Shown here piece after piece: positions 1 through 64,000 of a stretch of 64,000 nucleotides of DNA. Both the position numbers and the translations under genes were made by a program. Under the pieces are notes generated by a model. The model did not search any database. It was not told where the DNA came from and was given only the letters and a program-made list of their open reading frames with translations. Origin of the DNA: Leptotrichia sp. oral taxon 498 (GTDB lineage: Bacteria > Fusobacteriota > Fusobacteriia > Fusobacteriales > Leptotrichiaceae); assembly GCF_002240055.1 (NCBI RefSeq), contig NZ_CP016753.1:372001-436000 (forward strand), written 5' to 3'. Each line of letters starts with the position of its first letter. Position 1 is the first letter of the stretch.

Positions 1-1393
1 CTTCCAAAACAATTTCATTTCCTGTAAAAACATTTAATTTAGTCCCAACTGGTATTTTAATCCGATTTTTTACTGAATTCCAAGCCTTATCTATTGTTTC
101 CATCGAATCTTTTACTGTATTTACAGGATCTGTTATTATTTCATCCCATCTTGACGGATATCTTCGTGCAACTCTAGTCTTTCTATAATCCAGCACTAAA
201 TCTGCCACGCTAAATGAAAGTGCGAGCAATGATTTTCCAATCCTTTGAGTTAGTTTTGTATTCAACTTTCCTTTTGCACCAATTTCTCCTTTTAAGTCAA
301 TCACATTTGACTTTTCAAAAACAACCGTCTTGTTATTTGGAAGAATAATTTTGTCAACCATCATAAGCATCCTTGTATCGTTATTATTTTTCAGTGTGGA
401 ATAATTTCCAATTATTTTGCTTCCCATCGGAATCAGAATTTTGTGATGTCCATCTTTGGAATAGACGTTTTCAGAAACTATAGCCATAAAATAACTGGGA
501 GTATCGCTATTCATTTTTGTTGAAGTTACAATTGGAATATAACTTCCCTGTTGCAGTGAAAAAGTATTTATCCCATTTGCTTTAGCTTTCGTTCTTATCT
601 TTTTCTCAGCACTTTTATCAATTTTATCACTCTTATCAACACTCAAACTAGAATTATCATTTTTACTCAATGAATTTAACGCTCCAGATGATGGTTTTTC
701 TATATTTCTTGGATGATACTCAGGTTTTTCAGGTTTAGAAATATTTCTAAAGGAGTAAATTTTATTTTGTTCATCGGATGAAATATTTTTATTAATTTTT
801 TTTTGTATTTCATTTTTCGAAAAATCTTGAGCTTCAAAATTTTTACTTGAATGATTTTGAGTTTTGGAAATTTTATTTTGACTTTCGTTTTGATTTTTAC
901 TTTGAGATTCATTTTGATTCTCATTCTGAGCTTGAGCTATATTTTGATTATTTGAAATATTTGCACAATTTGGGTTGTTAATGTTATTCGGATTATTTAA
1001 ATTAACTGTATCGCAAGGCTCATTTACATTTATTGCACTACTCTCATTTTGATTTCCTAAATTAAGATTTTTATTTTGAGCTTCTTCTGGATCAACTTCA
1101 CCATCATAAACTGGTTGCTCCATATTTTGACTTAATTCATTTTGATTTTTATTTTTTTTAATTGAATTTTTTATCACACCAGGAATTGCAAGAAGTCCCA
1201 CGATTATTGAAAATCCACCAATTGCAACATAGATTGGCAATTTCTTCTTAAACTTTCCACCTTTTTCTAAATCTTTTTTTGATTCATCTTCAAAATCTGA
1301 AATATCTCCAATGTCGTCTTCCAATTCAGTTTCATCAGCTTCCTCAATTATCAAATCTTCATCTTCATATTTTTTCAAATTATCTTCATCCAT
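1..1393 (-). CDS. virB10: VirB10/TrbI-like T4SS channel protein (3' end outside window)
   Basis: Predicted inner-to-outer-membrane channel subunit of a type IV secretion system. The 464 visible codons show the family layout: an acidic cytoplasmic N-terminus (residues 1-45), one membrane segment (about 52-74), a long low-complexity Asn/Gln/Glu/Ser linker (about 80-235) and a C-terminal TrbI-like beta domain starting near residue 245. The last visible residues (IPVGTKLNVFTGNEIVLE) resemble the family's extreme C-terminus, so only a few codons should be missing past position 1. The start ATG at 1391-1393 follows a purine-rich AAAGGGGGAAATTG ribosome site. It lies just downstream of virB9 in the same direction, the usual virB9-virB10 order. 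Family assignment is by architecture and gene order; the gene is partial because it leaves the window. Confidence 0.85.
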   Translation of the reverse strand, partial: MDEDNLKKYEDEDLIIEEADETELEDDIGDISDFEDESKKDLEKGGKFKKKLPIYVAIGGFSIIVGLLAIPGVIKNSIKKNKNQNELSQNMEQPVYDGEVDPEEAQNKNLNLGNQNESSAINVNEPCDTVNLNNPNNINNPNCANISNNQNIAQAQNENQNESQSKNQNESQNKISKTQNHSSKNFEAQDFSKNEIQKKINKNISSDEQNKIYSFRNISKPEKPEYHPRNIEKPSSGALNSLSKNDNSSLSVDKSDKIDKSAEKKIRTKAKANGINTFSLQQGSYIPIVTSTKMNSDTPSYFMAIVSENVYSKDGHHKILIPMGSKIIGNYSTLKNNNDTRMLMMVDKIILPNNKTVVFEKSNVIDLKGEIGAKGKLNTKLTQRIGKSLLALSFSVADLVLDYRKTRVARRYPSRWDEIITDPVNTVKDSMETIDKAWNSVKNRIKIPVGTKLNVFTGNEIVLE

Positions 1394-1409
1394 TTTCAAT
1401 TTCCCCCTT

Positions 1410-2222
1410 TTATTTATGTTTAATTCTAACTTGTTTTTTCCCAAGTTTGAGCACCGCTTCCTTAATTTTCCTATGAACAATTATTTTATTAAATTCATAT
1501 TCAAAATTAACCACCTCAAAACCATTTCCACTAGTTCCTTTTACCATTATAACAGGCGCTTCCTGTATTTCTTCAGGCAAAATTATGACAGTTTTTATCC
1601 CGTCAGTAAAAACTTGCGTCGGAGCAAAAGGTAAATTTTTATTTGTCACCATATAATTTGAATCCATTTTATTGACATCCATCAAAATAGAGTTTTTATT
1701 AAAGTCTTTTTTAACTGGAATTTTTGTCTTCATATCATTTTCAGAAGTCAAATAATTAAATTTCACAAATGGATTAAATATTTCAAGAGTCGAATACAAA
1801 TTAAACATATAAATCCTTTTATTTGTTATGACATTAACATTTGAAGTTATATCAAGATCTGTGGGTCTGACAAACAAATAAACAGAATTATCTTCTCCTC
1901 CAAATTCCTGCTCCATCTCAAAATTAGAATTATTTCCACCAATAACAGCGATAATCTCTTCTTCTGGATCAAACTTTATCATCGTGACAAAATCTGGCGT
2001 GACATAAATGTCATAAATGCTGTCAGAATAGTAATCAAAAGTAGTCGCAACCCGTTTTATCGCATCTTGCTTTCCGGAAAGCAATTTTTTTATTTGCATT
2101 TTAGAAATACTTTCTTGACTCAAAAAATTTTCTTTATTTTCTTCAGCTTGTATAAAAATTCCAAATATAAGAAAAATTAATGCCTTTATCAAAATTTTAT
2201 TTATTTTATTTATTTTTTTCAT
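1410..2222 (-). CDS. virB9: VirB9/TrbG-like T4SS outer-membrane-complex protein
   Basis: Predicted periplasmic/outer-membrane core subunit that pairs with VirB10 and VirB7. The 270-aa protein has a signal peptide (residues 1-26, ending near IFIQA), an N-terminal beta domain with the typical 'YDIYVTPDFVTMIKFDPEE' region, and a C-terminal domain with 'FTDGIKTVIILPEE' near residue 208, which is the CagX/VirB9 signature region in which a folded C-terminal beta sandwich contacts VirB10. Length is in the family range. Odd detail: the strong GGAGG site is 16 nt from the chosen ATG, and a three-codon open frame (Met-Lys-Lys-stop) lies between them, so initiation may involve a mini-cistron. It is followed 16 bp later by virB10. 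Confidence 0.87.
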   Translation of the reverse strand: MKKINKINKILIKALIFLIFGIFIQAEENKENFLSQESISKMQIKKLLSGKQDAIKRVATTFDYYSDSIYDIYVTPDFVTMIKFDPEEEIIAVIGGNNSNFEMEQEFGGEDNSVYLFVRPTDLDITSNVNVITNKRIYMFNLYSTLEIFNPFVKFNYLTSENDMKTKIPVKKDFNKNSILMDVNKMDSNYMVTNKNLPFAPTQVFTDGIKTVIILPEEIQEAPVIMVKGTSGNGFEVVNFEYEFNKIIVHRKIKEAVLKLGKKQVRIKHK

Positions 2223-2261
2223 ACTATTTTTTCATTTTCCTCCTTTTCATCTCAAAAATTT

Positions 2262-2504
2262 TTAAGCATCCAGCTCATCTTCATCAGTAAAATATTTAAA
2301 CAATAAATTTATTCTATAATTGTCACCAAAGCAAATAATTCTACAAACTGCCATAAGAATTGCCGCTATTACAAATGCCATAAAATTTTTTGTAAAAACA
2401 TACAAGATTCCCGTAAATCCCATTATTATTTTAAAAATTTGCAGAGGAACTCCCATAATTTCCATTTCATCCATAAGTGATGAAAAAATCTGTCTTTTCT
2501 TCAT
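2262..2504 (-). CDS. virB3: VirB3/TrbD-like small T4SS membrane protein
   Basis: Short 80-aa protein with a hydrophilic N-terminus, the 'MGVPLQIF' stretch resembling the conserved GVP region of VirB3/TrbD, and a hydrophobic hairpin (about residues 23-60). VirB3 is an inner-membrane partner of the VirB4 ATPase. The position just upstream of virB9 supports the call; the assignment rests on size, topology and context because the family is poorly conserved. A 7-bp inverted repeat (2514-2539) lies immediately before the start and the ribosome site is weak (AAGAAAATT). Confidence 0.65.
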   Translation of the reverse strand: MKKRQIFSSLMDEMEIMGVPLQIFKIIMGFTGILYVFTKNFMAFVIAAILMAVCRIICFGDNYRINLLFKYFTDEDELDA

Positions 2505-2513
2505 AATTTTCTT

Positions 2514-2539
2514 GTACGAAAAATATTAAAACTTCGTAC
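2514..2539. repeat. Inverted repeat before virB3
   Basis: GTACGAA at 2514-2520 and TTCGTAC at 2533-2539 form a perfect 7-bp hairpin with a 12-nt loop, ending 9 nt upstream of the virB3 start codon. It could be an RNA hairpin limiting virB3 translation or an mRNA processing site; there is no U-tract, so it is not a standard terminator. Confidence 0.5.
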
Positions 2540-2575
2540 TTTCCTTTCTTTAAATTTTTTCAATTTTTTTATATT

Positions 2576-3304
2576 TTAAAAATTCAATAATTCTTTGATT
2601 ATCTCATCTTCCAAAATTCCATCAAATTTTTCTCTTACTTTTTCAAAAGTTTCATCTTTAATCCAATTTTCAACAATTTCATCATTATTTCTTTTAAAGA
2701 AACCACTTTTTTCAAAATTTTCAATAGTTTTTTCCCTTTTTAAACCAAAACAATTTGAATTTACAATATTTGAAATTTGCAATATTTTATAACCTTTCTG
2801 AAGTTCAACATATGTTCCAAGTAATTTAAAAACTTTACTAAAATCTGAATTATAATATCCCAATTCAATTTTAGATTTTTTATATAAAATTTCAATCTTT
2901 TCGTTATATTTTAAAATAATTTTATTAGCTAAAACAGCATAAATCAAAAAAGTATTTTTTTTCTCATCAAAATCTGGTTCAATTTCGATTATTTTTGAAA
3001 TTACCAAAGAAAAATTTGAATTAACAAATTCAATTTCTATAATAAGTTCAAAAAATTTGAAAAATTTCTTTTTGTATTCTGTACTTTCTATCACTTTTTT
3101 TATATGAGTTTCAAAAATTTTATTTTCGTAATATAATTTAATTAAAAAAAATATTTTTTTATCTTTAATTTTATTTATTAAATATCTTAAATCATAAATT
3201 TTATTTTTATACTGAAGATAAATATTTTTTTTGCCAAAATCTAAAACAACAAATAAAAAAGCTATCTTTTCATTTTCTAAATAAAAATTTCCAGTAAGTT
3301 TCAT
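2576..3304 (-). CDS. Hypothetical protein in T4SS locus
   Basis: A 242-aa protein of no recognised family, rich in Lys, Phe, Ile, Asn and Glu. It has no clear signal peptide or membrane helix, so it is probably cytoplasmic. The ATG overlaps the TGA of the upstream 93-aa gene (ATGA), with an AAGGGG ribosome site inside that gene, so the two are translationally coupled. The position between the VirB2-like/VirB4 block and virB3 suggests a lineage-specific component or regulator of the secretion system; nothing in the sequence states a function. Confidence 0.6.
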   Translation of the reverse strand: MKLTGNFYLENEKIAFLFVVLDFGKKNIYLQYKNKIYDLRYLINKIKDKKIFFLIKLYYENKIFETHIKKVIESTEYKKKFFKFFELIIEIEFVNSNFSLVISKIIEIEPDFDEKKNTFLIYAVLANKIILKYNEKIEILYKKSKIELGYYNSDFSKVFKLLGTYVELQKGYKILQISNIVNSNCFGLKREKTIENFEKSGFFKRNNDEIVENWIKDETFEKVREKFDGILEDEIIKELLNF

Positions 3305-3582
3305 TTTTTCCCCTTAATTTTTTTAAAAGTTAATTTTTTAATTTCTTTTTCCAATTTATTCACTTTTGTTTTTAGCCTAACTTTTTCTCCTTTATTCTGA
3401 AAATACATACAAATAAAAATTTCTGAAAATTTCATAACTAACGCTTTGTTCTCCAAAAAATTATCGTCATAAATGCCATCTAATTCATTTTTTTCAAGAA
3501 AATTTGCAATTTCATTGTCACTCATAATTTTTTTTAATTCTTCACTTTTATTTTCAATAAATATTTCCAATTTGTTTTTCAT
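3301..3582 (-). CDS. Small hypothetical protein in T4SS locus
   Basis: A 93-aa, highly charged protein. The N-terminal half is acidic ('ELKKIMSDNEIANFLEKNELDGIYDDNFLE' region, residues about 15-45) and the C-terminal third is a basic, coiled-coil-like Lys/Glu helix ending in KGKK. No family recognised. It starts after GAAAGGGTTAACATGG and overlaps the next gene by 4 nt, so it is part of the operon. The size and coiled coil could suit a chaperone or assembly factor, but this is speculation. Confidence 0.6.
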   Translation of the reverse strand: MKNKLEIFIENKSEELKKIMSDNEIANFLEKNELDGIYDDNFLENKALVMKFSEIFICMYFQNKGEKVRLKTKVNKLEKEIKKLTFKKIKGKK

Positions 3583-3607
3583 CCATGTTAACCCTTTCTA
3601 AAAACTT

Positions 3608-4387
3608 TTAAATATTTATTTTTTCAAAATCAATATTTTCTTTTAGTTTTTTTATTTCTTCTATTTTTTTTGCCATATTTTTCTTATTAAAATAAAACTT
3701 AAAATTTTTACCGCAATAAAAACATCCATCGTTTAGTGCCCTTTTAAATAAATTTATATAACTTTGCGCTTCTTTCAAAACTTCAAAATTAATTTTAGAA
3801 AAATCATAAAAATCGTTTGAATTTACAAACCAGAAATAATTTTCTGTTTTTTCCAAAAAAATATCAAGATATTCTTTCTCTTCGATAAAATCAAGATTTT
3901 CACTAATAAAACTTCCAGAAAAAATAATCAAATAGATTACATCGACAACAATTTTTAAATACAAATTTTTGAATTTTTTATTTAATGAAATAAAATATTC
4001 AGTTTTTTTTATTTTTTCAAAAGTAACTAAAATAACAAATATTTTGGAATAAATAAAAAAATAGCTTTTTTCTTTCTCGATATTTTCAGAAAATTCAATA
4101 TTTATAATAATTCTTTCATCAAAATTAATATTTTCAATTTCATAATCTAAAAAAATTTTTTCCTCTAAATATTTATTTTTTCTAAAATTAACCTCACAAT
4201 TTAAAATTTTTTCCAAATAGTTCACAATAAATTTATATTTTTTTATATTTTTAATTTTTTTATTTTTTAAAATTTTATAATTTTTAAATTCAAAAAAATT
4301 ATTTTTTTTCAAAATATTAATTTTATTTTTTTGATATTCAGACAAAATTAAAGTATAAAAATAAATAAATCTAATATTTTTTTTCAT
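3608..4387 (-). CDS. Hypothetical protein with a Cys-X2-Cys motif, T4SS locus
   Basis: A 259-aa Phe/Lys/Ile/Asn-rich protein with no recognised domain. A single Cys-Phe-Tyr-Cys-Gly motif near residue 220 looks like half of a zinc knuckle; a second pair is not evident. A moderately hydrophobic segment around residues 145-165 ('VVDVIYLIIFSGSFI') may be membrane-associated. The start ATG follows AAGGTAGG. It sits 7 bp after the upstream membrane-protein gene, in one operon. Confidence 0.58.
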   Translation of the reverse strand: MKKNIRFIYFYTLILSEYQKNKINILKKNNFFEFKNYKILKNKKIKNIKKYKFIVNYLEKILNCEVNFRKNKYLEEKIFLDYEIENINFDERIIINIEFSENIEKEKSYFFIYSKIFVILVTFEKIKKTEYFISLNKKFKNLYLKIVVDVIYLIIFSGSFISENLDFIEEKEYLDIFLEKTENYFWFVNSNDFYDFSKINFEVLKEAQSYINLFKRALNDGCFYCGKNFKFYFNKKNMAKKIEEIKKLKENIDFEKINI

Positions 4388-4394
4388 AAATTAC

Positions 4395-4805
4395 CTACCT
4401 TGAAATAAAAAATGTTAAAATAATTATCATCATTTGTAAAAAAAGAATAAATAACAAATAAAAATTATATTTTTTTATATTCGGATTATAATTTACAAAT
4501 ATCTCAGAAAATTTTTCGTATGAGATTTGTAATTTCAAAAGAAAAAACATAATAAAACTAATAAAAATTATCATTATCATCTTTGCATCTAAAAACAATG
4601 AAAATAAAAAAATTACAAAAAATATGATATAATTTTTTTTATCAAATTGTTTTCTTTTAAACTCAATCTTAAGTTTACTTTTTTTCACAAAATTTTCTTC
4701 CATCGTTTTAAAAATTTTTTTTAAATACAAATTGTTTTCTTTTGAAATTACAAAAAACAAAAATAATATTTCTAAAATTATTAAAACCAAAGTTAGTCCT
4801 TCCAT
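4395..4805 (-). CDS. Hypothetical polytopic membrane protein, T4SS locus
   Basis: A 136-aa protein with four predicted membrane helices (about residues 4-22, 56-72, 75-92 and 113-134) and a basic cytoplasmic loop (about 37-55). No family recognised. It is the first gene of a minus-strand block running to virB10 and has its own promoter-like sequence (4849-4877), divergent from the hydrolase gene at 5079. It may be an accessory inner-membrane component of the secretion machine. Confidence 0.6.
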   Translation of the reverse strand: MEGLTLVLIILEILFLFFVISKENNLYLKKIFKTMEENFVKKSKLKIEFKRKQFDKKNYIIFFVIFLFSLFLDAKMIMIIFISFIMFFLLKLQISYEKFSEIFVNYNPNIKKYNFYLLFILFLQMMIIILTFFISR

Positions 4806-4848
4806 TTTTTATCACCATTTTTTAATTTTATATTAATCTTATAAATTA

Positions 4849-4877
4849 ATTTTACTATATTTTTTAATTTATTTCAA
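4849..4877 (-). promoter_or_regulatory. Sigma70-type promoter for the 4805-to-virB10 block
   Basis: On the minus strand TTGAAA (4872-4877) and TAAAAT (4849-4854) are separated by 17 nt, about 45 bp upstream of the ATG at 4805. Confidence 0.5.
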
Positions 4878-4955
4878 TAGAAAAAATCAAAATTTTTAAT
4901 TTTTTTTAAATATTTTATATTTTTTTTATATAGAAAAGTGAAATAAATGTGTAAT

Positions 4956-4970
4956 TATCAATACTTGATA
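4956..4970. promoter_or_regulatory. Palindrome in the divergent intergenic region
   Basis: TATCAA-TAC-TTGATA is a perfect 6-bp-arm palindrome between the two divergent promoters at 4849-4877 and 4987-5016. It is placed where a regulator could control both units. The 273-bp gap (4806-5078) otherwise holds only the two promoters and AT-rich sequence. Confidence 0.35.
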
Positions 4971-4986
4971 TGATTTTTCAAAAATT

Positions 4987-5016
4987 TGACTTTTTTTAAT
5001 ATTTTGTTGTAAAATA
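4987..5016 (+). promoter_or_regulatory. Sigma70-type promoter for the NlpC-GH108 gene
   Basis: TTGACT (4987-4992) and TAAAAT (5011-5016) with an 18-nt spacer that begins with a T-run. The promoter before the other hydrolase gene (16769-16797) has the same TTGACTTTTTTTAA core and TAAAAT -10. Confidence 0.5.
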
Positions 5017-5078
5017 AAAATGTAAAATATATATTTTATTTAATTTATTTTAAGTAATATAAAATAGGGGGGATTTTT

Positions 5079-6254
5079 ATGGTAAATAAAAATAATATGG
5101 ATATCTTAATAGATGTTTTAGATTCAGTTGATAAAAAAAATTTACAAAATTTCAAAAAAAATGAAACTAAAACTGAAAATTCTATCATAAAAAAAGAATC
5201 TGAAATTTCTTCAAAAACAGAAAATAAAGAAAAATCAATCGAAGAATTGAGAAAAGATGTATTAGAGAATGCTCAAAAAATATACAACAGAAATCCAAGA
5301 CCAAAATATGCATGGGAAAGTCAAGGACCAAATTATTATGATTGCTCTGGGTTTTCCCAAAGTATTTACAAAAATGCTGGACTAAAGATTCCAAGAGTTT
5401 CTTCTGAGCAATCCAAATTTACATCTAAAACTTTAAAAAAATCCGAATTAAAACCTGGAGATTTAGTCTTTTACGGCAAAGACGAAGTCAATCATGTAGC
5501 AGTTTACATGGGAGATGGAAAAATTATGGAATCTGGAGGCGGTAACTCAAGAAATAACACTCCAGCTAAAGCGGGAGTCGGAATTAGAATAAGAAACATC
5601 GACGCTAGAAAAGATTTTAAGGGAGGAATTTCTTTGGAAGATGTCGCAATAAAAAACAAAGTTGTAAGTAAAACCGAAGAACATAAAACTATCCAGAATA
5701 ACGACCGTCGTTTTGAAGAAATTTTCAAATATCTTTTAAAAGTGGAAGGTGGTTATTCCAACGACAAGAACGACAGCGGCGGAAAAACAAAATACGGGAT
5801 TACTGAAAGAGAAGCTAGAAGTCATGGATATAAAGGCGATATGCGCAATTTATCCTTAGATTTTGCAAAAAAAATCTATGAAGAAGACTATTATAAAAAA
5901 AATCAGTTAGACAAAGTTGAAAATGATAAAATTGCCCTTTCCATTTGTGATTTTTCAGTAAATTCTGGTAGTTACGGAGTGAGAAAAGCTCAAGAAACAT
6001 TAAATAAAATTAATGGTACCAACTTAAAAGTAGATGGTGTACTCGGTGAAAAAACATTAGAAGCATTAAATGAGATAAATCCTGAAACTTTCTTAAAAGA
6101 ATATCATAATTCTCAAAGAAAGTATTACAATAGTATTGCTTATGGAAAAAATAAAGTTTTCTTAAAAGGATGGCAAAATAGAGTTTCTACTAAAGAAAAT
6201 ACTATTAGAAATATGAATACTGTTAAAAATAATTCACAGTCATTCACTAGATAA
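5079..6254 (+). CDS. Bifunctional peptidoglycan hydrolase: NlpC/P60 + GH108 + PG-binding
   Basis: A 391-aa predicted cell-wall hydrolase. Residues 1-58 are a charged linker without a signal peptide. An NlpC/P60 endopeptidase domain follows (about 60-180; catalytic Cys89 in YDCSGF and His139 in VNHVAVY). Then comes a GH108 lysozyme-like domain (about 208-300; catalytic-type Glu223 in KVEGGYSND) and a PG_binding_3-like C-terminus (about 300-360). GH108 enzymes are muramidase-like and common in phages; NlpC/P60 enzymes cut the stem peptide. In conjugation systems such fusions open the wall for the channel (a VirB1-like role). The opposite orientation to the T4SS genes and the lack of a signal peptide are odd: it may be exported by the T4SS or kept for lysis. 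ATG follows a strong GGGGGG ribosome site. Confidence 0.85.
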   Translation: MVNKNNMDILIDVLDSVDKKNLQNFKKNETKTENSIIKKESEISSKTENKEKSIEELRKDVLENAQKIYNRNPRPKYAWESQGPNYYDCSGFSQSIYKNAGLKIPRVSSEQSKFTSKTLKKSELKPGDLVFYGKDEVNHVAVYMGDGKIMESGGGNSRNNTPAKAGVGIRIRNIDARKDFKGGISLEDVAIKNKVVSKTEEHKTIQNNDRRFEEIFKYLLKVEGGYSNDKNDSGGKTKYGITEREARSHGYKGDMRNLSLDFAKKIYEEDYYKKNQLDKVENDKIALSICDFSVNSGSYGVRKAQETLNKINGTNLKVDGVLGEKTLEALNEINPETFLKEYHNSQRKYYNSIAYGKNKVFLKGWQNRVSTKENTIRNMNTVKNNSQSFTR

Positions 6255-6300
6255 CTTTAAAAAAATTATTTTAGTTTTTAATCTAGTTTCTAGAATTTAT

Positions 6301-6341
6301 AAAATGTGCCTAAAAATTTTTTAAAATATTAGGTACATTTT
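6301..6341 (+). terminator. Hairpin after the NlpC-GH108 gene
   Basis: AAAATGTGCCTAA (6301-6313) pairs with TTAGGTACATTTT (6329-6341) over 13 positions including one G-T pair. The U-tract is short, so this is a possible rather than certain terminator. Confidence 0.45.
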
Positions 6342-6407
6342 GCATTATAAAAAATTTTTTTATACTTAAAAAATAAAAACAAAAAAGGAAAATTTGAGGA
6401 AAAATTT

Positions 6408-7241
6408 ATGATTATAAATTATGGGAATAGCATAATTGCTAAAAATATTGAAAATGTAATTTTATTTGGAAAAAGCTCAATGAAAATTGTAATTTTAAAT
6501 ATTATTTTTATCGTTTTTATTCTTATGGTTTTAAATATTCTCTACGAAATTTTTTTAATTTCAATTGAAGATAATCCGTCCAAAGTAATATCAAAACTCA
6601 CAAATGAATTAATTTTTTTTGGATTTATATTTTTTATTTTAATAAACTGGATAAGCGGACTTAATATTTTGGAAAATATTATTGAACCTGTAATCTTTAA
6701 AAAAATTCCAAAATATATTTTTAATTTTCAAATTGAAGGAAAAAATTTATTTATTGAAAATGGAACTTTATTAAATTTAGATATTCTCTGGAAAACTCTG
6801 GAAGAAATTCCAAGACGAATTTATATCTTAAAAGATACTTGGACTATATTTTTAGAATGGATTTTAAAAAGTAATTTAGGCACTACAATAATATTAATAT
6901 TATTAAAGATTTTTATGTATTTTGTTATTATTATATTTTTTAGTGATATTCTGCAACTTATTTTAACTGTCCATTTAATTTATATCTTTTCAGGAATCTC
7001 ATTTATATTTTTAGTATTTAAACCGCTAAGAGAAAATTATGGACTTATGATCCCAAAAATTCTTATTTCGACTTCAATTCAATATTATTTAACATTTATT
7101 TTGGTTGGAATATGTGTTGGATATTTAAAATTTATTTATTCAATTGGTGGAAAATTTGTATATATCATTGCAATTTTTCTTTTGATGGGAATAATAAAAA
7201 ATATGATAAAAACTATTAATCAAATTGGAACAAAAATTTAA
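6408..7241 (+). CDS. VirB6/TrbL-like polytopic membrane protein
   Basis: A 277-aa inner-membrane protein with about six hydrophobic segments (around residues 25-50, 66-88, 150-180, 185-205, 220-240 and 250-268). It shares a local pattern with the protein at 20862 ('NIIEPVIFKKIPKYIF' versus 'EIIVPVFLFKLPTYIY'), suggesting a shorter paralogue of the VirB6-like proteins that form the inner-membrane platform of T4SSs. It follows the NlpC-GH108 gene on the plus strand, is preceded by GAGGAAAAATTT, and is convergent with the VirB2-like gene. The family call comes from topology, that shared motif and context. Confidence 0.5.
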   Translation: MIINYGNSIIAKNIENVILFGKSSMKIVILNIIFIVFILMVLNILYEIFLISIEDNPSKVISKLTNELIFFGFIFFILINWISGLNILENIIEPVIFKKIPKYIFNFQIEGKNLFIENGTLLNLDILWKTLEEIPRRIYILKDTWTIFLEWILKSNLGTTIILILLKIFMYFVIIIFFSDILQLILTVHLIYIFSGISFIFLVFKPLRENYGLMIPKILISTSIQYYLTFILVGICVGYLKFIYSIGGKFVYIIAIFLLMGIIKNMIKTINQIGTKI

Positions 7242-7335
7242 AAAGACTCTCTTAAAGATGAACTTAACCAAAAATCTTGAATACAAAAAATCAAGATAAA
7301 AAGTTTAACTCAAATAAAGAAAGTCTTTATTTTTT
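7242..7335. terminator. Bidirectional nested hairpin between convergent genes
   Basis: An outer stem AAAGACT (7242-7248)/AGTCTTT (7322-7328) encloses a 7-bp inner hairpin ATCTTGA (7274-7280)/TCAAGAT (7291-7297). A T-run follows on the plus strand. It separates the convergent VirB6-like (plus) and VirB2-like (minus) genes. Confidence 0.55.
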
Positions 7336-7733
7336 TATTTAATATATATCTGAGATATATTTATAGATTGAGCTTGGGAAGAATCACTTGCGCCTGACAT
7401 ATCAGAAATAAGTTTGGGACCAAACCAGGTTCCACCTATAATAATTCCATAAATTACTAAATTTTTGAATAATTCTGCCAAATCTAATTGCTGTCCTCTA
7501 TATAAATTAAAAACTGAAATTGCAAACATAAGTAATCCTCCTGCCGTAACAATCCACTGAATCCAAGGAAGAAAACCCATTATTCCACCTAAAACTCTGT
7601 TAAATACCGTATTTGTCGCCATATTGGTATTTGTATTCACCGACATTCCCAAAAGTTGCTGATTTGCTGCATAAATTAAATTTGTTGATAAAAATATTAA
7701 TAAAACTATTACTGTTGTAAAATTTTTTCTCAT
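7335..7733 (-). CDS. VirB2/TrbC-like pilin subunit (second copy)
   Basis: A 132-aa protein with a signal peptide (residues 1-22, cut near IYA-ANQQ) and two membrane helices (about 50-78 and 88-108) joined by a short basic loop (NLYRGQQLDLAEL). This is the VirB2/TrbC pilin topology. It has an AAGGGGGG ribosome site and lies 19 bp after virB4. A second VirB2-like protein is encoded at 16319. With a TraF-type peptidase at 25364 in the locus, one of the two may be processed as the pilus subunit. The Ser/Gln-rich tail after helix 2 is unlike the short tail of mature VirB2 and could be removed. Confidence 0.65.
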   Translation of the reverse strand: MRKNFTTVIVLLIFLSTNLIYAANQQLLGMSVNTNTNMATNTVFNRVLGGIMGFLPWIQWIVTAGGLLMFAISVFNLYRGQQLDLAELFKNLVIYGIIIGGTWFGPKLISDMSGASDSSQAQSINISQIYIK

Positions 7734-7752
7734 TTTTTCCCCCTTTAAACTT

Positions 7753-10338
7753 TTATTTTTCTAATATTTTATTTGCAATTTGTAAATCTTCAAAACTTAT
7801 TTTATTTTCTTCATATTTATATTTTAAATAATCTTTATTTAAATTTTTTAAATATTTATCTTTCTCGTCTATTTTTGAATATTTTTCCAAATAAATATTT
7901 GACAAATTTTCTATCACTGACTTTGATGTATCATCTCCAGCTCCGACATATGCCAATTCAAGTTTTGACAAATTCAGCTCAAAAAGTCTTGTTCCATATT
8001 TGGAATTATAAAGATACTGCCTTTGTCCAAATGCTTTATCTAACGTGGAAATTGCAATCTGTGAAAGATTGTAACCTTCATAAAGTTTTTTGTGCGTACT
8101 TAGCGCATTTTCATTTGGCAAAAATATTTTTGTCATGCATGCATCTTTTATTGTAGCAGCTATACTTGATTTTTCTATATCATTTAATGACTGTGTCGCA
8201 AAAACAACTTCAGCATTTGCTTTTCTTAAAACTTTTAGCCACTCTTCAATTTTTGCCTTCATTCTTTCATGACGCAAAAATACCCAGCATTCATCAAGAA
8301 TAATCAAAGTTGGAATATCTTTTCCCAATTTTTCACTTTCGATTTTAAAAAACAAATATTCCAAAATTGGCAAAAGCACTTTAGGTTTTTCCATAATTGC
8401 TCCCATTTCAAAAGTTAAAAAATTTGTATCTTCCATCACATCACTGTTATTATCAAAATAACTCCCATAAATTCCCTCTTGTGAATAAACTCTTAATGCT
8501 TCCTTTAATTTTTGAATTTGCACAAGTTTTACAAGTGTACTAATTGTACGCATTTTGACTTCCATTTTAGATAGTGAAATCAATGCATCATATATTTTTT
8601 TCCGATTCACCACATCTTTTGCTAAATTTTCATCTTCCTGTGCAATAAGTCCCATCACCCAATCCATCGCAAATTCCATATTTTTTAACTTATGAATATT
8701 TCTGAGTGGCTGAAACGCCATGTGGTTTTCACTTCCTAAATCATAAAATCTGCCACCTGAAGCCATTGTCAAAACTTTTGATGACGCTCCTTTATCAAAG
8801 ACAAAAACTTGTGCAGGACTTTTCTCATAATTTTTACCATTTTTATCGCTAAAAACTTTACTTTCATATTTCAAAAAATTTAGAACCATCGTTCCTAGCA
8901 AAACAGATTTTCCTTTTCCCGTAGGTCCCAACACAAGCGTATGTCCAACATCTTTATCAACTTTGTTATTAAAATGAAAAATTCTGTCATTCGTTATCGT
9001 GTCAAACAAATTTGGCGCATTTATACGTTCATCCCAGTCATTCCCTTCAAAAACTGAAGAAATTGGAAGCATATATCCTAGCGACTTAGAATTCATTGGA
9101 CTCTTTCTCATATTTTGCTTTATATTGGACGGCATTGCCCCAAAATAAGCATCTTTTACATTTAATTTATCATCTAAGCAAGTAAAACCATGGCGATTTA
9201 TAATTCTAATGACTAAATTAACTTTTTCGTTTAATTTTTTCAAATTCTTGTCTGAAATTATCACAGTAAAAGTGTAATATCCATAAGAAACCTTGTCCGC
9301 TTCGAGCTCCTCTCTTGCATATTTTGCTTCATAAGTTTTTTTAATTCTATTCTCATTCCCGTTGTCAATATTCCCACGAGTGTTATTAAACGCATTCAAA
9401 ACAATTTGAATCATATTGTATCTTTTTCCAAACTGATATTTTTCAATATTTTTTATTGAAGAAATCGCTTCTTCTTTAGAAAGTCCAATTAATCTAGTCA
9501 CACTTCTAAACGAAAATTTTAATTTTTCAAGTTCTGAAAATATTTGTGGGACGACTTCGCTTGAAAATAATTTTATACTCACAACTTTTGTATACGAATC
9601 GTTTGCTTTAATTGCACCATTTTCAATTTTCATCTGTGAACAGCTTAACCATTCATCAATTGGAAAACTTAACGGTGGAACTTTCAAATTAACTAATGGC
9701 AAATTTGGATTTATCGTTCTGTATAAAAAATTTAACAATTCACTATTTTCCAAAACTTTAATGTCTAAAACTGCATACTCAAGCCTAAATAAAATATCTT
9801 CCAATTTTCTGTTAAATTCTTTAATCAAATTATCAAATTGTTTCAAATAATCTTTTTTCTTAAAAATTCCTTCGTTAAACAAAAATTCATCAATATTTTT
9901 TTCTTTTGTGTAATCATACAAATATGAAATTGTCAAATAATGACGAATTTTATAAAATTTTTTCTTTTTAAAAAGCTCACTTCGCATTTTATGACCAATA
10001 ATCGTAGGAATTGGAGAAAAATCACTTATTTTTTCTTCTTCTCTTTTTATTGGGATTTTTTGCGTTTCATAGTGAAAAATAACTCCGCTATCGACTTCCT
10101 TCAATGTTTCATTCAAATTTTCTAAAATTTTATCAATATCATCAACATAGTCCAAATCTTTATTAATAATTTCAAAAATTCTGGCAAATCCTCCATTTTT
10201 CAGTAAAAGTGTATTTTTATCAATCATTCTTCTATACGGAATATAAAAATTCACGCTGTCATTAGTTGCAGTCAATTTAAATTTGTCATTAAAATTTTCA
10301 GAAACAAAAAAATTTCTTTTTTTATTTTTATCTTTCAT
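7753..10338 (-). CDS. virB4: VirB4/TrbE-like T4SS ATPase
   Basis: Cytoplasmic ATPase that powers pilus biogenesis and substrate transfer. The 861-aa protein has the VirB4 N-terminal domain (about 1-430), Walker A GPTGKGKS at residues 471-478 and Walker B 'TLIILDECW' near 675-683, followed by the conserved helical region with 'VFATQSLNDIEKS'. Length is normal for the family. Starts after a GAAAGGGG site. It lies between the small lipoprotein gene and the VirB2-like gene. Confidence 0.95.
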   Translation of the reverse strand: MKDKNKKRNFFVSENFNDKFKLTATNDSVNFYIPYRRMIDKNTLLLKNGGFARIFEIINKDLDYVDDIDKILENLNETLKEVDSGVIFHYETQKIPIKREEEKISDFSPIPTIIGHKMRSELFKKKKFYKIRHYLTISYLYDYTKEKNIDEFLFNEGIFKKKDYLKQFDNLIKEFNRKLEDILFRLEYAVLDIKVLENSELLNFLYRTINPNLPLVNLKVPPLSFPIDEWLSCSQMKIENGAIKANDSYTKVVSIKLFSSEVVPQIFSELEKLKFSFRSVTRLIGLSKEEAISSIKNIEKYQFGKRYNMIQIVLNAFNNTRGNIDNGNENRIKKTYEAKYAREELEADKVSYGYYTFTVIISDKNLKKLNEKVNLVIRIINRHGFTCLDDKLNVKDAYFGAMPSNIKQNMRKSPMNSKSLGYMLPISSVFEGNDWDERINAPNLFDTITNDRIFHFNNKVDKDVGHTLVLGPTGKGKSVLLGTMVLNFLKYESKVFSDKNGKNYEKSPAQVFVFDKGASSKVLTMASGGRFYDLGSENHMAFQPLRNIHKLKNMEFAMDWVMGLIAQEDENLAKDVVNRKKIYDALISLSKMEVKMRTISTLVKLVQIQKLKEALRVYSQEGIYGSYFDNNSDVMEDTNFLTFEMGAIMEKPKVLLPILEYLFFKIESEKLGKDIPTLIILDECWVFLRHERMKAKIEEWLKVLRKANAEVVFATQSLNDIEKSSIAATIKDACMTKIFLPNENALSTHKKLYEGYNLSQIAISTLDKAFGQRQYLYNSKYGTRLFELNLSKLELAYVGAGDDTSKSVIENLSNIYLEKYSKIDEKDKYLKNLNKDYLKYKYEENKISFEDLQIANKILEK

Positions 10339-10392
10339 TTTTCCCCTTTCAAAAATTTTTTAAAAAAAATACTTTATATTTTAAAATACAAA

Positions 10393-10776
10393 TTATTCAT
10401 CTTCTAAATTTTGATTTATTTTTTCAATATTCACCGCTTCTCCTTCTGGAACTTCGCTAAATTCACTACTTTTCAATTTTTCATTATATTTTCTCAAATC
10501 ATTTTCGTATTGAGCAATCGCATTTTCATATTCTTTTTTTCTATAATTTTCTTCCTCAACTTCTTTTAAATATTTGTGCCATCTCGAAAAATAATAAAAT
10601 TCCCTCACATTTTTATGTTTTCGTAACTGAATTTTTAAAAAATCACTATTTTCATAAATTTTATTTTCATCATTTGAATTATCAATCGAATTATCAATAA
10701 TTTCTATTTTTGATTTTTCATTTTGATTGCAAAAAACAAAACTTGAAAAAATTAAAAATAAAAATATTTTCTTCAT
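10393..10776 (-). CDS. Small putative lipoprotein in T4SS operon
   Basis: A 127-aa protein with a hydrophobic leader (residues 1-15) ending in a single Cys16 (SSFVFC-NQNEK), a weak lipobox (Phe at -1 is unusual). The rest is charged, with a coiled-coil-like region (about 70-105). The position between virD4 and virB4 and the lipoprotein-like leader would suit a VirB7- or TrbK-type protein (outer-membrane anchor or entry exclusion), but no family signature is visible. Confidence 0.5.
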   Translation of the reverse strand: MKKIFLFLIFSSFVFCNQNEKSKIEIIDNSIDNSNDENKIYENSDFLKIQLRKHKNVREFYYFSRWHKYLKEVEEENYRKKEYENAIAQYENDLRKYNEKLKSSEFSEVPEGEAVNIEKINQNLEDE

Positions 10777-10813
10777 AAAATTTTCCCCCTTCGTAAAAAT
10801 ATTTTAATTTATT

Positions 10814-13140
10814 TTAGTTTTTAGAATTATTTTTAAATATATTTTTAAAATTAATATTATTTATCAAATCATCAACTTCATATATTTCTTCTTTATCATT
10901 AATTTTAATATTACTTTTTTTACTTTTTGAAAAAGATAGTTTTCTTTCTTTTTTATCTTTTTTATTTTCTTTTTTTAAAAAATCTTCTTTTTGAATTTTG
11001 TTATAAATTTCAATATATTTTTTTATTCCTTTACTATTTTTTATATAATTTTCTCTACTTCTCTTATATTCTTCCAGCTCTTTCTTATCAAGTTTTTCAA
11101 TATTTTGTTCCAATATTTTTATTTCGTTATAAATTTTTTTTACATTTTTTTTCATATTTTTTAGCGCAACTTTGTAAGGAATGTAGTTATACGAATAATC
11201 TTTATATTTTTTTTGCTGTTCTTCAGAAAGTTTTATATATTGTTTTTCTTTATCATAACAACTTTCTGTGTAAATATATGGAATCTTTGTCAAATCACTG
11301 TACTCTTTTTCCTCAAAATAGACAATTTTATCGCTTTTTATTGGATTTCTTCCAGCAAGTTTAACTATTATCTTATCACTCGGAAATCTTCCAACTTCAT
11401 CTGGCGTAAGTAAATCTTTTCCCAGAAATTGCTGACTTTCAGATTTTATAATCGTTCCAATTGTCTTATTTGACTGAGTAAACTGCTCCACCGTTTCTTT
11501 ACCCAAAAGTTTTGAAACATAATTTGAAGTAGTTTCATCATTTGAAGTATAAAAAACTTGTGTCTGGCAATTTGACAAAAAACCATTTTCCTTTCCATAA
11601 ATTTTAAATAACTGATCCAGCGACTGGAGAATTAACATCATTTTCATCCCATAACCAGCTACATACCCAATTCCCTTTTCCAAAATTTCCAACTTTCCAA
11701 TTGCTGGAAATTCATCTAAAAGCAAAAGCATTCTCCATTTATGTCCTTTTTTATTGATATAATCTATTTCTGGAGTAAGAATATTTACCATTTGCAGCAA
11801 AAGTATTTTTATTAATGGCGAAAGCGAAGTTATATCAGCAGGTGGTACAACTAAATAAAGTGATACTGGCTTTTTGTAATTCATTAAGTCAAAAATTCTA
11901 AAATCGCTGTGATCTGTATTCTCTTTTACAACTGGAATTTCAAAAATCGAAAGTTTAACTTTTGCTGAGCCAATTACAGAACCTAAAGTCTGCTCTGGCA
12001 AATTTCCTTTTTCCATAAGGTATCTTGCTGCTTTTGGATGTCTTCCTCCTCTAATTATTTCAGCATCATTCGGATACATTTGAAATAATTTATTTCTGAC
12101 ATATTCTTTAATTTCTTCATCTTTTCCAAATTTTTCTATCATATCTTCTTCCTGCGCCTTTTGTAAAATTATTTCTTTTATTGGTGCCGTGTAATTTGGA
12201 TCTGTTATAAAATCGACCACATCTGCCATACTTGCACTAGATACTGGCTTTTTTTCGCCATTTTCAAAAAGAAATTTTGGATTTTGCAAAAATTTTTTAT
12301 ACATCACATAAAAAATCATTCCAATTAACAAATCTGCCGCCGAATTATTCCAATAAGGATCTTTTCCTCCGCCGCTGTCATCTTGCATAATTATATCGAC
12401 AATAAGTCTCACATCTTCCATTTCGTATTCAGTCAAAAATCTGACTTCTCCAAGCGGATTATATCCACACGAATTTTTTGATTTTGGAGCAAATCTTAAA
12501 ATTAAATTATCAAATTTTTCTTTTCTAGCACCTGAAGTAAGCTGATAATTCTCCCCTTTAATATCAAGTACGACAACACTTTCATTCCAAGAATCAATAA
12601 GTGTCGGAATTATAATAGAAACTCCTTTTCCTGTTCGAGTTGGCGCTGTAACACAAATATGAGTTTTATTATTATCTCGCAAAGTTATTCCATTAAATCT
12701 TCCCAAAACCACACCTTTATCAGATTTTAAGCTCACACCAAAATATTTATCTTTTCCTGGTTTAAAGTCAATTTCTTCAATACCACCCCATTTTGCTGAA
12801 CCATGTGAATCATTTTTTCTTTTTTTATTTTTTAAAATAAAGTAAAAAATTAAAATTACTAAATTAAACATTATGAGATAAAAAATTGCAAAGGCTTTTG
12901 CTTTTAAAAAAAATGGACTCTGGGAAATATAAATTGTTTTCCCATGATAATTTATTTTTTTTCCAGCAAGTGCAAAAGTTCCGAAAAATTTGAGATTCGT
13001 TTTTTGAGACAAAATTTTATAAATATAAAAAAATTTTTTTTAAATATCAAATTAAAAAATAAAATATATGCTAAAATATTTAAGAAAAAATATGTTACAA
13101 AACTAATTATAACTTTTAAATTAATTTTATTTTTTTTCAT
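10814..13140 (-). CDS. virD4: VirD4/TraG coupling protein, frame broken near the N-terminus
   Basis: Coupling ATPase that delivers substrates to the T4SS channel. The long frame (10814-13012) would start at a TTG with no ribosome site. It carries one membrane helix (about residues 38-60), the family HGSAKWG motif, Walker A TAPTRTGKG (about 122-130) and Walker B 'MLLLLDEFPAIGKLE'. A separate 62-codon frame from ATG 13138-13140, preceded by a strong AAAGGGGG site, encodes the missing first helix (about 'VIISFVTYFFLNILAYILFF'). The two frames join only by a -1 shift (or one added base) in the A8T7 tract at 13027-13041, upstream of an in-frame stop. The merged gene is drawn here. It is either programmed slippage, a mutation or a base-call error. 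The C-terminal 130 residues are basic, charged and coiled-coil-like. Confidence 0.85.
13027..13041 (-). promoter_or_regulatory. A8T7 slippery tract joining the two virD4 frames
   Basis: On the minus strand AAAAAAAATTTTTTT reads AAA AAA AAT TTT TTT in the upstream frame. It contains A-AAA-AAT and T-TTT-TTT, both of the X-XXY-YYZ form used for -1 frameshifting, and is long enough for polymerase slippage. A -1 move enters the VirD4 frame just after its upstream stop. Confidence 0.5.
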
Positions 13141-13146
13141 CTTTTT

Positions 13147-14292
13147 TTATCCCCCTTTCGCACATTCTAAAGATATTTTTTCAACTATTTCAAAAAAAGA
13201 ATCTATGTTATGAAAATCATAAATATTTATTCCTGTATTCATAATCAAAAATTTAATAAATAAATTTTTTTCATATTTAAAATTATTTCTTTTCAAAAAT
13301 TCATAAAAAATTTTTTTTACATCTTTTTTCAAAAAAATATTTTCGCTTCCAACAAAAAATTTTCCACTAAATTTTTTAACTAATTTAAAAATAATTTCTT
13401 TTTTCAAATTTTCACTTCCAATTCCAATTTCAATTCCATTTTGAACGGTTGATTTTGAAATAATATTTTTTTTATTTTTCAAAAGTTTATCCAAAATCAT
13501 GCTGTATAGAATATCGCTATCCAAATAAAAAATCAAAAGTAAATTATTTTTCAAAAGTTTTTCATTTTTTTCTTCAATTGGAAAAGATAAAAAATCAGGA
13601 ATTTCAATATCATAATAATTCAAAATATTTTTTTCTTCGTAAAAACTTTCAATTTGAAATTTTATATTCAAAAAATAAAAATTTTTTTCAAAATTTATTT
13701 TAAAATTTAAAATTCTAAAATTCGTTATGTTTTCCCAAAGAAATTCACAGTTTTGAGAAAATTCATAATTTTTATACAACGAATCATCAAAAACAAGATT
13801 TAAAGTTTTATTTCCATTCATTTCTTCAAAAATTTTATCAATTTCAAATTCATAAATTTCAATTTTTTCAAAAGTTTTTTTTGCAATTTTTTTTAACTTG
13901 AAATTTTTTCTCATTTCAAAAATCAACTCTTTAAAAATAATATTAAAATCTTCATTTTCATAATAATCAAAATCCCAATTTTTTATTTTTTCTTTTTCAA
14001 AATTCAAAATCTCAAATAATTCAATTTCAAATTTTTCCCACAAAATATATTTTAGAAGTTCCCAATTTTCTTCAAAAGTAATTTTATGAACATAATTTTT
14101 ATTGCAAAATTTTTCAAAACTTACAAATTTTTGTAATTTCCCATTTTCAATTCCATCTTTTATTCCAACCAAAAGAATATGTTTTTCATCAATAATTTCA
14201 TATTTATATAAAAAGCCAAAAGAATATTTTTCAGATTTTTTCGTTTCACAACTATTTATTAAATTTAGCAAATTTTTTATTATATTTTCCAA
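13147..14292 (-). CDS. Hypothetical protein in T4SS operon
   Basis: A 381-aa soluble-looking protein of no recognised family, rich in Phe, Glu, Lys, Ile and Asn. It has no signal peptide or clear membrane helix. The start is a TTG at 14290-14292, supported by TAGGAG six nt upstream, where the TAG is also the stop of the VirB8 gene. It is 6 bp upstream of the virD4 reading frame, so it belongs to the core operon between virB8 and virD4. It could be a cytoplasmic adaptor, but no motif states a role. Confidence 0.6.
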   Translation of the reverse strand: MENIIKNLLNLINSCETKKSEKYSFGFLYKYEIIDEKHILLVGIKDGIENGKLQKFVSFEKFCNKNYVHKITFEENWELLKYILWEKFEIELFEILNFEKEKIKNWDFDYYENEDFNIIFKELIFEMRKNFKLKKIAKKTFEKIEIYEFEIDKIFEEMNGNKTLNLVFDDSLYKNYEFSQNCEFLWENITNFRILNFKINFEKNFYFLNIKFQIESFYEEKNILNYYDIEIPDFLSFPIEEKNEKLLKNNLLLIFYLDSDILYSMILDKLLKNKKNIISKSTVQNGIEIGIGSENLKKEIIFKLVKKFSGKFFVGSENIFLKKDVKKIFYEFLKRNNFKYEKNLFIKFLIMNTGINIYDFHNIDSFFEIVEKISLECAKGG

Positions 14293-14301
14293 AATTTTCT
14301 C

Positions 14302-15132
14302 CTACTGCGAATTTTGATTTTCCATCGGTTCTATTTCTATATTTTGAGTTCTAGGATTTTGGTTAAATTTTAAAGAGTTCCCATTATTTTGTTGAATCGG
14401 AATTGGATTTTGCAAAATATTTTGACTCACATTTCCAAATTCCACATCTTTTATTATAAGTCCCAATGGATTTAATCTGACCATCGCATTTGAATTAACT
14501 GCAACTTTATCCAAAAAAGCTACCATTGTATACTTAGTTTCTTTTTCAGGTGTCCCATTTTGCGAATAAGTCGTTTCCTTAAAATTGACTTGATATTTGT
14601 CCTTGTCTATTTTAACAAAACTCTCAATTTCAACAGAAATTGATTTTTGCATTCTCAAAACTTCATTTGTGTTAGTTTTATTAGCAATAAAATCTTCAAT
14701 TTTTGCTTTTGCCAAATTATTTACAAATGCCATTTTTTCTTTTGTCTGTCCTTTATAAAATTCGCTATCCCTGTAAACAGTTCTTATTTTTTTTACAAAA
14801 TCAACCAAAAAATATTCAACTAATTTTTCATCAACATTTTGATTATCAGAATTTTTAGTATTCAAGATTTGCCCATTGACGGAATTTTCTTTATCAACTC
14901 TTATAACATAAGGAATATAAGGATTTTTTACACTTCTATAAATTAATCCTAGAAGTGTTGCAAAATTTGTCAAAGTTAAACAAATTATTATAAAATGTAA
15001 TATTTTCAAATATTTTTGAATTTTTACAGTTGAATGATACATCATTTCAACAGATGTCTTCATACCTTTGGAATTATTTAAATTTCCAAATTCATATTTC
15101 TCACTAATTTTTTTTATTTCTTTTATATTCAC
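14302..15132 (-). CDS. virB8: VirB8/TrbF-like T4SS inner-membrane protein
   Basis: Bitopic assembly factor of the T4SS. The 276-aa protein has a cytoplasmic N-terminus (1-40), one membrane helix (about 42-67), and a periplasmic NTF2-like domain ending in 'VRLNPLGLIIKDVEFG' (around residue 225), the NPxG signature of VirB8/TrbF. The GTG start (15130-15132) is supported by AAGGGG. A Gln/Asn-rich tail of about 40 residues follows the domain. It lies directly after virB11. Confidence 0.88.
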   Translation of the reverse strand: MNIKEIKKISEKYEFGNLNNSKGMKTSVEMMYHSTVKIQKYLKILHFIIICLTLTNFATLLGLIYRSVKNPYIPYVIRVDKENSVNGQILNTKNSDNQNVDEKLVEYFLVDFVKKIRTVYRDSEFYKGQTKEKMAFVNNLAKAKIEDFIANKTNTNEVLRMQKSISVEIESFVKIDKDKYQVNFKETTYSQNGTPEKETKYTMVAFLDKVAVNSNAMVRLNPLGLIIKDVEFGNVSQNILQNPIPIQQNNGNSLKFNQNPRTQNIEIEPMENQNSQ

Positions 15133-15156
15133 AATTTTCCCCTTTACTTAAAAAAT

Positions 15157-16266
15157 TCAATTAATTAAATCTTCCAAAATATACTTTTTATTTTTATAGT
15201 CATAGCCTTTTACTCTCATTATTTCACTTATATAATTACTGCTATCCATTTTTTTCTTTACAGTAATCACAATATTTACAGCTTGTATTATTTCTTCAAT
15301 TTGTGGAACAGAAGTTATCGAGAGCATATACTGCTCCATCTTTTTTAATGCAGATTGACTGTCGTCAGCATGAATTGTGTTAAATCCTCCTTTCGCACCA
15401 GAATTCCAAATTTTTAGCAAAATATCAACTTCTTCTCCAGTTCTTGATTCCCCAACAATAACAGTATCTCCATTAAGCCGCATTGAAGTTTTCAATAAAT
15501 CAGCAAGTTTCACATATTTTGAAGTTGTAAGTTCCACTTTATTGTCACAGTCGCATATAATTTCAGGCGTATCTTCAATTATAATTATTCGCTTTTTTGT
15601 CCCTCTTAATTCATTGATACAAGCATTTGCAAGAGTAGTTTTTCCAGTTCCAACTCCTCCAGCAATTAAAATATTTGCTCCATTATGTATTTCTTCCACA
15701 AGTTTTTTTCTATATTCTTCCAAAAGTTTTCCAGTATTTACATAATCAGTCAGCGGAAAAATTTTAGACGGTCTTTTTCGCAGTGAAAAAACAGGCTGAC
15801 CTTTTACAATATCACCCATTAGACACTCAATTCTTTCACCAGTTGGAAGATTTGTCGATAAAATTGGCTCTTCTTCAGAAATTATGGCATGATTATAATC
15901 AGCAATTAACTTTATCATATTTTCCGCCCGATCTGTCTCCAAAATTATATCTGTCTTAAATTTCCCCTTTCCAAACATATCCACTCTTATAAATCCATCT
16001 TGATTTAAATTAATTTCATTGATGTTTTTATCTTTTAAAAGCGTCATAATCTCTTTTCCAAATTGTGAAAATATAACTTCGCTGTCTTCTCTAACTTTAA
16101 TAATTTGTTTATATCTATATGGCAATTTTGAAAAAATTGAATCATAAGTTGTAATATAACTCAAATCTTCAAGTCCAATATTGTCAGGATTTTTTTCCAA
16201 AACTTCCATTTTAGTCTTTTTATTTTCTTTTTCAATTTCTTTGAAAAAAACTTTTATCTCTTCCAT
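15157..16266 (-). CDS. virB11: VirB11/TrbB-like T4SS ATPase
   Basis: Hexameric traffic ATPase at the cytoplasmic base of the T4SS. The 369-aa protein has an N-terminal domain (about 1-170) and a RecA-like domain with Walker A GGVGTGKTT at residues 203-211, an Asp-box 'IIIIEDTPEI' (about 226-235), Walker B-like 'MRLNGDTVIVGESRTGEE' (about 256-273) and His-box 'GGFNTIHADD'. Normal family length. It lies between virB2 and virB8 in the order of trbB-type loci. Confidence 0.95.
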   Translation of the reverse strand: MEEIKVFFKEIEKENKKTKMEVLEKNPDNIGLEDLSYITTYDSIFSKLPYRYKQIIKVREDSEVIFSQFGKEIMTLLKDKNINEINLNQDGFIRVDMFGKGKFKTDIILETDRAENMIKLIADYNHAIISEEEPILSTNLPTGERIECLMGDIVKGQPVFSLRKRPSKIFPLTDYVNTGKLLEEYRKKLVEEIHNGANILIAGGVGTGKTTLANACINELRGTKKRIIIIEDTPEIICDCDNKVELTTSKYVKLADLLKTSMRLNGDTVIVGESRTGEEVDILLKIWNSGAKGGFNTIHADDSQSALKKMEQYMLSITSVPQIEEIIQAVNIVITVKKKMDSSNYISEIMRVKGYDYKNKKYILEDLIN

Positions 16267-16318
16267 TTATTTTTTTCTCCCTTTTTTCTCCTCTTTTTTT
16301 ATTATAGATTTTCTTTAA

Positions 16319-16660
16319 TTATAAAACCAAATTAAAATTAATATTTGCTCCAAAAATCAAAAAAATAAAATCTCCAATCGCCCAAGTCAATCCAATAATA
16401 AATGCTGCTTGAATAAATTTCATAAAAATGGCTGCTAAATCTGGTGGCTTTCCAGAAGAAAAAATTTCTGGAATAATTCCTAAAATTGCGACAATTAACA
16501 TAACTCCAGTTATTGTCCATTGCAAAAATTCAATAAATCCAAACAATATTCCATTTACATCTTGCGTCACTTCCGAAGCAGTTTTATCTATTTCGCCTGC
16601 AAAAACTGGAAATATTAATATTATAAATATTATAATTATAAATATTTTTTTACTTTTCAT
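16319..16660 (-). CDS. virB2: VirB2/TrbC-like major pilin
   Basis: A 113-aa pilin precursor with a signal peptide (1-21, cut near VFA-GEID) and two membrane helices (about 42-66 and 78-106) linked by a short loop rich in Pro/Gly (SSGKPPDLAAIF). This is the canonical VirB2/TrbC shape and size. It is the first gene of a unit driven by a consensus promoter (16691-16719) and is followed by virB11. It is the best candidate for the pilus subunit. Confidence 0.82.
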   Translation of the reverse strand: MKSKKIFIIIIFIILIFPVFAGEIDKTASEVTQDVNGILFGFIEFLQWTITGVMLIVAILGIIPEIFSSGKPPDLAAIFMKFIQAAFIIGLTWAIGDFIFLIFGANINFNLVL

Positions 16661-16690
16661 ATTTTTCTCCTGATTATTAATCTTTTTTTA

Positions 16691-16719
16691 ATTATAACTT
16701 TATAATCTTTTTTTGTCAA
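16691..16719 (-). promoter_or_regulatory. Consensus sigma70 promoter for virB2-virB11-virB8 unit
   Basis: On the minus strand TTGACA (16714-16719) and TATAAT (16691-16696) with a 17-nt spacer match the consensus exactly, about 30 bp upstream of the virB2 start. It is divergent from the NlpC/P60 promoter at 16769. Confidence 0.75.
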
Positions 16720-16768
16720 GAACAAATTAATTAAAAATTAAATATTTTGAAAACATATAAATTTTATC

Positions 16769-16797
16769 TTGACTTTTTTTAAAAATAATATTAAAAT
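16769..16797 (+). promoter_or_regulatory. Sigma70-type promoter for the NlpC/P60 gene
   Basis: TTGACT (16769-16774) and TAAAAT (16792-16797) with a 17-nt spacer, 22 bp before the ATG at 16820. It resembles the promoter of the other hydrolase at 4987-5016. Confidence 0.55.
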
Positions 16798-16819
16798 AAA
16801 TAAAAAAAGGGGGAGAACA

Positions 16820-17434
16820 ATGAAAAAAATAATTTTTGTTTTTTTTATAACAACCGTTTTATCTTTTACAAACGGCTTGCGATTTATGATGGAAAAAGAT
16901 AAGATTGATAATTTAAATTTAAAAAATTCTCAATCTGAAAAAGAAATTTCTGAAATTGGAGATGTTGGTATAAAATCTCTTGAAACGAATTTAAATACAG
17001 ATATAAAATTGATTAACAATCAAAAAAATAAAAAAACTTTATTAAACAATTTGCTCAACAAAATAGTAAAAGAATCGAATACTTACTTGGGAACGCCGTA
17101 TTTATGGGGTGGGACCACAAGAAATGGAATTGACTGTTCGGCTTTTGTAAAAAATGTTTATTTATCGATAGGAATTAAACTTCCAAGAGTTTCACAAAAT
17201 CAAGCAAAAGTTGGAAAAACTATTACGCTAGACAAGATAAGAAAAGGCGATTTGATTTTTTTTGAAACAGATAAAAATCGTCCAAATACAGTTTCACATG
17301 TGGGAATCTATTTAGGAAGCGGAAATTTAATTCACGCTTCCAGTAAAAATAAAAAAGTTGTCATCGTTCCACTTAATCAAGGATATTTTTTATCAAAAAT
17401 CGTTATAATAAAAAGGATTGTAGATGTTTTATAA
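16820..17434 (+). CDS. Secreted NlpC/P60 peptidoglycan endopeptidase
   Basis: A 204-aa enzyme predicted to cut peptidoglycan stem peptides in the periplasm. The ATG at 16820 was chosen because of the AAAGGGGGAGAACA site before it and because it begins a signal peptide (1-19, FTNG). The NlpC/P60 domain covers about residues 82-200, with a catalytic Cys in 'NGIDCSAFVKNVY', His in 'TVSHVGIYLGSGNLIHASS' and a second His in the latter motif. Such enzymes in T4SS loci open the wall for channel assembly. Plus-strand orientation within a minus-strand locus; the next gene overlaps its 3' end by 11 nt. Confidence 0.85.
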   Translation: MKKIIFVFFITTVLSFTNGLRFMMEKDKIDNLNLKNSQSEKEISEIGDVGIKSLETNLNTDIKLINNQKNKKTLLNNLLNKIVKESNTYLGTPYLWGGTTRNGIDCSAFVKNVYLSIGIKLPRVSQNQAKVGKTITLDKIRKGDLIFFETDKNRPNTVSHVGIYLGSGNLIHASSKNKKVVIVPLNQGYFLSKIVIIKRIVDVL

Positions 17435-18173
17435 AGATAAAAATAAAACAATAGATAAAATGTTTGAATATTTAAAAGATAGTTTTTTTGATAACGAATT
17501 ATTATTATTTTATGATTTTAACGACTTAAACTTAAATTACAATTTTGAAACAAAAAAATATTTGAATGAAAATTTTATTTTTCAAAATATAAATAAAATA
17601 TTTTTACAGAATAAAATTTCTGAAATAAAAAATTTTGAGAAAAAATTTAATTTTTTAGAATTTGAAAACTTTAAACAAATTTTTGAACATAATTTTGAAA
17701 AAGATTTAAAAAAAGAGGTTAAAAATAATTTAAAAAATAACTTAATTAATGAATTTAGCGATTTTGACAATTTATTTAAAAAGAAAAATATTTTAAAATT
17801 ATCTTTAAAATATTCCATTGATTCAATAAATAAAATAAAATTTTATAATTTTTTTGAATTAAATATTTTAGAGAATGAAAATTTTGAAAATTTAAAAATA
17901 TATAAAAAAGAAAAAAAGATTTTTGAATATGAATACTCTTTTTATATTTTTAATTTGAAAAACAATTTTTTGAATTTAAAAATTTGGCTTAAAGAAAGAC
18001 AAAAAAATATAAATTCTATAAATTTAAAAAATCAAAAAATTTTAGATGAAAACTTTAAAAATATTTCGGATAATTTTATTAAATTGAATTTTCTTTGTGA
18101 AACAAAAAAAAATAAAGTTGACATTGAAAATATGGAAATAATTAGTCAATTTCCAAGATATTTAAATGAATAA
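17424..18173 (+). CDS. Hypothetical protein coupled to the NlpC/P60 gene
   Basis: A 249-aa Phe/Asn/Lys/Leu-rich protein with no recognised domain, signal peptide or membrane helix. Its ATG lies within the last codons of the NlpC/P60 gene (11-nt overlap), so translation is probably coupled. It is followed by a terminator hairpin before the convergent VirB6-like gene. The coupling suggests a partner or immunity-type role for the hydrolase, but that is inference only. Confidence 0.58.
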   Translation: MFYKDKNKTIDKMFEYLKDSFFDNELLLFYDFNDLNLNYNFETKKYLNENFIFQNINKIFLQNKISEIKNFEKKFNFLEFENFKQIFEHNFEKDLKKEVKNNLKNNLINEFSDFDNLFKKKNILKLSLKYSIDSINKIKFYNFFELNILENENFENLKIYKKEKKIFEYEYSFYIFNLKNNFLNLKIWLKERQKNINSINLKNQKILDENFKNISDNFIKLNFLCETKKNKVDIENMEIISQFPRYLNE

Positions 18174-18180
18174 CTATATA

Positions 18181-18220
18181 AAAAAATAACTCTAATAATT
18201 TCATTTTGAGTTATTTTTTA
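18181..18220. terminator. Bidirectional terminator between convergent genes
   Basis: AATAACTC (18185-18192) pairs with GAGTTATT (18208-18215), flanked by A-runs and T-runs on both sides, so it can end both the plus-strand hypothetical gene and the minus-strand VirB6-like gene. Confidence 0.7.
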
Positions 18221-18234
18221 TTTTTAAAAATTTT

Positions 18235-19542
18235 TTAAATTATAAATTTTTTTATTTTATTAAATAGCATTTTAGATTCTCCAAAAATTTCTGTCCCCTT
18301 CAATCCAAATACTTTTCCAGAATAAATTGATTTTCCAATTTCTCTTATTTTTGTTAAAAGCAAAACTGCGATATAAAGAGTCAAAATCAACTCAAATAAT
18401 TTTGATATGCTGCTAATTCCACTTTTTTCAATTTTATCAGTTAGTGAAAAACTAATTCCAGCTAATAAAAACATTACAATGACATTCGTCATCGCATAAA
18501 TTACCGCTCCGATTACCCCAGTTCCAATATTTTTTGTGATCTGCAAAACTGAAAATATAATGATACACATCGAAAAACAGCCAATTACTAAATAATCAAT
18601 TAAAATTGACATTATTTCAACGGCTGCCTTAAAAATAAAATATAAAAATAAAATTCCAGAAAATAACAAAATTAACGGCATTATATTATTGACAACCCCT
18701 TGAATATTAAACATCATTTTTATTCCTTGCACCATAATTGAAAATGGAACATCAAATAATTTTGTTAAATAATTTGGCAAATTTTTCATGTTAAAATTTT
18801 GTCCTGATAATATTCCACCAATTTTCATTGAAAAATTAAATAATGCTCCTGTATAAAAATTCCAAAAAAAACTGTTTGCCAAAAATAAAAAAATAATACC
18901 AATAACTGCAATTTTAGGAACCATATTTTTTAAAATTTGAATTATTATAATTGAATTTATATCTTCAATTTCTAAAACACCTTTAAGAATTCCAATTAAA
19001 ATTTCAGTAGTTCCCATAAGCAAAAGAAAAGTTGCCAAAATATTTGAAAGTGTCCGTCCAACATTGTCAGTAATATTTCCAACTACTTTAAATAAATTTA
19101 TAATTATTTTACTTCGCATATCTTTCGTATCTTCCATTTTTCCAATTGGAGATTTTTCATAATTTAAATTTTTTATATAACCATTATTTCCATTGCTTAT
19201 ATTTTTAATTTCTCTCGTTTCATTTGCCATAAATGCTGCTACAGCAATAATTTCCCAATATTTTAACTCTATTTTATCCCACATAATCGGCTTTGTGCCA
19301 ATATCATTCTCATAATTTAAATTTGAAGAGTTTATTGCATTAACCGCCATTCCGATGTTATATGCTGAAATTCCAGTTGCAGCAGTCGACAAAATTGCAC
19401 CAAAATTAAAAATAGCTTCTTCATCAAAATTTTGATTTTGAAAATTATTTCTTTCAAGACTTTGAATTTCTCCAAAAGTATTTATAACTGCAAAAAAAAT
19501 TCCAATAGTTAAAATTAACAATGTCATCTTTTTTATTTTCAT
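18235..19542 (-). CDS. VirB6/TrbL-like membrane protein 1
   Basis: A 435-aa polytopic inner-membrane protein with a signal-like N-terminal helix (1-24), a soluble region (about 25-160) and about seven membrane helices (about 165-405). Gly/Ala/Ile-rich helix stretches such as 'IGAVIYAMTNVIVMFLLAGIS' and the long periplasmic N-terminal loop fit TrbL/VirB6 proteins that form the inner-membrane channel entrance. It is the last of three consecutive VirB6-like genes. Family call by topology and locus, not by a strict motif. Confidence 0.68.
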   Translation of the reverse strand: MKIKKMTLLILTIGIFFAVINTFGEIQSLERNNFQNQNFDEEAIFNFGAILSTAATGISAYNIGMAVNAINSSNLNYENDIGTKPIMWDKIELKYWEIIAVAAFMANETREIKNISNGNNGYIKNLNYEKSPIGKMEDTKDMRSKIIINLFKVVGNITDNVGRTLSNILATFLLLMGTTEILIGILKGVLEIEDINSIIIIQILKNMVPKIAVIGIIFLFLANSFFWNFYTGALFNFSMKIGGILSGQNFNMKNLPNYLTKLFDVPFSIMVQGIKMMFNIQGVVNNIMPLILLFSGILFLYFIFKAAVEIMSILIDYLVIGCFSMCIIIFSVLQITKNIGTGVIGAVIYAMTNVIVMFLLAGISFSLTDKIEKSGISSISKLFELILTLYIAVLLLTKIREIGKSIYSGKVFGLKGTEIFGESKMLFNKIKKFII

Positions 19543-19557
19543 TTTTTATTTTTTCCC

Positions 19558-19800
19558 TTCTTCTCACTTTTTCTCTGATCTTTTTTCAAATAAATTATTT
19601 TTATTCTTTACTTTTATTTTTAAATCTTTATTTTTTCTCTTCTTATCACTTTTTCTCTAATTTTTTTAGATAAACTATTTTTATTCTTTACTTTTATTTT
19701 TAAATCTTTATTTTGTTCCCTTCTTATCATTTTTTCTCTAATTTTTTTTAGATAAATTATTTTTATTTTTTACTTTTATTTCTAAATCTTTATTTTTTTC
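19558..19800 (-). repeat. Three tandem coding repeats of about 81 bp
   Basis: Three copies of a unit whose translation is of the type NKDL-x-IKVKNKN-x-LSKK. Copy spacing is 82 and 80 bp, measured at AAATCTTTA (19622, 19702, 19784). The true unit is probably 81 bp (27 codons), with one extra A in an A8 tract (19742-19749; A7 at 19661-19667 in the next copy) and one base missing in the second copy. The first copy encodes the current C-terminus of the 19738 gene. Confidence 0.8.
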
Positions 19801-20850
19801 GTTTTTTTTATCTTTTTCATTAAATTTCAAATTTTCTTCTTTTTCTTTTTTGCTTTCTTTCTCTTTTCCGATTCCTGCTCCGTCCAAAATTGAATTTACA
19901 ACATTACTTATATTCCACATAATTTTTTGTAAAACTAAAATAATGACTGAAAAAGCTGCAATTCCGTCAATACTGCTCGAAATTGATATTATATTTAAAA
20001 TTTGATAAATAATTCCAATTATTGCAACTGAAATAAATAATGTAATTGCTTGTTTTATAATTAATTTTATTCCTTCAAATCCAATTTTTTTTGTCAAATC
20101 CAAAGTTAAAAAAATTAAATATATTGTTGATACTGAAGAGAGTATTAAAGCTGTAAAAATATTTCCCACAAATTTTGATAAAATTCTGCTTATTATCCAC
20201 ATACAAAAAATTAATATCATTATTTTTATAATCATTTCAAAAATTCCAGATAAAGTCATTTTTTGTAAAATATCTTTTAAAATTTCAAATGGCTTTGTCA
20301 AAAATATTTTTGAAATTTTTCCAGGCGTTGTATTCAAAAAACTTGTATCTCCAAAAAATAAAATTCCAAATTTATAAAACATCAAAAAAATACTTTCGAC
20401 AAAATATGTCAAAAAAGTTCCAGAAAATATTTTATTTTTATAAAATTGATTTTTTCCAAAACCAAATTTTAATGAATAATGAACTGGTGTAACAAGCATA
20501 AAAGAAATAAAAAGATTTATTACAAAAGTTGGAACTATCATTTTAAATATTCCATAAATATCAATTTGTCCAACATTTTTTAAAATTATTTGCAAAATAT
20601 TTATAATCATGAAAAAAAGTAAAATATATCCAAAAATTTGACTTATTTTAAATGAAATTCCACGATACAAAATAATTCCACCAAAATAAATCGAATCTAT
20701 AAAATTTGAAATTATATCATTTCCTCTTAATGTATATTCTTTAAATATTTTACTAAAAGTATCAGATTCAAAATTTGCGAATAATGTTGAATTTACTAAA
20801 AATATTAATGCTAAAATAAATCTTTTTCCAAAAAATTTTTTTATTTTCAT
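19738..20850 (-). CDS. VirB6/TrbL-like membrane protein 2 with repeat-bearing C-terminus
   Basis: A 370-aa inner-membrane protein. The ATG at 20848-20850 is preferred over an upstream one because AAAGGGGAAATT precedes it and because it starts a signal-like helix (MKIKKFFGKRFILALIFLVNS). About eight hydrophobic segments follow (residues about 50-330), then a charged tail rich in Lys/Glu/Asn. The tail ends at TAG 19738-19740 because of an A8 tract. With A7, as in the next repeat copy, the frame would continue through the repeats to about 19620. VirB6-like by topology and position between two similar genes. Confidence 0.68.
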   Translation of the reverse strand: MKIKKFFGKRFILALIFLVNSTLFANFESDTFSKIFKEYTLRGNDIISNFIDSIYFGGIILYRGISFKISQIFGYILLFFMIINILQIILKNVGQIDIYGIFKMIVPTFVINLFISFMLVTPVHYSLKFGFGKNQFYKNKIFSGTFLTYFVESIFLMFYKFGILFFGDTSFLNTTPGKISKIFLTKPFEILKDILQKMTLSGIFEMIIKIMILIFCMWIISRILSKFVGNIFTALILSSVSTIYLIFLTLDLTKKIGFEGIKLIIKQAITLFISVAIIGIIYQILNIISISSSIDGIAAFSVIILVLQKIMWNISNVVNSILDGAGIGKEKESKKEKEENLKFNEKDKKNEKNKDLEIKVKNKNNLSKKN

Positions 20851-20861
20851 AATTTCCCCTT

Positions 20862-21947
20862 TTAAAAACTTTCCGCTAAACTTTGTGCCACACCATAAAT
20901 AATATTTTGTAAAAAACTTATACATAAAAATATTTTTACCATATTTACTAAATTAAAAGGCGTAATAATAACTCCATTTTTTATCACAGCTTCTCCCAAA
21001 TTTTGAATTGCCATCGAAAGTAAAATTATGATTGCAAAATTTACAAGATATTGCAAAAATCCACTTATTATTATTTCCAAAGTATTAAGTGCTTTATCTC
21101 TTGTAATTTCATGCATTGCAAAAATCATATAAAATAGTCCAACTGAAGTTGAAATTATAAATGAAAGTGTACTAAAAAACATATTTAAAACTATTTTAAA
21201 AAGTGTCAAAATCGTCATAAGTCCCATGCCAACTGTAAGCGGACGGAAAAATACAGTTTGCACAATCATTCTTGAAATAGAAAATAACATTCCAAGTGTA
21301 TTTAGCGAATTTTGGGCAACTTCTTCAGGACTTGTAAACCACTGTAAAATCGTTTTCCAAATTGTCCCAAAAAATCCAAATAGTCCTCCAATTGCATCAG
21401 GTTGAGCTAAAATCCCATTTCCAAAACTTGCCACAATTAAAGGAATTCCTTTTCTAAAAATGTGAGCGGCTAAATCAGCATAAGTCAAATATTTTCCATT
21501 TTTCATAATAATATTACTTGCTTTTATAAAGTCACTGTAAATATAAGTCGGCAATTTAAATAAAAAAACTGGCACAATAATTTCTTTCATAATTGCTGGA
21601 TACATTGCAACAAATATAAAATATGGAGATTTTAAACTAACTTCAACCAAAATATTTTTTACAATTTCTTCAATTGAACCACTAAATCCATTTTTTAAAA
21701 TTTTCCACAAAATATTTATAACAAGCAAAAAAATCATAATGGACATAATTATTCTAGAAAGTTCAACTTCGCCATTATTTAAAATCGAAAAAAAATCTGT
21801 CGTACCAAATGAAATTTTATTCTTAATTAAACCCAAACCAATTTTTCCTAAACTATATTCATTTAAAATTTCAACTTTAATTTTTTTATGCAAAAAAATT
21901 TTCAAAATTATTTTTATAAATCTAAAAAAATTTATAGTACAAAACAA
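20862..21947 (-). CDS. VirB6/TrbL-like membrane protein 3
   Basis: A 361-aa polytopic inner-membrane protein with hydrophobic segments at about 65-90, 110-130, 195-215, 235-285, 305-325 and 335-355, and a central amphipathic region (about 130-190). The start is a TTG at 21945-21947 with GGAG six nt upstream. It shares the 'VP/EP-V-x-FKLP/KIP-x-YI' pattern with the plus-strand protein at 6408. It ends 11 bp before the next VirB6-like gene. Confidence 0.7.
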   Translation of the reverse strand: MFCTINFFRFIKIILKIFLHKKIKVEILNEYSLGKIGLGLIKNKISFGTTDFFSILNNGEVELSRIIMSIMIFLLVINILWKILKNGFSGSIEEIVKNILVEVSLKSPYFIFVAMYPAIMKEIIVPVFLFKLPTYIYSDFIKASNIIMKNGKYLTYADLAAHIFRKGIPLIVASFGNGILAQPDAIGGLFGFFGTIWKTILQWFTSPEEVAQNSLNTLGMLFSISRMIVQTVFFRPLTVGMGLMTILTLFKIVLNMFFSTLSFIISTSVGLFYMIFAMHEITRDKALNTLEIIISGFLQYLVNFAIIILLSMAIQNLGEAVIKNGVIITPFNLVNMVKIFLCISFLQNIIYGVAQSLAESF

Positions 21948-22035
21948 TTATTTCTCCTTTCTTTTATTTTTTTATTTTAAAATTTTATTTTTTTTATTTC
22001 TTAATTTCTTAATTCATCTATTAATCTATATCTAT

Positions 22036-22539
22036 TTATCTATTTATTTCTTTCGCTTTTTCATGAATAATTTTTGATGTATTCATTTCTAAATTTTTCA
22101 ATTTTTCAATCTTTTTTTCAATTTGAACTTGATTTTTTGAAATATTTTTCAAAAATTCTTTTCTAAAATTATCAATTTCCGCATCAGAAATATTTAAATT
22201 TTGTTCTCTAAATATTTTTTTTATTTCTTCATTTGAAGTATTTGCAAATTTTTGAATATTTTCTTCATAAGAATTCTCTTTTTCTTCAGGTTCTTCCACA
22301 AACGATTTCATTTTTTCAAAATCTTTTTCCTGATTTTTCAAAATAATATTTTTATATTCAGGATTTCTTTTTTCTCCAAAAATTAGAGTTTTTGAAAAAT
22401 TTAAATTAATTAATAAAATTGTAAAATAAATAATTAACGCTAAAATTCCTATAAAAATATATTTTTTAGGAAGTTTTACTCCTTTTATAATAATTTCATC
22501 TTCCAGCGACAAGACAAAATCAACAATTTTTTTATTCAT
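22036..22539 (-). CDS. Hypothetical bitopic coiled-coil protein, T4SS operon
   Basis: A 167-aa protein with a short cytoplasmic N-terminus, one membrane helix (about 29-47, 'FIGILALIIYFTILLINL') and a charged, mostly helical periplasmic part with coiled-coil character (about 65-160, many Glu/Lys/Asn). No family recognised. It could be a VirB5- or VirB8-like accessory by topology, but there is no supporting motif. Confidence 0.58.
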   Translation of the reverse strand: MNKKIVDFVLSLEDEIIIKGVKLPKKYIFIGILALIIYFTILLINLNFSKTLIFGEKRNPEYKNIILKNQEKDFEKMKSFVEEPEEKENSYEENIQKFANTSNEEIKKIFREQNLNISDAEIDNFRKEFLKNISKNQVQIEKKIEKLKNLEMNTSKIIHEKAKEINR

Positions 22540-22577
22540 TGCTTTTTTCCTTTTTTTATTTTTTATTTTTTTATATT

Positions 22578-23120
22578 TTATTTATTTTCGTTATTTTCTT
22601 TACTTTCTCCTAATTTTTTAAACTTTAAATATAATAATTTTTCAAAAAATGTTTTAAAATCTTTTCGCTCAATTTCAACTATTTCAAATTCTGCCATTTC
22701 ATAAATCAAACTTTTTAATTCCGTTTCTGGTAAAAAATTAAGTGGAATTTTATTTAAAACTGAAATCGGATTTCTCAAAAGAACGATTGCCTTTTTTTGA
22801 AAGTCAAAAAATTTATTTGAATTTATTTCTTTTATTATAAAATCTTGATTTTTTAATGTCACATCAAAATATTCTTTTATTTCTTCAAAATTATTTTTTC
22901 CACGAATATATTTTATCTCATAATTTTTTTCTCTTTCAAAAAAATAAAAATTTTTCTTTTTTATTTTTATAAATATTCTATTTTCTCCATCTAACACAAC
23001 TCCCAAATAATTTTCCACAACAAATTTTTTCCCATAATTTCCAAATCCTAATTTTTTTATTAAAAATAAAATAACAACTAAAAAAATTAATGTAATAAAG
23101 TTTAAAAACATAATCCCCAC
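22578..23120 (-). CDS. Hypothetical membrane-anchored protein, T4SS operon
   Basis: A 180-aa protein with one N-terminal membrane helix (about 4-23) followed by a basic beta-rich stretch ('KFVVENYLGVVLDGENRIFIKIKKK') and a helical C-terminal half. The layout of a single helix plus a small beta domain is loosely like FliO, but no flagellar genes are present and the similarity is weak. It lies 6 bp from the next gene upstream. Confidence 0.55.
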   Translation of the reverse strand: MGIMFLNFITLIFLVVILFLIKKLGFGNYGKKFVVENYLGVVLDGENRIFIKIKKKNFYFFEREKNYEIKYIRGKNNFEEIKEYFDVTLKNQDFIIKEINSNKFFDFQKKAIVLLRNPISVLNKIPLNFLPETELKSLIYEMAEFEIVEIERKDFKTFFEKLLYLKFKKLGESKENNENK

Positions 23121-23126
23121 CCTTTT

Positions 23127-23954
23127 CTAAAAAATATTTTTAATTTTTTTCGTAAGCGAACCATTTTCTTCATTTTCCAAATAAAAATTTTCAGTTTTAA
23201 AATATTGTCCATCTAAATAAATATCAAATTTAGAATTTTTTACTCTAAAATTTTTTATTTCAACTTTTTTTCCAAAAGATTTTTTTTCGCCATAAAAAAT
23301 AATTTTTTCAAATCCATTCATCAATTTTAAAAACTCAAAATAATTTTTAAAAAATAAACTTTGCACAAAAATTTCATTTTTTGTGTTTATATTCAAAAAA
23401 ATATATTTTATATTTTCTTCTAAAATTCTATGATATTTAAAAAAATTAGAAAATTCATCTAAATTTTTTTCGCTCAACTCAAACGGATTCTTTTTATTAA
23501 TTTTAAAATTTTTTTTATATTTATATTCCAAATATTCTTTATATAAAACTTCTTTTTCTTCTTTTTTTTCAAAATTTTTTTCACTATTCAAAAAAATTAT
23601 TTTTCTTTTAAAATTTTTCCCCATAAAAAATTTATATTCATCTTGCAGAATATCAAAATCTGAAACTCTAAAAATTACCCCATCCAAAAATAAATTCACA
23701 CAACTAATTTCATCAAAAAAAACGACCGTCACAAATCTCTCAAAATTTTTATTTCCAAATTTTTGTGAAAATGGAACAACAAAATTGAATTTTTTCAAAA
23801 GTAAAAAATAAACTTTGATAAAAATAAATTCTCTGTCAAAATAAAATTTTTTATTTTTTAAATTTTTATTTTTATATTCCTCAACAACGCTATAAATATC
23901 ATTCAAAAAAATTCCCACAACTTTTTGATTCTTAAAATTTTTATTTTTTTTCAA
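23127..23954 (-). CDS. Hypothetical protein, T4SS operon
   Basis: A 275-aa protein very rich in Phe, Lys, Asn and Glu, with no signal peptide, membrane helix or recognised domain. It ends 6 bp before the next gene and follows the 421-aa gene by about 76 bp. Function unknown. Confidence 0.55.
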   Translation of the reverse strand: MKKNKNFKNQKVVGIFLNDIYSVVEEYKNKNLKNKKFYFDREFIFIKVYFLLLKKFNFVVPFSQKFGNKNFERFVTVVFFDEISCVNLFLDGVIFRVSDFDILQDEYKFFMGKNFKRKIIFLNSEKNFEKKEEKEVLYKEYLEYKYKKNFKINKKNPFELSEKNLDEFSNFFKYHRILEENIKYIFLNINTKNEIFVQSLFFKNYFEFLKLMNGFEKIIFYGEKKSFGKKVEIKNFRVKNSKFDIYLDGQYFKTENFYLENEENGSLTKKIKNIF

Positions 23955-24030
23955 ATTTTTTATTTTAAAATTAAAAGAAAAACTTTTATTTCTTTTCTCA
24001 AGTTCAAATTTTTTTCTTCACATAATCTTT

Positions 24031-25296
24031 TTATCTTTTTTTTATTTTTATTTTTTCTTTTTCTTTAAATTTTTCTTTATTTAAAAATTTTTTTCTTTTT
24101 TTTTCTAAAATTTTTTCAAACTCAATTTCAATTTGTGCTTTTTGAAAATCCGTTATTTTTTTTATCAGCTCAAAATCATTAAATTTTACACTCTTTTTTT
24201 TAACCGTTCCATCTTCACAAGAAACTCCCACAACAAATTCTTTAAGTTCATCAATCAAATTTTTAAAGACAACACTTTTTGCAATTTCAAAAAAATTAAT
24301 TTTTTTTGTATTTATATTATAAAATTCAAAATTTACAAAATAAAATTTAATTCCATTTTCTATAATCAAATTTTTTTTTATAATTTTTTCAAAATTTTGA
24401 AATAACAATTCTTTAAATATTTTCTCTTGCGAAAAATTTTTTTCATAAAAAATATCTTTTTGATTTTTAAATAAATTTTCAGGAATCAAAATTAATTTTT
24501 TTCTCACATCAAAAAATATTCTAGCTTTATAAAATCTTTTTGCCAATTCATAAAAATTTTTTTCTTTTTTATTTTTTTCAAAATCAAAATTTAATTTCAA
24601 ATTTTTTAAAATCGAGATTTCTGCCAAAAATTTTTCTCTTTTTAAAACTTTTTTCCCATTTTCAAAATAAATTTTTTCATATTCAAAATTTTCTTTTATA
24701 AAATTAAAAATTTTCATAAAAATATAAATTTCGATAATTTTATTTTTTTTTATTTTATTTTTAAAATTTTCTTTTTTCTCAAAATTTTCTCTTATTTCTT
24801 TATCAGTTTCTTCATCAATTTCTTCCAAATATTCAAATTCTTCATATCTTTTTTTATAAATCAAAAATAATTTTTCAAAAATTTTTTCTGAAATTTCCAA
24901 ATAATATTCATCCAACTTTTCATCGACAACTTCCAAATTCAAATTTTCATACCCAAAATAATTAAAAAAATCTAAAACACCCAATTTATAGTCCACATTT
25001 CTATTATCTTTTTTATTTTTTAAAAAACAATCTCTATCTTTTATTGTCATCTCAAAAATAATTTTTTTTCTCTTTTGAATTTTTGAAATTTTCTCCAAAA
25101 AAAATTCATTAATTTCATTTTGTTTTTCAAAATCATTCGTCCCATAAATAATTTTAGGATTAAAAACTAAATTTTCTTTTCCAAATGAATCTTCTTTTAT
25201 TTTATAATTCAAAATATTTTTTACATCATTAAAATAAATACTCACATTCCAAAGTTTTTCAATATTTTTAAAACAAATTTTATAATTTTCTTTCAT
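24031..25296 (-). CDS. Hypothetical protein, T4SS operon
   Basis: A 421-aa soluble-looking protein rich in Lys, Glu, Phe, Asn and Ile. An acidic stretch (about 150-185, 'YEEFEYLEEIDEETDKEI') and a strongly basic tail (last 25 residues, alternating Lys/Glu/Arg) are the only notable features. No family recognised. It is the second gene after the operon promoter at 25941-25969. A basic tail could bind nucleic acid, but this is not evidence of a relaxase. Confidence 0.55.
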   Translation of the reverse strand: MKENYKICFKNIEKLWNVSIYFNDVKNILNYKIKEDSFGKENLVFNPKIIYGTNDFEKQNEINEFFLEKISKIQKRKKIIFEMTIKDRDCFLKNKKDNRNVDYKLGVLDFFNYFGYENLNLEVVDEKLDEYYLEISEKIFEKLFLIYKKRYEEFEYLEEIDEETDKEIRENFEKKENFKNKIKKNKIIEIYIFMKIFNFIKENFEYEKIYFENGKKVLKREKFLAEISILKNLKLNFDFEKNKKEKNFYELAKRFYKARIFFDVRKKLILIPENLFKNQKDIFYEKNFSQEKIFKELLFQNFEKIIKKNLIIENGIKFYFVNFEFYNINTKKINFFEIAKSVVFKNLIDELKEFVVGVSCEDGTVKKKSVKFNDFELIKKITDFQKAQIEIEFEKILEKKRKKFLNKEKFKEKEKIKIKKR

Positions 25297-25363
25297 TTTT
25301 CTAGTTTTCCTCTTTTTCCTTTCAAAACTTTAAAATTTTTTATTAAATTTTTTTATTTTAATT

Positions 25364-25915
25364 TTAAAAATATTTTATTATTTTTTCCAATTTTTTTTCA
25401 TCAATCAAAAGTTTCATCTCAAATTTAAAATTCTTTTTTTTAAGAATTCCAAAATATCTTGAATCAAACGAAGTCGGTGTATCTCCCATAACAAAAAATT
25501 CATCTTTTCTTAAAACATAACTTTCTTCTTTTTTTATATTTTTATTTTCGTTTTTATTTTCATTCAATCCTTTTATCTTAAAAATTTCCCCCTTTTTTTC
25601 CCCATTGATAAAAATCCCGCCATTTCTATTTTCTATTTTATCCCCACAAACTCCTACAATTCTTTTAATCAAATAAATTTTTTTCATTTTATTTTTATTC
25701 GGAAAATTTTCCAAATATTTCAAATACTTTTTGTCAAGTTCAAACAAAACCAAATTATTTTTTTTATATTTTGGAAAAAATTTTTTAAAATAAATTCCCT
25801 TTGTAAGGCTATTTGTCACATTGTAAGTAAATCTTGAGAAAATAAAAATTATACTAAAAAAAATAAATATAATAACTAAAAAAATATTCTTTTTGAAAAA
25901 ATTCAGCATATTCAT
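25364..25915 (-). CDS. traF: TraF-like S26 signal peptidase (pilin-processing type)
   Basis: A 183-aa membrane peptidase of the S26 family. One membrane helix (about 9-27) is followed by the catalytic Ser36 in 'NVTNSLTKGIYF' and the general-base Lys84 in 'YLIKRIVGVCGD', then 'FFVMGDTPTSFDSRYFG' near the C-terminus. The Ser-box 'NSxxKGxY' and small size match TraF of conjugative plasmids, which processes and circularises TrbC pilin, rather than housekeeping LepB. The ATG at 25915 follows AAGGAGTTAAA. First gene of the T4SS block, behind the promoter at 25941-25969. Confidence 0.85.
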   Translation of the reverse strand: MNMLNFFKKNIFLVIIFIFFSIIFIFSRFTYNVTNSLTKGIYFKKFFPKYKKNNLVLFELDKKYLKYLENFPNKNKMKKIYLIKRIVGVCGDKIENRNGGIFINGEKKGEIFKIKGLNENKNENKNIKKEESYVLRKDEFFVMGDTPTSFDSRYFGILKKKNFKFEMKLLIDEKKLEKIIKYF

Positions 25916-25940
25916 TTTAACTCCTTTTTAATTTTAATTT

Positions 25941-25969
25941 ATTATACCATTAATTTAAAATTAAAACAA
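25941..25969 (-). promoter_or_regulatory. Promoter for the traF-VirB6 block
   Basis: On the minus strand TTGTTT (25964-25969) and TATAAT (25941-25946), with TGG next to the -10 and a 17-nt spacer, about 25 bp before the traF start. Confidence 0.6.
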
Positions 25970-25978
25970 GATTTATTT

Positions 25979-26090
25979 TTAAATTTTTAAAAAATATTGA
26001 AAAAATAATAATTTAAAATAATATTTAAATTTTTAAAAAATATTGAAAAAATAATAATTTAAAATAATATTTAAATTTTTAAAAAAAATA
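25979..26090. repeat. 46-bp AT-only tandem repeat
   Basis: About 2.5 copies of a 46-bp unit made almost only of A and T with one G (ATATTGAAAAAATAATAATT core). The period is set by the G at 25999 and 26045. The last copy runs into the ahpC -35 box. It marks the junction between the T4SS locus and the chromosomal-type genes. Confidence 0.75.
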
Positions 26091-26091
26091 T

Positions 26092-26120
26092 TTGACAAAT
26101 TTATAAATTAAATGTATAAT
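26092..26120 (+). promoter_or_regulatory. Consensus sigma70 promoter of ahpC
   Basis: TTGACA (26092-26097) and TATAAT (26115-26120) with a 17-nt spacer. The start of transcription should be near 26127, giving a leader of about 200 nt before the ATG at 26329. Confidence 0.8.
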
Positions 26121-26166
26121 GTAACCAAGAAATATTTGTAATTATTTCAATTTAAAAATAATAATC

Positions 26167-26299
26167 ATTTATAGTTAAATAATAAAATCAATTGTCAGAA
26201 AATTTCTCTACTTTTCATTAACCGATTTTTATCTTTCGGCTTAATGTAAATTAATTTCTCTAAAATAAAATTTTTAATTTGATTTATTTAACTATAAAT
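26167..26299 (+). promoter_or_regulatory. Structured leader RNA of ahpC
   Basis: A 16-bp perfect pairing of 26167-26182 with 26284-26299 closes the element; it extends by ATCAA (26187-26191)/TTGAT (26279-26283) after a 4-nt bulge. Inside, CATTAA-CCGA (26216-26225) pairs with TCGG-c-TTAATG (26236-26246). AATTTCTCTA occurs twice (26201-26210 and 26253-26262), flanking the inner hairpin. The element ends 16 nt before the AGGAGG ribosome site (26315-26322 region). No known riboswitch class is recognised. The rest of the 413-bp gap (25916-26328) holds the traF promoter, the tandem repeat and the ahpC promoter. Confidence 0.6.
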
Positions 26300-26328
26300 T
26301 TAAAAATTAAAACTTAGGAGGAATAAAT

Positions 26329-26895
26329 ATGTCATTAATTGGAAAAAAAGTTGATAATTTTACAGTTCAAGGTTATCAAAACGAAACTTTCAGAGAAGTA
26401 AACTTTGAAAAAGATATTTTGGGAAAATGGAGCATTTTTATGTTCTATCCAGCAGATTTCACATTTGTTTGCCCAACAGAATTAGAAGATTTGGAAGATC
26501 ACCACAAAGAATTAAATGATTTGGGATTTGAAGTTTATTCAGTAAGTACTGATACTCACTTCACTCACAAAGCTTGGCACGATCATTCAGAAGCAATTAG
26601 CAAAGTAACTTTCACAATGCTAGGAGATCCAAAAAAAGAATTAGTTAAAATCTTTGATGTTTTGGAAGAAGAATCAGGAATGGCTTTCAGAGGAACTTTC
26701 ATTGTAAACCCTGAAGGAAAAATCGTTGCTTACGAAGTAAACGACGGTGGAATCGGAAGAGATGCTTCAGAATTAGTAAGAAGAGCAAAAGCGGCAAAAT
26801 TTGTACATGACAATCCTGGATTAGTTTGCCCAGCTAAATGGAAAGAAGGAGAAAAAACATTAAAACCTGGATTAGATTTAGTAGGTAAAATTTAA
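26329..26895 (+). CDS. ahpC: Alkyl hydroperoxide reductase C (typical 2-Cys peroxiredoxin)
   Basis: Peroxiredoxin that reduces H2O2, organic peroxides and peroxynitrite in the cytoplasm. The 188-aa protein has the peroxidatic Cys48 in '[15 protein letters not shown]', Arg and Thr of the active site, the '[13 protein letters not shown]' region and the resolving Cys167 in 'LVCPAKW'. This is the AhpC1 length and layout. A strong promoter, leader RNA and AGGAGG site suggest high, regulated expression. The next gene encodes the AhpF N-terminal-domain protein that would recycle it. Confidence 0.97.
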
Positions 26896-26938
26896 TTCAT
26901 AAAAAAATTATCCACAATTTAAAAATATAAAATGATTT

Positions 26939-26963
26939 AAGGGAGTTTTTCTCCCTTATTTTG
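26939..26963 (+). terminator. Terminator or attenuator after ahpC
   Basis: AAGGGAG (26939-26945) and CTCCCTT (26951-26957) form a 7-bp stem with a TTTTT loop, followed by ATTTTG. The short U-tract may let some transcripts continue into the AhpF-like gene. Confidence 0.65.
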
Positions 26964-27020
26964 AATAAATAAAAAAAATAAAATAATAATAAAAATTAAA
27001 TTAATTTAAAAGGAGTAAAA

Positions 27021-27653
27021 ATGGCTTTATTAGATAAAAATATTGTAGAACAATTAAAGGGGTATTTTAATAATATAAATGGAAATATCGAAATGGTGTC
27101 TTTTTTGGACGACAGCGAAAAATCAAAAGAATTAGATAGTTTTCTAACAGAAGTTGACGCTATTTCAGACAAAGTTAATTACACAAAAAAAATTTTTGGA
27201 AGTGACGCTGATTTTGAAAAAATGCACAATATCACAAGACCAATTTCATTTACTTTATTAAAAGATGGAAAAAAATCTGGAATTAACTTTAACGGAATTC
27301 CTGGAGGACATGAATTTAACAGCTTCATTTTGGCGATACTTGGACTTGCTGGGATGGGTAAAAAATTGGGAGGAGAACAATTAATTAAAGTAGAATCTGT
27401 TACAAAACCTTTAAATATCGAAACTTATGTTTCTCTTTCTTGTACAAAATGTCCTGAAGTTATTCAAGCATTAAATATAATTTCTATGGCAAATGAAAAT
27501 ATTACAACTTCATTGATTGACGGAGGAGTTTTCACTGAAGAAGTTACTCAAAAAAATATTCAAGGTGTGCCAGTTGTTTATATCAATGGAGAAAAAGCTT
27601 CTGTTGGAGAAAAAACAATTGAAGAATTGATTGATATTGTTATAAATGCCTAA
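27021..27653 (+). CDS. AhpF N-terminal-domain-like dithiol reductase (no flavin domain)
   Basis: A 210-aa protein of two thioredoxin-like folds, matching the N-terminal domain of AhpF: the first fold (about 1-120) lacks the redox motif ('FNGIPGGHEF' near 90-99), and the second (about 125-210) has Cys141-Thr-Lys-Cys144, where AhpF has CHNC. The flavin/NADH thioredoxin-reductase part of AhpF is absent, so a separate TrxB-like reductase must supply electrons. It lies 125 bp after ahpC and probably passes electrons to AhpC. Family assignment is firm; the electron donor is inferred. Confidence 0.85.
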   Translation: MALLDKNIVEQLKGYFNNINGNIEMVSFLDDSEKSKELDSFLTEVDAISDKVNYTKKIFGSDADFEKMHNITRPISFTLLKDGKKSGINFNGIPGGHEFNSFILAILGLAGMGKKLGGEQLIKVESVTKPLNIETYVSLSCTKCPEVIQALNIISMANENITTSLIDGGVFTEEVTQKNIQGVPVVYINGEKASVGEKTIEELIDIVINA

Positions 27654-27679
27654 TACCCTAAAATATTTTATATAATTTA

Positions 27680-27725
27680 AAAAGAAACTATTTCATAAAA
27701 TTATCTTATGAGATAGTTTCTTTTT
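27680..27725. terminator. Bidirectional terminator
   Basis: AAGAAACTAT-TT-CATAA pairs with TTATG-AG-ATAGTTTCTT around a 7-nt loop, with A-runs and T-runs on both sides. It lies between the convergent AhpF-like and flavodoxin-like genes. Confidence 0.8.
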
Positions 27726-28361
27726 TTATAATTTATTACTTTTTCTAAACAAATCTTTTACCCTCAAATTATTTTTTCTCGCTTTTAAAACCCACGAAAT
27801 CGATCCTTGTACAAAATACAAAATTCTTAGCCAATTTTGATTTATATAAATATTCTCATCGCTTTTTAAAGTTAAAATATTATCAGAAAATTTTTCTAAT
27901 GCTCCACCTAAATTTTTCAGAGGTCCTTTCCCCAATTTACATTTTTTCAAATATGGCAACAATTCTCCTGCACCCACGCCAACTCCTTGTCCCCATTTTG
28001 CCTGAACTTTCTTGCACCAGTTCTTCATCTGCAAAATTGCCAAATGATTTTGTTTTCCTTCATAAAATCCATTATTAACCGCACAATAAATTTTACTTCC
28101 AGACTTTATAACTTTTTCCTTCTCAAATTCTACAAGTAATTTTAGTAAATTGGATGGAATTCCATCAACATATAAAGGAAAAAGAAATATTAAAACATCG
28201 CTATTGTAGATTTCATTTTTCATTTTATCATTTAACTTAAAAGAAATTGAATAATATTTTTTTATTTCATTTTCTTTAAGTAAAGACGAAAGATAGTTTC
28301 CTAATATTTCAGAATTACTTTTAACTGCTTTTGGACTTCCATTTATTAGAGTAATTTTCAT
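27726..28361 (-). CDS. NAD(P)H-dependent FMN reductase/flavodoxin-fold protein 1
   Basis: A 211-aa flavodoxin-fold oxidoreductase. The N-terminus 'MKITLINGSPKAVKSNSE' is the FMN phosphate-binding loop and 'SDVLIFLFPLYVDGIPSNLLKLL' (about 55-78) the second FMN loop of the NADPH-dependent FMN reductase family. The C-terminal 50 residues are an extra helical, basic extension. It lies 6 bp after the second flavodoxin-like gene, downstream of a TetR regulator. Probably quinone or flavin reduction; the substrate is unknown. Confidence 0.8.
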   Translation of the reverse strand: MKITLINGSPKAVKSNSEILGNYLSSLLKENEIKKYYSISFKLNDKMKNEIYNSDVLIFLFPLYVDGIPSNLLKLLVEFEKEKVIKSGSKIYCAVNNGFYEGKQNHLAILQMKNWCKKVQAKWGQGVGVGAGELLPYLKKCKLGKGPLKNLGGALEKFSDNILTLKSDENIYINQNWLRILYFVQGSISWVLKARKNNLRVKDLFRKSNKL

Positions 28362-28367
28362 ATTCCA

Positions 28368-28916
28368 TCATTCTCCCTGATCTTCTAAAAAAGAAACCTT
28401 AAAATTTTTTGTATTTAAATTCACACTATTAGCCTTTACTATTTCTTTAGCCGCTGTCTTTTCACTTTGTGTCAAATTTTCCCCATAAAAATATACATTT
28501 AAATCAAATCTCATTTTATTTCGTGCGACATGATGCATTTCCTTATTCTTAAATTTAAAAAATGGCAACAAATATGGAATTGTTCTATCCAGTACATTTT
28601 TTACAAATGGACTATAAGAACCATAGACACATTGACTTATAATCACAACTTTGTCTGCCTTTGAATATAATGTTGCTAAATTTTCATATCCATCCCTAAT
28701 TTTACATCTCCCAGGAGTTTTAATCCAGCATTCAAAACACCCCATGCAACTTTTAATTTTATTATTATCACAAATTATAAATATATCTTCATCAGCTATT
28801 ATTTTCTTTTGATTTATACTTTCTTTTATTTTATCTATAATTTTTTCTTTTTTTTCAATTTTCCACTTTAAATTTTTCAATTTTTCATTATCTAAATCAT
28901 GTATAATCAATTCCAT
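28368..28916 (-). CDS. Flavodoxin-fold NAD(P)H oxidoreductase 2
   Basis: A 182-aa flavoprotein of the NADPH-dependent FMN reductase/iron-sulfur flavoprotein-like group. 'CMGCFECWIKTPGRCKIRDGY' style residues (about 52-72) give the Cys-rich loop, and 'ADKVVIISQCVYGSYSPFVKNVLDR' the FMN/dimer region. The ATG at 28914-28916 is preferred to a GTG nine nt upstream because AAGGTGAG precedes it. It forms a two-gene unit with the adjacent paralogous reductase. Confidence 0.8.
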   Translation of the reverse strand: MELIIHDLDNEKLKNLKWKIEKKEKIIDKIKESINQKKIIADEDIFIICDNNKIKSCMGCFECWIKTPGRCKIRDGYENLATLYSKADKVVIISQCVYGSYSPFVKNVLDRTIPYLLPFFKFKNKEMHHVARNKMRFDLNVYFYGENLTQSEKTAAKEIVKANSVNLNTKNFKVSFLEDQGE

Positions 28917-28980
28917 ATTTCTCACCTTATTTAAGATTTAAACTCATATAGCATAACAACTTTAAAATTTCATTTTAATA

Positions 28981-29583
28981 TTACTTTACTATACAAACTG
29001 ATTTTATTATCTCTTCTATTTTTTCTTCCCAAATTTCAGAATATGTTATATCATTCATAATCATTATTGTTACTAATCCCTGTACTAATGCCCACATTGC
29101 TATAATTTTATCTTGTATAGCTTGATTTGGTACATCTGCTTTTTGAAGTACTTTAGTTGCCTCGCTTTTTAATATATTAAAAGCACTTTGATTACTATTT
29201 TCTATTTCTGAAAACTCTGATAATAAATCTATTTTTGTATTACTTCTTGAAATTATAAAATAATAATACTCATGATTTTCGCAAAAAAACATAACATATG
29301 TTTTTCCCAATTTTACCAATAAATTTTCGCTATTTTCATATTTTTTTCTCGTCTTAGCCAATTCCATTGCTAATATTTTCCAAATATAATCACTCATTGC
29401 TTCAAGCAAATCACTTTTTTTCTTAAAATATGTATAGGGAGCCGCATTACTTACTCCACACATTTTAGCTATTCTTCTTAAAGATAATTTTTCTTCCCCC
29501 ACCTCATTTATCATTTCTATCCCCTTTTCAATCAATTCTTCTCTCAGATTTCCATGATGATAGCTCTTTTTAGATTTCTCCAT
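28981..29583 (-). CDS. TetR/AcrR-family regulator
   Basis: A 200-aa repressor with an N-terminal HTH (about 20-58: 'LSLRRIAKMCGVSNAAPYTYFKKKSDLLEAM') and a C-terminal ligand domain including a TetR_C-type 'YYYFIIS' helix and two amphipathic helices. It lies upstream of the two flavodoxin-like reductases on the same strand, and its own promoter overlaps a 7-7-7 palindrome (29616-29636), suggesting autorepression and control of the reductases. Confidence 0.88.
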   Translation of the reverse strand: MEKSKKSYHHGNLREELIEKGIEMINEVGEEKLSLRRIAKMCGVSNAAPYTYFKKKSDLLEAMSDYIWKILAMELAKTRKKYENSENLLVKLGKTYVMFFCENHEYYYFIISRSNTKIDLLSEFSEIENSNQSAFNILKSEATKVLQKADVPNQAIQDKIIAMWALVQGLVTIMIMNDITYSEIWEEKIEEIIKSVCIVK

Positions 29584-29615
29584 TTTATTGACCTTTCATT
29601 TATCTTATCACTGTA

Positions 29616-29636
29616 AAGATTATACAATTTAATCTT
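29616..29636. promoter_or_regulatory. Operator-like palindrome over the tetR -10 box
   Basis: AAGATTA-7 nt-TAATCTT, a perfect 7-bp-arm palindrome covering the minus-strand -10 box (29619-29624). Confidence 0.55.
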
Positions 29637-29647
29637 AACATTGTCAA
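29619..29647 (-). promoter_or_regulatory. Consensus promoter of the tetR unit
   Basis: On the minus strand TTGACA (29642-29647) and TATAAT (29619-29624) with a 17-nt spacer, about 35 bp before the regulator's ATG. Confidence 0.7.
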
Positions 29648-29686
29648 GTTTATTTTGAAAATTTTTTTTATTTTAACTTAAATTTT

Positions 29687-29905
29687 TTAAATATCTTTTG
29701 GCACATCATAAGCCTGATGGCAAATCGGACATTCCAAATATTCTTTCCTTGCACTTATCGGAAAAATTGGTATCCAAAACAAAGTAAACCAATCACGATA
29801 TTCCACAAAATTCCAATCAGATGTATTGTTGCATCTTGAACAATGACAGTTTTCTAGTGTTCCTAAATTTTTAAACTTTCTTTTCGTTCCAAATATTAAA
29901 ATCAT
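29687..29905 (-). CDS. Small zinc-ribbon protein
   Basis: A 71-aa protein. The ATG at 29903-29905 (MILIFGTKRKF) is preferred to one 7 codons upstream because GTGAGGT lies in front of it. Two Cys pairs (CHCSRC about residues 22-27 and CPIC about 60-63) form a zinc ribbon around a Trp/Phe-rich hydrophobic middle ('WFTLFWIPIFPIS'). This is the zinc-ribbon_15-type small family of unknown role. Confidence 0.75.
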   Translation of the reverse strand: MILIFGTKRKFKNLGTLENCHCSRCNNTSDWNFVEYRDWFTLFWIPIFPISARKEYLECPICHQAYDVPKDI

Positions 29906-29934
29906 TTTAGATACCTCACTTTCCAATTTTTGAG

Positions 29935-29975
29935 TAAAACTTCTCCCACTCCTATAAAAAAGTGGGAGACTTTAT
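29935..29975 (-). terminator. Terminator of aspS
   Basis: AGTGGGAG/CTCCCACT stem (29943-29950 with 29961-29968), loop about 10 nt, followed on the minus strand by GAAGTTTTAC. The stop codon of aspS is at its edge. Confidence 0.7.
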
Positions 29976-31756
29976 TAATCTTCTTTTTCAACTTCCAGCA
30001 ATTTCAATCTCAAATCATCTTCAAGCACTTGTTCTTCAATTCCCGCAGGTGCTCCAGTCATCAAGTCTTGTCCCTTATTAGTTTTAGGGAACGGAATTAC
30101 TTCTTTTATTGAGTCTTCCTTCAACATTGCCATAAGCCATCTATCAATTCCGTAAGCAAGTCCTCCATGTGGTGGAACTCCATATTTTAAGACTTCCAAG
30201 AAAAATCCAAATTTATCTTCCAATTCTTCTTGACCAAATCCTAATTTTTCAAAAACTTTTGCCTGTAAATCTTCATCGTGAATTCTGATACTTCCTCCAC
30301 CGATTTCATAACCATTTAAGACAATATCGTATGAATCTGTCTTGATTTTTGCAAGTTCATTCGTATCAAGATACTTTCTATCTTCTTCTTTAATCGAAGT
30401 AAACGGATGGTGTTGTGCTTTATATCTATTTTCTTCTTCACTCCATTCAAACATAGGAAAATCAACTACCCATAAGAATTTAAACGCATTTTTGTCGATT
30501 AATTCTAACTCTTCTCCCAATTTCAATCTCAACGCTCCCAATCCATCATGCACAACTTTATATTTATCAGCCAAAATTAACGCAACTTCATTATTTTTAA
30601 TTCCTAATTTTTCAATAATTTGTGTCAATTTTTCTTCTGAGAAGAATTTCGCAATTGGAGAATTTATTTCTCCATTTTCATTCATTTTAATATACGCCAA
30701 ACCTTTTGCTTTAAAGTATGTTTTCACATAATCTTCCAAATCTTTTATATATTTTCTCGAGAATTTTTCCGCATTTGGTGCAACAATTGCTTTTACATTC
30801 CCACCATCTTTCAATGCATTTTCAAAAACGCCAAATCCACAATCAGCAGTTTCTTCTGACAAATCAATCAATTTCATATCAAATCTCAAATCTGGCTTAT
30901 CTGAACCATAAAAATTCATCGCATCATCGTAGCTCATTCTTGGAAATTTTTCAGTAATTTCAATTTCTGTAACATCTTTAAATACTGTCTTTGTCAATTC
31001 TTCAGCCATTGAAATCACATCTTCTTGCTCAACAAACGACATTTCCACATCTAATTGAGTAAATTCAGGCTGTCTGTCCGCTCTCAAATCCTCATCTCTA
31101 AAACATTTTGCCAATTGATAATATTTGTCAATCCCAGAAACCATAAGTATTTGCTTAAACAATTGTGGTGATTGTGGCAATGCATAAAAATCACCTTTGT
31201 TAGTTCTACTTGGCACGATAAAATCCCTCGCTCCTTCAGGTGTTGCTTTTGCCAAAATCGGAGTATCGACATCTAAAAATCCATTTTCATTCATAAATTT
31301 TCTAATTGAAAACAACATATCGTTTCTTTTAATAATATTATTCAACATTTTCGGTCTTCTAATATCCAAATATCTATAAGTTAATCTCATATTTTCACTA
31401 AGATTCCCAGTTTCACTAATCTCAAACGGTAACTGTTTCGCACGGCTTAAAACCTCAATTTTTTTCGCTTCAATCTCAATATCCCCAGTAGGAATATTTT
31501 TATTTTTACTACTTCTCTCAGCCACAACTCCAGTAACCTTCAAAACCCATTCATTCTTATACTTTCTAGCTTCCTCAAAAAGTTCACTCCCAGAAACTTC
31601 CTCATTCAACAAAATTTGAGTAACCCCATATCTATCCCTCAAATCAATAAACACAAAGTGCCCCAAATCCCTAACTTTAGAAATCCATCCCGACAAAGTT
31701 ACTTCTTCACCAATATTTTCCATTCTTAACTCATTTAATTTATAGTTTCTATACAT
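29975..31756 (-). CDS. aspS: Aspartyl-tRNA synthetase
   Basis: Charges tRNA-Asp (class II). The 593-aa protein has the OB-fold anticodon-binding domain (about 1-110), class II motif 2 '[18 protein letters not shown]' (about 217-234), the bacterial GAD insertion (about 300-420) and motif 3 '[14 protein letters not shown]' (about 540-553). Bacterial-type length. The ATG follows AAAGGAC. A terminator follows its stop. Confidence 0.98.
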
Positions 31757-31834
31757 TTTTTGTCCTTTCTTTATTTAATGATTTTATATTTTTTCTATAA
31801 AATTTAATACAATCTATTTTTTTTACAATTTATC

Positions 31835-32467
31835 TTATTTCATTTCATTCCAACTTTTTTCCACAACTTTTTGCATTTCTATCACATCTTTTGGCAATCC
31901 TTCAACAGTTATTTCATAAAGCTTGTCTTTCACAATAACACTATTTTTAATCATTGATTTTCCTTGAAAATCTGTCAATACAAACCGCATTCCTTTATGA
32001 CCATTCAAAATTACTGGTTCTAGCGACATTTTATTTTCAGAGACTCCTGCTTTTTTATATTTATCATACACATTTTTTAACATTTTTTCTACTGCCTTTT
32101 CTGAATTCATATTTTTGTACTCTTTAGCTAAATCATATGACATAAGCGTGTAAATATCACCATTTCCTTTGCTTATTTGCATTGCATATACTGGTAATCT
32201 AACATCAGCAAATAATGTCCAACCTTCTGTTTTAGGATATTCGATAAAACCTACTTTTTCATTTCCAAATCTACCTTTTTCAAAATATTTCATCGAATCC
32301 ATATATATTTTTCTCTTTTCAGTTTCAACTTTTTTAACTATCTCTTGTCCCTTTTCAGAATTCAAATCTAATAAACATCCAATATGTCCCGCAGGTTTAT
32401 AACAATTTTCAGAATATAAACTTAATGCACTAATCAAAAGTAACGCTGTAAAAAAAATCTTTTTCAT
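31835..32467 (-). CDS. Secreted hypothetical protein
   Basis: A 210-aa exported protein: signal peptide about 1-19 (ISALSLYS-ENCYK), then a mature alpha/beta domain with 'GWTLFADVRLPVYAMQIS' and 'GHKGMRFVLTDFQGKSMIKNSVIVKDKLYEITVEG', reminiscent of small PsbP/DUF1795-like periplasmic domains, but not certain. It lies 12 bp after hisS and 79 bp before aspS on the same strand, apparently in one unit. Confidence 0.7.
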   Translation of the reverse strand: MKKIFFTALLLISALSLYSENCYKPAGHIGCLLDLNSEKGQEIVKKVETEKRKIYMDSMKYFEKGRFGNEKVGFIEYPKTEGWTLFADVRLPVYAMQISKGNGDIYTLMSYDLAKEYKNMNSEKAVEKMLKNVYDKYKKAGVSENKMSLEPVILNGHKGMRFVLTDFQGKSMIKNSVIVKDKLYEITVEGLPKDVIEMQKVVEKSWNEMK

Positions 32468-32479
32468 CTTAATACTCCT

Positions 32480-33724
32480 TTAAATTTCTTGTTTCAAAAT
32501 CTCCAAAACTTCCTCAAAGCTATATTTTTCTTGCTCTCCAGTGCTAAACTTCTTAACCGTGAGCACATTTTCATCTCGTTCTTCTTCCCCTAAAATCAAC
32601 ACATATTCAGCATTTTCACGGTTTGCCTTTTTCATTTGTGCTCCAAAGCTTTTTGCATTGTAGTCAAAGTTTACTTTAATACCATTTTTTCTAAGTTCGT
32701 TTACTGTTTTCACAAAATATTCTTTTGTGTCATCAAAATAAATCACATAAATTTTTTTTTCTTCTTCAGAAATTATAGAATCATCCATTAACATTGCGAT
32801 TCTTTCCATTCCAGCGGCAAATCCTATTCCAGGAACTTTCGCATTTCCTAATATTTCAAGCAATCTGTCGTATCGTCCACCCGCAAGAACTGTCGCCTGT
32901 GATCCCAATTTATTCGATTTGATTTCAAAAACCGTGTCTGAATAATAATCAAGCCCTCTAACCAATTTATCATTCACGACATAATTCACGCCCAACAATT
33001 CCAAATATTTTTTAGTGTCTTCAAAATATTTTTTACTTTCTTCATCTAAATAATCGTAAAGTTTTGGTGCATTTTTAAACTCTTCCTGATCGCCTTTATC
33101 CTTAGAATCCAAAGCTCTCAAAGGATTTTTCTTATATCTTTTTTGTGAATCCTCACTCAATTTATCAAGTCTTTCAAACATAAATTTTTTCAAATCTTCA
33201 ATATATTTTTTTCTCGACTCAACATTTCCTAAGCTATTAATCTCCACAACTAAGCCAGTAATTCCAAGTTCTTCAAGAAAATCGCAACCCATTTTAATAA
33301 TTTCTGCATCCAGATATGCACTTCTCACACCAAACATTTCCACTCCAGTTTGATGAAATTCTCTCATTCTCCCTTTTTGAGGTGCTTCGTATCTATACAT
33401 TGGACCATTGTAAAACCATTTCACAATCGGAGAAGACTTATGAAATCCAGCTTCAAGATACGCTCTTACAACTCCCGCAGTCCCTTCTGGACGCATTGTA
33501 ACATCTCTTTCTCCCTTATCTTTAAAATCGTACATTTCTTTAGAAACAACATCAGTCTCATCTCCAACTCCTCGTTTGAAAAGCTCCGTTTCTTCCAAAA
33601 TCGGCGTAATTATCCGCTCAAATCCGTATTTTTCAAAAACTTTTTTTGAAATATTCACAATCGCATCATATTTTTTCACATCGTCAGAATATCTATCTTT
33701 CATTCCTTTTAAGGCGGTTATCAT
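32480..33724 (-). CDS. hisS: Histidyl-tRNA synthetase
   Basis: Charges tRNA-His (class II). The 414-aa protein has motif 1-type N-terminus 'ALKGMKDRYSDD', motif 2 'MYRYEAPQKGRMREFHQTGVE' (about 108-128), the His-A motif 'VRGLDYYSDTVFE' (about 258-270), motif 3 'GIGFAAGMERIAMLM' and a C-terminal anticodon-binding domain (about 325-414). Full length. Confidence 0.98.
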   Translation of the reverse strand: MITALKGMKDRYSDDVKKYDAIVNISKKVFEKYGFERIITPILEETELFKRGVGDETDVVSKEMYDFKDKGERDVTMRPEGTAGVVRAYLEAGFHKSSPIVKWFYNGPMYRYEAPQKGRMREFHQTGVEMFGVRSAYLDAEIIKMGCDFLEELGITGLVVEINSLGNVESRKKYIEDLKKFMFERLDKLSEDSQKRYKKNPLRALDSKDKGDQEEFKNAPKLYDYLDEESKKYFEDTKKYLELLGVNYVVNDKLVRGLDYYSDTVFEIKSNKLGSQATVLAGGRYDRLLEILGNAKVPGIGFAAGMERIAMLMDDSIISEEEKKIYVIYFDDTKEYFVKTVNELRKNGIKVNFDYNAKSFGAQMKKANRENAEYVLILGEEERDENVLTVKKFSTGEQEKYSFEEVLEILKQEI

Positions 33725-33826
33725 ATTTTTTTCCTTTCTTAATTAATATCATCAATTTTATTTTATAGATTATTATACCACAATTGACTAAAGATTTTAA
33801 GATGTGGGATTTCATAATTAATCTTT

Positions 33827-34363
33827 TCATTCAACATCTTTATTTGTAAAATCACATCTAGTTAACTGCTCCATCACATGTTTTCTTATCATTTCTTCAT
33901 CACTTTGTAATAATAATTCCGGTTTTTCTTTCGCCTTAGGAGTATTTATATCCCCTAAAGCAAAACAACATTTTCTCACTAATGCGAAATTATCATCCCA
34001 ACGGTATTTTTCAAAATTTGAAATTGCTAGTTCATAAATGCAATCTATTGTAGAAGGTAATTCTAGTTGCTGGAGATAAAACACTATGTCTTCATGTTTT
34101 CCATGCCATTCTTCTTTTGTTAATTTGCATAAAATATCAACAAATTTTTCACTGTATAATTTGAACATGTAAATTGCTGAAATTAAAATATCTACGCTGT
34201 CTCCATTTTTTTCATTATATGCTTTTTCCAACTCTGTTTTTATATACTCTATTCTTTCATCATCGTTTTTTAAAAATTCCTTTTGTAATTGTTGAAAACT
34301 TATTTGTTTTTTATATTTTTTCCACATCAAATTTTCCAATTCTTCAAGACTATTTTTCTCCAT
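33827..34363 (-). CDS. HEAT-repeat-like hypothetical protein
   Basis: A 178-aa all-helical, acidic protein with repeated helical pairs (about 60-165) of the kind 'DNFALVRKCCFALGDINTPKAKEKPELLLQ' and 'EEMIRKHVMEQLTRC', suggesting two or three HEAT-like repeats. Such proteins act as scaffolds; no catalytic residues are visible. It lies upstream of hisS on the same strand, 102 bp away. Confidence 0.6.
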   Translation of the reverse strand: MEKNSLEELENLMWKKYKKQISFQQLQKEFLKNDDERIEYIKTELEKAYNEKNGDSVDILISAIYMFKLYSEKFVDILCKLTKEEWHGKHEDIVFYLQQLELPSTIDCIYELAISNFEKYRWDDNFALVRKCCFALGDINTPKAKEKPELLLQSDEEMIRKHVMEQLTRCDFTNKDVE

Positions 34364-34519
34364 TTTTTATTATTTCCTTTCTAAAACTAATTTCTTTAAT
34401 ATTTTGATTAAATATTTCCAGTCCTTTTCTTTATTAATATTAGTCAAATTAAAAATACTCCATCATTTTAAATTTTGATACAATGCAAAAATTGTCGTGA
34501 TCTTTTTATAACTTACTCA

Positions 34520-36031
34520 CTAATTTATTTTATTTTTCTCATCTTCAATCAAATCTCTTAAATCATTACTTCCTTCCTCATAAATTATTTTTGCAATAAC
34601 TCTCAAAATTTTATAAAGTTTTCTCAAGCCATAAAATATTAAAATTGTCAAAAGAAAAGTTTGTGAAAATAATAATGAAAATAATAAATTTATGTTTTTG
34701 TTGATTTTATACAAACTTTTTTCTAAAAAAAGACTAAATACGATATTTCTTAGCAAATAAACTTGCACAGGAATATAAATTGCAGTTGCCATGCGGATTA
34801 TTTTTAATATTGAAAGTACAAGTTTTCTTATTTCAAACGAATATTTTTTCTCTCTTTGCAAAATTTTATACATAATTTTTTCTTTTGTAATAAATTCCAG
34901 CTCAAAATATCTATCTTTTAAAGTCAAAAGCAACATAAAAATTACAGAAATTAAAAACATCACATAATTAATCTGCTTTTTAATTTTCAATTTTTTATCC
35001 ACAATGAAAATTTCTTTCCCTTTGTTTTTTTGAAAATATCGATAACTACTGTTTAACGGCAAATAAATTCCATTTGAAAGTTTTATAACTTTTCCTGAAA
35101 TAATATTTCCGCTATAAATTTTATGTTTTGAAAAAATTTTCACAACATTATTTTTTAAATCAATATATTCGCCCTTTTGAGATTTCAAATTTCCATTTTC
35201 TTCTTCAAAATTATTTCTATTTTTTTCATAATAAAGCATAAGGCTGCTGTTTTCCTTGACTAACAAATTTTCAACTCTATAATTTCCTTCTATTTTATTT
35301 CTTGAATCAATAATTTTCCCGTTTTTATCAACCGACCATTTAAAATGATAATTTTCATTCAAAATTTCAATAGTTGAATTTTTTAATAAATCCATATCAT
35401 CTATATCATCGCTTTCTAAAATTAAAAAACTCTGATTTTTTTCTAAAAGTTTTTTTGTATAATTTTGAAAAGTAAGATTCGCTAAACTCAACAAAATTAT
35501 TCCAACTATTATTTTATTCCATTTTATATGCAAATAAAAAGCACCAATATAAAACTTTTTCGTCATCTGCACCCAAAATAGACTTGCCCATCTTATAAAA
35601 ACCAAACTTATCCAAACTATGACAAATGTTATCCAGCTCACAAAAATCAATAAATAAATGTGATAATCCAAAACTTTAATTTGCCAGGCGATATTTAAAG
35701 AAGTCAATATCAACATTGCATAAACTGTGATTTCAAAAAAGAATTGGGAAAAATCCATTATTTTAATTTGATTATTTTTTATTTCCAAATATTTTTTTCG
35801 CTTGTAATAAAGTTTTTTTAAATTTTTTTTAGTCTTATTTTCTTCACAAACTTTTCTTAATTCCCATATTTCATTTTCTATTTTTTTTAACATCATAAAT
35901 TTAAACTTCTTTAAACGAACATCATTTTTCAAATATTTATTTTCATTTCGCATAAGTTTTACTTTTGTAGAAATAATATAAGAAACTATAACCTTATATA
36001 AAATTTTTAAAACCTTTATGATTTCTTGCAT
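34520..36031 (-). CDS. Hypothetical membrane protein with large extracytoplasmic domain
   Basis: A 503-aa protein: a basic coiled-coil-like N-terminus (about 30-90), four membrane helices (about 95-190), an extracytoplasmic domain of about 165 residues (about 195-360) rich in beta-like Asn/Lys segments, one helix (about 365-380) and two C-terminal helices (about 420-485). No family recognised. It is a single gene between the HEAT-like gene and the branching-enzyme gene. Confidence 0.6.
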   Translation of the reverse strand: MQEIIKVLKILYKVIVSYIISTKVKLMRNENKYLKNDVRLKKFKFMMLKKIENEIWELRKVCEENKTKKNLKKLYYKRKKYLEIKNNQIKIMDFSQFFFEITVYAMLILTSLNIAWQIKVLDYHIYLLIFVSWITFVIVWISLVFIRWASLFWVQMTKKFYIGAFYLHIKWNKIIVGIILLSLANLTFQNYTKKLLEKNQSFLILESDDIDDMDLLKNSTIEILNENYHFKWSVDKNGKIIDSRNKIEGNYRVENLLVKENSSLMLYYEKNRNNFEEENGNLKSQKGEYIDLKNNVVKIFSKHKIYSGNIISGKVIKLSNGIYLPLNSSYRYFQKNKGKEIFIVDKKLKIKKQINYVMFLISVIFMLLLTLKDRYFELEFITKEKIMYKILQREKKYSFEIRKLVLSILKIIRMATAIYIPVQVYLLRNIVFSLFLEKSLYKINKNINLLFSLLFSQTFLLTILIFYGLRKLYKILRVIAKIIYEEGSNDLRDLIEDEKNKIN

Positions 36032-36100
36032 TTTTTTCCTCCTTTTTTATTTTTTGTTTTTTATTTTTAATTTTTTACTTTCTATAATTTTTTATATTAT

Positions 36101-36130
36101 ATAAAAAAGACTGGCACAAGTCCAGTCTTA
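36101..36130 (-). terminator. Terminator of the branching-enzyme gene
   Basis: AAGACTGG (36107-36114) pairs with CCAGTCTT (36122-36129), 7-nt loop, followed on the minus strand by TTTTTTATAT. Confidence 0.85.
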
Positions 36131-36160
36131 AATATCAGAATATTTTTATTTATCTAATTT

Positions 36161-37753
36161 TTACAGCCAACTGCTTTTATACATTCTATAATCCATTTCA
36201 GGGAAAATATTATCTCTACTTTCTATTTCAGAAATCCAGCTTTCGTCAAGCGAACCACCTTTGAAATCTTCGTAAATTTTGAATAATCTATTTACATGGT
36301 CACTTATTTTTTTATGAGCATAACCCACCATTGTTCCTGTATACATTATAAATTCCCAACAAGAAGTTTGAGCTATGAGTAATTCTCTTGCAGCTTGATT
36401 TAATGCTCTATATTCCAATTCATTGTAAGGTTCTCTTCCATTTGCAAGTTCTATCATTTTTTCTGCCGCTTTGTGTAAATGTCTATACACATAATCATTT
36501 GAACCATCTATCCAAACGTCATAATATCCATTTGCTCCCCAGCTTGACATACTTACATCTACAATTTGGTTAGTTGGATATTTTTGTAAATATTTGTATG
36601 GTGTAATTGTTGAAAAATCTGATTCTGCCGCTGCTCTAAATACCCATTCCAAGAAAATAGGACCTTCATACCACCAGTGTCCGTATAATTCTGCATCGTA
36701 TGGTGAAATTACAATAGGTTTTCTATATTTCATTTTTGAAGCCAAAAATTCAATTTGTTTTGAACGGTTAAACACAAAATTGTAAGCGTGTTCTTTAGCT
36801 CTGTTATAAGCTAAATCAGGGTCATAAACAGCTTTGTAAGTACCTTTTTTATCTGTAATTGCGTGATATTTTATTCCGATATTTCTTCTTACACCGTCGC
36901 TATGTAAATAAGGTTTTACATAATCGTAGTCCAACTCATATCCAGCATCTTTATGGAACTCTCTGTATACTCCATCTCCAGGATACCCGATTTCCGAACT
37001 CCATACTTGCTCTGATGATTCCAAATCACGTGCAAATGCCGCAACATAATTTCTTGTATAAACAGGTGAATAAATACCATAAACTGGTCTTGGATCACTA
37101 TGCATTATTCCGTGAGCATCAACTAAGAAGTAACGGAATCCGTGTTTTTCCAAAAACTTATCTTGTCCAGGATAATAAGCACATTCTGCAAGCCATATTC
37201 CTTTAGGTTCTCTTCCAAAGTTTTTTATGTAATCTTTTTTTGCCATATAAACCTGAGCGTTTACTGCTTCTGGATAATCTTTCATAACAGGTAAAAATCC
37301 ATGTGTTGCTGTTACAGGTATAATTTCCAAATTCCCTTGATCCTGAAATTTTCTAAATGCTCCTACTAAATCTCTTCCGTATTTTTTCTCAAAGACATCT
37401 TTTGCTCTTTGGTTAAACCACAAATTATGTTCAGCAACTTTTTTCATATCAGGATAAGGTGCTAATCTTTCTAATTCTTTTTTACAAAATTCAACAAGCT
37501 TGTTGATATGTTTTAAATATCTGTTTCTCAACAAATCGTCATTCATCATATTTACAAGTGTCCCTGACATTGTTATTGTCATATTCCAAGGAATATTATC
37601 CCTTGTCAAATTGTCAAACATTTCCAAAAGCGGAATATATGTTTCAGTAATCGCTTCATATAGCCAATCTTCTTCCAAAAATTCTTCATATTCAGGGTGT
37701 CTTACATAAGGTAAATGTGCGTGCAAAACAAAACTTAAATATCCATTATTCAT
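36161..37753 (-). CDS. GH57 1,4-alpha-glucan branching enzyme
   Basis: Makes alpha-1,6 branches in glycogen. The 530-aa protein has the GH57 (beta/alpha)7 barrel: 'SFVLHAHLPYVRHPE' at the N-terminus, catalytic nucleophile Glu190 in 'WLAECAYYPG' and acid/base Asp353 in 'ISPYDAELYGHWWYEG'. A helical C-terminal domain (about 390-530) with 'WGANGYYDVW' follows, as in GH57 branching enzymes (DUF1957-type). Its length is standard. It is a single-gene unit with its own terminator. Confidence 0.94.
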   Translation of the reverse strand: MNNGYLSFVLHAHLPYVRHPEYEEFLEEDWLYEAITETYIPLLEMFDNLTRDNIPWNMTITMSGTLVNMMNDDLLRNRYLKHINKLVEFCKKELERLAPYPDMKKVAEHNLWFNQRAKDVFEKKYGRDLVGAFRKFQDQGNLEIIPVTATHGFLPVMKDYPEAVNAQVYMAKKDYIKNFGREPKGIWLAECAYYPGQDKFLEKHGFRYFLVDAHGIMHSDPRPVYGIYSPVYTRNYVAAFARDLESSEQVWSSEIGYPGDGVYREFHKDAGYELDYDYVKPYLHSDGVRRNIGIKYHAITDKKGTYKAVYDPDLAYNRAKEHAYNFVFNRSKQIEFLASKMKYRKPIVISPYDAELYGHWWYEGPIFLEWVFRAAAESDFSTITPYKYLQKYPTNQIVDVSMSSWGANGYYDVWIDGSNDYVYRHLHKAAEKMIELANGREPYNELEYRALNQAARELLIAQTSCWEFIMYTGTMVGYAHKKISDHVNRLFKIYEDFKGGSLDESWISEIESRDNIFPEMDYRMYKSSWL

Positions 37754-37867
37754 ACTTTTTTTCCTCCATACTCAAATTTTTTATTATATATTATTTATAC
37801 CACATTTTTTAACTTTTTTAAAGCCTTATTTTAAATATCTTTTTTTTTATTTACAATTTTAAGAAAA

Positions 37868-38773
37868 TTAATAAAATATTTTTAATTTACCGCTAATAAC
37901 TTTTATGTTTACATCTTGATTTCTTCCTCTTTCGCCATCAATGCTAACTCCTATTTTTTCTTCAATTTTTTTAATTTTACAGCTTTTTATTTTCAAAATT
38001 CTCACATAATCGTTGTTCATCAAATTATTATTTAACAAATCTAAAAATGTTTTTGAAATATCAAGCGGATTGTCAATATTTTTTACAATTAAAATATGTA
38101 AAAATTCATCATTTACATCTGCATTGTAAATTATTTCATCAAATCCAGCAACACTTTTTCCATTCAAAATCATAAATAAAATTGCTTTTTCTTCAATATC
38201 TTCATAATCTTTTCCATCAAAAATCTGCATTTTTAAATCAAATTTTTTTATATTTGTCAATTCTGTGAGTCCATTCAAATAATACGCAACTTTTCCAATT
38301 GTCTTTTTTAAATTTTTGTCTGTATTGTAAGAAATTTTTGAAAAAAGTCCACTGGCATAAGATGACAAAAAAATCTTTTTCCCGTTAATTAAACCAAAAT
38401 CAACATACTTCGGCTCTTTTATTAAAATATTGTAAATCCAGTCATTGATGTTATTTCCTAAATTTAGTGATTTTCCAAAATCATTTGAAGTTCCAGTTGG
38501 AAAAATGGCAACTTTTGGAAACTTTATATTTTTTATATAAATCTCGCTTAAAGTTCGGCTAAGCGTACCATCTCCACCAGATAAAATTAAAATATCGTAT
38601 TTTTCATTTGCTAAAATATCACAGAGTTTATTATATTTATTTATACTGTAAAAAGTTACTATAATTCCCTTTTTTAAAAGTCTAGTCACTATCAAATCGA
38701 AATTATTAAAAATTATATTCGAATTTCCAGATTTCGGATTATATACTAAAAGTGCCTTTTTTAGCTTTTTCAT
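37868..38773 (-). CDS. Diacylglycerol/lipid kinase family protein
   Basis: A 301-aa enzyme of the DagK/YegS family, which phosphorylates diacylglycerol, sphingosine-like lipids or related lipids. 'ALLVYNPKSGNSN' at the N-terminus, the nucleotide-binding 'LSGGDGTLSRTL' (GGDGT at 66-70) and 'FPTGTSNDFGKSL' (about 92-104) define the family; the C-terminal beta sandwich ends in 'VSIDGERG'. Probably recycles diacylglycerol in phospholipid turnover. It is 9 bp downstream of the M23 peptidase gene. Confidence 0.9.
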   Translation of the reverse strand: MKKLKKALLVYNPKSGNSNIIFNNFDLIVTRLLKKGIIVTFYSINKYNKLCDILANEKYDILILSGGDGTLSRTLSEIYIKNIKFPKVAIFPTGTSNDFGKSLNLGNNINDWIYNILIKEPKYVDFGLINGKKIFLSSYASGLFSKISYNTDKNLKKTIGKVAYYLNGLTELTNIKKFDLKMQIFDGKDYEDIEEKAILFMILNGKSVAGFDEIIYNADVNDEFLHILIVKNIDNPLDISKTFLDLLNNNLMNNDYVRILKIKSCKIKKIEEKIGVSIDGERGRNQDVNIKVISGKLKIFY

Positions 38774-38782
38774 AAATTTTTC

Positions 38783-39688
38783 CTACTTTCTTCTTGAAAT
38801 TTTTTGAGCATTTCTTTTATTTTTTTCAAATTTATGTTCTTCTTTTAAACCTTTTAAATTTTTTTCTTCTTTTTCTTTATTAAAAAATATACTTTTTGTT
38901 CTAAATCCTATATCGTAACCTTTTGGCTCAAACCACTGTGTTTTGCTTTTCTCAGTTTGAATTTTTTTCTCATCCTTGGTCAAATTATTTCCATTTTTTA
39001 TTTTAAAATACATTTCAGGATCAACTCTATTTATAAGTCCTTTTCCTCTCATTTCAAAAGCTATCTCAAAATGTAAATGCGGTGCATGAGTTCCACTGGC
39101 ATTTCCTGTTGTTCCCGTTTTTGCTATCACTTGTCCAGCTTTTACTTCATCTCCTATTTTTACTTTAACTTCACTCAGATGCGCATATCTTATGTATTTT
39201 ATTGGAAGCGCAGGATTGTAATTAGGACCGTAAAGCTGTTCCCTTGCACTTTCTTTTGGCTTATAATGTTTTCTTTTTATTTTTTCTAAATCAGCCGGAT
39301 TTACTTCTAGATAAAAATTTAACCCATAACCTGTTTTGTCAACATACAAATCAACAACTTTTCCATCAGCAACTGCATACACATCAGTACCAGGTTCTGC
39401 AAAAATATCAACTCCTTGGTGAACTCTTAAACCATTACTCCGAACCCTTCCAAATTTTGACCAGTCAGGATATTCTTCTCCACGAAAATTATAATATGCA
39501 AGTTGTGGATTTTTCACTGGATTAATTCTAAAAATATTGTCGTCTTCTTCAAAAACGTTATTATTTTTTTTATTTTTATTTGTACTATTAAATGTCAACA
39601 CCAAAATGATAATCAATAGAACTATAAAAGCTACTACTCCTACAATTATTATATTTTTTTTATTTATAAAATTTTTACTCTCGTCCAT
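38783..39688 (-). CDS. M23 family (LytM) metallopeptidase
   Basis: A 301-aa membrane-anchored peptidoglycan endopeptidase. A cytoplasmic N-terminus, membrane helix (about 11-33) and LytM domain (about 80-220) with the zinc ligands His90 and Asp94 in 'LRVHQGVDIFAEPG' and His204/His206 in 'THAPHLHFEI'. A charged tail (about 230-301) ends in basic residues. A complete zinc site suggests an active enzyme rather than an EnvC-like activator. It lies between the kinase gene and the autotransporter gene on the same strand. Confidence 0.92.
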   Translation of the reverse strand: MDESKNFINKKNIIIVGVVAFIVLLIIILVLTFNSTNKNKKNNNVFEEDDNIFRINPVKNPQLAYYNFRGEEYPDWSKFGRVRSNGLRVHQGVDIFAEPGTDVYAVADGKVVDLYVDKTGYGLNFYLEVNPADLEKIKRKHYKPKESAREQLYGPNYNPALPIKYIRYAHLSEVKVKIGDEVKAGQVIAKTGTTGNASGTHAPHLHFEIAFEMRGKGLINRVDPEMYFKIKNGNNLTKDEKKIQTEKSKTQWFEPKGYDIGFRTKSIFFNKEKEEKNLKGLKEEHKFEKNKRNAQKISRRK

Positions 39689-39718
39689 ATATAATTTTAT
39701 TATTCTTCTCCTTTATTT

Positions 39719-41842
39719 TTAAAATGCAGCATTAAATCCTAATTTTACAGCACTATTTTTATTATCTTGCAATTCATAGGACAATTTTACTCCAAAGTTG
39801 TCTGCAACATTATATTTTAAACCAGCTTCCGCATTTACTCCACCTCTTGAATAAGATAACGGCGCAAGTTCATATCTTGTCAAATGTTCTCTTTCTCTGT
39901 GATAAGATTTTTTAGCAAATCTGCTTTCGTATTCTACATTCCCAAATAAATCAACTTTTCCAAGTGATGTTTCTCCGTAAATACCGACAGTTCCATTTGG
40001 CAAAGTTGTTGATGTTCCTGAAAAGTTAAGTTTGTCAATATCTCCTTCTTTAACTCTTGTAACTCCAAGACCAACATACGGTTTTATGTAACCGTTGTCA
40101 AATAAAAATTTGTAACCTAATTTTGTTGAAAAATCCAAAATTTTTGACTTAAATTCCGCATCACTTATAGCTCCAAGAGTCTTACTTGTTTCAAATCTAT
40201 GCTTATTTGTCGAATAAAGTAAATTTCCAATTAAATCAATGTTGTCATTAAAATCATATTTTCCACTTAATCCAAGCTGATAAGATTTAATTTTTTCTTT
40301 TATATCTTCAAATTTTTCTTTGTAATAAACATTGGATGTGTCATATCCAAAAGTTGTTCCCAAAGTAAATTTACCAAAATCTTTTGATCCGTTAATTAAA
40401 ACACCGTCGCTAACTGAATTATATTTTACATTGCTCTGTTTATCTTTGTATCTATCACCATTGTTATCCAAATATTGAATATCCAACTTATACTGACCAT
40501 CTTTTGTTTTTTCAAGATTTTTTAATGTTGTATTTCTAGCCGATCTTGCTAAATCCAAATCGACTTTTGAACGTGGCATCTCAACTGTAACTTTTTCCGC
40601 CGCTTGATTTTCAGGTGAAAATAAACTTCCAGTTTTTGGAGTAAAGTTATTAACTGTCATCATCAGATCTTCAAAATATGTTGGCAAGTCATCGTAAGCA
40701 TTCGGTGTCGCAGCAGTTGTAATATAAACCAGTCCTGCGTTTCTCTCACGAGATAATTTTATAATTTCTTCATATTGTTCAGGTGTCGCTGAATGAATAA
40801 TATGATAAATTTTATTAGCATTTTCTGGATTATTTTCAAATTCAGAAGTTCTGTTGGCAAAATTATTTATATAATCACTCGCTGAAGTTTCATTTGTAAG
40901 CCAAATATCCGCATATGGTGCAATTGCATCATTAATTCCGGCACCAGGATTTCCTATTACAGTCATATTAGGATATTTAGTTTTGACATATTTATACAGA
41001 TTTAACATATAATTTACTTCATTCTGATTACTTCCGTTCAAAGTTTCATCAAAAAATATACCAGAAATATTATTATTTCCATAAAACTCAACATATTTAT
41101 CAATATCAGCATATACATCGTCAAGATTTCTTGTAAATCCTGTAGTTTCAACATAACCAACGCTCTTTATTCCAGCTTCGTTATTTTTTTGAATCTGTTT
41201 AGTAAAATTGTCATTTACTTGAGTATCAGGTCCATTATTAGGATTTATAATTGCATAAGGAATTTTTCCAGCACCATTTTTCGCAACACTTTCCCAATAT
41301 GGATCTCCGTCTGATGGAGCATGATAAGTAGGCATAAGGAATGTTTGATTTTTAAGTGGTGTTTCTTCGGCTCTATGTTTTTTTGCAAAGCCGCCTTTAT
41401 ATTCGACATTAATTTGAATTAGATCAGGGTCTTCACTGTAATTATTTCGAAATTTTCTGCTGTTATTATTTCTTTTATAATTATAACTAGATATTTCCGA
41501 ATCTTTAGAAGCAATATTTTCTAAATTTTTTGGAGAATCTATAGCAGCTTTTTCATTATAATAATTCTCTTTTTCTTGCTTTACATCAACTGTTTGATTT
41601 TTATTTTTTTTACTTTCAGCTCTTTTATTTTCAAATTCTTTTACACTAATTTTTTCAATTTCAAAATTTTTATTTTCATCGTTATTTTCAAGTTCATCTT
41701 TATTTGAGACAACATTTTCCTCTTCAGTAGCAGTAGAGATGTCATTCATTTCACTATTGCTGTTATCTATTGGTTTTCCATAACTTATTCCTGCGACTCC
41801 AGCCATAATACATGGAATTATTTTTTTTAATTGACTTTTCAT
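39719..41842 (-). CDS. Autotransporter with spherulin-4/Sph3-like glycosidase passenger
   Basis: A 707-aa type Va secreted protein. Signal peptide about 1-22 (GISYG), disordered Asn/Lys/Glu-rich region (about 23-160), a spherulin-4-like domain (about 167-400) with 'FLMPTYHAPSDGDPYWESV', 'YAIINPNNGP', 'GIFFDETLNG' (Asp265-Glu266) and 'ADIWLTNE' (Glu318), and a C-terminal autotransporter beta-barrel (about 440-707) ending in aromatic Phe (FNAAF). Spherulin-4-type enzymes (GH135, e.g. fungal Sph3) cut galactosaminogalactan-type polysaccharides with an Asp-Glu pair and a further Glu. Predicted surface-exposed or released glycosidase; the substrate is unknown. ATG follows GGAGAATTCAACG. Confidence 0.8.
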   Translation of the reverse strand: MKSQLKKIIPCIMAGVAGISYGKPIDNSNSEMNDISTATEEENVVSNKDELENNDENKNFEIEKISVKEFENKRAESKKNKNQTVDVKQEKENYYNEKAAIDSPKNLENIASKDSEISSYNYKRNNNSRKFRNNYSEDPDLIQINVEYKGGFAKKHRAEETPLKNQTFLMPTYHAPSDGDPYWESVAKNGAGKIPYAIINPNNGPDTQVNDNFTKQIQKNNEAGIKSVGYVETTGFTRNLDDVYADIDKYVEFYGNNNISGIFFDETLNGSNQNEVNYMLNLYKYVKTKYPNMTVIGNPGAGINDAIAPYADIWLTNETSASDYINNFANRTSEFENNPENANKIYHIIHSATPEQYEEIIKLSRERNAGLVYITTAATPNAYDDLPTYFEDLMMTVNNFTPKTGSLFSPENQAAEKVTVEMPRSKVDLDLARSARNTTLKNLEKTKDGQYKLDIQYLDNNGDRYKDKQSNVKYNSVSDGVLINGSKDFGKFTLGTTFGYDTSNVYYKEKFEDIKEKIKSYQLGLSGKYDFNDNIDLIGNLLYSTNKHRFETSKTLGAISDAEFKSKILDFSTKLGYKFLFDNGYIKPYVGLGVTRVKEGDIDKLNFSGTSTTLPNGTVGIYGETSLGKVDLFGNVEYESRFAKKSYHREREHLTRYELAPLSYSRGGVNAEAGLKYNVADNFGVKLSYELQDNKNSAVKLGFNAAF

Positions 41843-42058
41843 CGTTGAATTCTCCTTTTCGCATAATTTTTTTATTCTAATTTTTTCTCAGTTATAAAAT
41901 AACATAAATTTCGCAAAAAGTAAATAAATATTTTTAATTAACATTTTAGTTTCAAAAAATTAACTAATTTTTACTATTTTTCCTTTTTTATCTGCTACTT
42001 TAATTTTTTTTATAATTATTATTTTAATTCTTAATATAATTACATCATATTTTTCTTA

Positions 42059-43123
42059 TTAATCCACAACTATGACAACTTTCCCATTCGCCATATTCCC
42101 TTCCAAAAATTTATGTGCATCTGCAATTTCAGCTAATGAGAAAACTTTTGAAATTTTAGGTCTGATCGAATGTTTTTCAAGAAAATCAAACATTTCATTA
42201 ACTGTATCTTTATTGACATTTGTGCTGTCAAATGAAGTTAAATACGACTCTGAAATGATGTCTACCAATGGCTCAAAATCTTCAATTATCCAGCCTCCAA
42301 GACATCCTGTCATACAGACGATTCCACCTTGCTTTACTGATTTTAGTGACGATTTCAAAGTTGGTCTTCCAATTAATTCTAAAACTTTATCCACGCCATC
42401 TGGGAATAATTTTTTCAAATTTTCATCAAAATTTTCATCTCCAACAATCACTTCGTCTGCACCTTTTTCCTTCAAAAACTGCTTTTTAGATGCACTTCTG
42501 CTCGTAGCGACAACTTTTACATTGATAGCTTTTGCCAGCTGAATAGCTGCTAATGCCACCGAACCTGTTCCACCTCGAACTAAAAGTGTTTCTCCTTCCT
42601 TTAATTTCAAACTTTTAAAAAGTGAGCCATACGCTGTATAATAAAGTTCTGGATACGCTGCAATTTCTGACCAGAAAATATTTTCTTCTGTGATTTCCAA
42701 ATTTTTTGAAAATCTTTCTTTTAACAATTCTTTACTTTTTAATTTGATATTTTTGAAAAAATCTTTTTCATCAGGCAATCTATAAACCTGATTTTTGGGA
42801 ATCAAAATATATTCTGCATAACTTCCGTCAAATTCTCTTCCCATGCCATTCATCATCGAAAAAACTTTGTCGCCTTTTTTAAAATTGCTGTTAGACGGCT
42901 CTTCCACAATGCCGACACACTCAATCCCAATTACTCTTGGAAGTTTTACCGATGGCGAATTTCCTTGACGAGTAAAAATTTCCGCTCTATTTATTCCAAA
43001 TGCCCTTATTTTCACAAGAATCCAGTCCTCTTTCACTTCTGGAATTGGTACATTTTTTATTTTCATTTCTTCAGCAGTACACGGTTTTTCAAGCACCATT
43101 GCCTTCATAAATTTTCTTTCCAT
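42059..43123 (-). CDS. Zinc-independent MDR/quinone oxidoreductase-like dehydrogenase
   Basis: A 354-aa medium-chain dehydrogenase of the quinone-oxidoreductase type. N-terminal GroES-like fold 'KAMVLEKPC' and 'GIECVGIVEE', Rossmann motif 'LLVRGGTGSVALAAIQLAK' (about 180-198), 'VLELIGRPTLKSSL' and a C-terminal catalytic lobe. The zinc ligands of alcohol dehydrogenases are absent. The start (43121-43123) is preferred over an upstream one because AAGGAAGG lies in front of it. It is divergent from a MarR regulator, with operator-like repeats between them, so probably induced by its ligand. Confidence 0.9.
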   Translation of the reverse strand: MERKFMKAMVLEKPCTAEEMKIKNVPIPEVKEDWILVKIRAFGINRAEIFTRQGNSPSVKLPRVIGIECVGIVEEPSNSNFKKGDKVFSMMNGMGREFDGSYAEYILIPKNQVYRLPDEKDFFKNIKLKSKELLKERFSKNLEITEENIFWSEIAAYPELYYTAYGSLFKSLKLKEGETLLVRGGTGSVALAAIQLAKAINVKVVATSRSASKKQFLKEKGADEVIVGDENFDENLKKLFPDGVDKVLELIGRPTLKSSLKSVKQGGIVCMTGCLGGWIIEDFEPLVDIISESYLTSFDSTNVNKDTVNEMFDFLEKHSIRPKISKVFSLAEIADAHKFLEGNMANGKVVIVVD

Positions 43124-43189
43124 AAATTTTAACTTCCTTCCTTTTGTTTTTTTATTTTTAAAACTTTTTATCATTTTTATAAAAAATAT

Positions 43190-43218
43190 TTGACTTTTTT
43201 ATTACTATATGGTAATAT
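43190..43218 (+). promoter_or_regulatory. Promoter of the marR gene overlapping an operator
   Basis: TTGACT (43190-43195) and TAATAT (43213-43218) with a 17-nt spacer; the first operator-like site (43202-43215) lies within the spacer and -10. Confidence 0.5.
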
Positions 43219-43268
43219 AAACTTACGATATAGTAATATTTTTATATAAATATATTATCATATAGTAA
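43202..43268. promoter_or_regulatory. Three phased MarR operator-like sites
   Basis: TTACTATATGGTAA (43202-43215), TTACGATATAGTAA (43223-43236) and TTATCATATAGTAA (43255-43268) fit TTAY-N6-GTAA. Start-to-start spacings are 21 and 32 bp, close to 2 and 3 helical turns. Confidence 0.65.
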
Positions 43269-43291
43269 TAATTTTGTAAAGGAGGAAATCT

Positions 43292-43741
43292 ATGAAATCA
43301 AACTCTGGATTTTATATAGGCAGAATAAAACAAGTAAATACTAGACTTTTGAATAAATTTTTGGCGCAAAAAAATATAACGGCGTTTAATGGGGAACAAG
43401 GTCGAATCTTACATGTACTTTGGGAAAATGATGGGATCAGTAACAGAGAATTGTCGAAAAAATCTGGTCTTGCTATGAGTTCGCTTACAACGATGCTTGA
43501 GCGGATGGAAGAAAAAAATTTATTAATACGAAAATTTTGTCCGACTGATAAACGGAAAATTTTAATTTTTTTGACGGATTATGCAAAATCCTTGAAAAGT
43601 GAATATGATGAAATTTCTGATAAAATGAACGAAATCTCTTTTGAAGGAATTTCAGATGAGGAACGATTGGCTTTTGAGGCAACTTTAGAAAAAGTTTTGT
43701 ATAATTTTGAGAAGGCTGAACAAAAATTTAATAAAAAATAA
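43292..43741 (+). CDS. MarR-family regulator
   Basis: A 149-aa winged-HTH repressor: dimerisation helix at the N-terminus, HTH 'DGISNRELSKKSGLAMSSLTTMLERMEEKNLL' (about 48-80) and wing 'DKRKILIFLTD'. It is divergent from an oxidoreductase gene with three palindromic sites between them, and probably controls both. An AAAGGAGG site precedes the start. Confidence 0.92.
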   Translation: MKSNSGFYIGRIKQVNTRLLNKFLAQKNITAFNGEQGRILHVLWENDGISNRELSKKSGLAMSSLTTMLERMEEKNLLIRKFCPTDKRKILIFLTDYAKSLKSEYDEISDKMNEISFEGISDEERLAFEATLEKVLYNFEKAEQKFNKK

Positions 43742-43816
43742 TTTAAAATACTGAACAAAATTTGAAATTTATAAAATTTATAAAAATTTATTTGGTATTT
43801 AACTGGAGGTAAATGA

Positions 43817-44563
43817 ATGATAGAATTTATCAATGTTGGAATGACTTATCCAAATGGGAATATTGGATTAAAAAATATAAACTTGACTATAAAGGAGTCT
43901 GAAATTACGGTTTTTATTGGACCATCTGGGAGCGGGAAAACTACGCTTTTGAAAATGATTAATCGATTGGAGGATAATACGACTGGGGAAGTGAAAATTA
44001 ATGGAAAAAATGTAAAGGATTATAATATTCACAAAATGCGTTGGGATATTGGATATGCTTTGCAGCAAGTGGCACTTTTTCCGCATATGACAGTTGAAGA
44101 AAATATTGCGATTGTGCCTGAATTGAAAAAATGGAAGAAAGAAAAAATTGATGCGAGAATTAATGAATTGTTAATTATGGTTGGACTTGAACCTGAAAAA
44201 TATCGAAAAAGAAATCCTTCAGAATTGTCTGGTGGAGAAGCACAAAGAGTTGGAATTGCCAGAGCTCTAGCCGCTAATCCAAAAATTATTTTGATGGATG
44301 AGCCGTTTAGTGCGTTAGATCCCATCACTCGTGCAAATTTACAGGAAGATGTGAAAAAACTTCAGAAACAAATTCACAAAACAATTGTTTTTGTAACTCA
44401 CGACATTGAAGAAGCATTTTTATTGGGGGATAAAATTTGTATTATTCAAGACGGCGAGTTAGTTCAAGCTGGAACAAAACACGAAATAATCTCAAATCCT
44501 AAAAATGATTTTGTGAAAAAATTTATAGCTATTAAAAAGAAAGAAGGTGAAATTTATGAATAA
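43817..44563 (+). CDS. OpuCA/ProV-like osmoprotectant ABC ATPase
   Basis: A 248-aa ABC ATPase: Walker A 'GPSGSGKTT' (about 36-44), Q-loop '[10 protein letters not shown]', signature 'LSGGEAQR' (about 137-144) and Walker B '[12 protein letters not shown]'. It matches the glycine-betaine/choline/carnitine family (OpuCA, ProV) but lacks the C-terminal CBS domains that sense ionic strength in many members. It starts after GGAGGTAAATGA and overlaps the permease gene by 8 nt. Confidence 0.9.
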
Positions 44564-46073
44564 ATTAATTTTGACTTTTTTAGAAAAAAAAGACGAACTT
44601 TTTAGTGGAATCGTAGAACATATTCAAATTTCTTTTATCGCACTAATAATTGCTCTAATTATTGCCATTCCACTAGGAATTTATTTAAGCTATCACAAAA
44701 AATTAGCGAACATTGTTATTGCGATTAACGGCGTTATTCAAACTATACCGTCTTTAGCGATTTTAGCACTTTTAATACCAATCGTTGGAATTGGAAGAAA
44801 ACCAGCGATAATCGCCTTAATACTTTATGCTCTGCTTCCAATTTTACACAATACTTACACTGGTATTACTGGCGTAGATCCAATGTATATGGTAACTTCA
44901 AGAGCTTTAGGAATGAATAAATTTCAGCAACTTACAAAAGTTCAGCTTCCCCTGGCTATGCCTGTAATAATGACAGGAGTTAGAACGGCTGCTGTTTTGA
45001 TTATTGGGACTGCCACATTGGCTTCACTTGTTGGAGCTGGAGGGCTTGGAAAACTGATTTTGCTCGGTCTTGATAGAAATAATAACTACTTGATTTTGTT
45101 AGGAGCAATTCCTGCTGCTTTACTTGCGATTTTATTCGATTTCATCTTTAAGCAATTGGAAAAATTGAGTATCAAAAAAATATTAATTTTCCTAATTTTA
45201 ATCACATTTGCATGTCTTTTTGGGTCAATTAGCAGTTTTAATAATACAAAAAAAGATAAATTGATAATTTCTGGAAAACTTGGTTCAGAGCCAGAAATAT
45301 TGATAAATATGTATAAAATTTTGATTGAAGAAAATAGTAAACTTGACGTTGAGTTAAAACCTGGACTTGGAAAAACTTCATTCGTATTCAATGCTTTGAA
45401 AAATGGCGATATTGATATTTATCCTGAATTTTCAGGAACCGCAGTTTTCACTTTTTTGAATGAAACTCCTGTGAATAATAATGCCGAAGATGTTTTCAAT
45501 CAAGCAAAAAAAGGTATGGAAACTAAATTTAAAATGGTTATGTTAAAACCTATGAAATATAACAATACTTATGCAATCGCTGTTAGCAAGAAATTTGCCA
45601 ATGAAAATAATTTGAAGACGATTTCTGATTTGGTGAGAGTAAAAGATAAAATAAAAGCTGGATTTACAAGAGAATTTAATGACCGTGAAGATGGTTATCT
45701 TGGACTTAAAAAATTGTATCAGTTTGAAATTCCGAATATTAAAGAATTCGAGCCAAAACTTCGTTATGTTGCTGTTCAAAGTGGCAATATTAACTTGGTT
45801 GACGCTTATTCTACTGACCCCGAACTTGCTCAGTATAATATGGTTATTTTAAAGGATGATAAATATTTATTCCCGCCATATCAAGGTTCTCCAATGATGC
45901 GTGAGGAAACTTTGAAAAAATACCCTAAATTGAAAGAGATTTTGGAAAAATTGAGTGGCAAAATTTCAGATGAAGAAATGTCAACAATGAATTACCGTGT
46001 TTCTGTGAAAGGTGAGAGAGCGGAAGATGTTGCTAGAGAATATTTAAGAAATGCTGGAATTATTAAAAAATAG
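44556..46073 (+). CDS. OpuC-type permease fused to substrate-binding domain
   Basis: A 505-aa membrane protein combining the permease (about 1-210, with the 'EAA-like' loop '[30 protein letters not shown]') and an extracytoplasmic substrate-binding domain (about 235-505, '[24 protein letters not shown]' onwards) of the OpuAC/OpuCC type. Import of glycine betaine, choline or similar. The ATG at 44556 is preferred over a GTG at 44547 because AAGAAGG is 8 nt upstream. Fused permease-binding proteins are known in this family. Confidence 0.92.
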
Positions 46074-46107
46074 AAAATTAGTAGGTTAGTTATAAAATAA
46101 AAAAATT

Positions 46108-46134
46108 AGTCGGATGAAAATTCGGCTTTTTTTT
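46108..46134 (+). terminator. Terminator of the Opu operon
   Basis: AGTCGGA (46108-46114) and TTCGGCT (46121-46127) pair over 7 positions (two G-T), followed by a run of eight T. Confidence 0.75.
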
Positions 46135-46199
46135 ATTTATTAGAAAATAAATTTGGTTTTTATTACTTTCTTTTATAAAAAAAATATAAAATATAAAAG

Positions 46200-46228
46200 T
46201 TGACATTTAATTTATAATTAAGTAAAAT
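46200..46228 (+). promoter_or_regulatory. Promoter of the J-domain operon
   Basis: TTGACA (46200-46205) and TAAAAT (46223-46228) with a 17-nt spacer. A leader of about 100 nt contains a small hairpin AGCTAT-7 nt-ATAGCT (46255-46273). Confidence 0.55.
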
Positions 46229-46335
46229 AATATTAATTCATTAAATTTTTTAGCAGCTATTGATTTCATAGCTAAATTTGTAATTAAGATGCAACATATT
46301 TATAAAATGTAAAAATCTAAAAAAGGAGATAATTA

Positions 46336-46998
46336 GTGAAAATTTTAATAAGAATAATACAATTTATGTTAAATGAAATTGTTGAAATTTTTAGTTCTGT
46401 TTGGATATTTTTAATGGGGATTGGATTTTATGTAATATTGCCAATTTTAACTTTTTTTGCTTTTCTTGCTCTGATTATCGGGAAAAATTGGAATGGATTT
46501 ATCGGCATTTTACTTTTTACTTTTATTGCTTGTGCAGTTTTTGGGATTATCAAATTTATTCAGGTATTTTTGAATTTTATTTTAGGATTTTTTTTGAATG
46601 AAAGTGAAGAAAATAAGAGAATTTACAAAGAATATAAGCAATGGTATGAAAGCGTAAGAAATCAAGAATATGAAAGAAGAAAAAGAACTCAGGAAGAATA
46701 CCAAAGACAACAACATAACAAACAAAATAACAGCAATTCACGTTTCAATTACAAAAGTACGAATGATAATGGAATTATTCAAAAATTTGAAAAATATCTT
46801 GATTTTCTGGGAATTGATAAAAATGGGGAAATTACTGATAGGATTATACACAAAGCATTTTTAAAGAAAATGAAAGTAGTTCATCCAGATAAGAATATCG
46901 GTAAGGATACTACAGCTCAGGCTCAAGAAATAAAAGCGATGGAGGACTTCTTAAAGGAACAACTTGAATATTATTTAATGCAAAAGGAGAAAAAATAA
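46336..46998 (+). CDS. Membrane protein with C-terminal J-domain
   Basis: A 220-aa protein: two or three membrane helices (about 15-75), a charged Gln/Asn-rich linker (about 95-145) and a J-domain at the C-terminus (about 148-212) with the intact HPD motif ('MKVVHPDKNIGKD'). The HPD stimulates DnaK ATPase activity, so the protein likely recruits DnaK to the membrane. GTG start, supported by AAAGGAGATAATTA. It overlaps the next gene by 1 nt (TAATG). Confidence 0.82.
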   Translation: MKILIRIIQFMLNEIVEIFSSVWIFLMGIGFYVILPILTFFAFLALIIGKNWNGFIGILLFTFIACAVFGIIKFIQVFLNFILGFFLNESEENKRIYKEYKQWYESVRNQEYERRKRTQEEYQRQQHNKQNNSNSRFNYKSTNDNGIIQKFEKYLDFLGIDKNGEITDRIIHKAFLKKMKVVHPDKNIGKDTTAQAQEIKAMEDFLKEQLEYYLMQKEKK

Positions 46999-47441
46999 TG
47001 ATTTTGAAAAATTATAAATATATAAATTTAGCTTATCCAGTTAGACTACTTATTTTTCTGATTTGTATTTCCGTGCCAATTATTTTAAAATTTGAAGTAT
47101 TTATTATTGGTATTTGTTTTGTAGTTTCTGTTTTTATTATTTTTGGTACTAATGCTTGTGAAAAGGCAATCCAGAAAGAACTTAATCGAAGAATGTCAAA
47201 ACTTCCCGTTCCTAAAAACCAGATTTTTAAATGGATGAAAGATAGTAGTATCGGTTATGCATTTACAGATTTATCAAAAGGAACAATTTGGATTTGTAGT
47301 ACACAGACAAAGTTTGAACTGCACATATATTTGATTTCAGAATTTGATATAATAGAATCTTTTGAAAAAATTCAATTTCGGAAACATTCAAATACAGTAC
47401 AAGAAAATGAGCTTCGAGAGTTTACGATTTATAAATTTTAA
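46998..47441 (+). CDS. Hypothetical membrane protein, partner of the J-domain gene
   Basis: A 147-aa protein with two membrane helices (about 14-30 and 36-52) and a soluble C-terminal domain (about 60-147). No family recognised. Its ATG overlaps the stop of the J-domain gene (TAATG), so it is translationally coupled and likely functions with it. Confidence 0.6.
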   Translation: MILKNYKYINLAYPVRLLIFLICISVPIILKFEVFIIGICFVVSVFIIFGTNACEKAIQKELNRRMSKLPVPKNQIFKWMKDSSIGYAFTDLSKGTIWICSTQTKFELHIYLISEFDIIESFEKIQFRKHSNTVQENELREFTIYKF

Positions 47442-47501
47442 ATAATCTTAACTTTTGATCTAAATTATCTGTTAGAATTTTTATAAATGAGATTGTTGAA
47501 C

Positions 47502-47522
47502 GAGGGGGACAATTTCCCCCTT
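47502..47522. terminator. GC-rich hairpin between convergent genes
   Basis: AGGGGG and CCCCCT pair across a 7-nt loop. There is no U-tract on either strand, so termination is uncertain. Confidence 0.35.
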
Positions 47523-47542
47523 ACCATATAAAAATTGCTTTT

Positions 47543-48355
47543 TTATAAATCAAACAATTCTCTTAATTTTTTTGCCATCCCATCTTCAGCATTACTTTCA
47601 ATAACTTCAGTATCTGAAAGTTTTTCAAGCAGCAAATAAATTGAATTTCCCATCGCAAATCCAAGCCCAGTTTCTGTTATCAATTCATAGTCATTCAATC
47701 CATCTCCAAATGAAACCGCATCTTTTAATGTAAGTCCATCTCTTTCTAGTAGCACTTCAGCCGCTTTTGCCTTATTGCAGTTTGCTGAAAAAACTTCCAA
47801 ACTTCCTTCGTTCGCAAATAAAAGGCTTACATTTCCATCTCCAACCGCTTTTCTTATTTCATCTTCAAGTTTTAAAAGTTCCTCGTGATTTTCTCCAAGA
47901 AAAAATATTTTTGTAAAATCATGCCTTTTAAATTCTTCAGGAGTAATTTGCTTTGGATATCTAGTTCTATCAGGCTTTTTATTGTAAAAATATTCTTGCA
48001 AATCTTCAGTAACAAACCAATTTGGTCCAGAATATCCAGTTATAATTATATCTTTCCCAAACGACTTGTAATCAATATTCAAGACTTTATCCAAGTATTC
48101 TCGCTTCAAATTATTTGAAAAAATTTCATTCCCATTTTCATCAAAAATAACAGATCCGTGTGAAGTAATAAGCGGAACTTTCACGCCAAGTTCATCCATC
48201 GCTTCTTTCGCTCCTAAATAATTTCTTCCAGTCGCAATATAAAACTTTATTCCTTTTTTCAATAATAATTCTATTGTTTCCCTAGTAAATTCACTCACTT
48301 TATGTTCTGCATTCAAAAGTGTACCGTCCAAATCACTTACAACAGCTTTAAACAT
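47543..48355 (-). CDS. Cof-type HAD-superfamily phosphatase
   Basis: A 270-aa HAD hydrolase: motif I 'VVSDLDGTLLN' (about 5-15), motif II 'YIATGRN' (about 45-51), the C2 cap (about 85-190), and motifs III/IV 'KAAEVLLERDGLTLKDAVSFGDGLNDYELI' (about 198-227). Cof-type enzymes dephosphorylate sugar phosphates, FMN or pyridoxal phosphate. The ATG at 48353-48355 is preferred because GAAGGAGAGAATAGA precedes it. Confidence 0.93.
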   Translation of the reverse strand: MFKAVVSDLDGTLLNAEHKVSEFTRETIELLLKKGIKFYIATGRNYLGAKEAMDELGVKVPLITSHGSVIFDENGNEIFSNNLKREYLDKVLNIDYKSFGKDIIITGYSGPNWFVTEDLQEYFYNKKPDRTRYPKQITPEEFKRHDFTKIFFLGENHEELLKLEDEIRKAVGDGNVSLLFANEGSLEVFSANCNKAKAAEVLLERDGLTLKDAVSFGDGLNDYELITETGLGFAMGNSIYLLLEKLSDTEVIESNAEDGMAKKLRELFDL

Positions 48356-48428
48356 TCTATTCTCTCCTTCTTTCGTCACTAGTTATTATTTTTTTATTCT
48401 TACATTATTATAACATATTTTTTCATCA

Positions 48429-48455
48429 GAAAAAAGGAGGAAAAAATTTCCTCCA
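48429..48455 (-). terminator. Terminator of the MetE-like gene
   Basis: GGAGGAAA (48436-48443) pairs with TTTCCTCC (48447-48454); on the minus strand a TTTTTTT run follows. Confidence 0.8.
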
Positions 48456-48544
48456 CTCAAAACCTTATTTTTTATATTTAAAATAAAATTTAAAAATTGT
48501 AAATTATAATTATTTTATTCAGACTTCAATATTATTTATCTTTA

Positions 48545-49690
48545 CTAATTTTTCCCCCATACTTCATCAGCAACTTCCTTAATAAATCTAAGTTTTGCCC
48601 ATTGCTGTTCTTCTGTAAGGTGATTTCCCTCCTCTGTTGAAGCAAATCCACATTGTGGACTTAAATAAAGTCTATCTAGCGGAACATATTTTGAAGCCTC
48701 TTTTATACGAGCGATTACAGTTTCCTTTTCCTCCAAAGTAGGATTTTTAGAAGTTATAAGTCCCAATACAACTTTTTTATCCCCAGAAACTTTTGCAAGT
48801 GATTCAAAAGTTCCTGCTCTTTCTGTATCAAATTCCAAATAATAAGCATTTACATCTTCTTTTCCAAAAAGTTCATCCGCAATTTTGTCATATCCACCTT
48901 GCCCAAACCAAGTTGAAGCATAATTTCCACGGCAAACGTGCGTATTAATTATCAAATCTTCTGGATTATTTTGAAATACTCTATTATTTATATTTAAAAA
49001 TCTCTCTGCAAATTCACGCCTGATAACTTCCTTATCCCTGTCACTTTTTTCGATAAATGAAGCAATGAAATTGTCATCCACAAGACATCCCCAAGTGCAG
49101 TCATCAATCTGCAAAGTTCTAAGCCCTTCATTATACAATTCATTTATTACCGTTTTGTAAGCATTCACAATATCATCTTCCAATCCTTTGAAATCAGGAT
49201 AAACTTTAAGAAGTGCCTTGACATGCTTATCTTCCCTTACCAATTCCGCATAAAACTGTGCTGGAGCCGGTATTGTAAATCTGGCTTCCACACCTTTTTT
49301 ATCCTTTACCAAATCTCGTAAAAATGTGAAATGCTTTACAAATGGATGATTTTCCCCACTAATTTTTCCAGTAACAATCGCAGTGTCATCACGAGTTACA
49401 ACTCCATTAAATTCATATCCCTTATCAGCATGAATATGCCCAATTCCATTAAATCCCCAGAAAAAGTCCAAATGCCAGTAACTACGTCTAAACTCTCCAT
49501 CAGTAACACTTGTATATCCTAGCTCAATTTGCTTATCCACAATTTTTTTAATTTCTTCATTCTCAATTTTCGTCAATTCTTCCCTGTCAATTTTCCCTTT
49601 TTCAAAATCATTTCTAGCTTTCTTCAATCTTTCAGGTCTTAAAAAACTTCCTACTACGTCATGTCTATGAGGCGCATTTATTGTACACAT
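48545..49690 (-). CDS. MetE C-terminal-like cobalamin-independent methyltransferase
   Basis: A 381-aa single-barrel enzyme of the YxjG/YxjH-like MetE-II family. Zinc-ligand-like residues: His and Cys in 'NTHVCRGN', Cys in 'LSPQCGFAST', and Glu in the intervening strand. It lacks the N-terminal barrel of MetE. These proteins transfer methyl groups to homocysteine from an alternative donor or act in sulfur salvage. It lies 80 bp downstream of metE on the same strand. Confidence 0.88.
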   Translation of the reverse strand: MCTINAPHRHDVVGSFLRPERLKKARNDFEKGKIDREELTKIENEEIKKIVDKQIELGYTSVTDGEFRRSYWHLDFFWGFNGIGHIHADKGYEFNGVVTRDDTAIVTGKISGENHPFVKHFTFLRDLVKDKKGVEARFTIPAPAQFYAELVREDKHVKALLKVYPDFKGLEDDIVNAYKTVINELYNEGLRTLQIDDCTWGCLVDDNFIASFIEKSDRDKEVIRREFAERFLNINNRVFQNNPEDLIINTHVCRGNYASTWFGQGGYDKIADELFGKEDVNAYYLEFDTERAGTFESLAKVSGDKKVVLGLITSKNPTLEEKETVIARIKEASKYVPLDRLYLSPQCGFASTEEGNHLTEEQQWAKLRFIKEVADEVWGKN

Positions 49691-49770
49691 ATTTATCAGC
49701 TCCTTTATTTATTATTTATTTATAAATTTATTATATTTTTTGCATTTTTTTATTTTTTTTAATAATATTT

Positions 49771-52059
49771 CTATAATCTACTTTTCACAATTTTTGTAGC
49801 TTCAACAAGATTTTCCAAACTCTTTACAGTTTCTGTAATTCTTCTTGTCTTTAATCCGCAATCAGGATTTACCCATAATTTTTCTTTTCCAATTTTTTTA
49901 ACCATTATTTCTAAAGCTGCTACAATTTCTTCAACTGAAGGTACTCTAGGAGAATGAATATCATAAACTCCAGGACCTACCTCTGTTTCAAAGTTATTTT
50001 CTTTTAGGAAATCAAGAATTGTCAATTTTGATCTTGAAGCTTCAAATGTTATAACATCGGCATCCATATTGTCAATGTCTTTTATTATATCTTCAAATTG
50101 GCTGTAGCACATATGTGTATGAATCTGCGTATCCACTTTTACTCCGCTATGGCAAAGTCTAAATGCCTTCAATCCCCAATCAAGGTATTCTTTATGCCAA
50201 TCTTCTTTTCTTAACGGTAATTTTTCCCTAAGTGCAGCTTCATCTATCTGAATTATTTTTATTCCTGCTTTTTCTAAATCCAATACTTCTTCTCGTATGG
50301 CAAGTCCAATTTGAAATGCCATTTCGCTTAATGAAATATCTTCTCTTGGGAATGACCAGTTTAATATTGTTACAGGCCCTGTAAGCATTCCTTTAACAGG
50401 CTTTTTAGTTAATTTCTGAGCATATTCAGAATATAGAACTGAAATTGGTTTTGTTCTTTTCACATCTCCAAAAATTATCGGCGGTTTTACACATCTTGTT
50501 CCATAAGACTGAACCCACGCTTTTTCTGTAAATATATATCCTGCCAGATTTTCTCCAAAAAATTCAACCATGTCATTTCTTTCATACTCTCCATGCACAA
50601 GTACATCAAGTCCAATTTTTTCCTGCAATTCAATACATTCTTTTATGAAGTTAAATACATTTTTATCATATTCTTCTTTGCTAATTTCACCTTTTCTAAA
50701 TTTGCTTCTATTTAGCTTCACTTCCTTTGTTTGCGGAAAAGAACCTATTGTAGTTGTTGCAAGTAAAGGAATATTCAACTCTTCCCTTTGAATTTTCTGT
50801 CTTTTCTTTCTTGCTCCCTCTCTTACAAAATCACTATCTTTCAATTTTTTAACCGTATCTCTAACTTCCTTATCTTCCATTCCTTTTTCAGAAGTTATAA
50901 TTTTTTGGTTTTTTACATAAAATTCATTTTCCTGCACTTTTTCCAGCGAATTTTTCCAAAGAACTTGACTCAATTCTCCCAACTCTTTTAATTCTGATAA
51001 TTTTTCCTCAGCAAACGAGAAATGTCTTAATATATTTTCTGATAATTTTTTTTCATTTCTCAAAGTATAAGGCACATGAAGCAGTGAACAAGATGTCGTT
51101 ATTACTATATTTTCAACTTTTCCTTTTAAATTATTCAATATATTTAAAACTTTTTTATAGTCACATTTCCAAATATTTTTTCCATTTACAATTCCTGCAA
51201 ATAATATTTTATCTTTTGGAAATCCCTTTTCAGCTATTAATTTCTCAGTTTGTCTTCCTTCAGCAAAATCAAGACCTATCCCATCAAAATCAAGCTCTGT
51301 TATCGTCTTGTAGCAATCTCTCACATCTCCAAAATATGTTTGAAGCAATACTTTTACATCTTTCTTATTCTTCAAAATTTCTTTATAAATTTCTTCAAAC
51401 AATTTTATATCTTCTTCTGTTTGATCTGTTACTAATTGCGGTTCTTCAATTTGAATCCAATCGATATTTTTTTCATTACATTTTTTCAGCAATTCCACAT
51501 AAACATTTACAATATCAGTTAAATATTCTTTTTTCTCTTTATTTCCAGTTGTTTTAGCCAATTTATAAAATGTAAATGGTCCAATTACTGACGGATGAGT
51601 ACTCACTCCCAATTTTTTAGCTTCCTCAAGTTCATTAAATATCTTATCTGCATTTAATTTAATCTCTGCATAATCATCTAGTTCAGGAACCATATAATGA
51701 TAATTGGTATTGTACCATTTTCTCATTGAAAGAGCTTTTACATCTCCTTTTTCCCCTTGATAACCTCTCGCAATTGCAAAATATGTATTCAGTTCATTCA
51801 ATCCTAAATCTTTATAATGTTTTGGAATCGCATTCAATAAAATTATTGTATCCAGTATTCCATCATAAAATGAAAATGTATTTCCAGGAATAAATGAAAT
51901 TTTTTCTTCCTTCTGTTTTAACCACTGGTCTTTTCTAAGCTTTTCCGCTATTTCCAAAAGTTCATTCTCTGTAATTTCATTTCTCCAATATTTTTCTATC
52001 GCAAATTTTAATTCTCTATTTTCCCCAATTCTAGGGTATCCAATAATCGCCGTTTTCAT
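49771..52059 (-). CDS. metE: Cobalamin-independent methionine synthase
   Basis: Transfers a methyl group from 5-methyltetrahydrofolate-polyglutamate to homocysteine. The 762-aa protein has both barrels: N-terminal 'GYPRIGENRELKFAIE' and C-terminal 'TTTIGSFPQTKEVKLNR'. The C-terminal zinc site is visible: His and Cys in 'IHTHMCYSQF', Glu in the following strand and Cys734 in 'VNPDCGLKTR'. Full length. A LysR regulator (52302) lies upstream on the same strand, as in metE/metR systems. Confidence 0.97.
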   Translation of the reverse strand: MKTAIIGYPRIGENRELKFAIEKYWRNEITENELLEIAEKLRKDQWLKQKEEKISFIPGNTFSFYDGILDTIILLNAIPKHYKDLGLNELNTYFAIARGYQGEKGDVKALSMRKWYNTNYHYMVPELDDYAEIKLNADKIFNELEEAKKLGVSTHPSVIGPFTFYKLAKTTGNKEKKEYLTDIVNVYVELLKKCNEKNIDWIQIEEPQLVTDQTEEDIKLFEEIYKEILKNKKDVKVLLQTYFGDVRDCYKTITELDFDGIGLDFAEGRQTEKLIAEKGFPKDKILFAGIVNGKNIWKCDYKKVLNILNNLKGKVENIVITTSCSLLHVPYTLRNEKKLSENILRHFSFAEEKLSELKELGELSQVLWKNSLEKVQENEFYVKNQKIITSEKGMEDKEVRDTVKKLKDSDFVREGARKKRQKIQREELNIPLLATTTIGSFPQTKEVKLNRSKFRKGEISKEEYDKNVFNFIKECIELQEKIGLDVLVHGEYERNDMVEFFGENLAGYIFTEKAWVQSYGTRCVKPPIIFGDVKRTKPISVLYSEYAQKLTKKPVKGMLTGPVTILNWSFPREDISLSEMAFQIGLAIREEVLDLEKAGIKIIQIDEAALREKLPLRKEDWHKEYLDWGLKAFRLCHSGVKVDTQIHTHMCYSQFEDIIKDIDNMDADVITFEASRSKLTILDFLKENNFETEVGPGVYDIHSPRVPSVEEIVAALEIMVKKIGKEKLWVNPDCGLKTRRITETVKSLENLVEATKIVKSRL

Positions 52060-52120
52060 AATTTATCTCCTTTATCTATTTGTTACACTAGTAATATTTC
52101 TAATTATTTTTGATAAAATT

Positions 52121-52149
52121 ATTATATACAAATATATTATTTCTGTAAA
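52121..52149 (-). promoter_or_regulatory. Promoter of metE
   Basis: On the minus strand TTTACA (52144-52149) and TATAAT (52121-52126) with a 17-nt spacer, about 60 bp before the metE ATG. No S-box or other riboswitch was recognised in the 242-bp gap. Confidence 0.6.
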
Positions 52150-52301
52150 ATACATTTATTTTTTGGTTTGTTATAACTTTTATTTATATCAATTTTTTTT
52201 ATAAAAAAAACCGTACTAAAATTTACAATTCTAATCCAGTCTTTTTCATTTCTTTTTATTTCAGTTTTTTCAATAATATCTCAAAATAATTTTTATAAAT
52301 T

Positions 52302-53216
52302 TTACAAAATTTCCGTATATTTCAAATGCTCCTTCAAAGCCTCAACATAAACTTTCCCATAAACACTAAGTTTGGTATTTTTCTGCATTATAATTCCAAC
52401 TTTCATATACTCGTCAACTTCCAGCGGTCTTGCAATAATATTTTCCCCATTTAATTCCTTACTGATTATCCCAGTACTCACAGTATATCCGTTAAGCCCG
52501 ACTGCTAAATTAAACAAAGTCGCTCTATCTCTAACTTTTATATTTTTATCCCTGTCAATCGTACTAAGTATTTCTTCCGAAAAATAAAACGAATTGTAAT
52601 CCCCTTGCTCAAACGATAAATATGGATATTCCTTCAAGTCTTCAAGGCTAATACTTTCCTTTTTTGCCAAAGGATGATTAAAACTGATAAAAACATGCGG
52701 CTTTGCAGTAAATAATTCAATAAATTTCAGATTATTTCTTTTTATCATTTTCTCAATCACAGTTTTATTCGCTCCCGAAGTGTACAAAATTCCAATTTCA
52801 CTTTTTCTCTTGCTCACATCTTCAATAATTTCATTAGTCTGAGTTTCCCTAAGCGTAAAATCGTACTTATTTTCCCCAAACTTCTTAATCACATCCACAA
52901 AAGCATTTACTGCAAACGAATAATGCTGTGTAGACACCGAAAAATGCCTAGTTATCTTATTTCCCTTCTTATACTCTTCCTCCAATAAATCTGTCTGTTC
53001 CAAAACCTGCCTTGCATACCCCAAAAATCTATCTCCCTCAAGAGAAACAATCACTCCCTTATTTGTTCTGTTAAAAATTGATATATTCATTTCATCTTCC
53101 AATTCTTTTATAGCCTTGGTCAGTGCTGGTTGAGACACAAAAAGCTCTTTTGCAGCATCACTCAATGTCCCTTTTTCAGCGACTGTAACTACATACTTTA
53201 ATTGCTGTAATGTCAT
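52302..53216 (-). CDS. LysR-type transcriptional regulator
   Basis: A 304-aa LTTR with an N-terminal wHTH ('LKYVVTVAEKGTLSDAAKELFVSQPALTKAIKELE', about 5-40) and a two-lobe effector-binding domain (about 90-300). The location directly upstream of metE suggests it regulates methionine synthesis (a MetR-like role), by context only; the sequence looks more like CysB/CynR-type LTTRs. Confidence 0.9.
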   Translation of the reverse strand: MTLQQLKYVVTVAEKGTLSDAAKELFVSQPALTKAIKELEDEMNISIFNRTNKGVIVSLEGDRFLGYARQVLEQTDLLEEEYKKGNKITRHFSVSTQHYSFAVNAFVDVIKKFGENKYDFTLRETQTNEIIEDVSKRKSEIGILYTSGANKTVIEKMIKRNNLKFIELFTAKPHVFISFNHPLAKKESISLEDLKEYPYLSFEQGDYNSFYFSEEILSTIDRDKNIKVRDRATLFNLAVGLNGYTVSTGIISKELNGENIIARPLEVDEYMKVGIIMQKNTKLSVYGKVYVEALKEHLKYTEIL

Positions 53217-53290
53217 TTTACCCCTTTCTTTTTTTATTAAAATAATTGATAATTACTTTAAGCCCTGTTCTGTCGCCTTAGTCCGCATAA

Positions 53291-53317
53291 CAAAAAAAGC
53301 TGATATTTCTACCAGCT
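53291..53317 (-). terminator. Terminator at the end of the DUF2207 gene
   Basis: AGCTG (53298-53302) and CAGCT (53313-53317) stem, followed on the minus strand by a run of seven T. It overlaps the last codons of the gene. Confidence 0.7.
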
Positions 53318-55255
53318 TCCTCCACCTCCCCCGCCGGAACCTCCGCCAGAGAAACCGCCTCCACTTGAGAAGCCTCCGCCGCCAAAACCACTTGAACTTC
53401 CAGAATCATTCCTCAAGGTGCTAAATCTTTCTTCTCTTATTTTACTATACGCATTATTGTATACTCTTGAAACCGTATTTGCCAAAATGAAACTATCGTA
53501 TGTATTGAAATGCACTCCTTTATTTATATAAGAATATGTGCTTTCATCAAAATTATAGAGCTTTATTGTATTCTTCATAAGTTTTATCGCTTCATTTTTT
53601 ACTCCAAGAGCTACTGCATACGGTAGTATCCCTTTAAAATAGGCTACTAGCTCGTCTACATCATTAAATTTCATAATTTGATTAGCTTCGGCAGTCTTTA
53701 TGTACATTTTCATTCCATCCAGATATTCTTTTTTTCTCATCCCGTCAGCCGTATATCTTCCAATTACTTTGGAATAAACAGTATACATTGCCATAATTAT
53801 ACCAATTACAATGAAATTTAAAACTCCATATATTACTGACATAAATAATACTACTAACCACTTAACAACTTTTAAAAATGTGCTATTATTTCCATAAATA
53901 TTATTGATAATTGAAAAAAATGTATTTAAAACTATTCCAAAGAAAATAGCAACCATAACTAAAGAAACTACTCCAAAAATGCTATCAGAAATACCTGCTG
54001 TTCCACTATTTGCATTTGTCGAAATTATAAAAACTATGACTATGCCAATAATAAATGCAACATTAAAAATACTGTTATCCCTGTAAACTTTCTTTTTATA
54101 TTCGTTTTCAAACAATTTTAATATTTTATTTGAAGCGTTATAAAGGCTTCTTTCATTTTTAAATATGTTCCCTGTATTAGAAAGCGCATTAAAGACTATC
54201 TTTTCTTCCTCCGCTAATTCAGGCTTGCTTCTTTTACTGTCAGACAATGTATATTTTACATTTTTCCCATCACCTTTTTTGTCGTCAGCTTCAACATAAC
54301 CTTTAGAAAGTAAAGAGAGCAGTCCGATTGTCAATATTTCCTTAGGTTCCCTTACACCATTGATGTACGCCGCATACATGGCTGAAATATCCTTAGGTAT
54401 GTTAAATTCAGGAACAATTGCCTTTTTACCCACATCTCTTCCAAATATATACCACGTCATAAATCCATAAATTACTAGAAATATTATTATAACAGGCCCT
54501 ACGGCAAGTAAAGGGTGAGCATAATAAAGTGTCTGAAGTTTATCTAAAAATGTTGGACTTATATTATCCGTCTTTAAATTTAGACGGAAACTTAATCCGT
54601 TATATGATTGTAAAACCTTGTTTGTTTTAATTTCAATAGTTCTATTATTTAAATTTTCAATATAATCTTTTCCGCTTTGGCCGTACTCACCTGTAAAAAT
54701 ATCTAGTTTACTAATTTCATTTTCTGTTACAGGCTTCCCATTTCCAAATTTTATATTTACTGCAGCTTTTTCAATAGGAACTTTCCAAAACTGCCCAATT
54801 GCATTAAAATATACCTGATAAATTCCATCTTTTTCAAATACTGCATTATAAATCACATAATTAAATTCGTATCTATTTACGCCATTTTCCACAAATCTGT
54901 CTGCAGAACCAACCCTATATCTAATACCTTCATCAAAAAGTTTCGTAGAATATTCTTCAGAAATACCATTTCTCTTTACTGAATTCATTTTTATATAAGA
55001 TTTGTAAATATCCACGCCGTTTTTCTTTGAACGTAATGGAATATCCCTATAAATACCGTGCTTTGCAACACCGTCAAATTCATAGTCAATTACTTCATTT
55101 ACTGTCAAAGTCCCATTTTTATTTATCTGAACTGTAACATCATAATTTGTTATTTTTTCAGCAATTAACGATTTTGTATTTAAAAAAAATAACATGAAAA
55201 ATACAAAAATTATTGAAAAAATATTATTTAATTTTTGTTTGTTAAAACTTTTCAT
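53309..55255 (-). CDS. DUF2207-family membrane protein
   Basis: A 648-aa protein: signal peptide (about 1-32), an extracytoplasmic DUF2207 domain (about 35-235, 'YDVTVQINKNGTLTVNEVIDYEFDG'), helices at about 247-267 and 400-485, a cytoplasmic part and a Gly/Ser-rich tail ending GGGGGGSW. Such tails are typical for this family. Last gene of an operon with DUF2339, DUF3999 and LemA proteins; its function in the envelope is unknown. Confidence 0.88.
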   Translation of the reverse strand: MKSFNKQKLNNIFSIIFVFFMLFFLNTKSLIAEKITNYDVTVQINKNGTLTVNEVIDYEFDGVAKHGIYRDIPLRSKKNGVDIYKSYIKMNSVKRNGISEEYSTKLFDEGIRYRVGSADRFVENGVNRYEFNYVIYNAVFEKDGIYQVYFNAIGQFWKVPIEKAAVNIKFGNGKPVTENEISKLDIFTGEYGQSGKDYIENLNNRTIEIKTNKVLQSYNGLSFRLNLKTDNISPTFLDKLQTLYYAHPLLAVGPVIIIFLVIYGFMTWYIFGRDVGKKAIVPEFNIPKDISAMYAAYINGVREPKEILTIGLLSLLSKGYVEADDKKGDGKNVKYTLSDSKRSKPELAEEEKIVFNALSNTGNIFKNERSLYNASNKILKLFENEYKKKVYRDNSIFNVAFIIGIVIVFIISTNANSGTAGISDSIFGVVSLVMVAIFFGIVLNTFFSIINNIYGNNSTFLKVVKWLVVLFMSVIYGVLNFIVIGIIMAMYTVYSKVIGRYTADGMRKKEYLDGMKMYIKTAEANQIMKFNDVDELVAYFKGILPYAVALGVKNEAIKLMKNTIKLYNFDESTYSYINKGVHFNTYDSFILANTVSRVYNNAYSKIREERFSTLRNDSGSSSGFGGGGFSSGGGFSGGGSGGGGGGSW

Positions 55256-55288
55256 AACAATCCCCTTCTAAAAATCCATTTAAACAAA

Positions 55289-55855
55289 TTAAAATTTAAC
55301 TTCTGGAACTTTTTCCGCCTCTTCCACAGCATTAAAGAACTCAGCTTTTTTAAATCCAAAAATTCCACCAAAAATATTATTTGGAAAAGTTTCCACAAAA
55401 GTATTTCTGTCTCTTGCTGTTCCGTTGTAATATTTTCTTGAACTTTGAATTTCTGTTTCTATTTGAGTTAATTGGGATTGTAAGTTCAAAAAGTTTTCAT
55501 TTGCCTTCAAGTCTGGATAATTTTCCTGTAACATCATTATTGATCTTAATGTTTTTGTCATTTCATTTTCAAGTTTTTGAATTTTTTCAATATTATCAAT
55601 ATCCTTTGTATCAATCGACATCATTTGACTTCTCAATTTTACCACATTTTCCAGCGTTTCCTTTTCATGTGTCGCATATCCTTTGACAGTATTAACAAGA
55701 TTTGGTATCAAATCCAGTCTTTTTTGCAAATATACGCCTATTCCGCTCCAACCTTCCTCATTCAAATTCTTCAATTTGATATATTTATTGTAAATCCCCA
55801 TTGCCATCAGAACCAAAATTACCAAAATCCCTATCAAAACAAATACAATATTCAT
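55289..55855 (-). CDS. lemA: LemA family protein
   Basis: A 188-aa bitopic protein: N-terminal membrane helix (about 3-22), then a helical-bundle domain with 'YNKYIKLKNLNEEGWSGIGVYLQKRLDLIPNLVNTVKGYATHE' and 'NNIFGGIFGFKKAEFFNA'. LemA proteins often neighbour DUF2207 genes; the role is unclear. Ribosome site GGAGAATGA. Confidence 0.93.
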   Translation of the reverse strand: MNIVFVLIGILVILVLMAMGIYNKYIKLKNLNEEGWSGIGVYLQKRLDLIPNLVNTVKGYATHEKETLENVVKLRSQMMSIDTKDIDNIEKIQKLENEMTKTLRSIMMLQENYPDLKANENFLNLQSQLTQIETEIQSSRKYYNGTARDRNTFVETFPNNIFGGIFGFKKAEFFNAVEEAEKVPEVKF

Positions 55856-55871
55856 AATTCATTCTCCTCTT

Positions 55872-57044
55872 CTATTTTTTATTTTTATTTATTTTATTTA
55901 ACATAAATCCAATTAATATTACCACAACAGCTCCTATAAAAACATTATAATAAACCGTGTAATCCCTTGGCTTTGAAACTTTCTTTCCATCCGCCTTTTC
56001 CAATTTTCCTACAAAAACTTCATCCCGTTCCTTTATTGAATCGACAAATTCTGCAATATCGTATTCTGGCTTATCTAAACTTTCATCTCCAAAGGTTATT
56101 TTATAATCTTCCCCTTCTGTAGCCCTAAACACAATTCTGTCTGGAACATAATTTCCTGTTACCCCTTTTATTTTGAGCGGTGAATTATCTCCATTCCTTA
56201 TTTCAACGATTATTTCAGACAATTTTGGCACATTTTCTAAATTAATCATCAAATTTGACTTTTCTCCAACTTTAGAAATTATCCCTTCCGCATAAAAATC
56301 ATCTCCGCTTCTCACAGCAAAATTTCTCTGAAACTCATCTTCCGCATCCAGAACAATATTTTTTAACGGCAAAAACTTGCTCTTGATTTTCAAAATTGTA
56401 TTTTTTCCTTCCTGCTCAACTTTATAATCCAATTTTGTCCCTACAGTTTTAAGTTTTCCAGCCTCATTATTTGACAATTTCAAAATTGCTTCACTAAAGA
56501 TATTCCCTTTATCCAACGGCGTTACAATTTTATAAAATTCATATCTTTTTTCTGAAAATTCGATTGTCAAGTTTGACTTATCAGGTGTCTTATAAATTTC
56601 TCCCGAAGTTATCTGTTCCCAATTTGTACCGTTATTACTTCCAAGCAAAGTATATTCGCTGTAAAAATTTTTGGAAGAAATCAGCACAAGCCTGTTTCCA
56701 ATTATATCCTTTAATGAACTATCAGAATTAAATTTCACAATAAATTCCATTTTATCCTTTTTCGTCAATACTTCATCTATTTTTGCCCTTGCTACAATTT
56801 TTTCGCTGTGCTTTTCCTGCTCTTTTCCAGTTTCGATAACATAAGGAACTTCTTTCCCATTTTTATCAATTATCCGTATATCTCCAAGATTATTTTTACT
56901 GTTCTCATAAATATCCTCTGTTAAAAAAAATTGCTTGTATGCCGACTTTCCTGTTATTTTTATAGTTTTAAAATACTGGCTGGAAAAAAGTTGAACAATT
57001 GTTATTAAAAATAAAAACAATATTATTTTATTTATTTTCTTCAT
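55872..57044 (-). CDS. DUF3999-like exported protein
   Basis: A 390-aa protein with a signal peptide (about 1-20), a large extracytoplasmic beta-rich region (about 22-355) including a discoidin-like 'YTLLGSNNGTNWEQITSGEIY' segment, and one C-terminal membrane helix (about 363-384). It resembles DUF3999. The ATG at 57042-57044 is chosen as the start of the signal peptide; it overlaps the end of the DUF2339 gene by 17 nt, so the genes are coupled. Confidence 0.75.
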   Translation of the reverse strand: MKKINKIILFLFLITIVQLFSSQYFKTIKITGKSAYKQFFLTEDIYENSKNNLGDIRIIDKNGKEVPYVIETGKEQEKHSEKIVARAKIDEVLTKKDKMEFIVKFNSDSSLKDIIGNRLVLISSKNFYSEYTLLGSNNGTNWEQITSGEIYKTPDKSNLTIEFSEKRYEFYKIVTPLDKGNIFSEAILKLSNNEAGKLKTVGTKLDYKVEQEGKNTILKIKSKFLPLKNIVLDAEDEFQRNFAVRSGDDFYAEGIISKVGEKSNLMINLENVPKLSEIIVEIRNGDNSPLKIKGVTGNYVPDRIVFRATEGEDYKITFGDESLDKPEYDIAEFVDSIKERDEVFVGKLEKADGKKVSKPRDYTVYYNVFIGAVVVILIGFMLNKINKNKK

Positions 57045-59619
57045 CTTTCTCACCTTTTCCAAAATCCTTGTCACTCAAGCTCTCTTTCACTTCCTGCTCC
57101 AATTTCTTCAAAGCTGTCTGATAAATATAGGAAGTTCCAATCAGAATAGCCCCCATACTAAAGTAAGCAATCAACTTATAGGAATTATCAAATCGTAAGA
57201 AATCCCATAAAAAACTTTTTGCCACAAAAGATATTCCTATTCCAAGCCCAATTCTTCTAACATTTCTATTTGGCACTTTAAACCCTTTCCAAACTAAGTA
57301 TCCGCATAATAGCAGTCCAACTATATCCAAAGCCAATCCAGCTCCTAAAATTAATACACCTGAATGTTCATATATCCGTAAAATAATATTTGCTACAAAA
57401 AGGAAATATATTGATTCTCCGAGTATCCACAATGGTTTTTTCTCATTTTTTTTGAAAAAGCATAAATGAATATCATTTTTAGCAACCATAAATAAATATA
57501 TATTTATTAAAATTGGCAAAAAGAACGGAAATATATAACTTATTGGTACTCTTTCTTTTAATATATCCGAACTCCAACCAAAAAAATACAGGGTAAGATT
57601 AATCATATTTATGAATAACAAATAAATTATTTCAATTATTATCAAGAATTTCAAACTAAAACTATCTTGTAATTTTTTCACTTTATACGTTACTGTTCTT
57701 AAAACAAAAAGCGAAACTGATAAACTCAAAAATATATCTTCACCATAATTTATCGTTTCAAATGAAGTAACAACATCAAAAACAACTTTATTTACAAAAA
57801 ATATTGAATATGCAAAAATCAGATATTTAAATATTCCATTTAAAATCCTAACTTCTGTCTTGTAACTTTTTTGTTTTATCAAAAAGTAAAGCACAAATGA
57901 AAAAGATATTATCATCAAATCTTGAATATACACAAGCAAATATGTTTCTTCCCGCACAATTAAATTACTTACCAGCGAAACTAGATAAATCGCAATCGTT
58001 CCATATCGCATTTCTCTATTTTTATATTTTCTATAAAAGAAATATAATAGTGCAGTTTCAGCACCCCATGCAACCACAACAAATTCTTCTGGCACAATTA
58101 ACGGAATAATCAGGATAAAACTTCCTAATGCCACAACATAAAAGATTTTTGCAACTTTGTTGTCCTTGAGCCTGTCGCCAAAAAATCCGTAAATTATTCC
58201 GACTGTTCCAACTAATACGGCTTTTAGCCAACTTGGGGTTGTCTTGTCAAACAAGCTGTAAATCAATGAAAATTTTATAATTAGATTTAAACTTAGAAAT
58301 ATGTAGTCGATTATATTGCTTTGACGGTTTTCTTTCTTGTGTGAATTTAGGAAAATGAAACTGTATGCTGTTGTAAAAATTACGATGTAGAAAAATGCCG
58401 TGATCTTATCATGAACACTGTAATTTAAGTAATAAATCAGCCCCATCATATTTACTATACCCGTAACAAATCCAAAAATCTTGCTGTATATCCAGTCCTT
58501 TTTCCAAGAAACTCCAAGCACAATTCCCTGCAAAATCAAAGAATATGCCAAAACATAATAAATCTGAACATTGCTCTTATTCACCCAAATATACGCTCCG
58601 TAAGGCAAATATCCACCAATCAGCGACAATACTCCAATTATCTGGCTATCATATCGCAATGAAAGAATCACAACCAGCCCTGTCAGTATTACCGATATAA
58701 AAAGTCCCGCTATCATTGGATAAAGTTTGAGATATAACGTAGAAAGAAGCGTAGTCAAATAAAGAATACCAATTCCACCGCCAATCAGCCCAACTGCAAA
58801 ATGCTTCTTATTTTTCTGATAAAATTTTTCTCCAGCAAAAAGAAAAAACATCCCAAGCAAATACGATGCCGAACTTTTTACATAATTATTTGCCAAAATT
58901 TTTGCAAACTGTGTCCGAAATACCAAAAAAACTCCCAAAAAGATTGATATTATCCCTAAAAAGTTAAATCCTTTAAGTCCAATAAGTTTTTCAAATACAA
59001 ATCTTTTTTTCTCTTTTTCAAAAAGAAATTCCCCTTCTTTTAAAGCCGTTTCTTCTTTTATCTTATTATGAAACACCGAAGATTCCTCTTGAAGAAATAT
59101 CTTATTTTCAAAAGTTTTCCTATTACTTTTCTCTAAAAAATCACCAATTTTCCCATCAATTTTTTTTAATTCATCTCTCAATGAATCAGCTTCATCTGAA
59201 AATTCACAAGAAAGATTTCTTTCCAGCATTTTGACTTTTCTCTTCATTTCCTCCGCATAATTAGAAAGCCTTCTAGTCACTCCACTTTCCAATTCCACAT
59301 TCATCTTCTCAGCCAAAATATTCTGAAACTTATCAATCTCACCATTTCTCCTAACCTTTTTCGCTTCCTTCAATTCCTCAATGAGCACTGCATTACTATT
59401 TTTAAGCCTTCCAATTTCCTCTTCCCTAATTTTCACCTTTTCATGAAATGCCTTTAAATCTTTCGCCAGCCTTTCATTCTCTTTCAAAAGTTCCTTTTCC
59501 CTGCTTATTCCAGCCTCGTTTTTTATATTTTCAATTATTGATTCTATCTCCGAATTTAATTTCCCAATCTCCTTATACTTATTCTCAAGATTTTCCAATT
59601 CCTTTAGTTTGTCAATCAT
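57028..59619 (-). CDS. DUF2339-family multi-spanning membrane protein
   Basis: An 863-aa protein: coiled-coil N-terminus (about 1-175) and about twenty membrane helices (about 210-845) with an ordered hydrophobic pattern. DUF2339 proteins usually have a DUF3999 neighbour, as here. The function is not known. First gene of the four-gene operon. Confidence 0.88.
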   Translation of the reverse strand: MIDKLKELENLENKYKEIGKLNSEIESIIENIKNEAGISREKELLKENERLAKDLKAFHEKVKIREEEIGRLKNSNAVLIEELKEAKKVRRNGEIDKFQNILAEKMNVELESGVTRRLSNYAEEMKRKVKMLERNLSCEFSDEADSLRDELKKIDGKIGDFLEKSNRKTFENKIFLQEESSVFHNKIKEETALKEGEFLFEKEKKRFVFEKLIGLKGFNFLGIISIFLGVFLVFRTQFAKILANNYVKSSASYLLGMFFLFAGEKFYQKNKKHFAVGLIGGGIGILYLTTLLSTLYLKLYPMIAGLFISVILTGLVVILSLRYDSQIIGVLSLIGGYLPYGAYIWVNKSNVQIYYVLAYSLILQGIVLGVSWKKDWIYSKIFGFVTGIVNMMGLIYYLNYSVHDKITAFFYIVIFTTAYSFIFLNSHKKENRQSNIIDYIFLSLNLIIKFSLIYSLFDKTTPSWLKAVLVGTVGIIYGFFGDRLKDNKVAKIFYVVALGSFILIIPLIVPEEFVVVAWGAETALLYFFYRKYKNREMRYGTIAIYLVSLVSNLIVREETYLLVYIQDLMIISFSFVLYFLIKQKSYKTEVRILNGIFKYLIFAYSIFFVNKVVFDVVTSFETINYGEDIFLSLSVSLFVLRTVTYKVKKLQDSFSLKFLIIIEIIYLLFINMINLTLYFFGWSSDILKERVPISYIFPFFLPILINIYLFMVAKNDIHLCFFKKNEKKPLWILGESIYFLFVANIILRIYEHSGVLILGAGLALDIVGLLLCGYLVWKGFKVPNRNVRRIGLGIGISFVAKSFLWDFLRFDNSYKLIAYFSMGAILIGTSYIYQTALKKLEQEVKESLSDKDFGKGEKDEENK

Positions 59620-59649
59620 TGTAAAACCACCTCAAAAGTTTTAAAATAG

Positions 59650-59738
59650 AGAGTGTCCAAAATTTTGTATGAATCTCTAGACAAATCCAGTAACATAAGG
59701 ATTTTTTATTTTATTTATACAAAAAATTTACACTCTCT
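59650..59738. mobile_element. Imperfect 22-bp inverted-repeat element (MITE- or IS-end-like)
   Basis: AGAGAGTGT at 59650-59658 starts a 22-23-bp arm matched by the reverse complement of 59717-59738. The arms share AGAGAGTGT and TTTTGTAT and differ in the middle. A core of about 44 bp holds AATCC/GGATT. This resembles short transposon-end pairs; no flanking direct repeat is evident. It lies in the 167-bp gap before the DUF2339 gene. Confidence 0.4.
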
Positions 59739-59786
59739 CCAAATTTAGTTAATGAAACTAACTTTATTAGAATTTTCAATATTTTT

Positions 59787-60623
59787 TTACAAGTTCTTCA
59801 AATACTCAGAAAGCGAAGTTGCTCTACGTCCCAATACTTTTTCAATATCACAAGAAATTCCCGATTGTTCACCTTGAGCAATTGCAGTATAAGTTGAAAC
59901 CCAAGAATCATATTCCCATTGTTCAGCTTTCCAGATTTTACGGCTTTCATAAGCTTCTTCCACAGTTTCATTAGTATACTTAATTTCTTTGCCAAAATGT
60001 TCACTCACAATTTTCACAATTTCATTCATTGTCAATTCCTCAGGTCCCGTCATATTCAAAGTTTGATTTTCCCATTTTTCTGGATTTTCCAAAATTTTTG
60101 CAACAACTTCTGAAACATCTGAACGCACTACAACAGAAACCTTCCCATTCCCAGCAGGTCCTTTTATTTCTCCGTATTCTCTACATAGATTTACAAAGAA
60201 ATCCGCATAAAAATTATCCCTCAAAAATGTATATTTGAATCCATTTTCTTTAATATACTCTTCAGTCGCATAATGATCTCTTCCTAGTGTAAATACAGAA
60301 TTTTTTGAAGCATTGTAAAACGAAAGATAAATAATGTGCGAAACTTTTGCCATTTTAGCCGCATCAATAAAATCCTTATGCTGTTGAACACGATTAGGAT
60401 TTTCCGAACCTGACACCATAAAAAGCACATCAATTCCTTCCAATGATTTTATAGTGTCCTCCGATTTATCATAATTTGATTTAAAAACATCAGAAAATCC
60501 CATTTTTTCAGCTTTTTCTTTATTTCTGGCTAAGTTTCTAACTTCTATTCCATTTTTCTTACATAATTTTGAAACAATTCCACCTAAGTGTCCTGTTACT
60601 CCAGTTACTGCTATTTTAGCCAT
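59787..60623 (-). CDS. NmrA-like NAD(P)-binding oxidoreductase
   Basis: A 278-aa atypical SDR: Rossmann 'VTGVTGHLGGIVSKLCK' (about 6-22), 'VLFMVSGSENPNRVQQHKDFIDAAK' and 'IIYLSFYNASKN' in the active-site region, then 'FTFLRDNFYADFF'-type loop. These are NAD(P)H-sensing or quinone-reducing proteins (NmrA/QOR2-like). A short truncated Doc-type reading frame overlaps its start. Confidence 0.88.
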   Translation of the reverse strand: MAKIAVTGVTGHLGGIVSKLCKKNGIEVRNLARNKEKAEKMGFSDVFKSNYDKSEDTIKSLEGIDVLFMVSGSENPNRVQQHKDFIDAAKMAKVSHIIYLSFYNASKNSVFTLGRDHYATEEYIKENGFKYTFLRDNFYADFFVNLCREYGEIKGPAGNGKVSVVVRSDVSEVVAKILENPEKWENQTLNMTGPEELTMNEIVKIVSEHFGKEIKYTNETVEEAYESRKIWKAEQWEYDSWVSTYTAIAQGEQSGISCDIEKVLGRRATSLSEYLKNL

Positions 60624-60765
60624 TTTGCTTCCCTCCTATTTTTTTAAATTTCAGACATACTTTTTCTATTCCTGATTTATCTTTATACCCTTTTAATCCA
60701 CCTGATAATTTTAAAACCTTATTATGTATTTTCAAAATATCAGAAACTTCAAAATATTTAATCAT
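60616..60765 (-). pseudogene. Truncated Doc-like toxin fragment
   Basis: A 49-codon frame whose first 36 residues (MIKYFEVSDILKIHN, then SGGLKGYKDKSGIEKV) resemble the N-terminus of Doc (death-on-curing Fic-fold) toxins. The catalytic HPFxxGNKRxA region is missing because the frame runs into the oxidoreductase gene. Its ATG overlaps the stop of the upstream antitoxin-like gene (TAATG), the usual phd/doc-type coupling. Confidence 0.6.
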
Positions 60766-60974
60766 TATTTATCACGCATTCTAATAAATACATCTTTATT
60801 TTCTTCCATTTTTTCAAATAAAATATCCATTGAACTTTTTGTTATTTTATTTTTTTCAACAAAATTAGACATTAATTGAACTAAAACTTCACTTTCACTT
60901 TTTCCAGTTTTTTCTACTGCTTTTTTAAATTCATTAATTAATTCATTATTTTTTATTTCTGCCGTATATATCAT
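60765..60974 (-). CDS. Antitoxin-like protein of a Doc-type TA module
   Basis: A 69-aa protein with an N-terminal ribbon 'YTAEIKNNELINEFKKAVEKTGKSESEVLVQLMSNFVEK' and a short helical tail, like CopG/Phd-type antitoxins. It is intact while its toxin partner (60616-60765) is truncated, so it may be a leftover or may act on a related toxin. Family call is by size and coupling. Confidence 0.5.
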   Translation of the reverse strand: MIYTAEIKNNELINEFKKAVEKTGKSESEVLVQLMSNFVEKNKITKSSMDILFEKMEENKDVFIRMRDK

Positions 60975-61041
60975 TTTAACTACCTCTAATTTCTATTTTT
61001 TCCAAAAAAGCCCCCCACCCTTTTTATTCAAAAACCATTAT

Positions 61042-63719
61042 TTACCCTTTCACAACAACATTAACCAATTTATTAGGTACAACTATCACTTTCACGACTT
61101 CTTTCCCATCAATAAATTTCTTAGCCTTTTCTGATTCCAATGCAAGTTTTTCAGCGTCATCTTTTGAAATTCCGATTTGAGCCGAAACCATATCTCTCAC
61201 TTTTCCGTTTACTTGGATTACCAAATTGAAAGTATGGTCTTTTGTCAATTCTTCGTCATATTTTGGCCATTCTTCTTCAAAAGTAAATGTTTTATTTCCT
61301 AAATAAGCCCACAATTCATCAGCTACATGCGGTGCAAATGGTGCGATTAACAAGATTGTTTTTTCCAATACTTCACGCCATATTTTTTTACTTTCTGAAG
61401 AAATATTGTCTTTGTCAATCACTTCTTGCTTGTAAGTTGTCATGTCGTTTAACAATTCCATAACAGCTGCAATCGCAGTATTGAAATGGAAATCATCTTC
61501 GATACTTTCTGTAACTTTTTTAACTGTTTGATGTAATTTCTTTTGAATTTCTTCATCTTTTTGATTTCTCTTTTTTAGTTCAACTCCGTAATGATTTTCT
61601 GATTTCGCATTGTGGTCAGAAAATTCTGCAGTTCCAGAAACCAATAAATACAATCTATTTATAAATCTATATGCCCCTGCAAGTCCATTCATGTTCCATT
61701 CCAATTCTTTTTCAGGCGGTGCAGCAAATAATGTGAACACTCTTGAAGAGTCAGCTCCATATTCTTTCACGATTTCTTCGGGATCTACTCCATTATTTTT
61801 CGATTTACTCATTTTTTCTACTTTTGTAACTAATTCTTCCCCTGTTTTAATCGAAAACGCTTTTCCATCTTTAAATTCAGCTTCTCTTGGGAATAAGTAT
61901 CTTCTCTCATTTTGTGAATAGAATGAAGGCCCTAAAACCATTCCTTGCGTCAATAATTTTTTAAACGGCTCATTTGTATCAACATATCCCAAATCTCTAA
62001 GTGATTTATGGAAAAATCTCGCATAAAGCAAGTGCATTACCGCATGCTCAATTCCACCAATATATTGGTTTACAGGTGTCCAAGCATCTGCATCCGCTTT
62101 TTCAAAAGGTTTATCCGCACTGTGAGAATCTAAATATCTCAAATAGTACCAAGATGAATCAACGAAAGTATCCATCGTATCAGTTTCTCTTCTACCTTTT
62201 TTCCCATTCGGCAAAATCACATTCTTAAACTCTTCCGAAGTTTCAAGCGGATTCCCTTTCCCATTAAATTCAATATCAGTAGGAAGTTTCACAGGCAAGT
62301 TTTCTTCTTCCTCCAAGTAAATATTCCCATCTTCATCATAAATCACAGGAATTGGAGTTCCCCAATATCTTTGTCTACTAATCAACCAGTCATGAAGTCT
62401 ATAATTTACCGTTTTCTTACCAAGCCCAATTTTTTCCAATTTTTCAGTAATTTTCTCTTTTGCTTCATTACTATTTAATCCATTAAATTCTTCTGAGTTT
62501 ACCAGTATTCCTGGAACTGTTAAAGCATTTTCCAATTTTTCAACAGAAACTTCTTCTAAATTTCCATTTTTATCAACAGGATTTACAACAATTTTCAAAT
62601 CCAAGTTATATTTCTTAGCAAATTGAAAATCTCTTTCATCATGTGCAGGTACCGCCATAACAGCTCCTGTCCCATAATCCATCAACACATAATTTGCAAC
62701 CCACAACTGCACTTTTTCACCATTTACAGGATTAATCACATAAAGTCCAGAAAATACTCCTTCTTTTTCCTTATCTTCTGCCGTACGAGCGATTTTATCC
62801 TCATTTCTCATTGCTTCAACTTTTTCTCTAATACTAGGATTTTCCTTTAAAATAACTTCCTCAACTAACGGATGTTCTGGTGCAACAGTTGCATAAGTAA
62901 CTCCATAAAGCGTATCAGGTCTTGTTGTAAACACAGAAATTACAACTTCTCCCTTGTCATTTAATTTCAAATGTGTATGTCCATTATTTTCAAAATTGTA
63001 ATCTAAAATAAAGTCAACTTCAGATCCAGTTGATTTTCCAATCCAGTTTTTTTGCATAGTCAATACTTGTTCAGGCCAATGTCCTCTAAGTTCTTCATGC
63101 CCTTGCAGCAATTCTTCAGCATAATCAGTTATTTTAAAATACCATTGCGACAATTCCTTTTGAATAACATCAGTTTTACTATGTCTCCAGCATTTCCCAT
63201 CTTCGACTTGTTCATTTGCCAAAACCGTATTACACTCAGGACACCAGTTTACAAAAGATTTTTTCTTGTAAACCAATCCTTTTTATACATTTCAATAAAA
63301 AATTTTTGATTCCATTTGTAATACTCTGGAGTGTAAGTACTAAGTTCTCTATCCCAATCATAAGAAAGACCCATAAGTTTCAACTGTCTTCTCATATTGT
63401 CAATGTTCGCTTTAGTCCATTTCCCAGGATGAGCCCCATGGTCAATCGCCGCATTTTCAGCAGGTAGCCCAAAACTATCCCATCCAAACGGATGCAACAC
63501 ATTAAACCCTTTCATTTTCTTATATCTAGCAATCGCATCTCCAATCGCATAATTTCTCAAATGCCCAACATGCAATTTCCCTGACGGATACGCAAACATC
63601 TCAAGCACATAATAATTCTCTTTCCCATCGGCTTTATTTTCAGATTTAAAAACATCTTTTTGGGCCCATTTGTCTTGCCATTTTTTCTCAATTTCATTAG
63701 GATTATATTCCTTAATCAT
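61042..63719 (-). CDS. leuS: Leucyl-tRNA synthetase with a one-base frameshift
   Basis: Charges tRNA-Leu (class I). Two overlapping frames together make a complete LeuS. The N-terminal frame (63249-63719) has '[10 protein letters not shown]' (HIGH motif 50-53) and stops after [11 protein letters not shown]. The second (61042-63276) begins [16 protein letters not shown], as expected after 'MYKKGL'. It holds the editing domain, KMSKS ('[14 protein letters not shown]') and the anticodon-binding end. One base is missing in the AAAAAGG tract at 63278-63284. Because LeuS is essential, a sequencing or assembly slip is likelier than a real break. Start ATG at 63719 follows GGAGGAGAAAAAATA. Confidence 0.93.
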
Positions 63720-63789
63720 TATTTTTTCTCCTCCATTTTTCAGTATTTATAAATTTTTTATTTAATATCCTTAAAAAATAATTTGTCTA

Positions 63790-63818
63790 TTGACATTTCT
63801 GCAAAAATATTTTATAAT
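63790..63818 (+). promoter_or_regulatory. Consensus promoter for a short antisense RNA
   Basis: TTGACA (63790-63795) and TATAAT (63813-63818) with a 17-nt spacer. A transcript starting near 63825 would end at the hairpin 63844-63873, so it would be about 50 nt long. Confidence 0.65.
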
Positions 63819-63824
63819 TAATTA

Positions 63825-63875
63825 CCAAATAAAAACATGTGTGAAAAATAAGAGCGTTACTGCTCTTATTTTTTT
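63825..63875 (+). ncRNA. Candidate antisense RNA of a type I toxin-antitoxin pair
   Basis: A predicted RNA of about 50 nt from the promoter at 63790-63818 to the shared terminator. It overlaps the 3' end of the oppositely transcribed 29-aa peptide mRNA. This convergent arrangement with a shared bidirectional terminator is like the Fst/par antitoxin RNA II. No open frame of note. Confidence 0.45.
63844..63875. terminator. Bidirectional terminator shared by the toxin mRNA and antisense RNA
   Basis: AAAAATAAGAGC (63844-63855) and GCTCTTATTTTT (63862-63873) form a 12-bp perfect stem with a 6-nt loop and U-runs on both strands. Confidence 0.85.
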
Positions 63876-63955
63876 ATCCACTTTAAAAATCGATAACTAA
63901 ATTCTATTGTTTTTACAATACATAATATAATCGTTGCTACCCTAATCCATTCCAT
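63866..63955 (-). CDS. Candidate type I toxin peptide, 29 aa
   Basis: MEWIRVATIILCIVKTIEFS followed by YRFLKWIKK: a short peptide with one hydrophobic helix (about 4-18) and a basic end. ATG follows AAAGGAG. The ribosome site can pair with CTCC(C)TT at 63983-63989 upstream, as in several type I toxin mRNAs. It ends at the shared terminator. Not homologous to known Fst by eye; the call rests on arrangement. Confidence 0.45.
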   Translation of the reverse strand: MEWIRVATIILCIVKTIEFSYRFLKWIKK

Positions 63956-64000
63956 ATTCAGCACTCTCCTTTGATTAAATAGAAGGGAGGGAGTCAGGGA

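Follow-up and report, generated by a model that had tools for sequence, protein, structure and literature searches.

Glycoside hydrolase families GH135 and GH166 are retaining α-N-acetylgalactosaminidases, with GH166 leaning more to partly deacetylated stretches, and few bacterial GH135 members have been characterised (PMC12054363). The GH135 nucleophile and acid/base are an Asp/Glu222 pair; the paper prints the Asp as residue 196, apparently a slip (PMC12054363), and the catalytically inactive variant of Aspergillus Sph3 is D166A (PMC8546845). Sph3, an α-1,4-N-acetylgalactosaminidase, works on chains rich in GalNAc and leaves the Pel biofilms of Pseudomonas aeruginosa intact (PMC12345266). 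Aggregation of Streptococcus intermedius was recently shown to depend on a Pel-type GalNAc polymer as its driver. These aggregates, whose Pel is GalNAc-rich, are dispersed by nanomolar Sph3 and by PelA but not by the galactosaminidase Ega3 (PMC12345266). The GH135 family and autotransporter display are each known, and their union is new in that it is absent from the literature searched; we found no description of a GH135 autotransporter under Leptotrichia or spherulin autotransporters or under GH135 in Fusobacteria, which is weak evidence on this point.

We found the two joined in one gene of Leptotrichia sp. oral taxon 498, in a stretch of 64,000 nucleotides that we call the window (Table 1). 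Pfam assigned residues 169 to 396 of the product to Spherulin4 (E = 2e-40; 139.3 bits versus a cut-off of 30.2; profile positions 3 to 238 of 239) and residues 461 to 690 to the autotransporter family (E = 1.1e-18; 68.4 bits versus a cut-off of 26; profile positions 9 to 255 of 255). An NCBIfam search of the 707-aa protein gave zero matches. The signal peptide region has, by eye, a basic start and a hydrophobic core, which are also kept in relatives. The gene is present in a single copy in the 2.15-Mb genome and has no internal stops. By family profile searches, on which our statements about this genome are based, 13 autotransporters lie above the Pfam cut-off, and only this one has a GH135 passenger. 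The 64-kb window contains no Rfam families or tRNAs, and a scan for promoters and terminators around the gene gave nothing usable. A chance frame or a misassembly was ruled out by a homologue in the same genus (G006) that is 90% identical over its full length and has the same architecture and gene neighbourhood.

Table 1. Features of the GH135 autotransporter gene (positions within the window)
Feature	Position	Strand	Basis
GH135 autotransporter gene, 707 aa, ATG to TAA	39719..41842	-	uninterrupted ORF, Pfam
Predicted signal peptide, about residues 1-22 (MKSQLKKIIPCIMAGVAGISYG)	41777..41842	-	read from sequence; model helix 2-17
N-terminal linker, residues 23-163	41354..41776	-	low-complexity, fast-evolving; pLDDT mostly <50
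Passenger, GH135/Spherulin4 β/α barrel, residues 164-400	40643..41353	-	PF12138; Sph3 fold match
D265-E266 codons	41045..41050	-	align with Sph3 D166 (nucleophile) and E167
E318 codon	40889..40891	-	aligns with Sph3 E222 (acid/base)
Linker and pore-type α-helix, residues 401-450 (helix 425-445)	40493..40642	-	model; NalP match
Autotransporter translocator β-barrel, residues 451-707, C-terminal Phe	39722..40492	-	PF03797, NalP 1uyn

Between the window gene and its G006 homologue, the passenger has a dN of 0.025 and a dS of 0.47 (95% amino acid identity). The corresponding values for the N-terminal part are 0.15 and 0.42, and the linker is 72% identical. The low dN of the passenger relative to its dS, together with the 90% identity of the homologue, shows that the gene is under purifying selection. 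The sequence-only reading had proposed an autotransporter with a spherulin-4/Sph3-like passenger. This was borne out by the PF12138 and PF03797 matches, by the predicted fold, and by the comparison with relatives. As a matter of anatomy, we have high confidence in a GH135 enzyme that has a type Va autotransporter as its display system.

Sph3 was the sole significant match in a phmmer search of the PDB (5c5g and 5d6t; E = 3.5e-11). In an AlphaFold2 model computed from an 11-sequence alignment, the passenger forms a confident β/α barrel, with ten-residue blocks of residues 171 to 400 at pLDDT 76 to 97. Comparison of the fold with Sph3 had been named beforehand as a check. Among 1000 PDB chains, the best match of the passenger was Sph3 (Z 26.7, rmsd 2.1 Å, 229 residues); the next non-GH135 enzyme scored Z 16.4, GH191 15.3, and PelA 13.7. 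The passenger has both the barrel fold and the acidic site. The Asp-Glu pair and downstream Glu that had been placed at 265, 266, and 318 are exactly D, E, and E, and they correspond to positions 116, 117, and 172 of the 5c5g chain, which are D166, E167, and E222 in entry numbering. Catalysis by the Sph3 mechanism is likely. In such a retaining mechanism, D265 would be the nucleophile and E318 the acid/base.

Residues 421 to 642 of the model fit the NalP translocator (1uyn; Z 17.1, 187 residues), which is third in the fold list for the full model and is followed by AaaA and EstA. The modeled helix 425-445 precedes about 12 strands. Model confidence is low over the final ~100 residues because the single homologous row available ended short there. 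A barrel-only model from two sequences had a mean pLDDT of 47.9 and weak matches, and we dropped it as support. This type of barrel recurs within the genus Leptotrichia with other, short passengers. In type Va secretion, the protein would first be exported by Sec, and the C-terminal barrel and pore helix would then insert into the outer membrane and pass the enzyme to the cell surface.

The proposed target is a GalNAc-rich matrix polymer, either Pel-like or fungal galactosaminogalactan, that would come mostly from neighbours in the oral biofilm. A galactosamine-containing polysaccharide had been proposed as the substrate from the sequence; "N-acetylgalactosamine-rich" is the better wording, since GH135 prefers GalNAc-rich rather than deacetylated polymer, as the action of Sph3 on S. 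intermedius Pel and not on P. aeruginosa Pel indicates (PMC12345266). That the substrate is a microbial polymer of this kind is reasonably likely. Taken together, we think it probable that this type Va autotransporter carries a GH135 endo-α-1,4-N-acetylgalactosaminidase that cuts mainly the GalNAc-rich matrix of neighbours in the oral biofilm.

The source of the polymer was addressed through the Pel genes. GH135 tracks pelG outside the genus, with p-values that ignore shared ancestry: in the rest of the Leptotrichiaceae (20 genomes), GH135 and PelG occur together in 4 genomes and neither occurs in 16 (Fisher p = 2e-4); in the phylum outside Leptotrichia, pelG is found in 8 of 12 genomes with GH135 versus 15 of 73 without it (p = 0.002); and in Streptococcus it is found in 2 of 3 versus 16 of 281 (p = 0.011). 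The pel clusters seen encode PelF, PelG, and a DUF2194 protein of deacetylase type, and the Leptotrichiaceae pel-cluster proteins scanned contain no known hydrolase domain, whether of GH135 or of another family, so that a separate hydrolase would be useful. These associations would suit an enzyme that trims the GalNAc polymer of Leptotrichia itself for dispersal or release, like the PelA hydrolase in Pseudomonas. However, profile searches found no PelG (PF16933) in the window genome or in 12 of the 13 Leptotrichia species, which leaves room for a different GalNAc polymer. The autotransporter gene adjoins no pel genes and no polysaccharide locus, its flanking genes being housekeeping (M23 peptidase, DAG kinase, GH57), and it therefore falls outside the Pel accessory hydrolases as defined by pel genes in the same genome. 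We regard trimming of the cell's own polymer as unlikely. Since the genome has no Pel exporter gene, the target of the enzyme is probably foreign, and we lean slightly toward a polymer that is mainly foreign rather than the cell's own.

The one Leptotrichia pelG is broken (G010). It lies in two frames (G010:C3:10208-11583; L106:6209-8907) next to an intact pelF-type gene, and it may be what is left of a pel cluster that the other species of the genus have lost. From the co-occurrence of GH135 and pelG elsewhere, we read the enzyme as tied to a polymer of the Pel type, whose synthesis Leptotrichia has lost while retaining the hydrolase. Two observations count against the reading of the window protein as a matrix hydrolase: its gene lies among housekeeping genes, and GH135 also occurs without PelG in Cardiobacterium, a Moraxella-named metagenome-assembled genome (MAG), and Streptococcus sp. 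UBA6071. As a separate observation, fusobacterial PelG proteins (L104:6757-9063 and others) carry about 70 to 600 extra residues in one open frame, and the one extension scanned had no Pfam match.

One or more GH135 genes were found in each of the 13 Leptotrichia species searched. There are three forms: the autotransporter-fused form, in 6 of 13 species; a stand-alone, secreted-type form of about 260 to 280 aa; and a form of 406 to 471 aa with no detectable barrel and an altered domain start. The last form (L071:5611-7017 and similar) occurs in 10 of 13 species. It has no recognisable first domain strand, and its C-terminal ~130 residues are unassigned. The autotransporter form is also present in two other Leptotrichiaceae genera (G017 and G029 in one, G019 in the other). 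It sits among housekeeping genes at a locus that varies between species, and there were no polysaccharide-synthesis neighbours at the loci read. In the alignment with the window protein, 30 of 30 fusobacterial sequences retain the D-E pair and the E, as do the streptococcal, Cardiobacterium, and Moraxella relatives and the three phage proteins aligned; only one distant MAG copy (L078), which reads FFDQ, was seen to depart from this. This conservation is hard to explain without catalysis. It makes it quite improbable that the GH135 fold is a carbohydrate-binding adhesin that grips matrix polymer or host glycan with little or no cutting, even though many autotransporters are adhesins and the other 12 in this genome are mostly very large.

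Beyond the phylum, a scan of genome contigs found domains that are 44 to 50% identical in Cardiobacterium hominis, the Moraxella-named MAG, and the MAG Streptococcus sp. UBA6071. This collection scan used a narrower alignment, because a broad one with Fusobacteriaceae had no stretch conserved enough. Two genomes of the UBA6071 genus (G118 and G240) encode 480-aa proteins that are 52% identical to the window passenger and terminate with an LPKTG or LPETG motif followed by a run of hydrophobic residues and then basic ones; the UBA6071 protein ends in LPQTG. The Cardiobacterium domain is embedded in Ig, LapA, and RTX repeats of a giant protein. Surface display therefore recurs, by LPXTG anchoring of the streptococcal proteins and by inclusion in a giant repeat protein in Cardiobacterium. 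Giant surface-type proteins of the Streptococcus MAG (L076:4876-11730) and the Moraxella MAG (L077:3-7358) join GH135 to a right-handed β-helix and GH20, and their GH135 parts are 64% identical.

The union of GH135 and GH20 in one polypeptide, and the life of Leptotrichia and several relatives in the mouth (also evident from record titles), would suit an enzyme acting on mucin or blood-group α-GalNAc instead of microbial matrix. This reading is very improbable, because relatives are also found in environmental bins and on plasmids of soil Streptomyces and because characterised GH135 members are endo-acting on α-1,4 GalNAc polymers (PMC12054363). An enzyme feeding a GalNAc-salvage set with GH20 was likewise unsupported, as the genus Leptotrichia has no GH20.

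In a maximum-likelihood tree, the G118 and G240 proteins fall inside the group of Leptotrichia autotransporters and 406- to 471-aa proteins (support 97/93 and 98/90), and a single clade (support 100/99) unites the domains of Cardiobacterium, Moraxella, and UBA6071. From sequence, this placement fits lateral transfer with a change of anchor, the direction being inferred from a midpoint-rooted tree and the genome membership of two MAG records being possibly faulty. Exchange is also visible within the genus. The G012 gene (L051) shares 98.4% DNA identity with the G008 gene (L052) in the passenger and 73.1% in the barrel, whereas it shares 65.5% with the window gene in the passenger and 87.9% in the barrel. 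G012 has the gene at the same locus as the window genome, and G008 has it at another. Therefore, the passenger cassette was exchanged between Leptotrichia species while the barrel stayed in place. The passenger type of G012, G008, and G002 keeps D-E-E and differs at N200, the NPG motif, and other conserved positions, so that specificity may vary. Passenger exchange between autotransporters can be put to the test with the GH135 autotransporters. This exchange, the genus-wide retention of GH135 without Pel, and the recurrent anchoring of the enzyme at the surface of oral bacteria are new.

GH135 on differently anchored oral bacteria suggests a shared tool to break the matrix of neighbours. More tentatively, and on balance doubtfully, one GH135 lineage may be an exchangeable surface cassette among oral bacteria of three phyla and among Leptotrichia species, carried by autotransporters, LPXTG proteins, or giant repeat proteins; Leptotrichia would have lost Pel synthesis, kept the enzyme, and turned a self-processing hydrolase against the matrix of neighbours. 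A surface-displayed GH135, in a genus whose searched species all have a GH135 gene of some form, would be a ready candidate for the means by which oral bacteria reshape one another's matrix. The Leptotrichia genes would be a source of bacterial GH135 enzymes.

GH135-like domains were also observed in phage proteins: gene 21 of Rothia phage Spartoi (L095:5725-6813), which is flanked by minor tail and lysin genes; a Streptococcus phage VA460 protein (L096:4842-6131); and a protein of an IMG/VR contig (L080:4743-5612). The first two are annotated as hypothetical. The three are candidate tail depolymerases, which would point to a polymer of GalNAc type on their Rothia and streptococcal hosts.

Among known systems, S. 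intermedius SIR_1591 is likewise a surface-exposed TIM-barrel hydrolase, and it dissolves S. intermedius Pel aggregates; however, it is a DUF4832 protein of the pel operon and belongs to a different sequence family, not GH135 (PMC12345266). The PelA hydrolase domain (GH166) and the GH191/GH114 endo-galactosaminidases share the barrel class and have related substrates. Unlike GH135, the GH166 and GH191 enzymes have a preference for polymer that is more deacetylated (PMC12054363), and the structural match of PelA and GH191 to the passenger is far weaker than that of Sph3. Sph3 shares with the passenger the fold, the triad, and the INP..G and NPG motifs, but it is only ~25% identical, belongs to a fungal galactosaminogalactan cluster, and has no autotransporter barrel. 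EstA (3kvn), AaaA (9oqa), and the NalP translocator have the plan predicted for the window protein, with a C-terminal barrel and pore helix and an enzyme ahead of them. EstA carries an esterase, AaaA a peptidase, and NalP a protease, whereas the passenger here is a predicted glycosidase.
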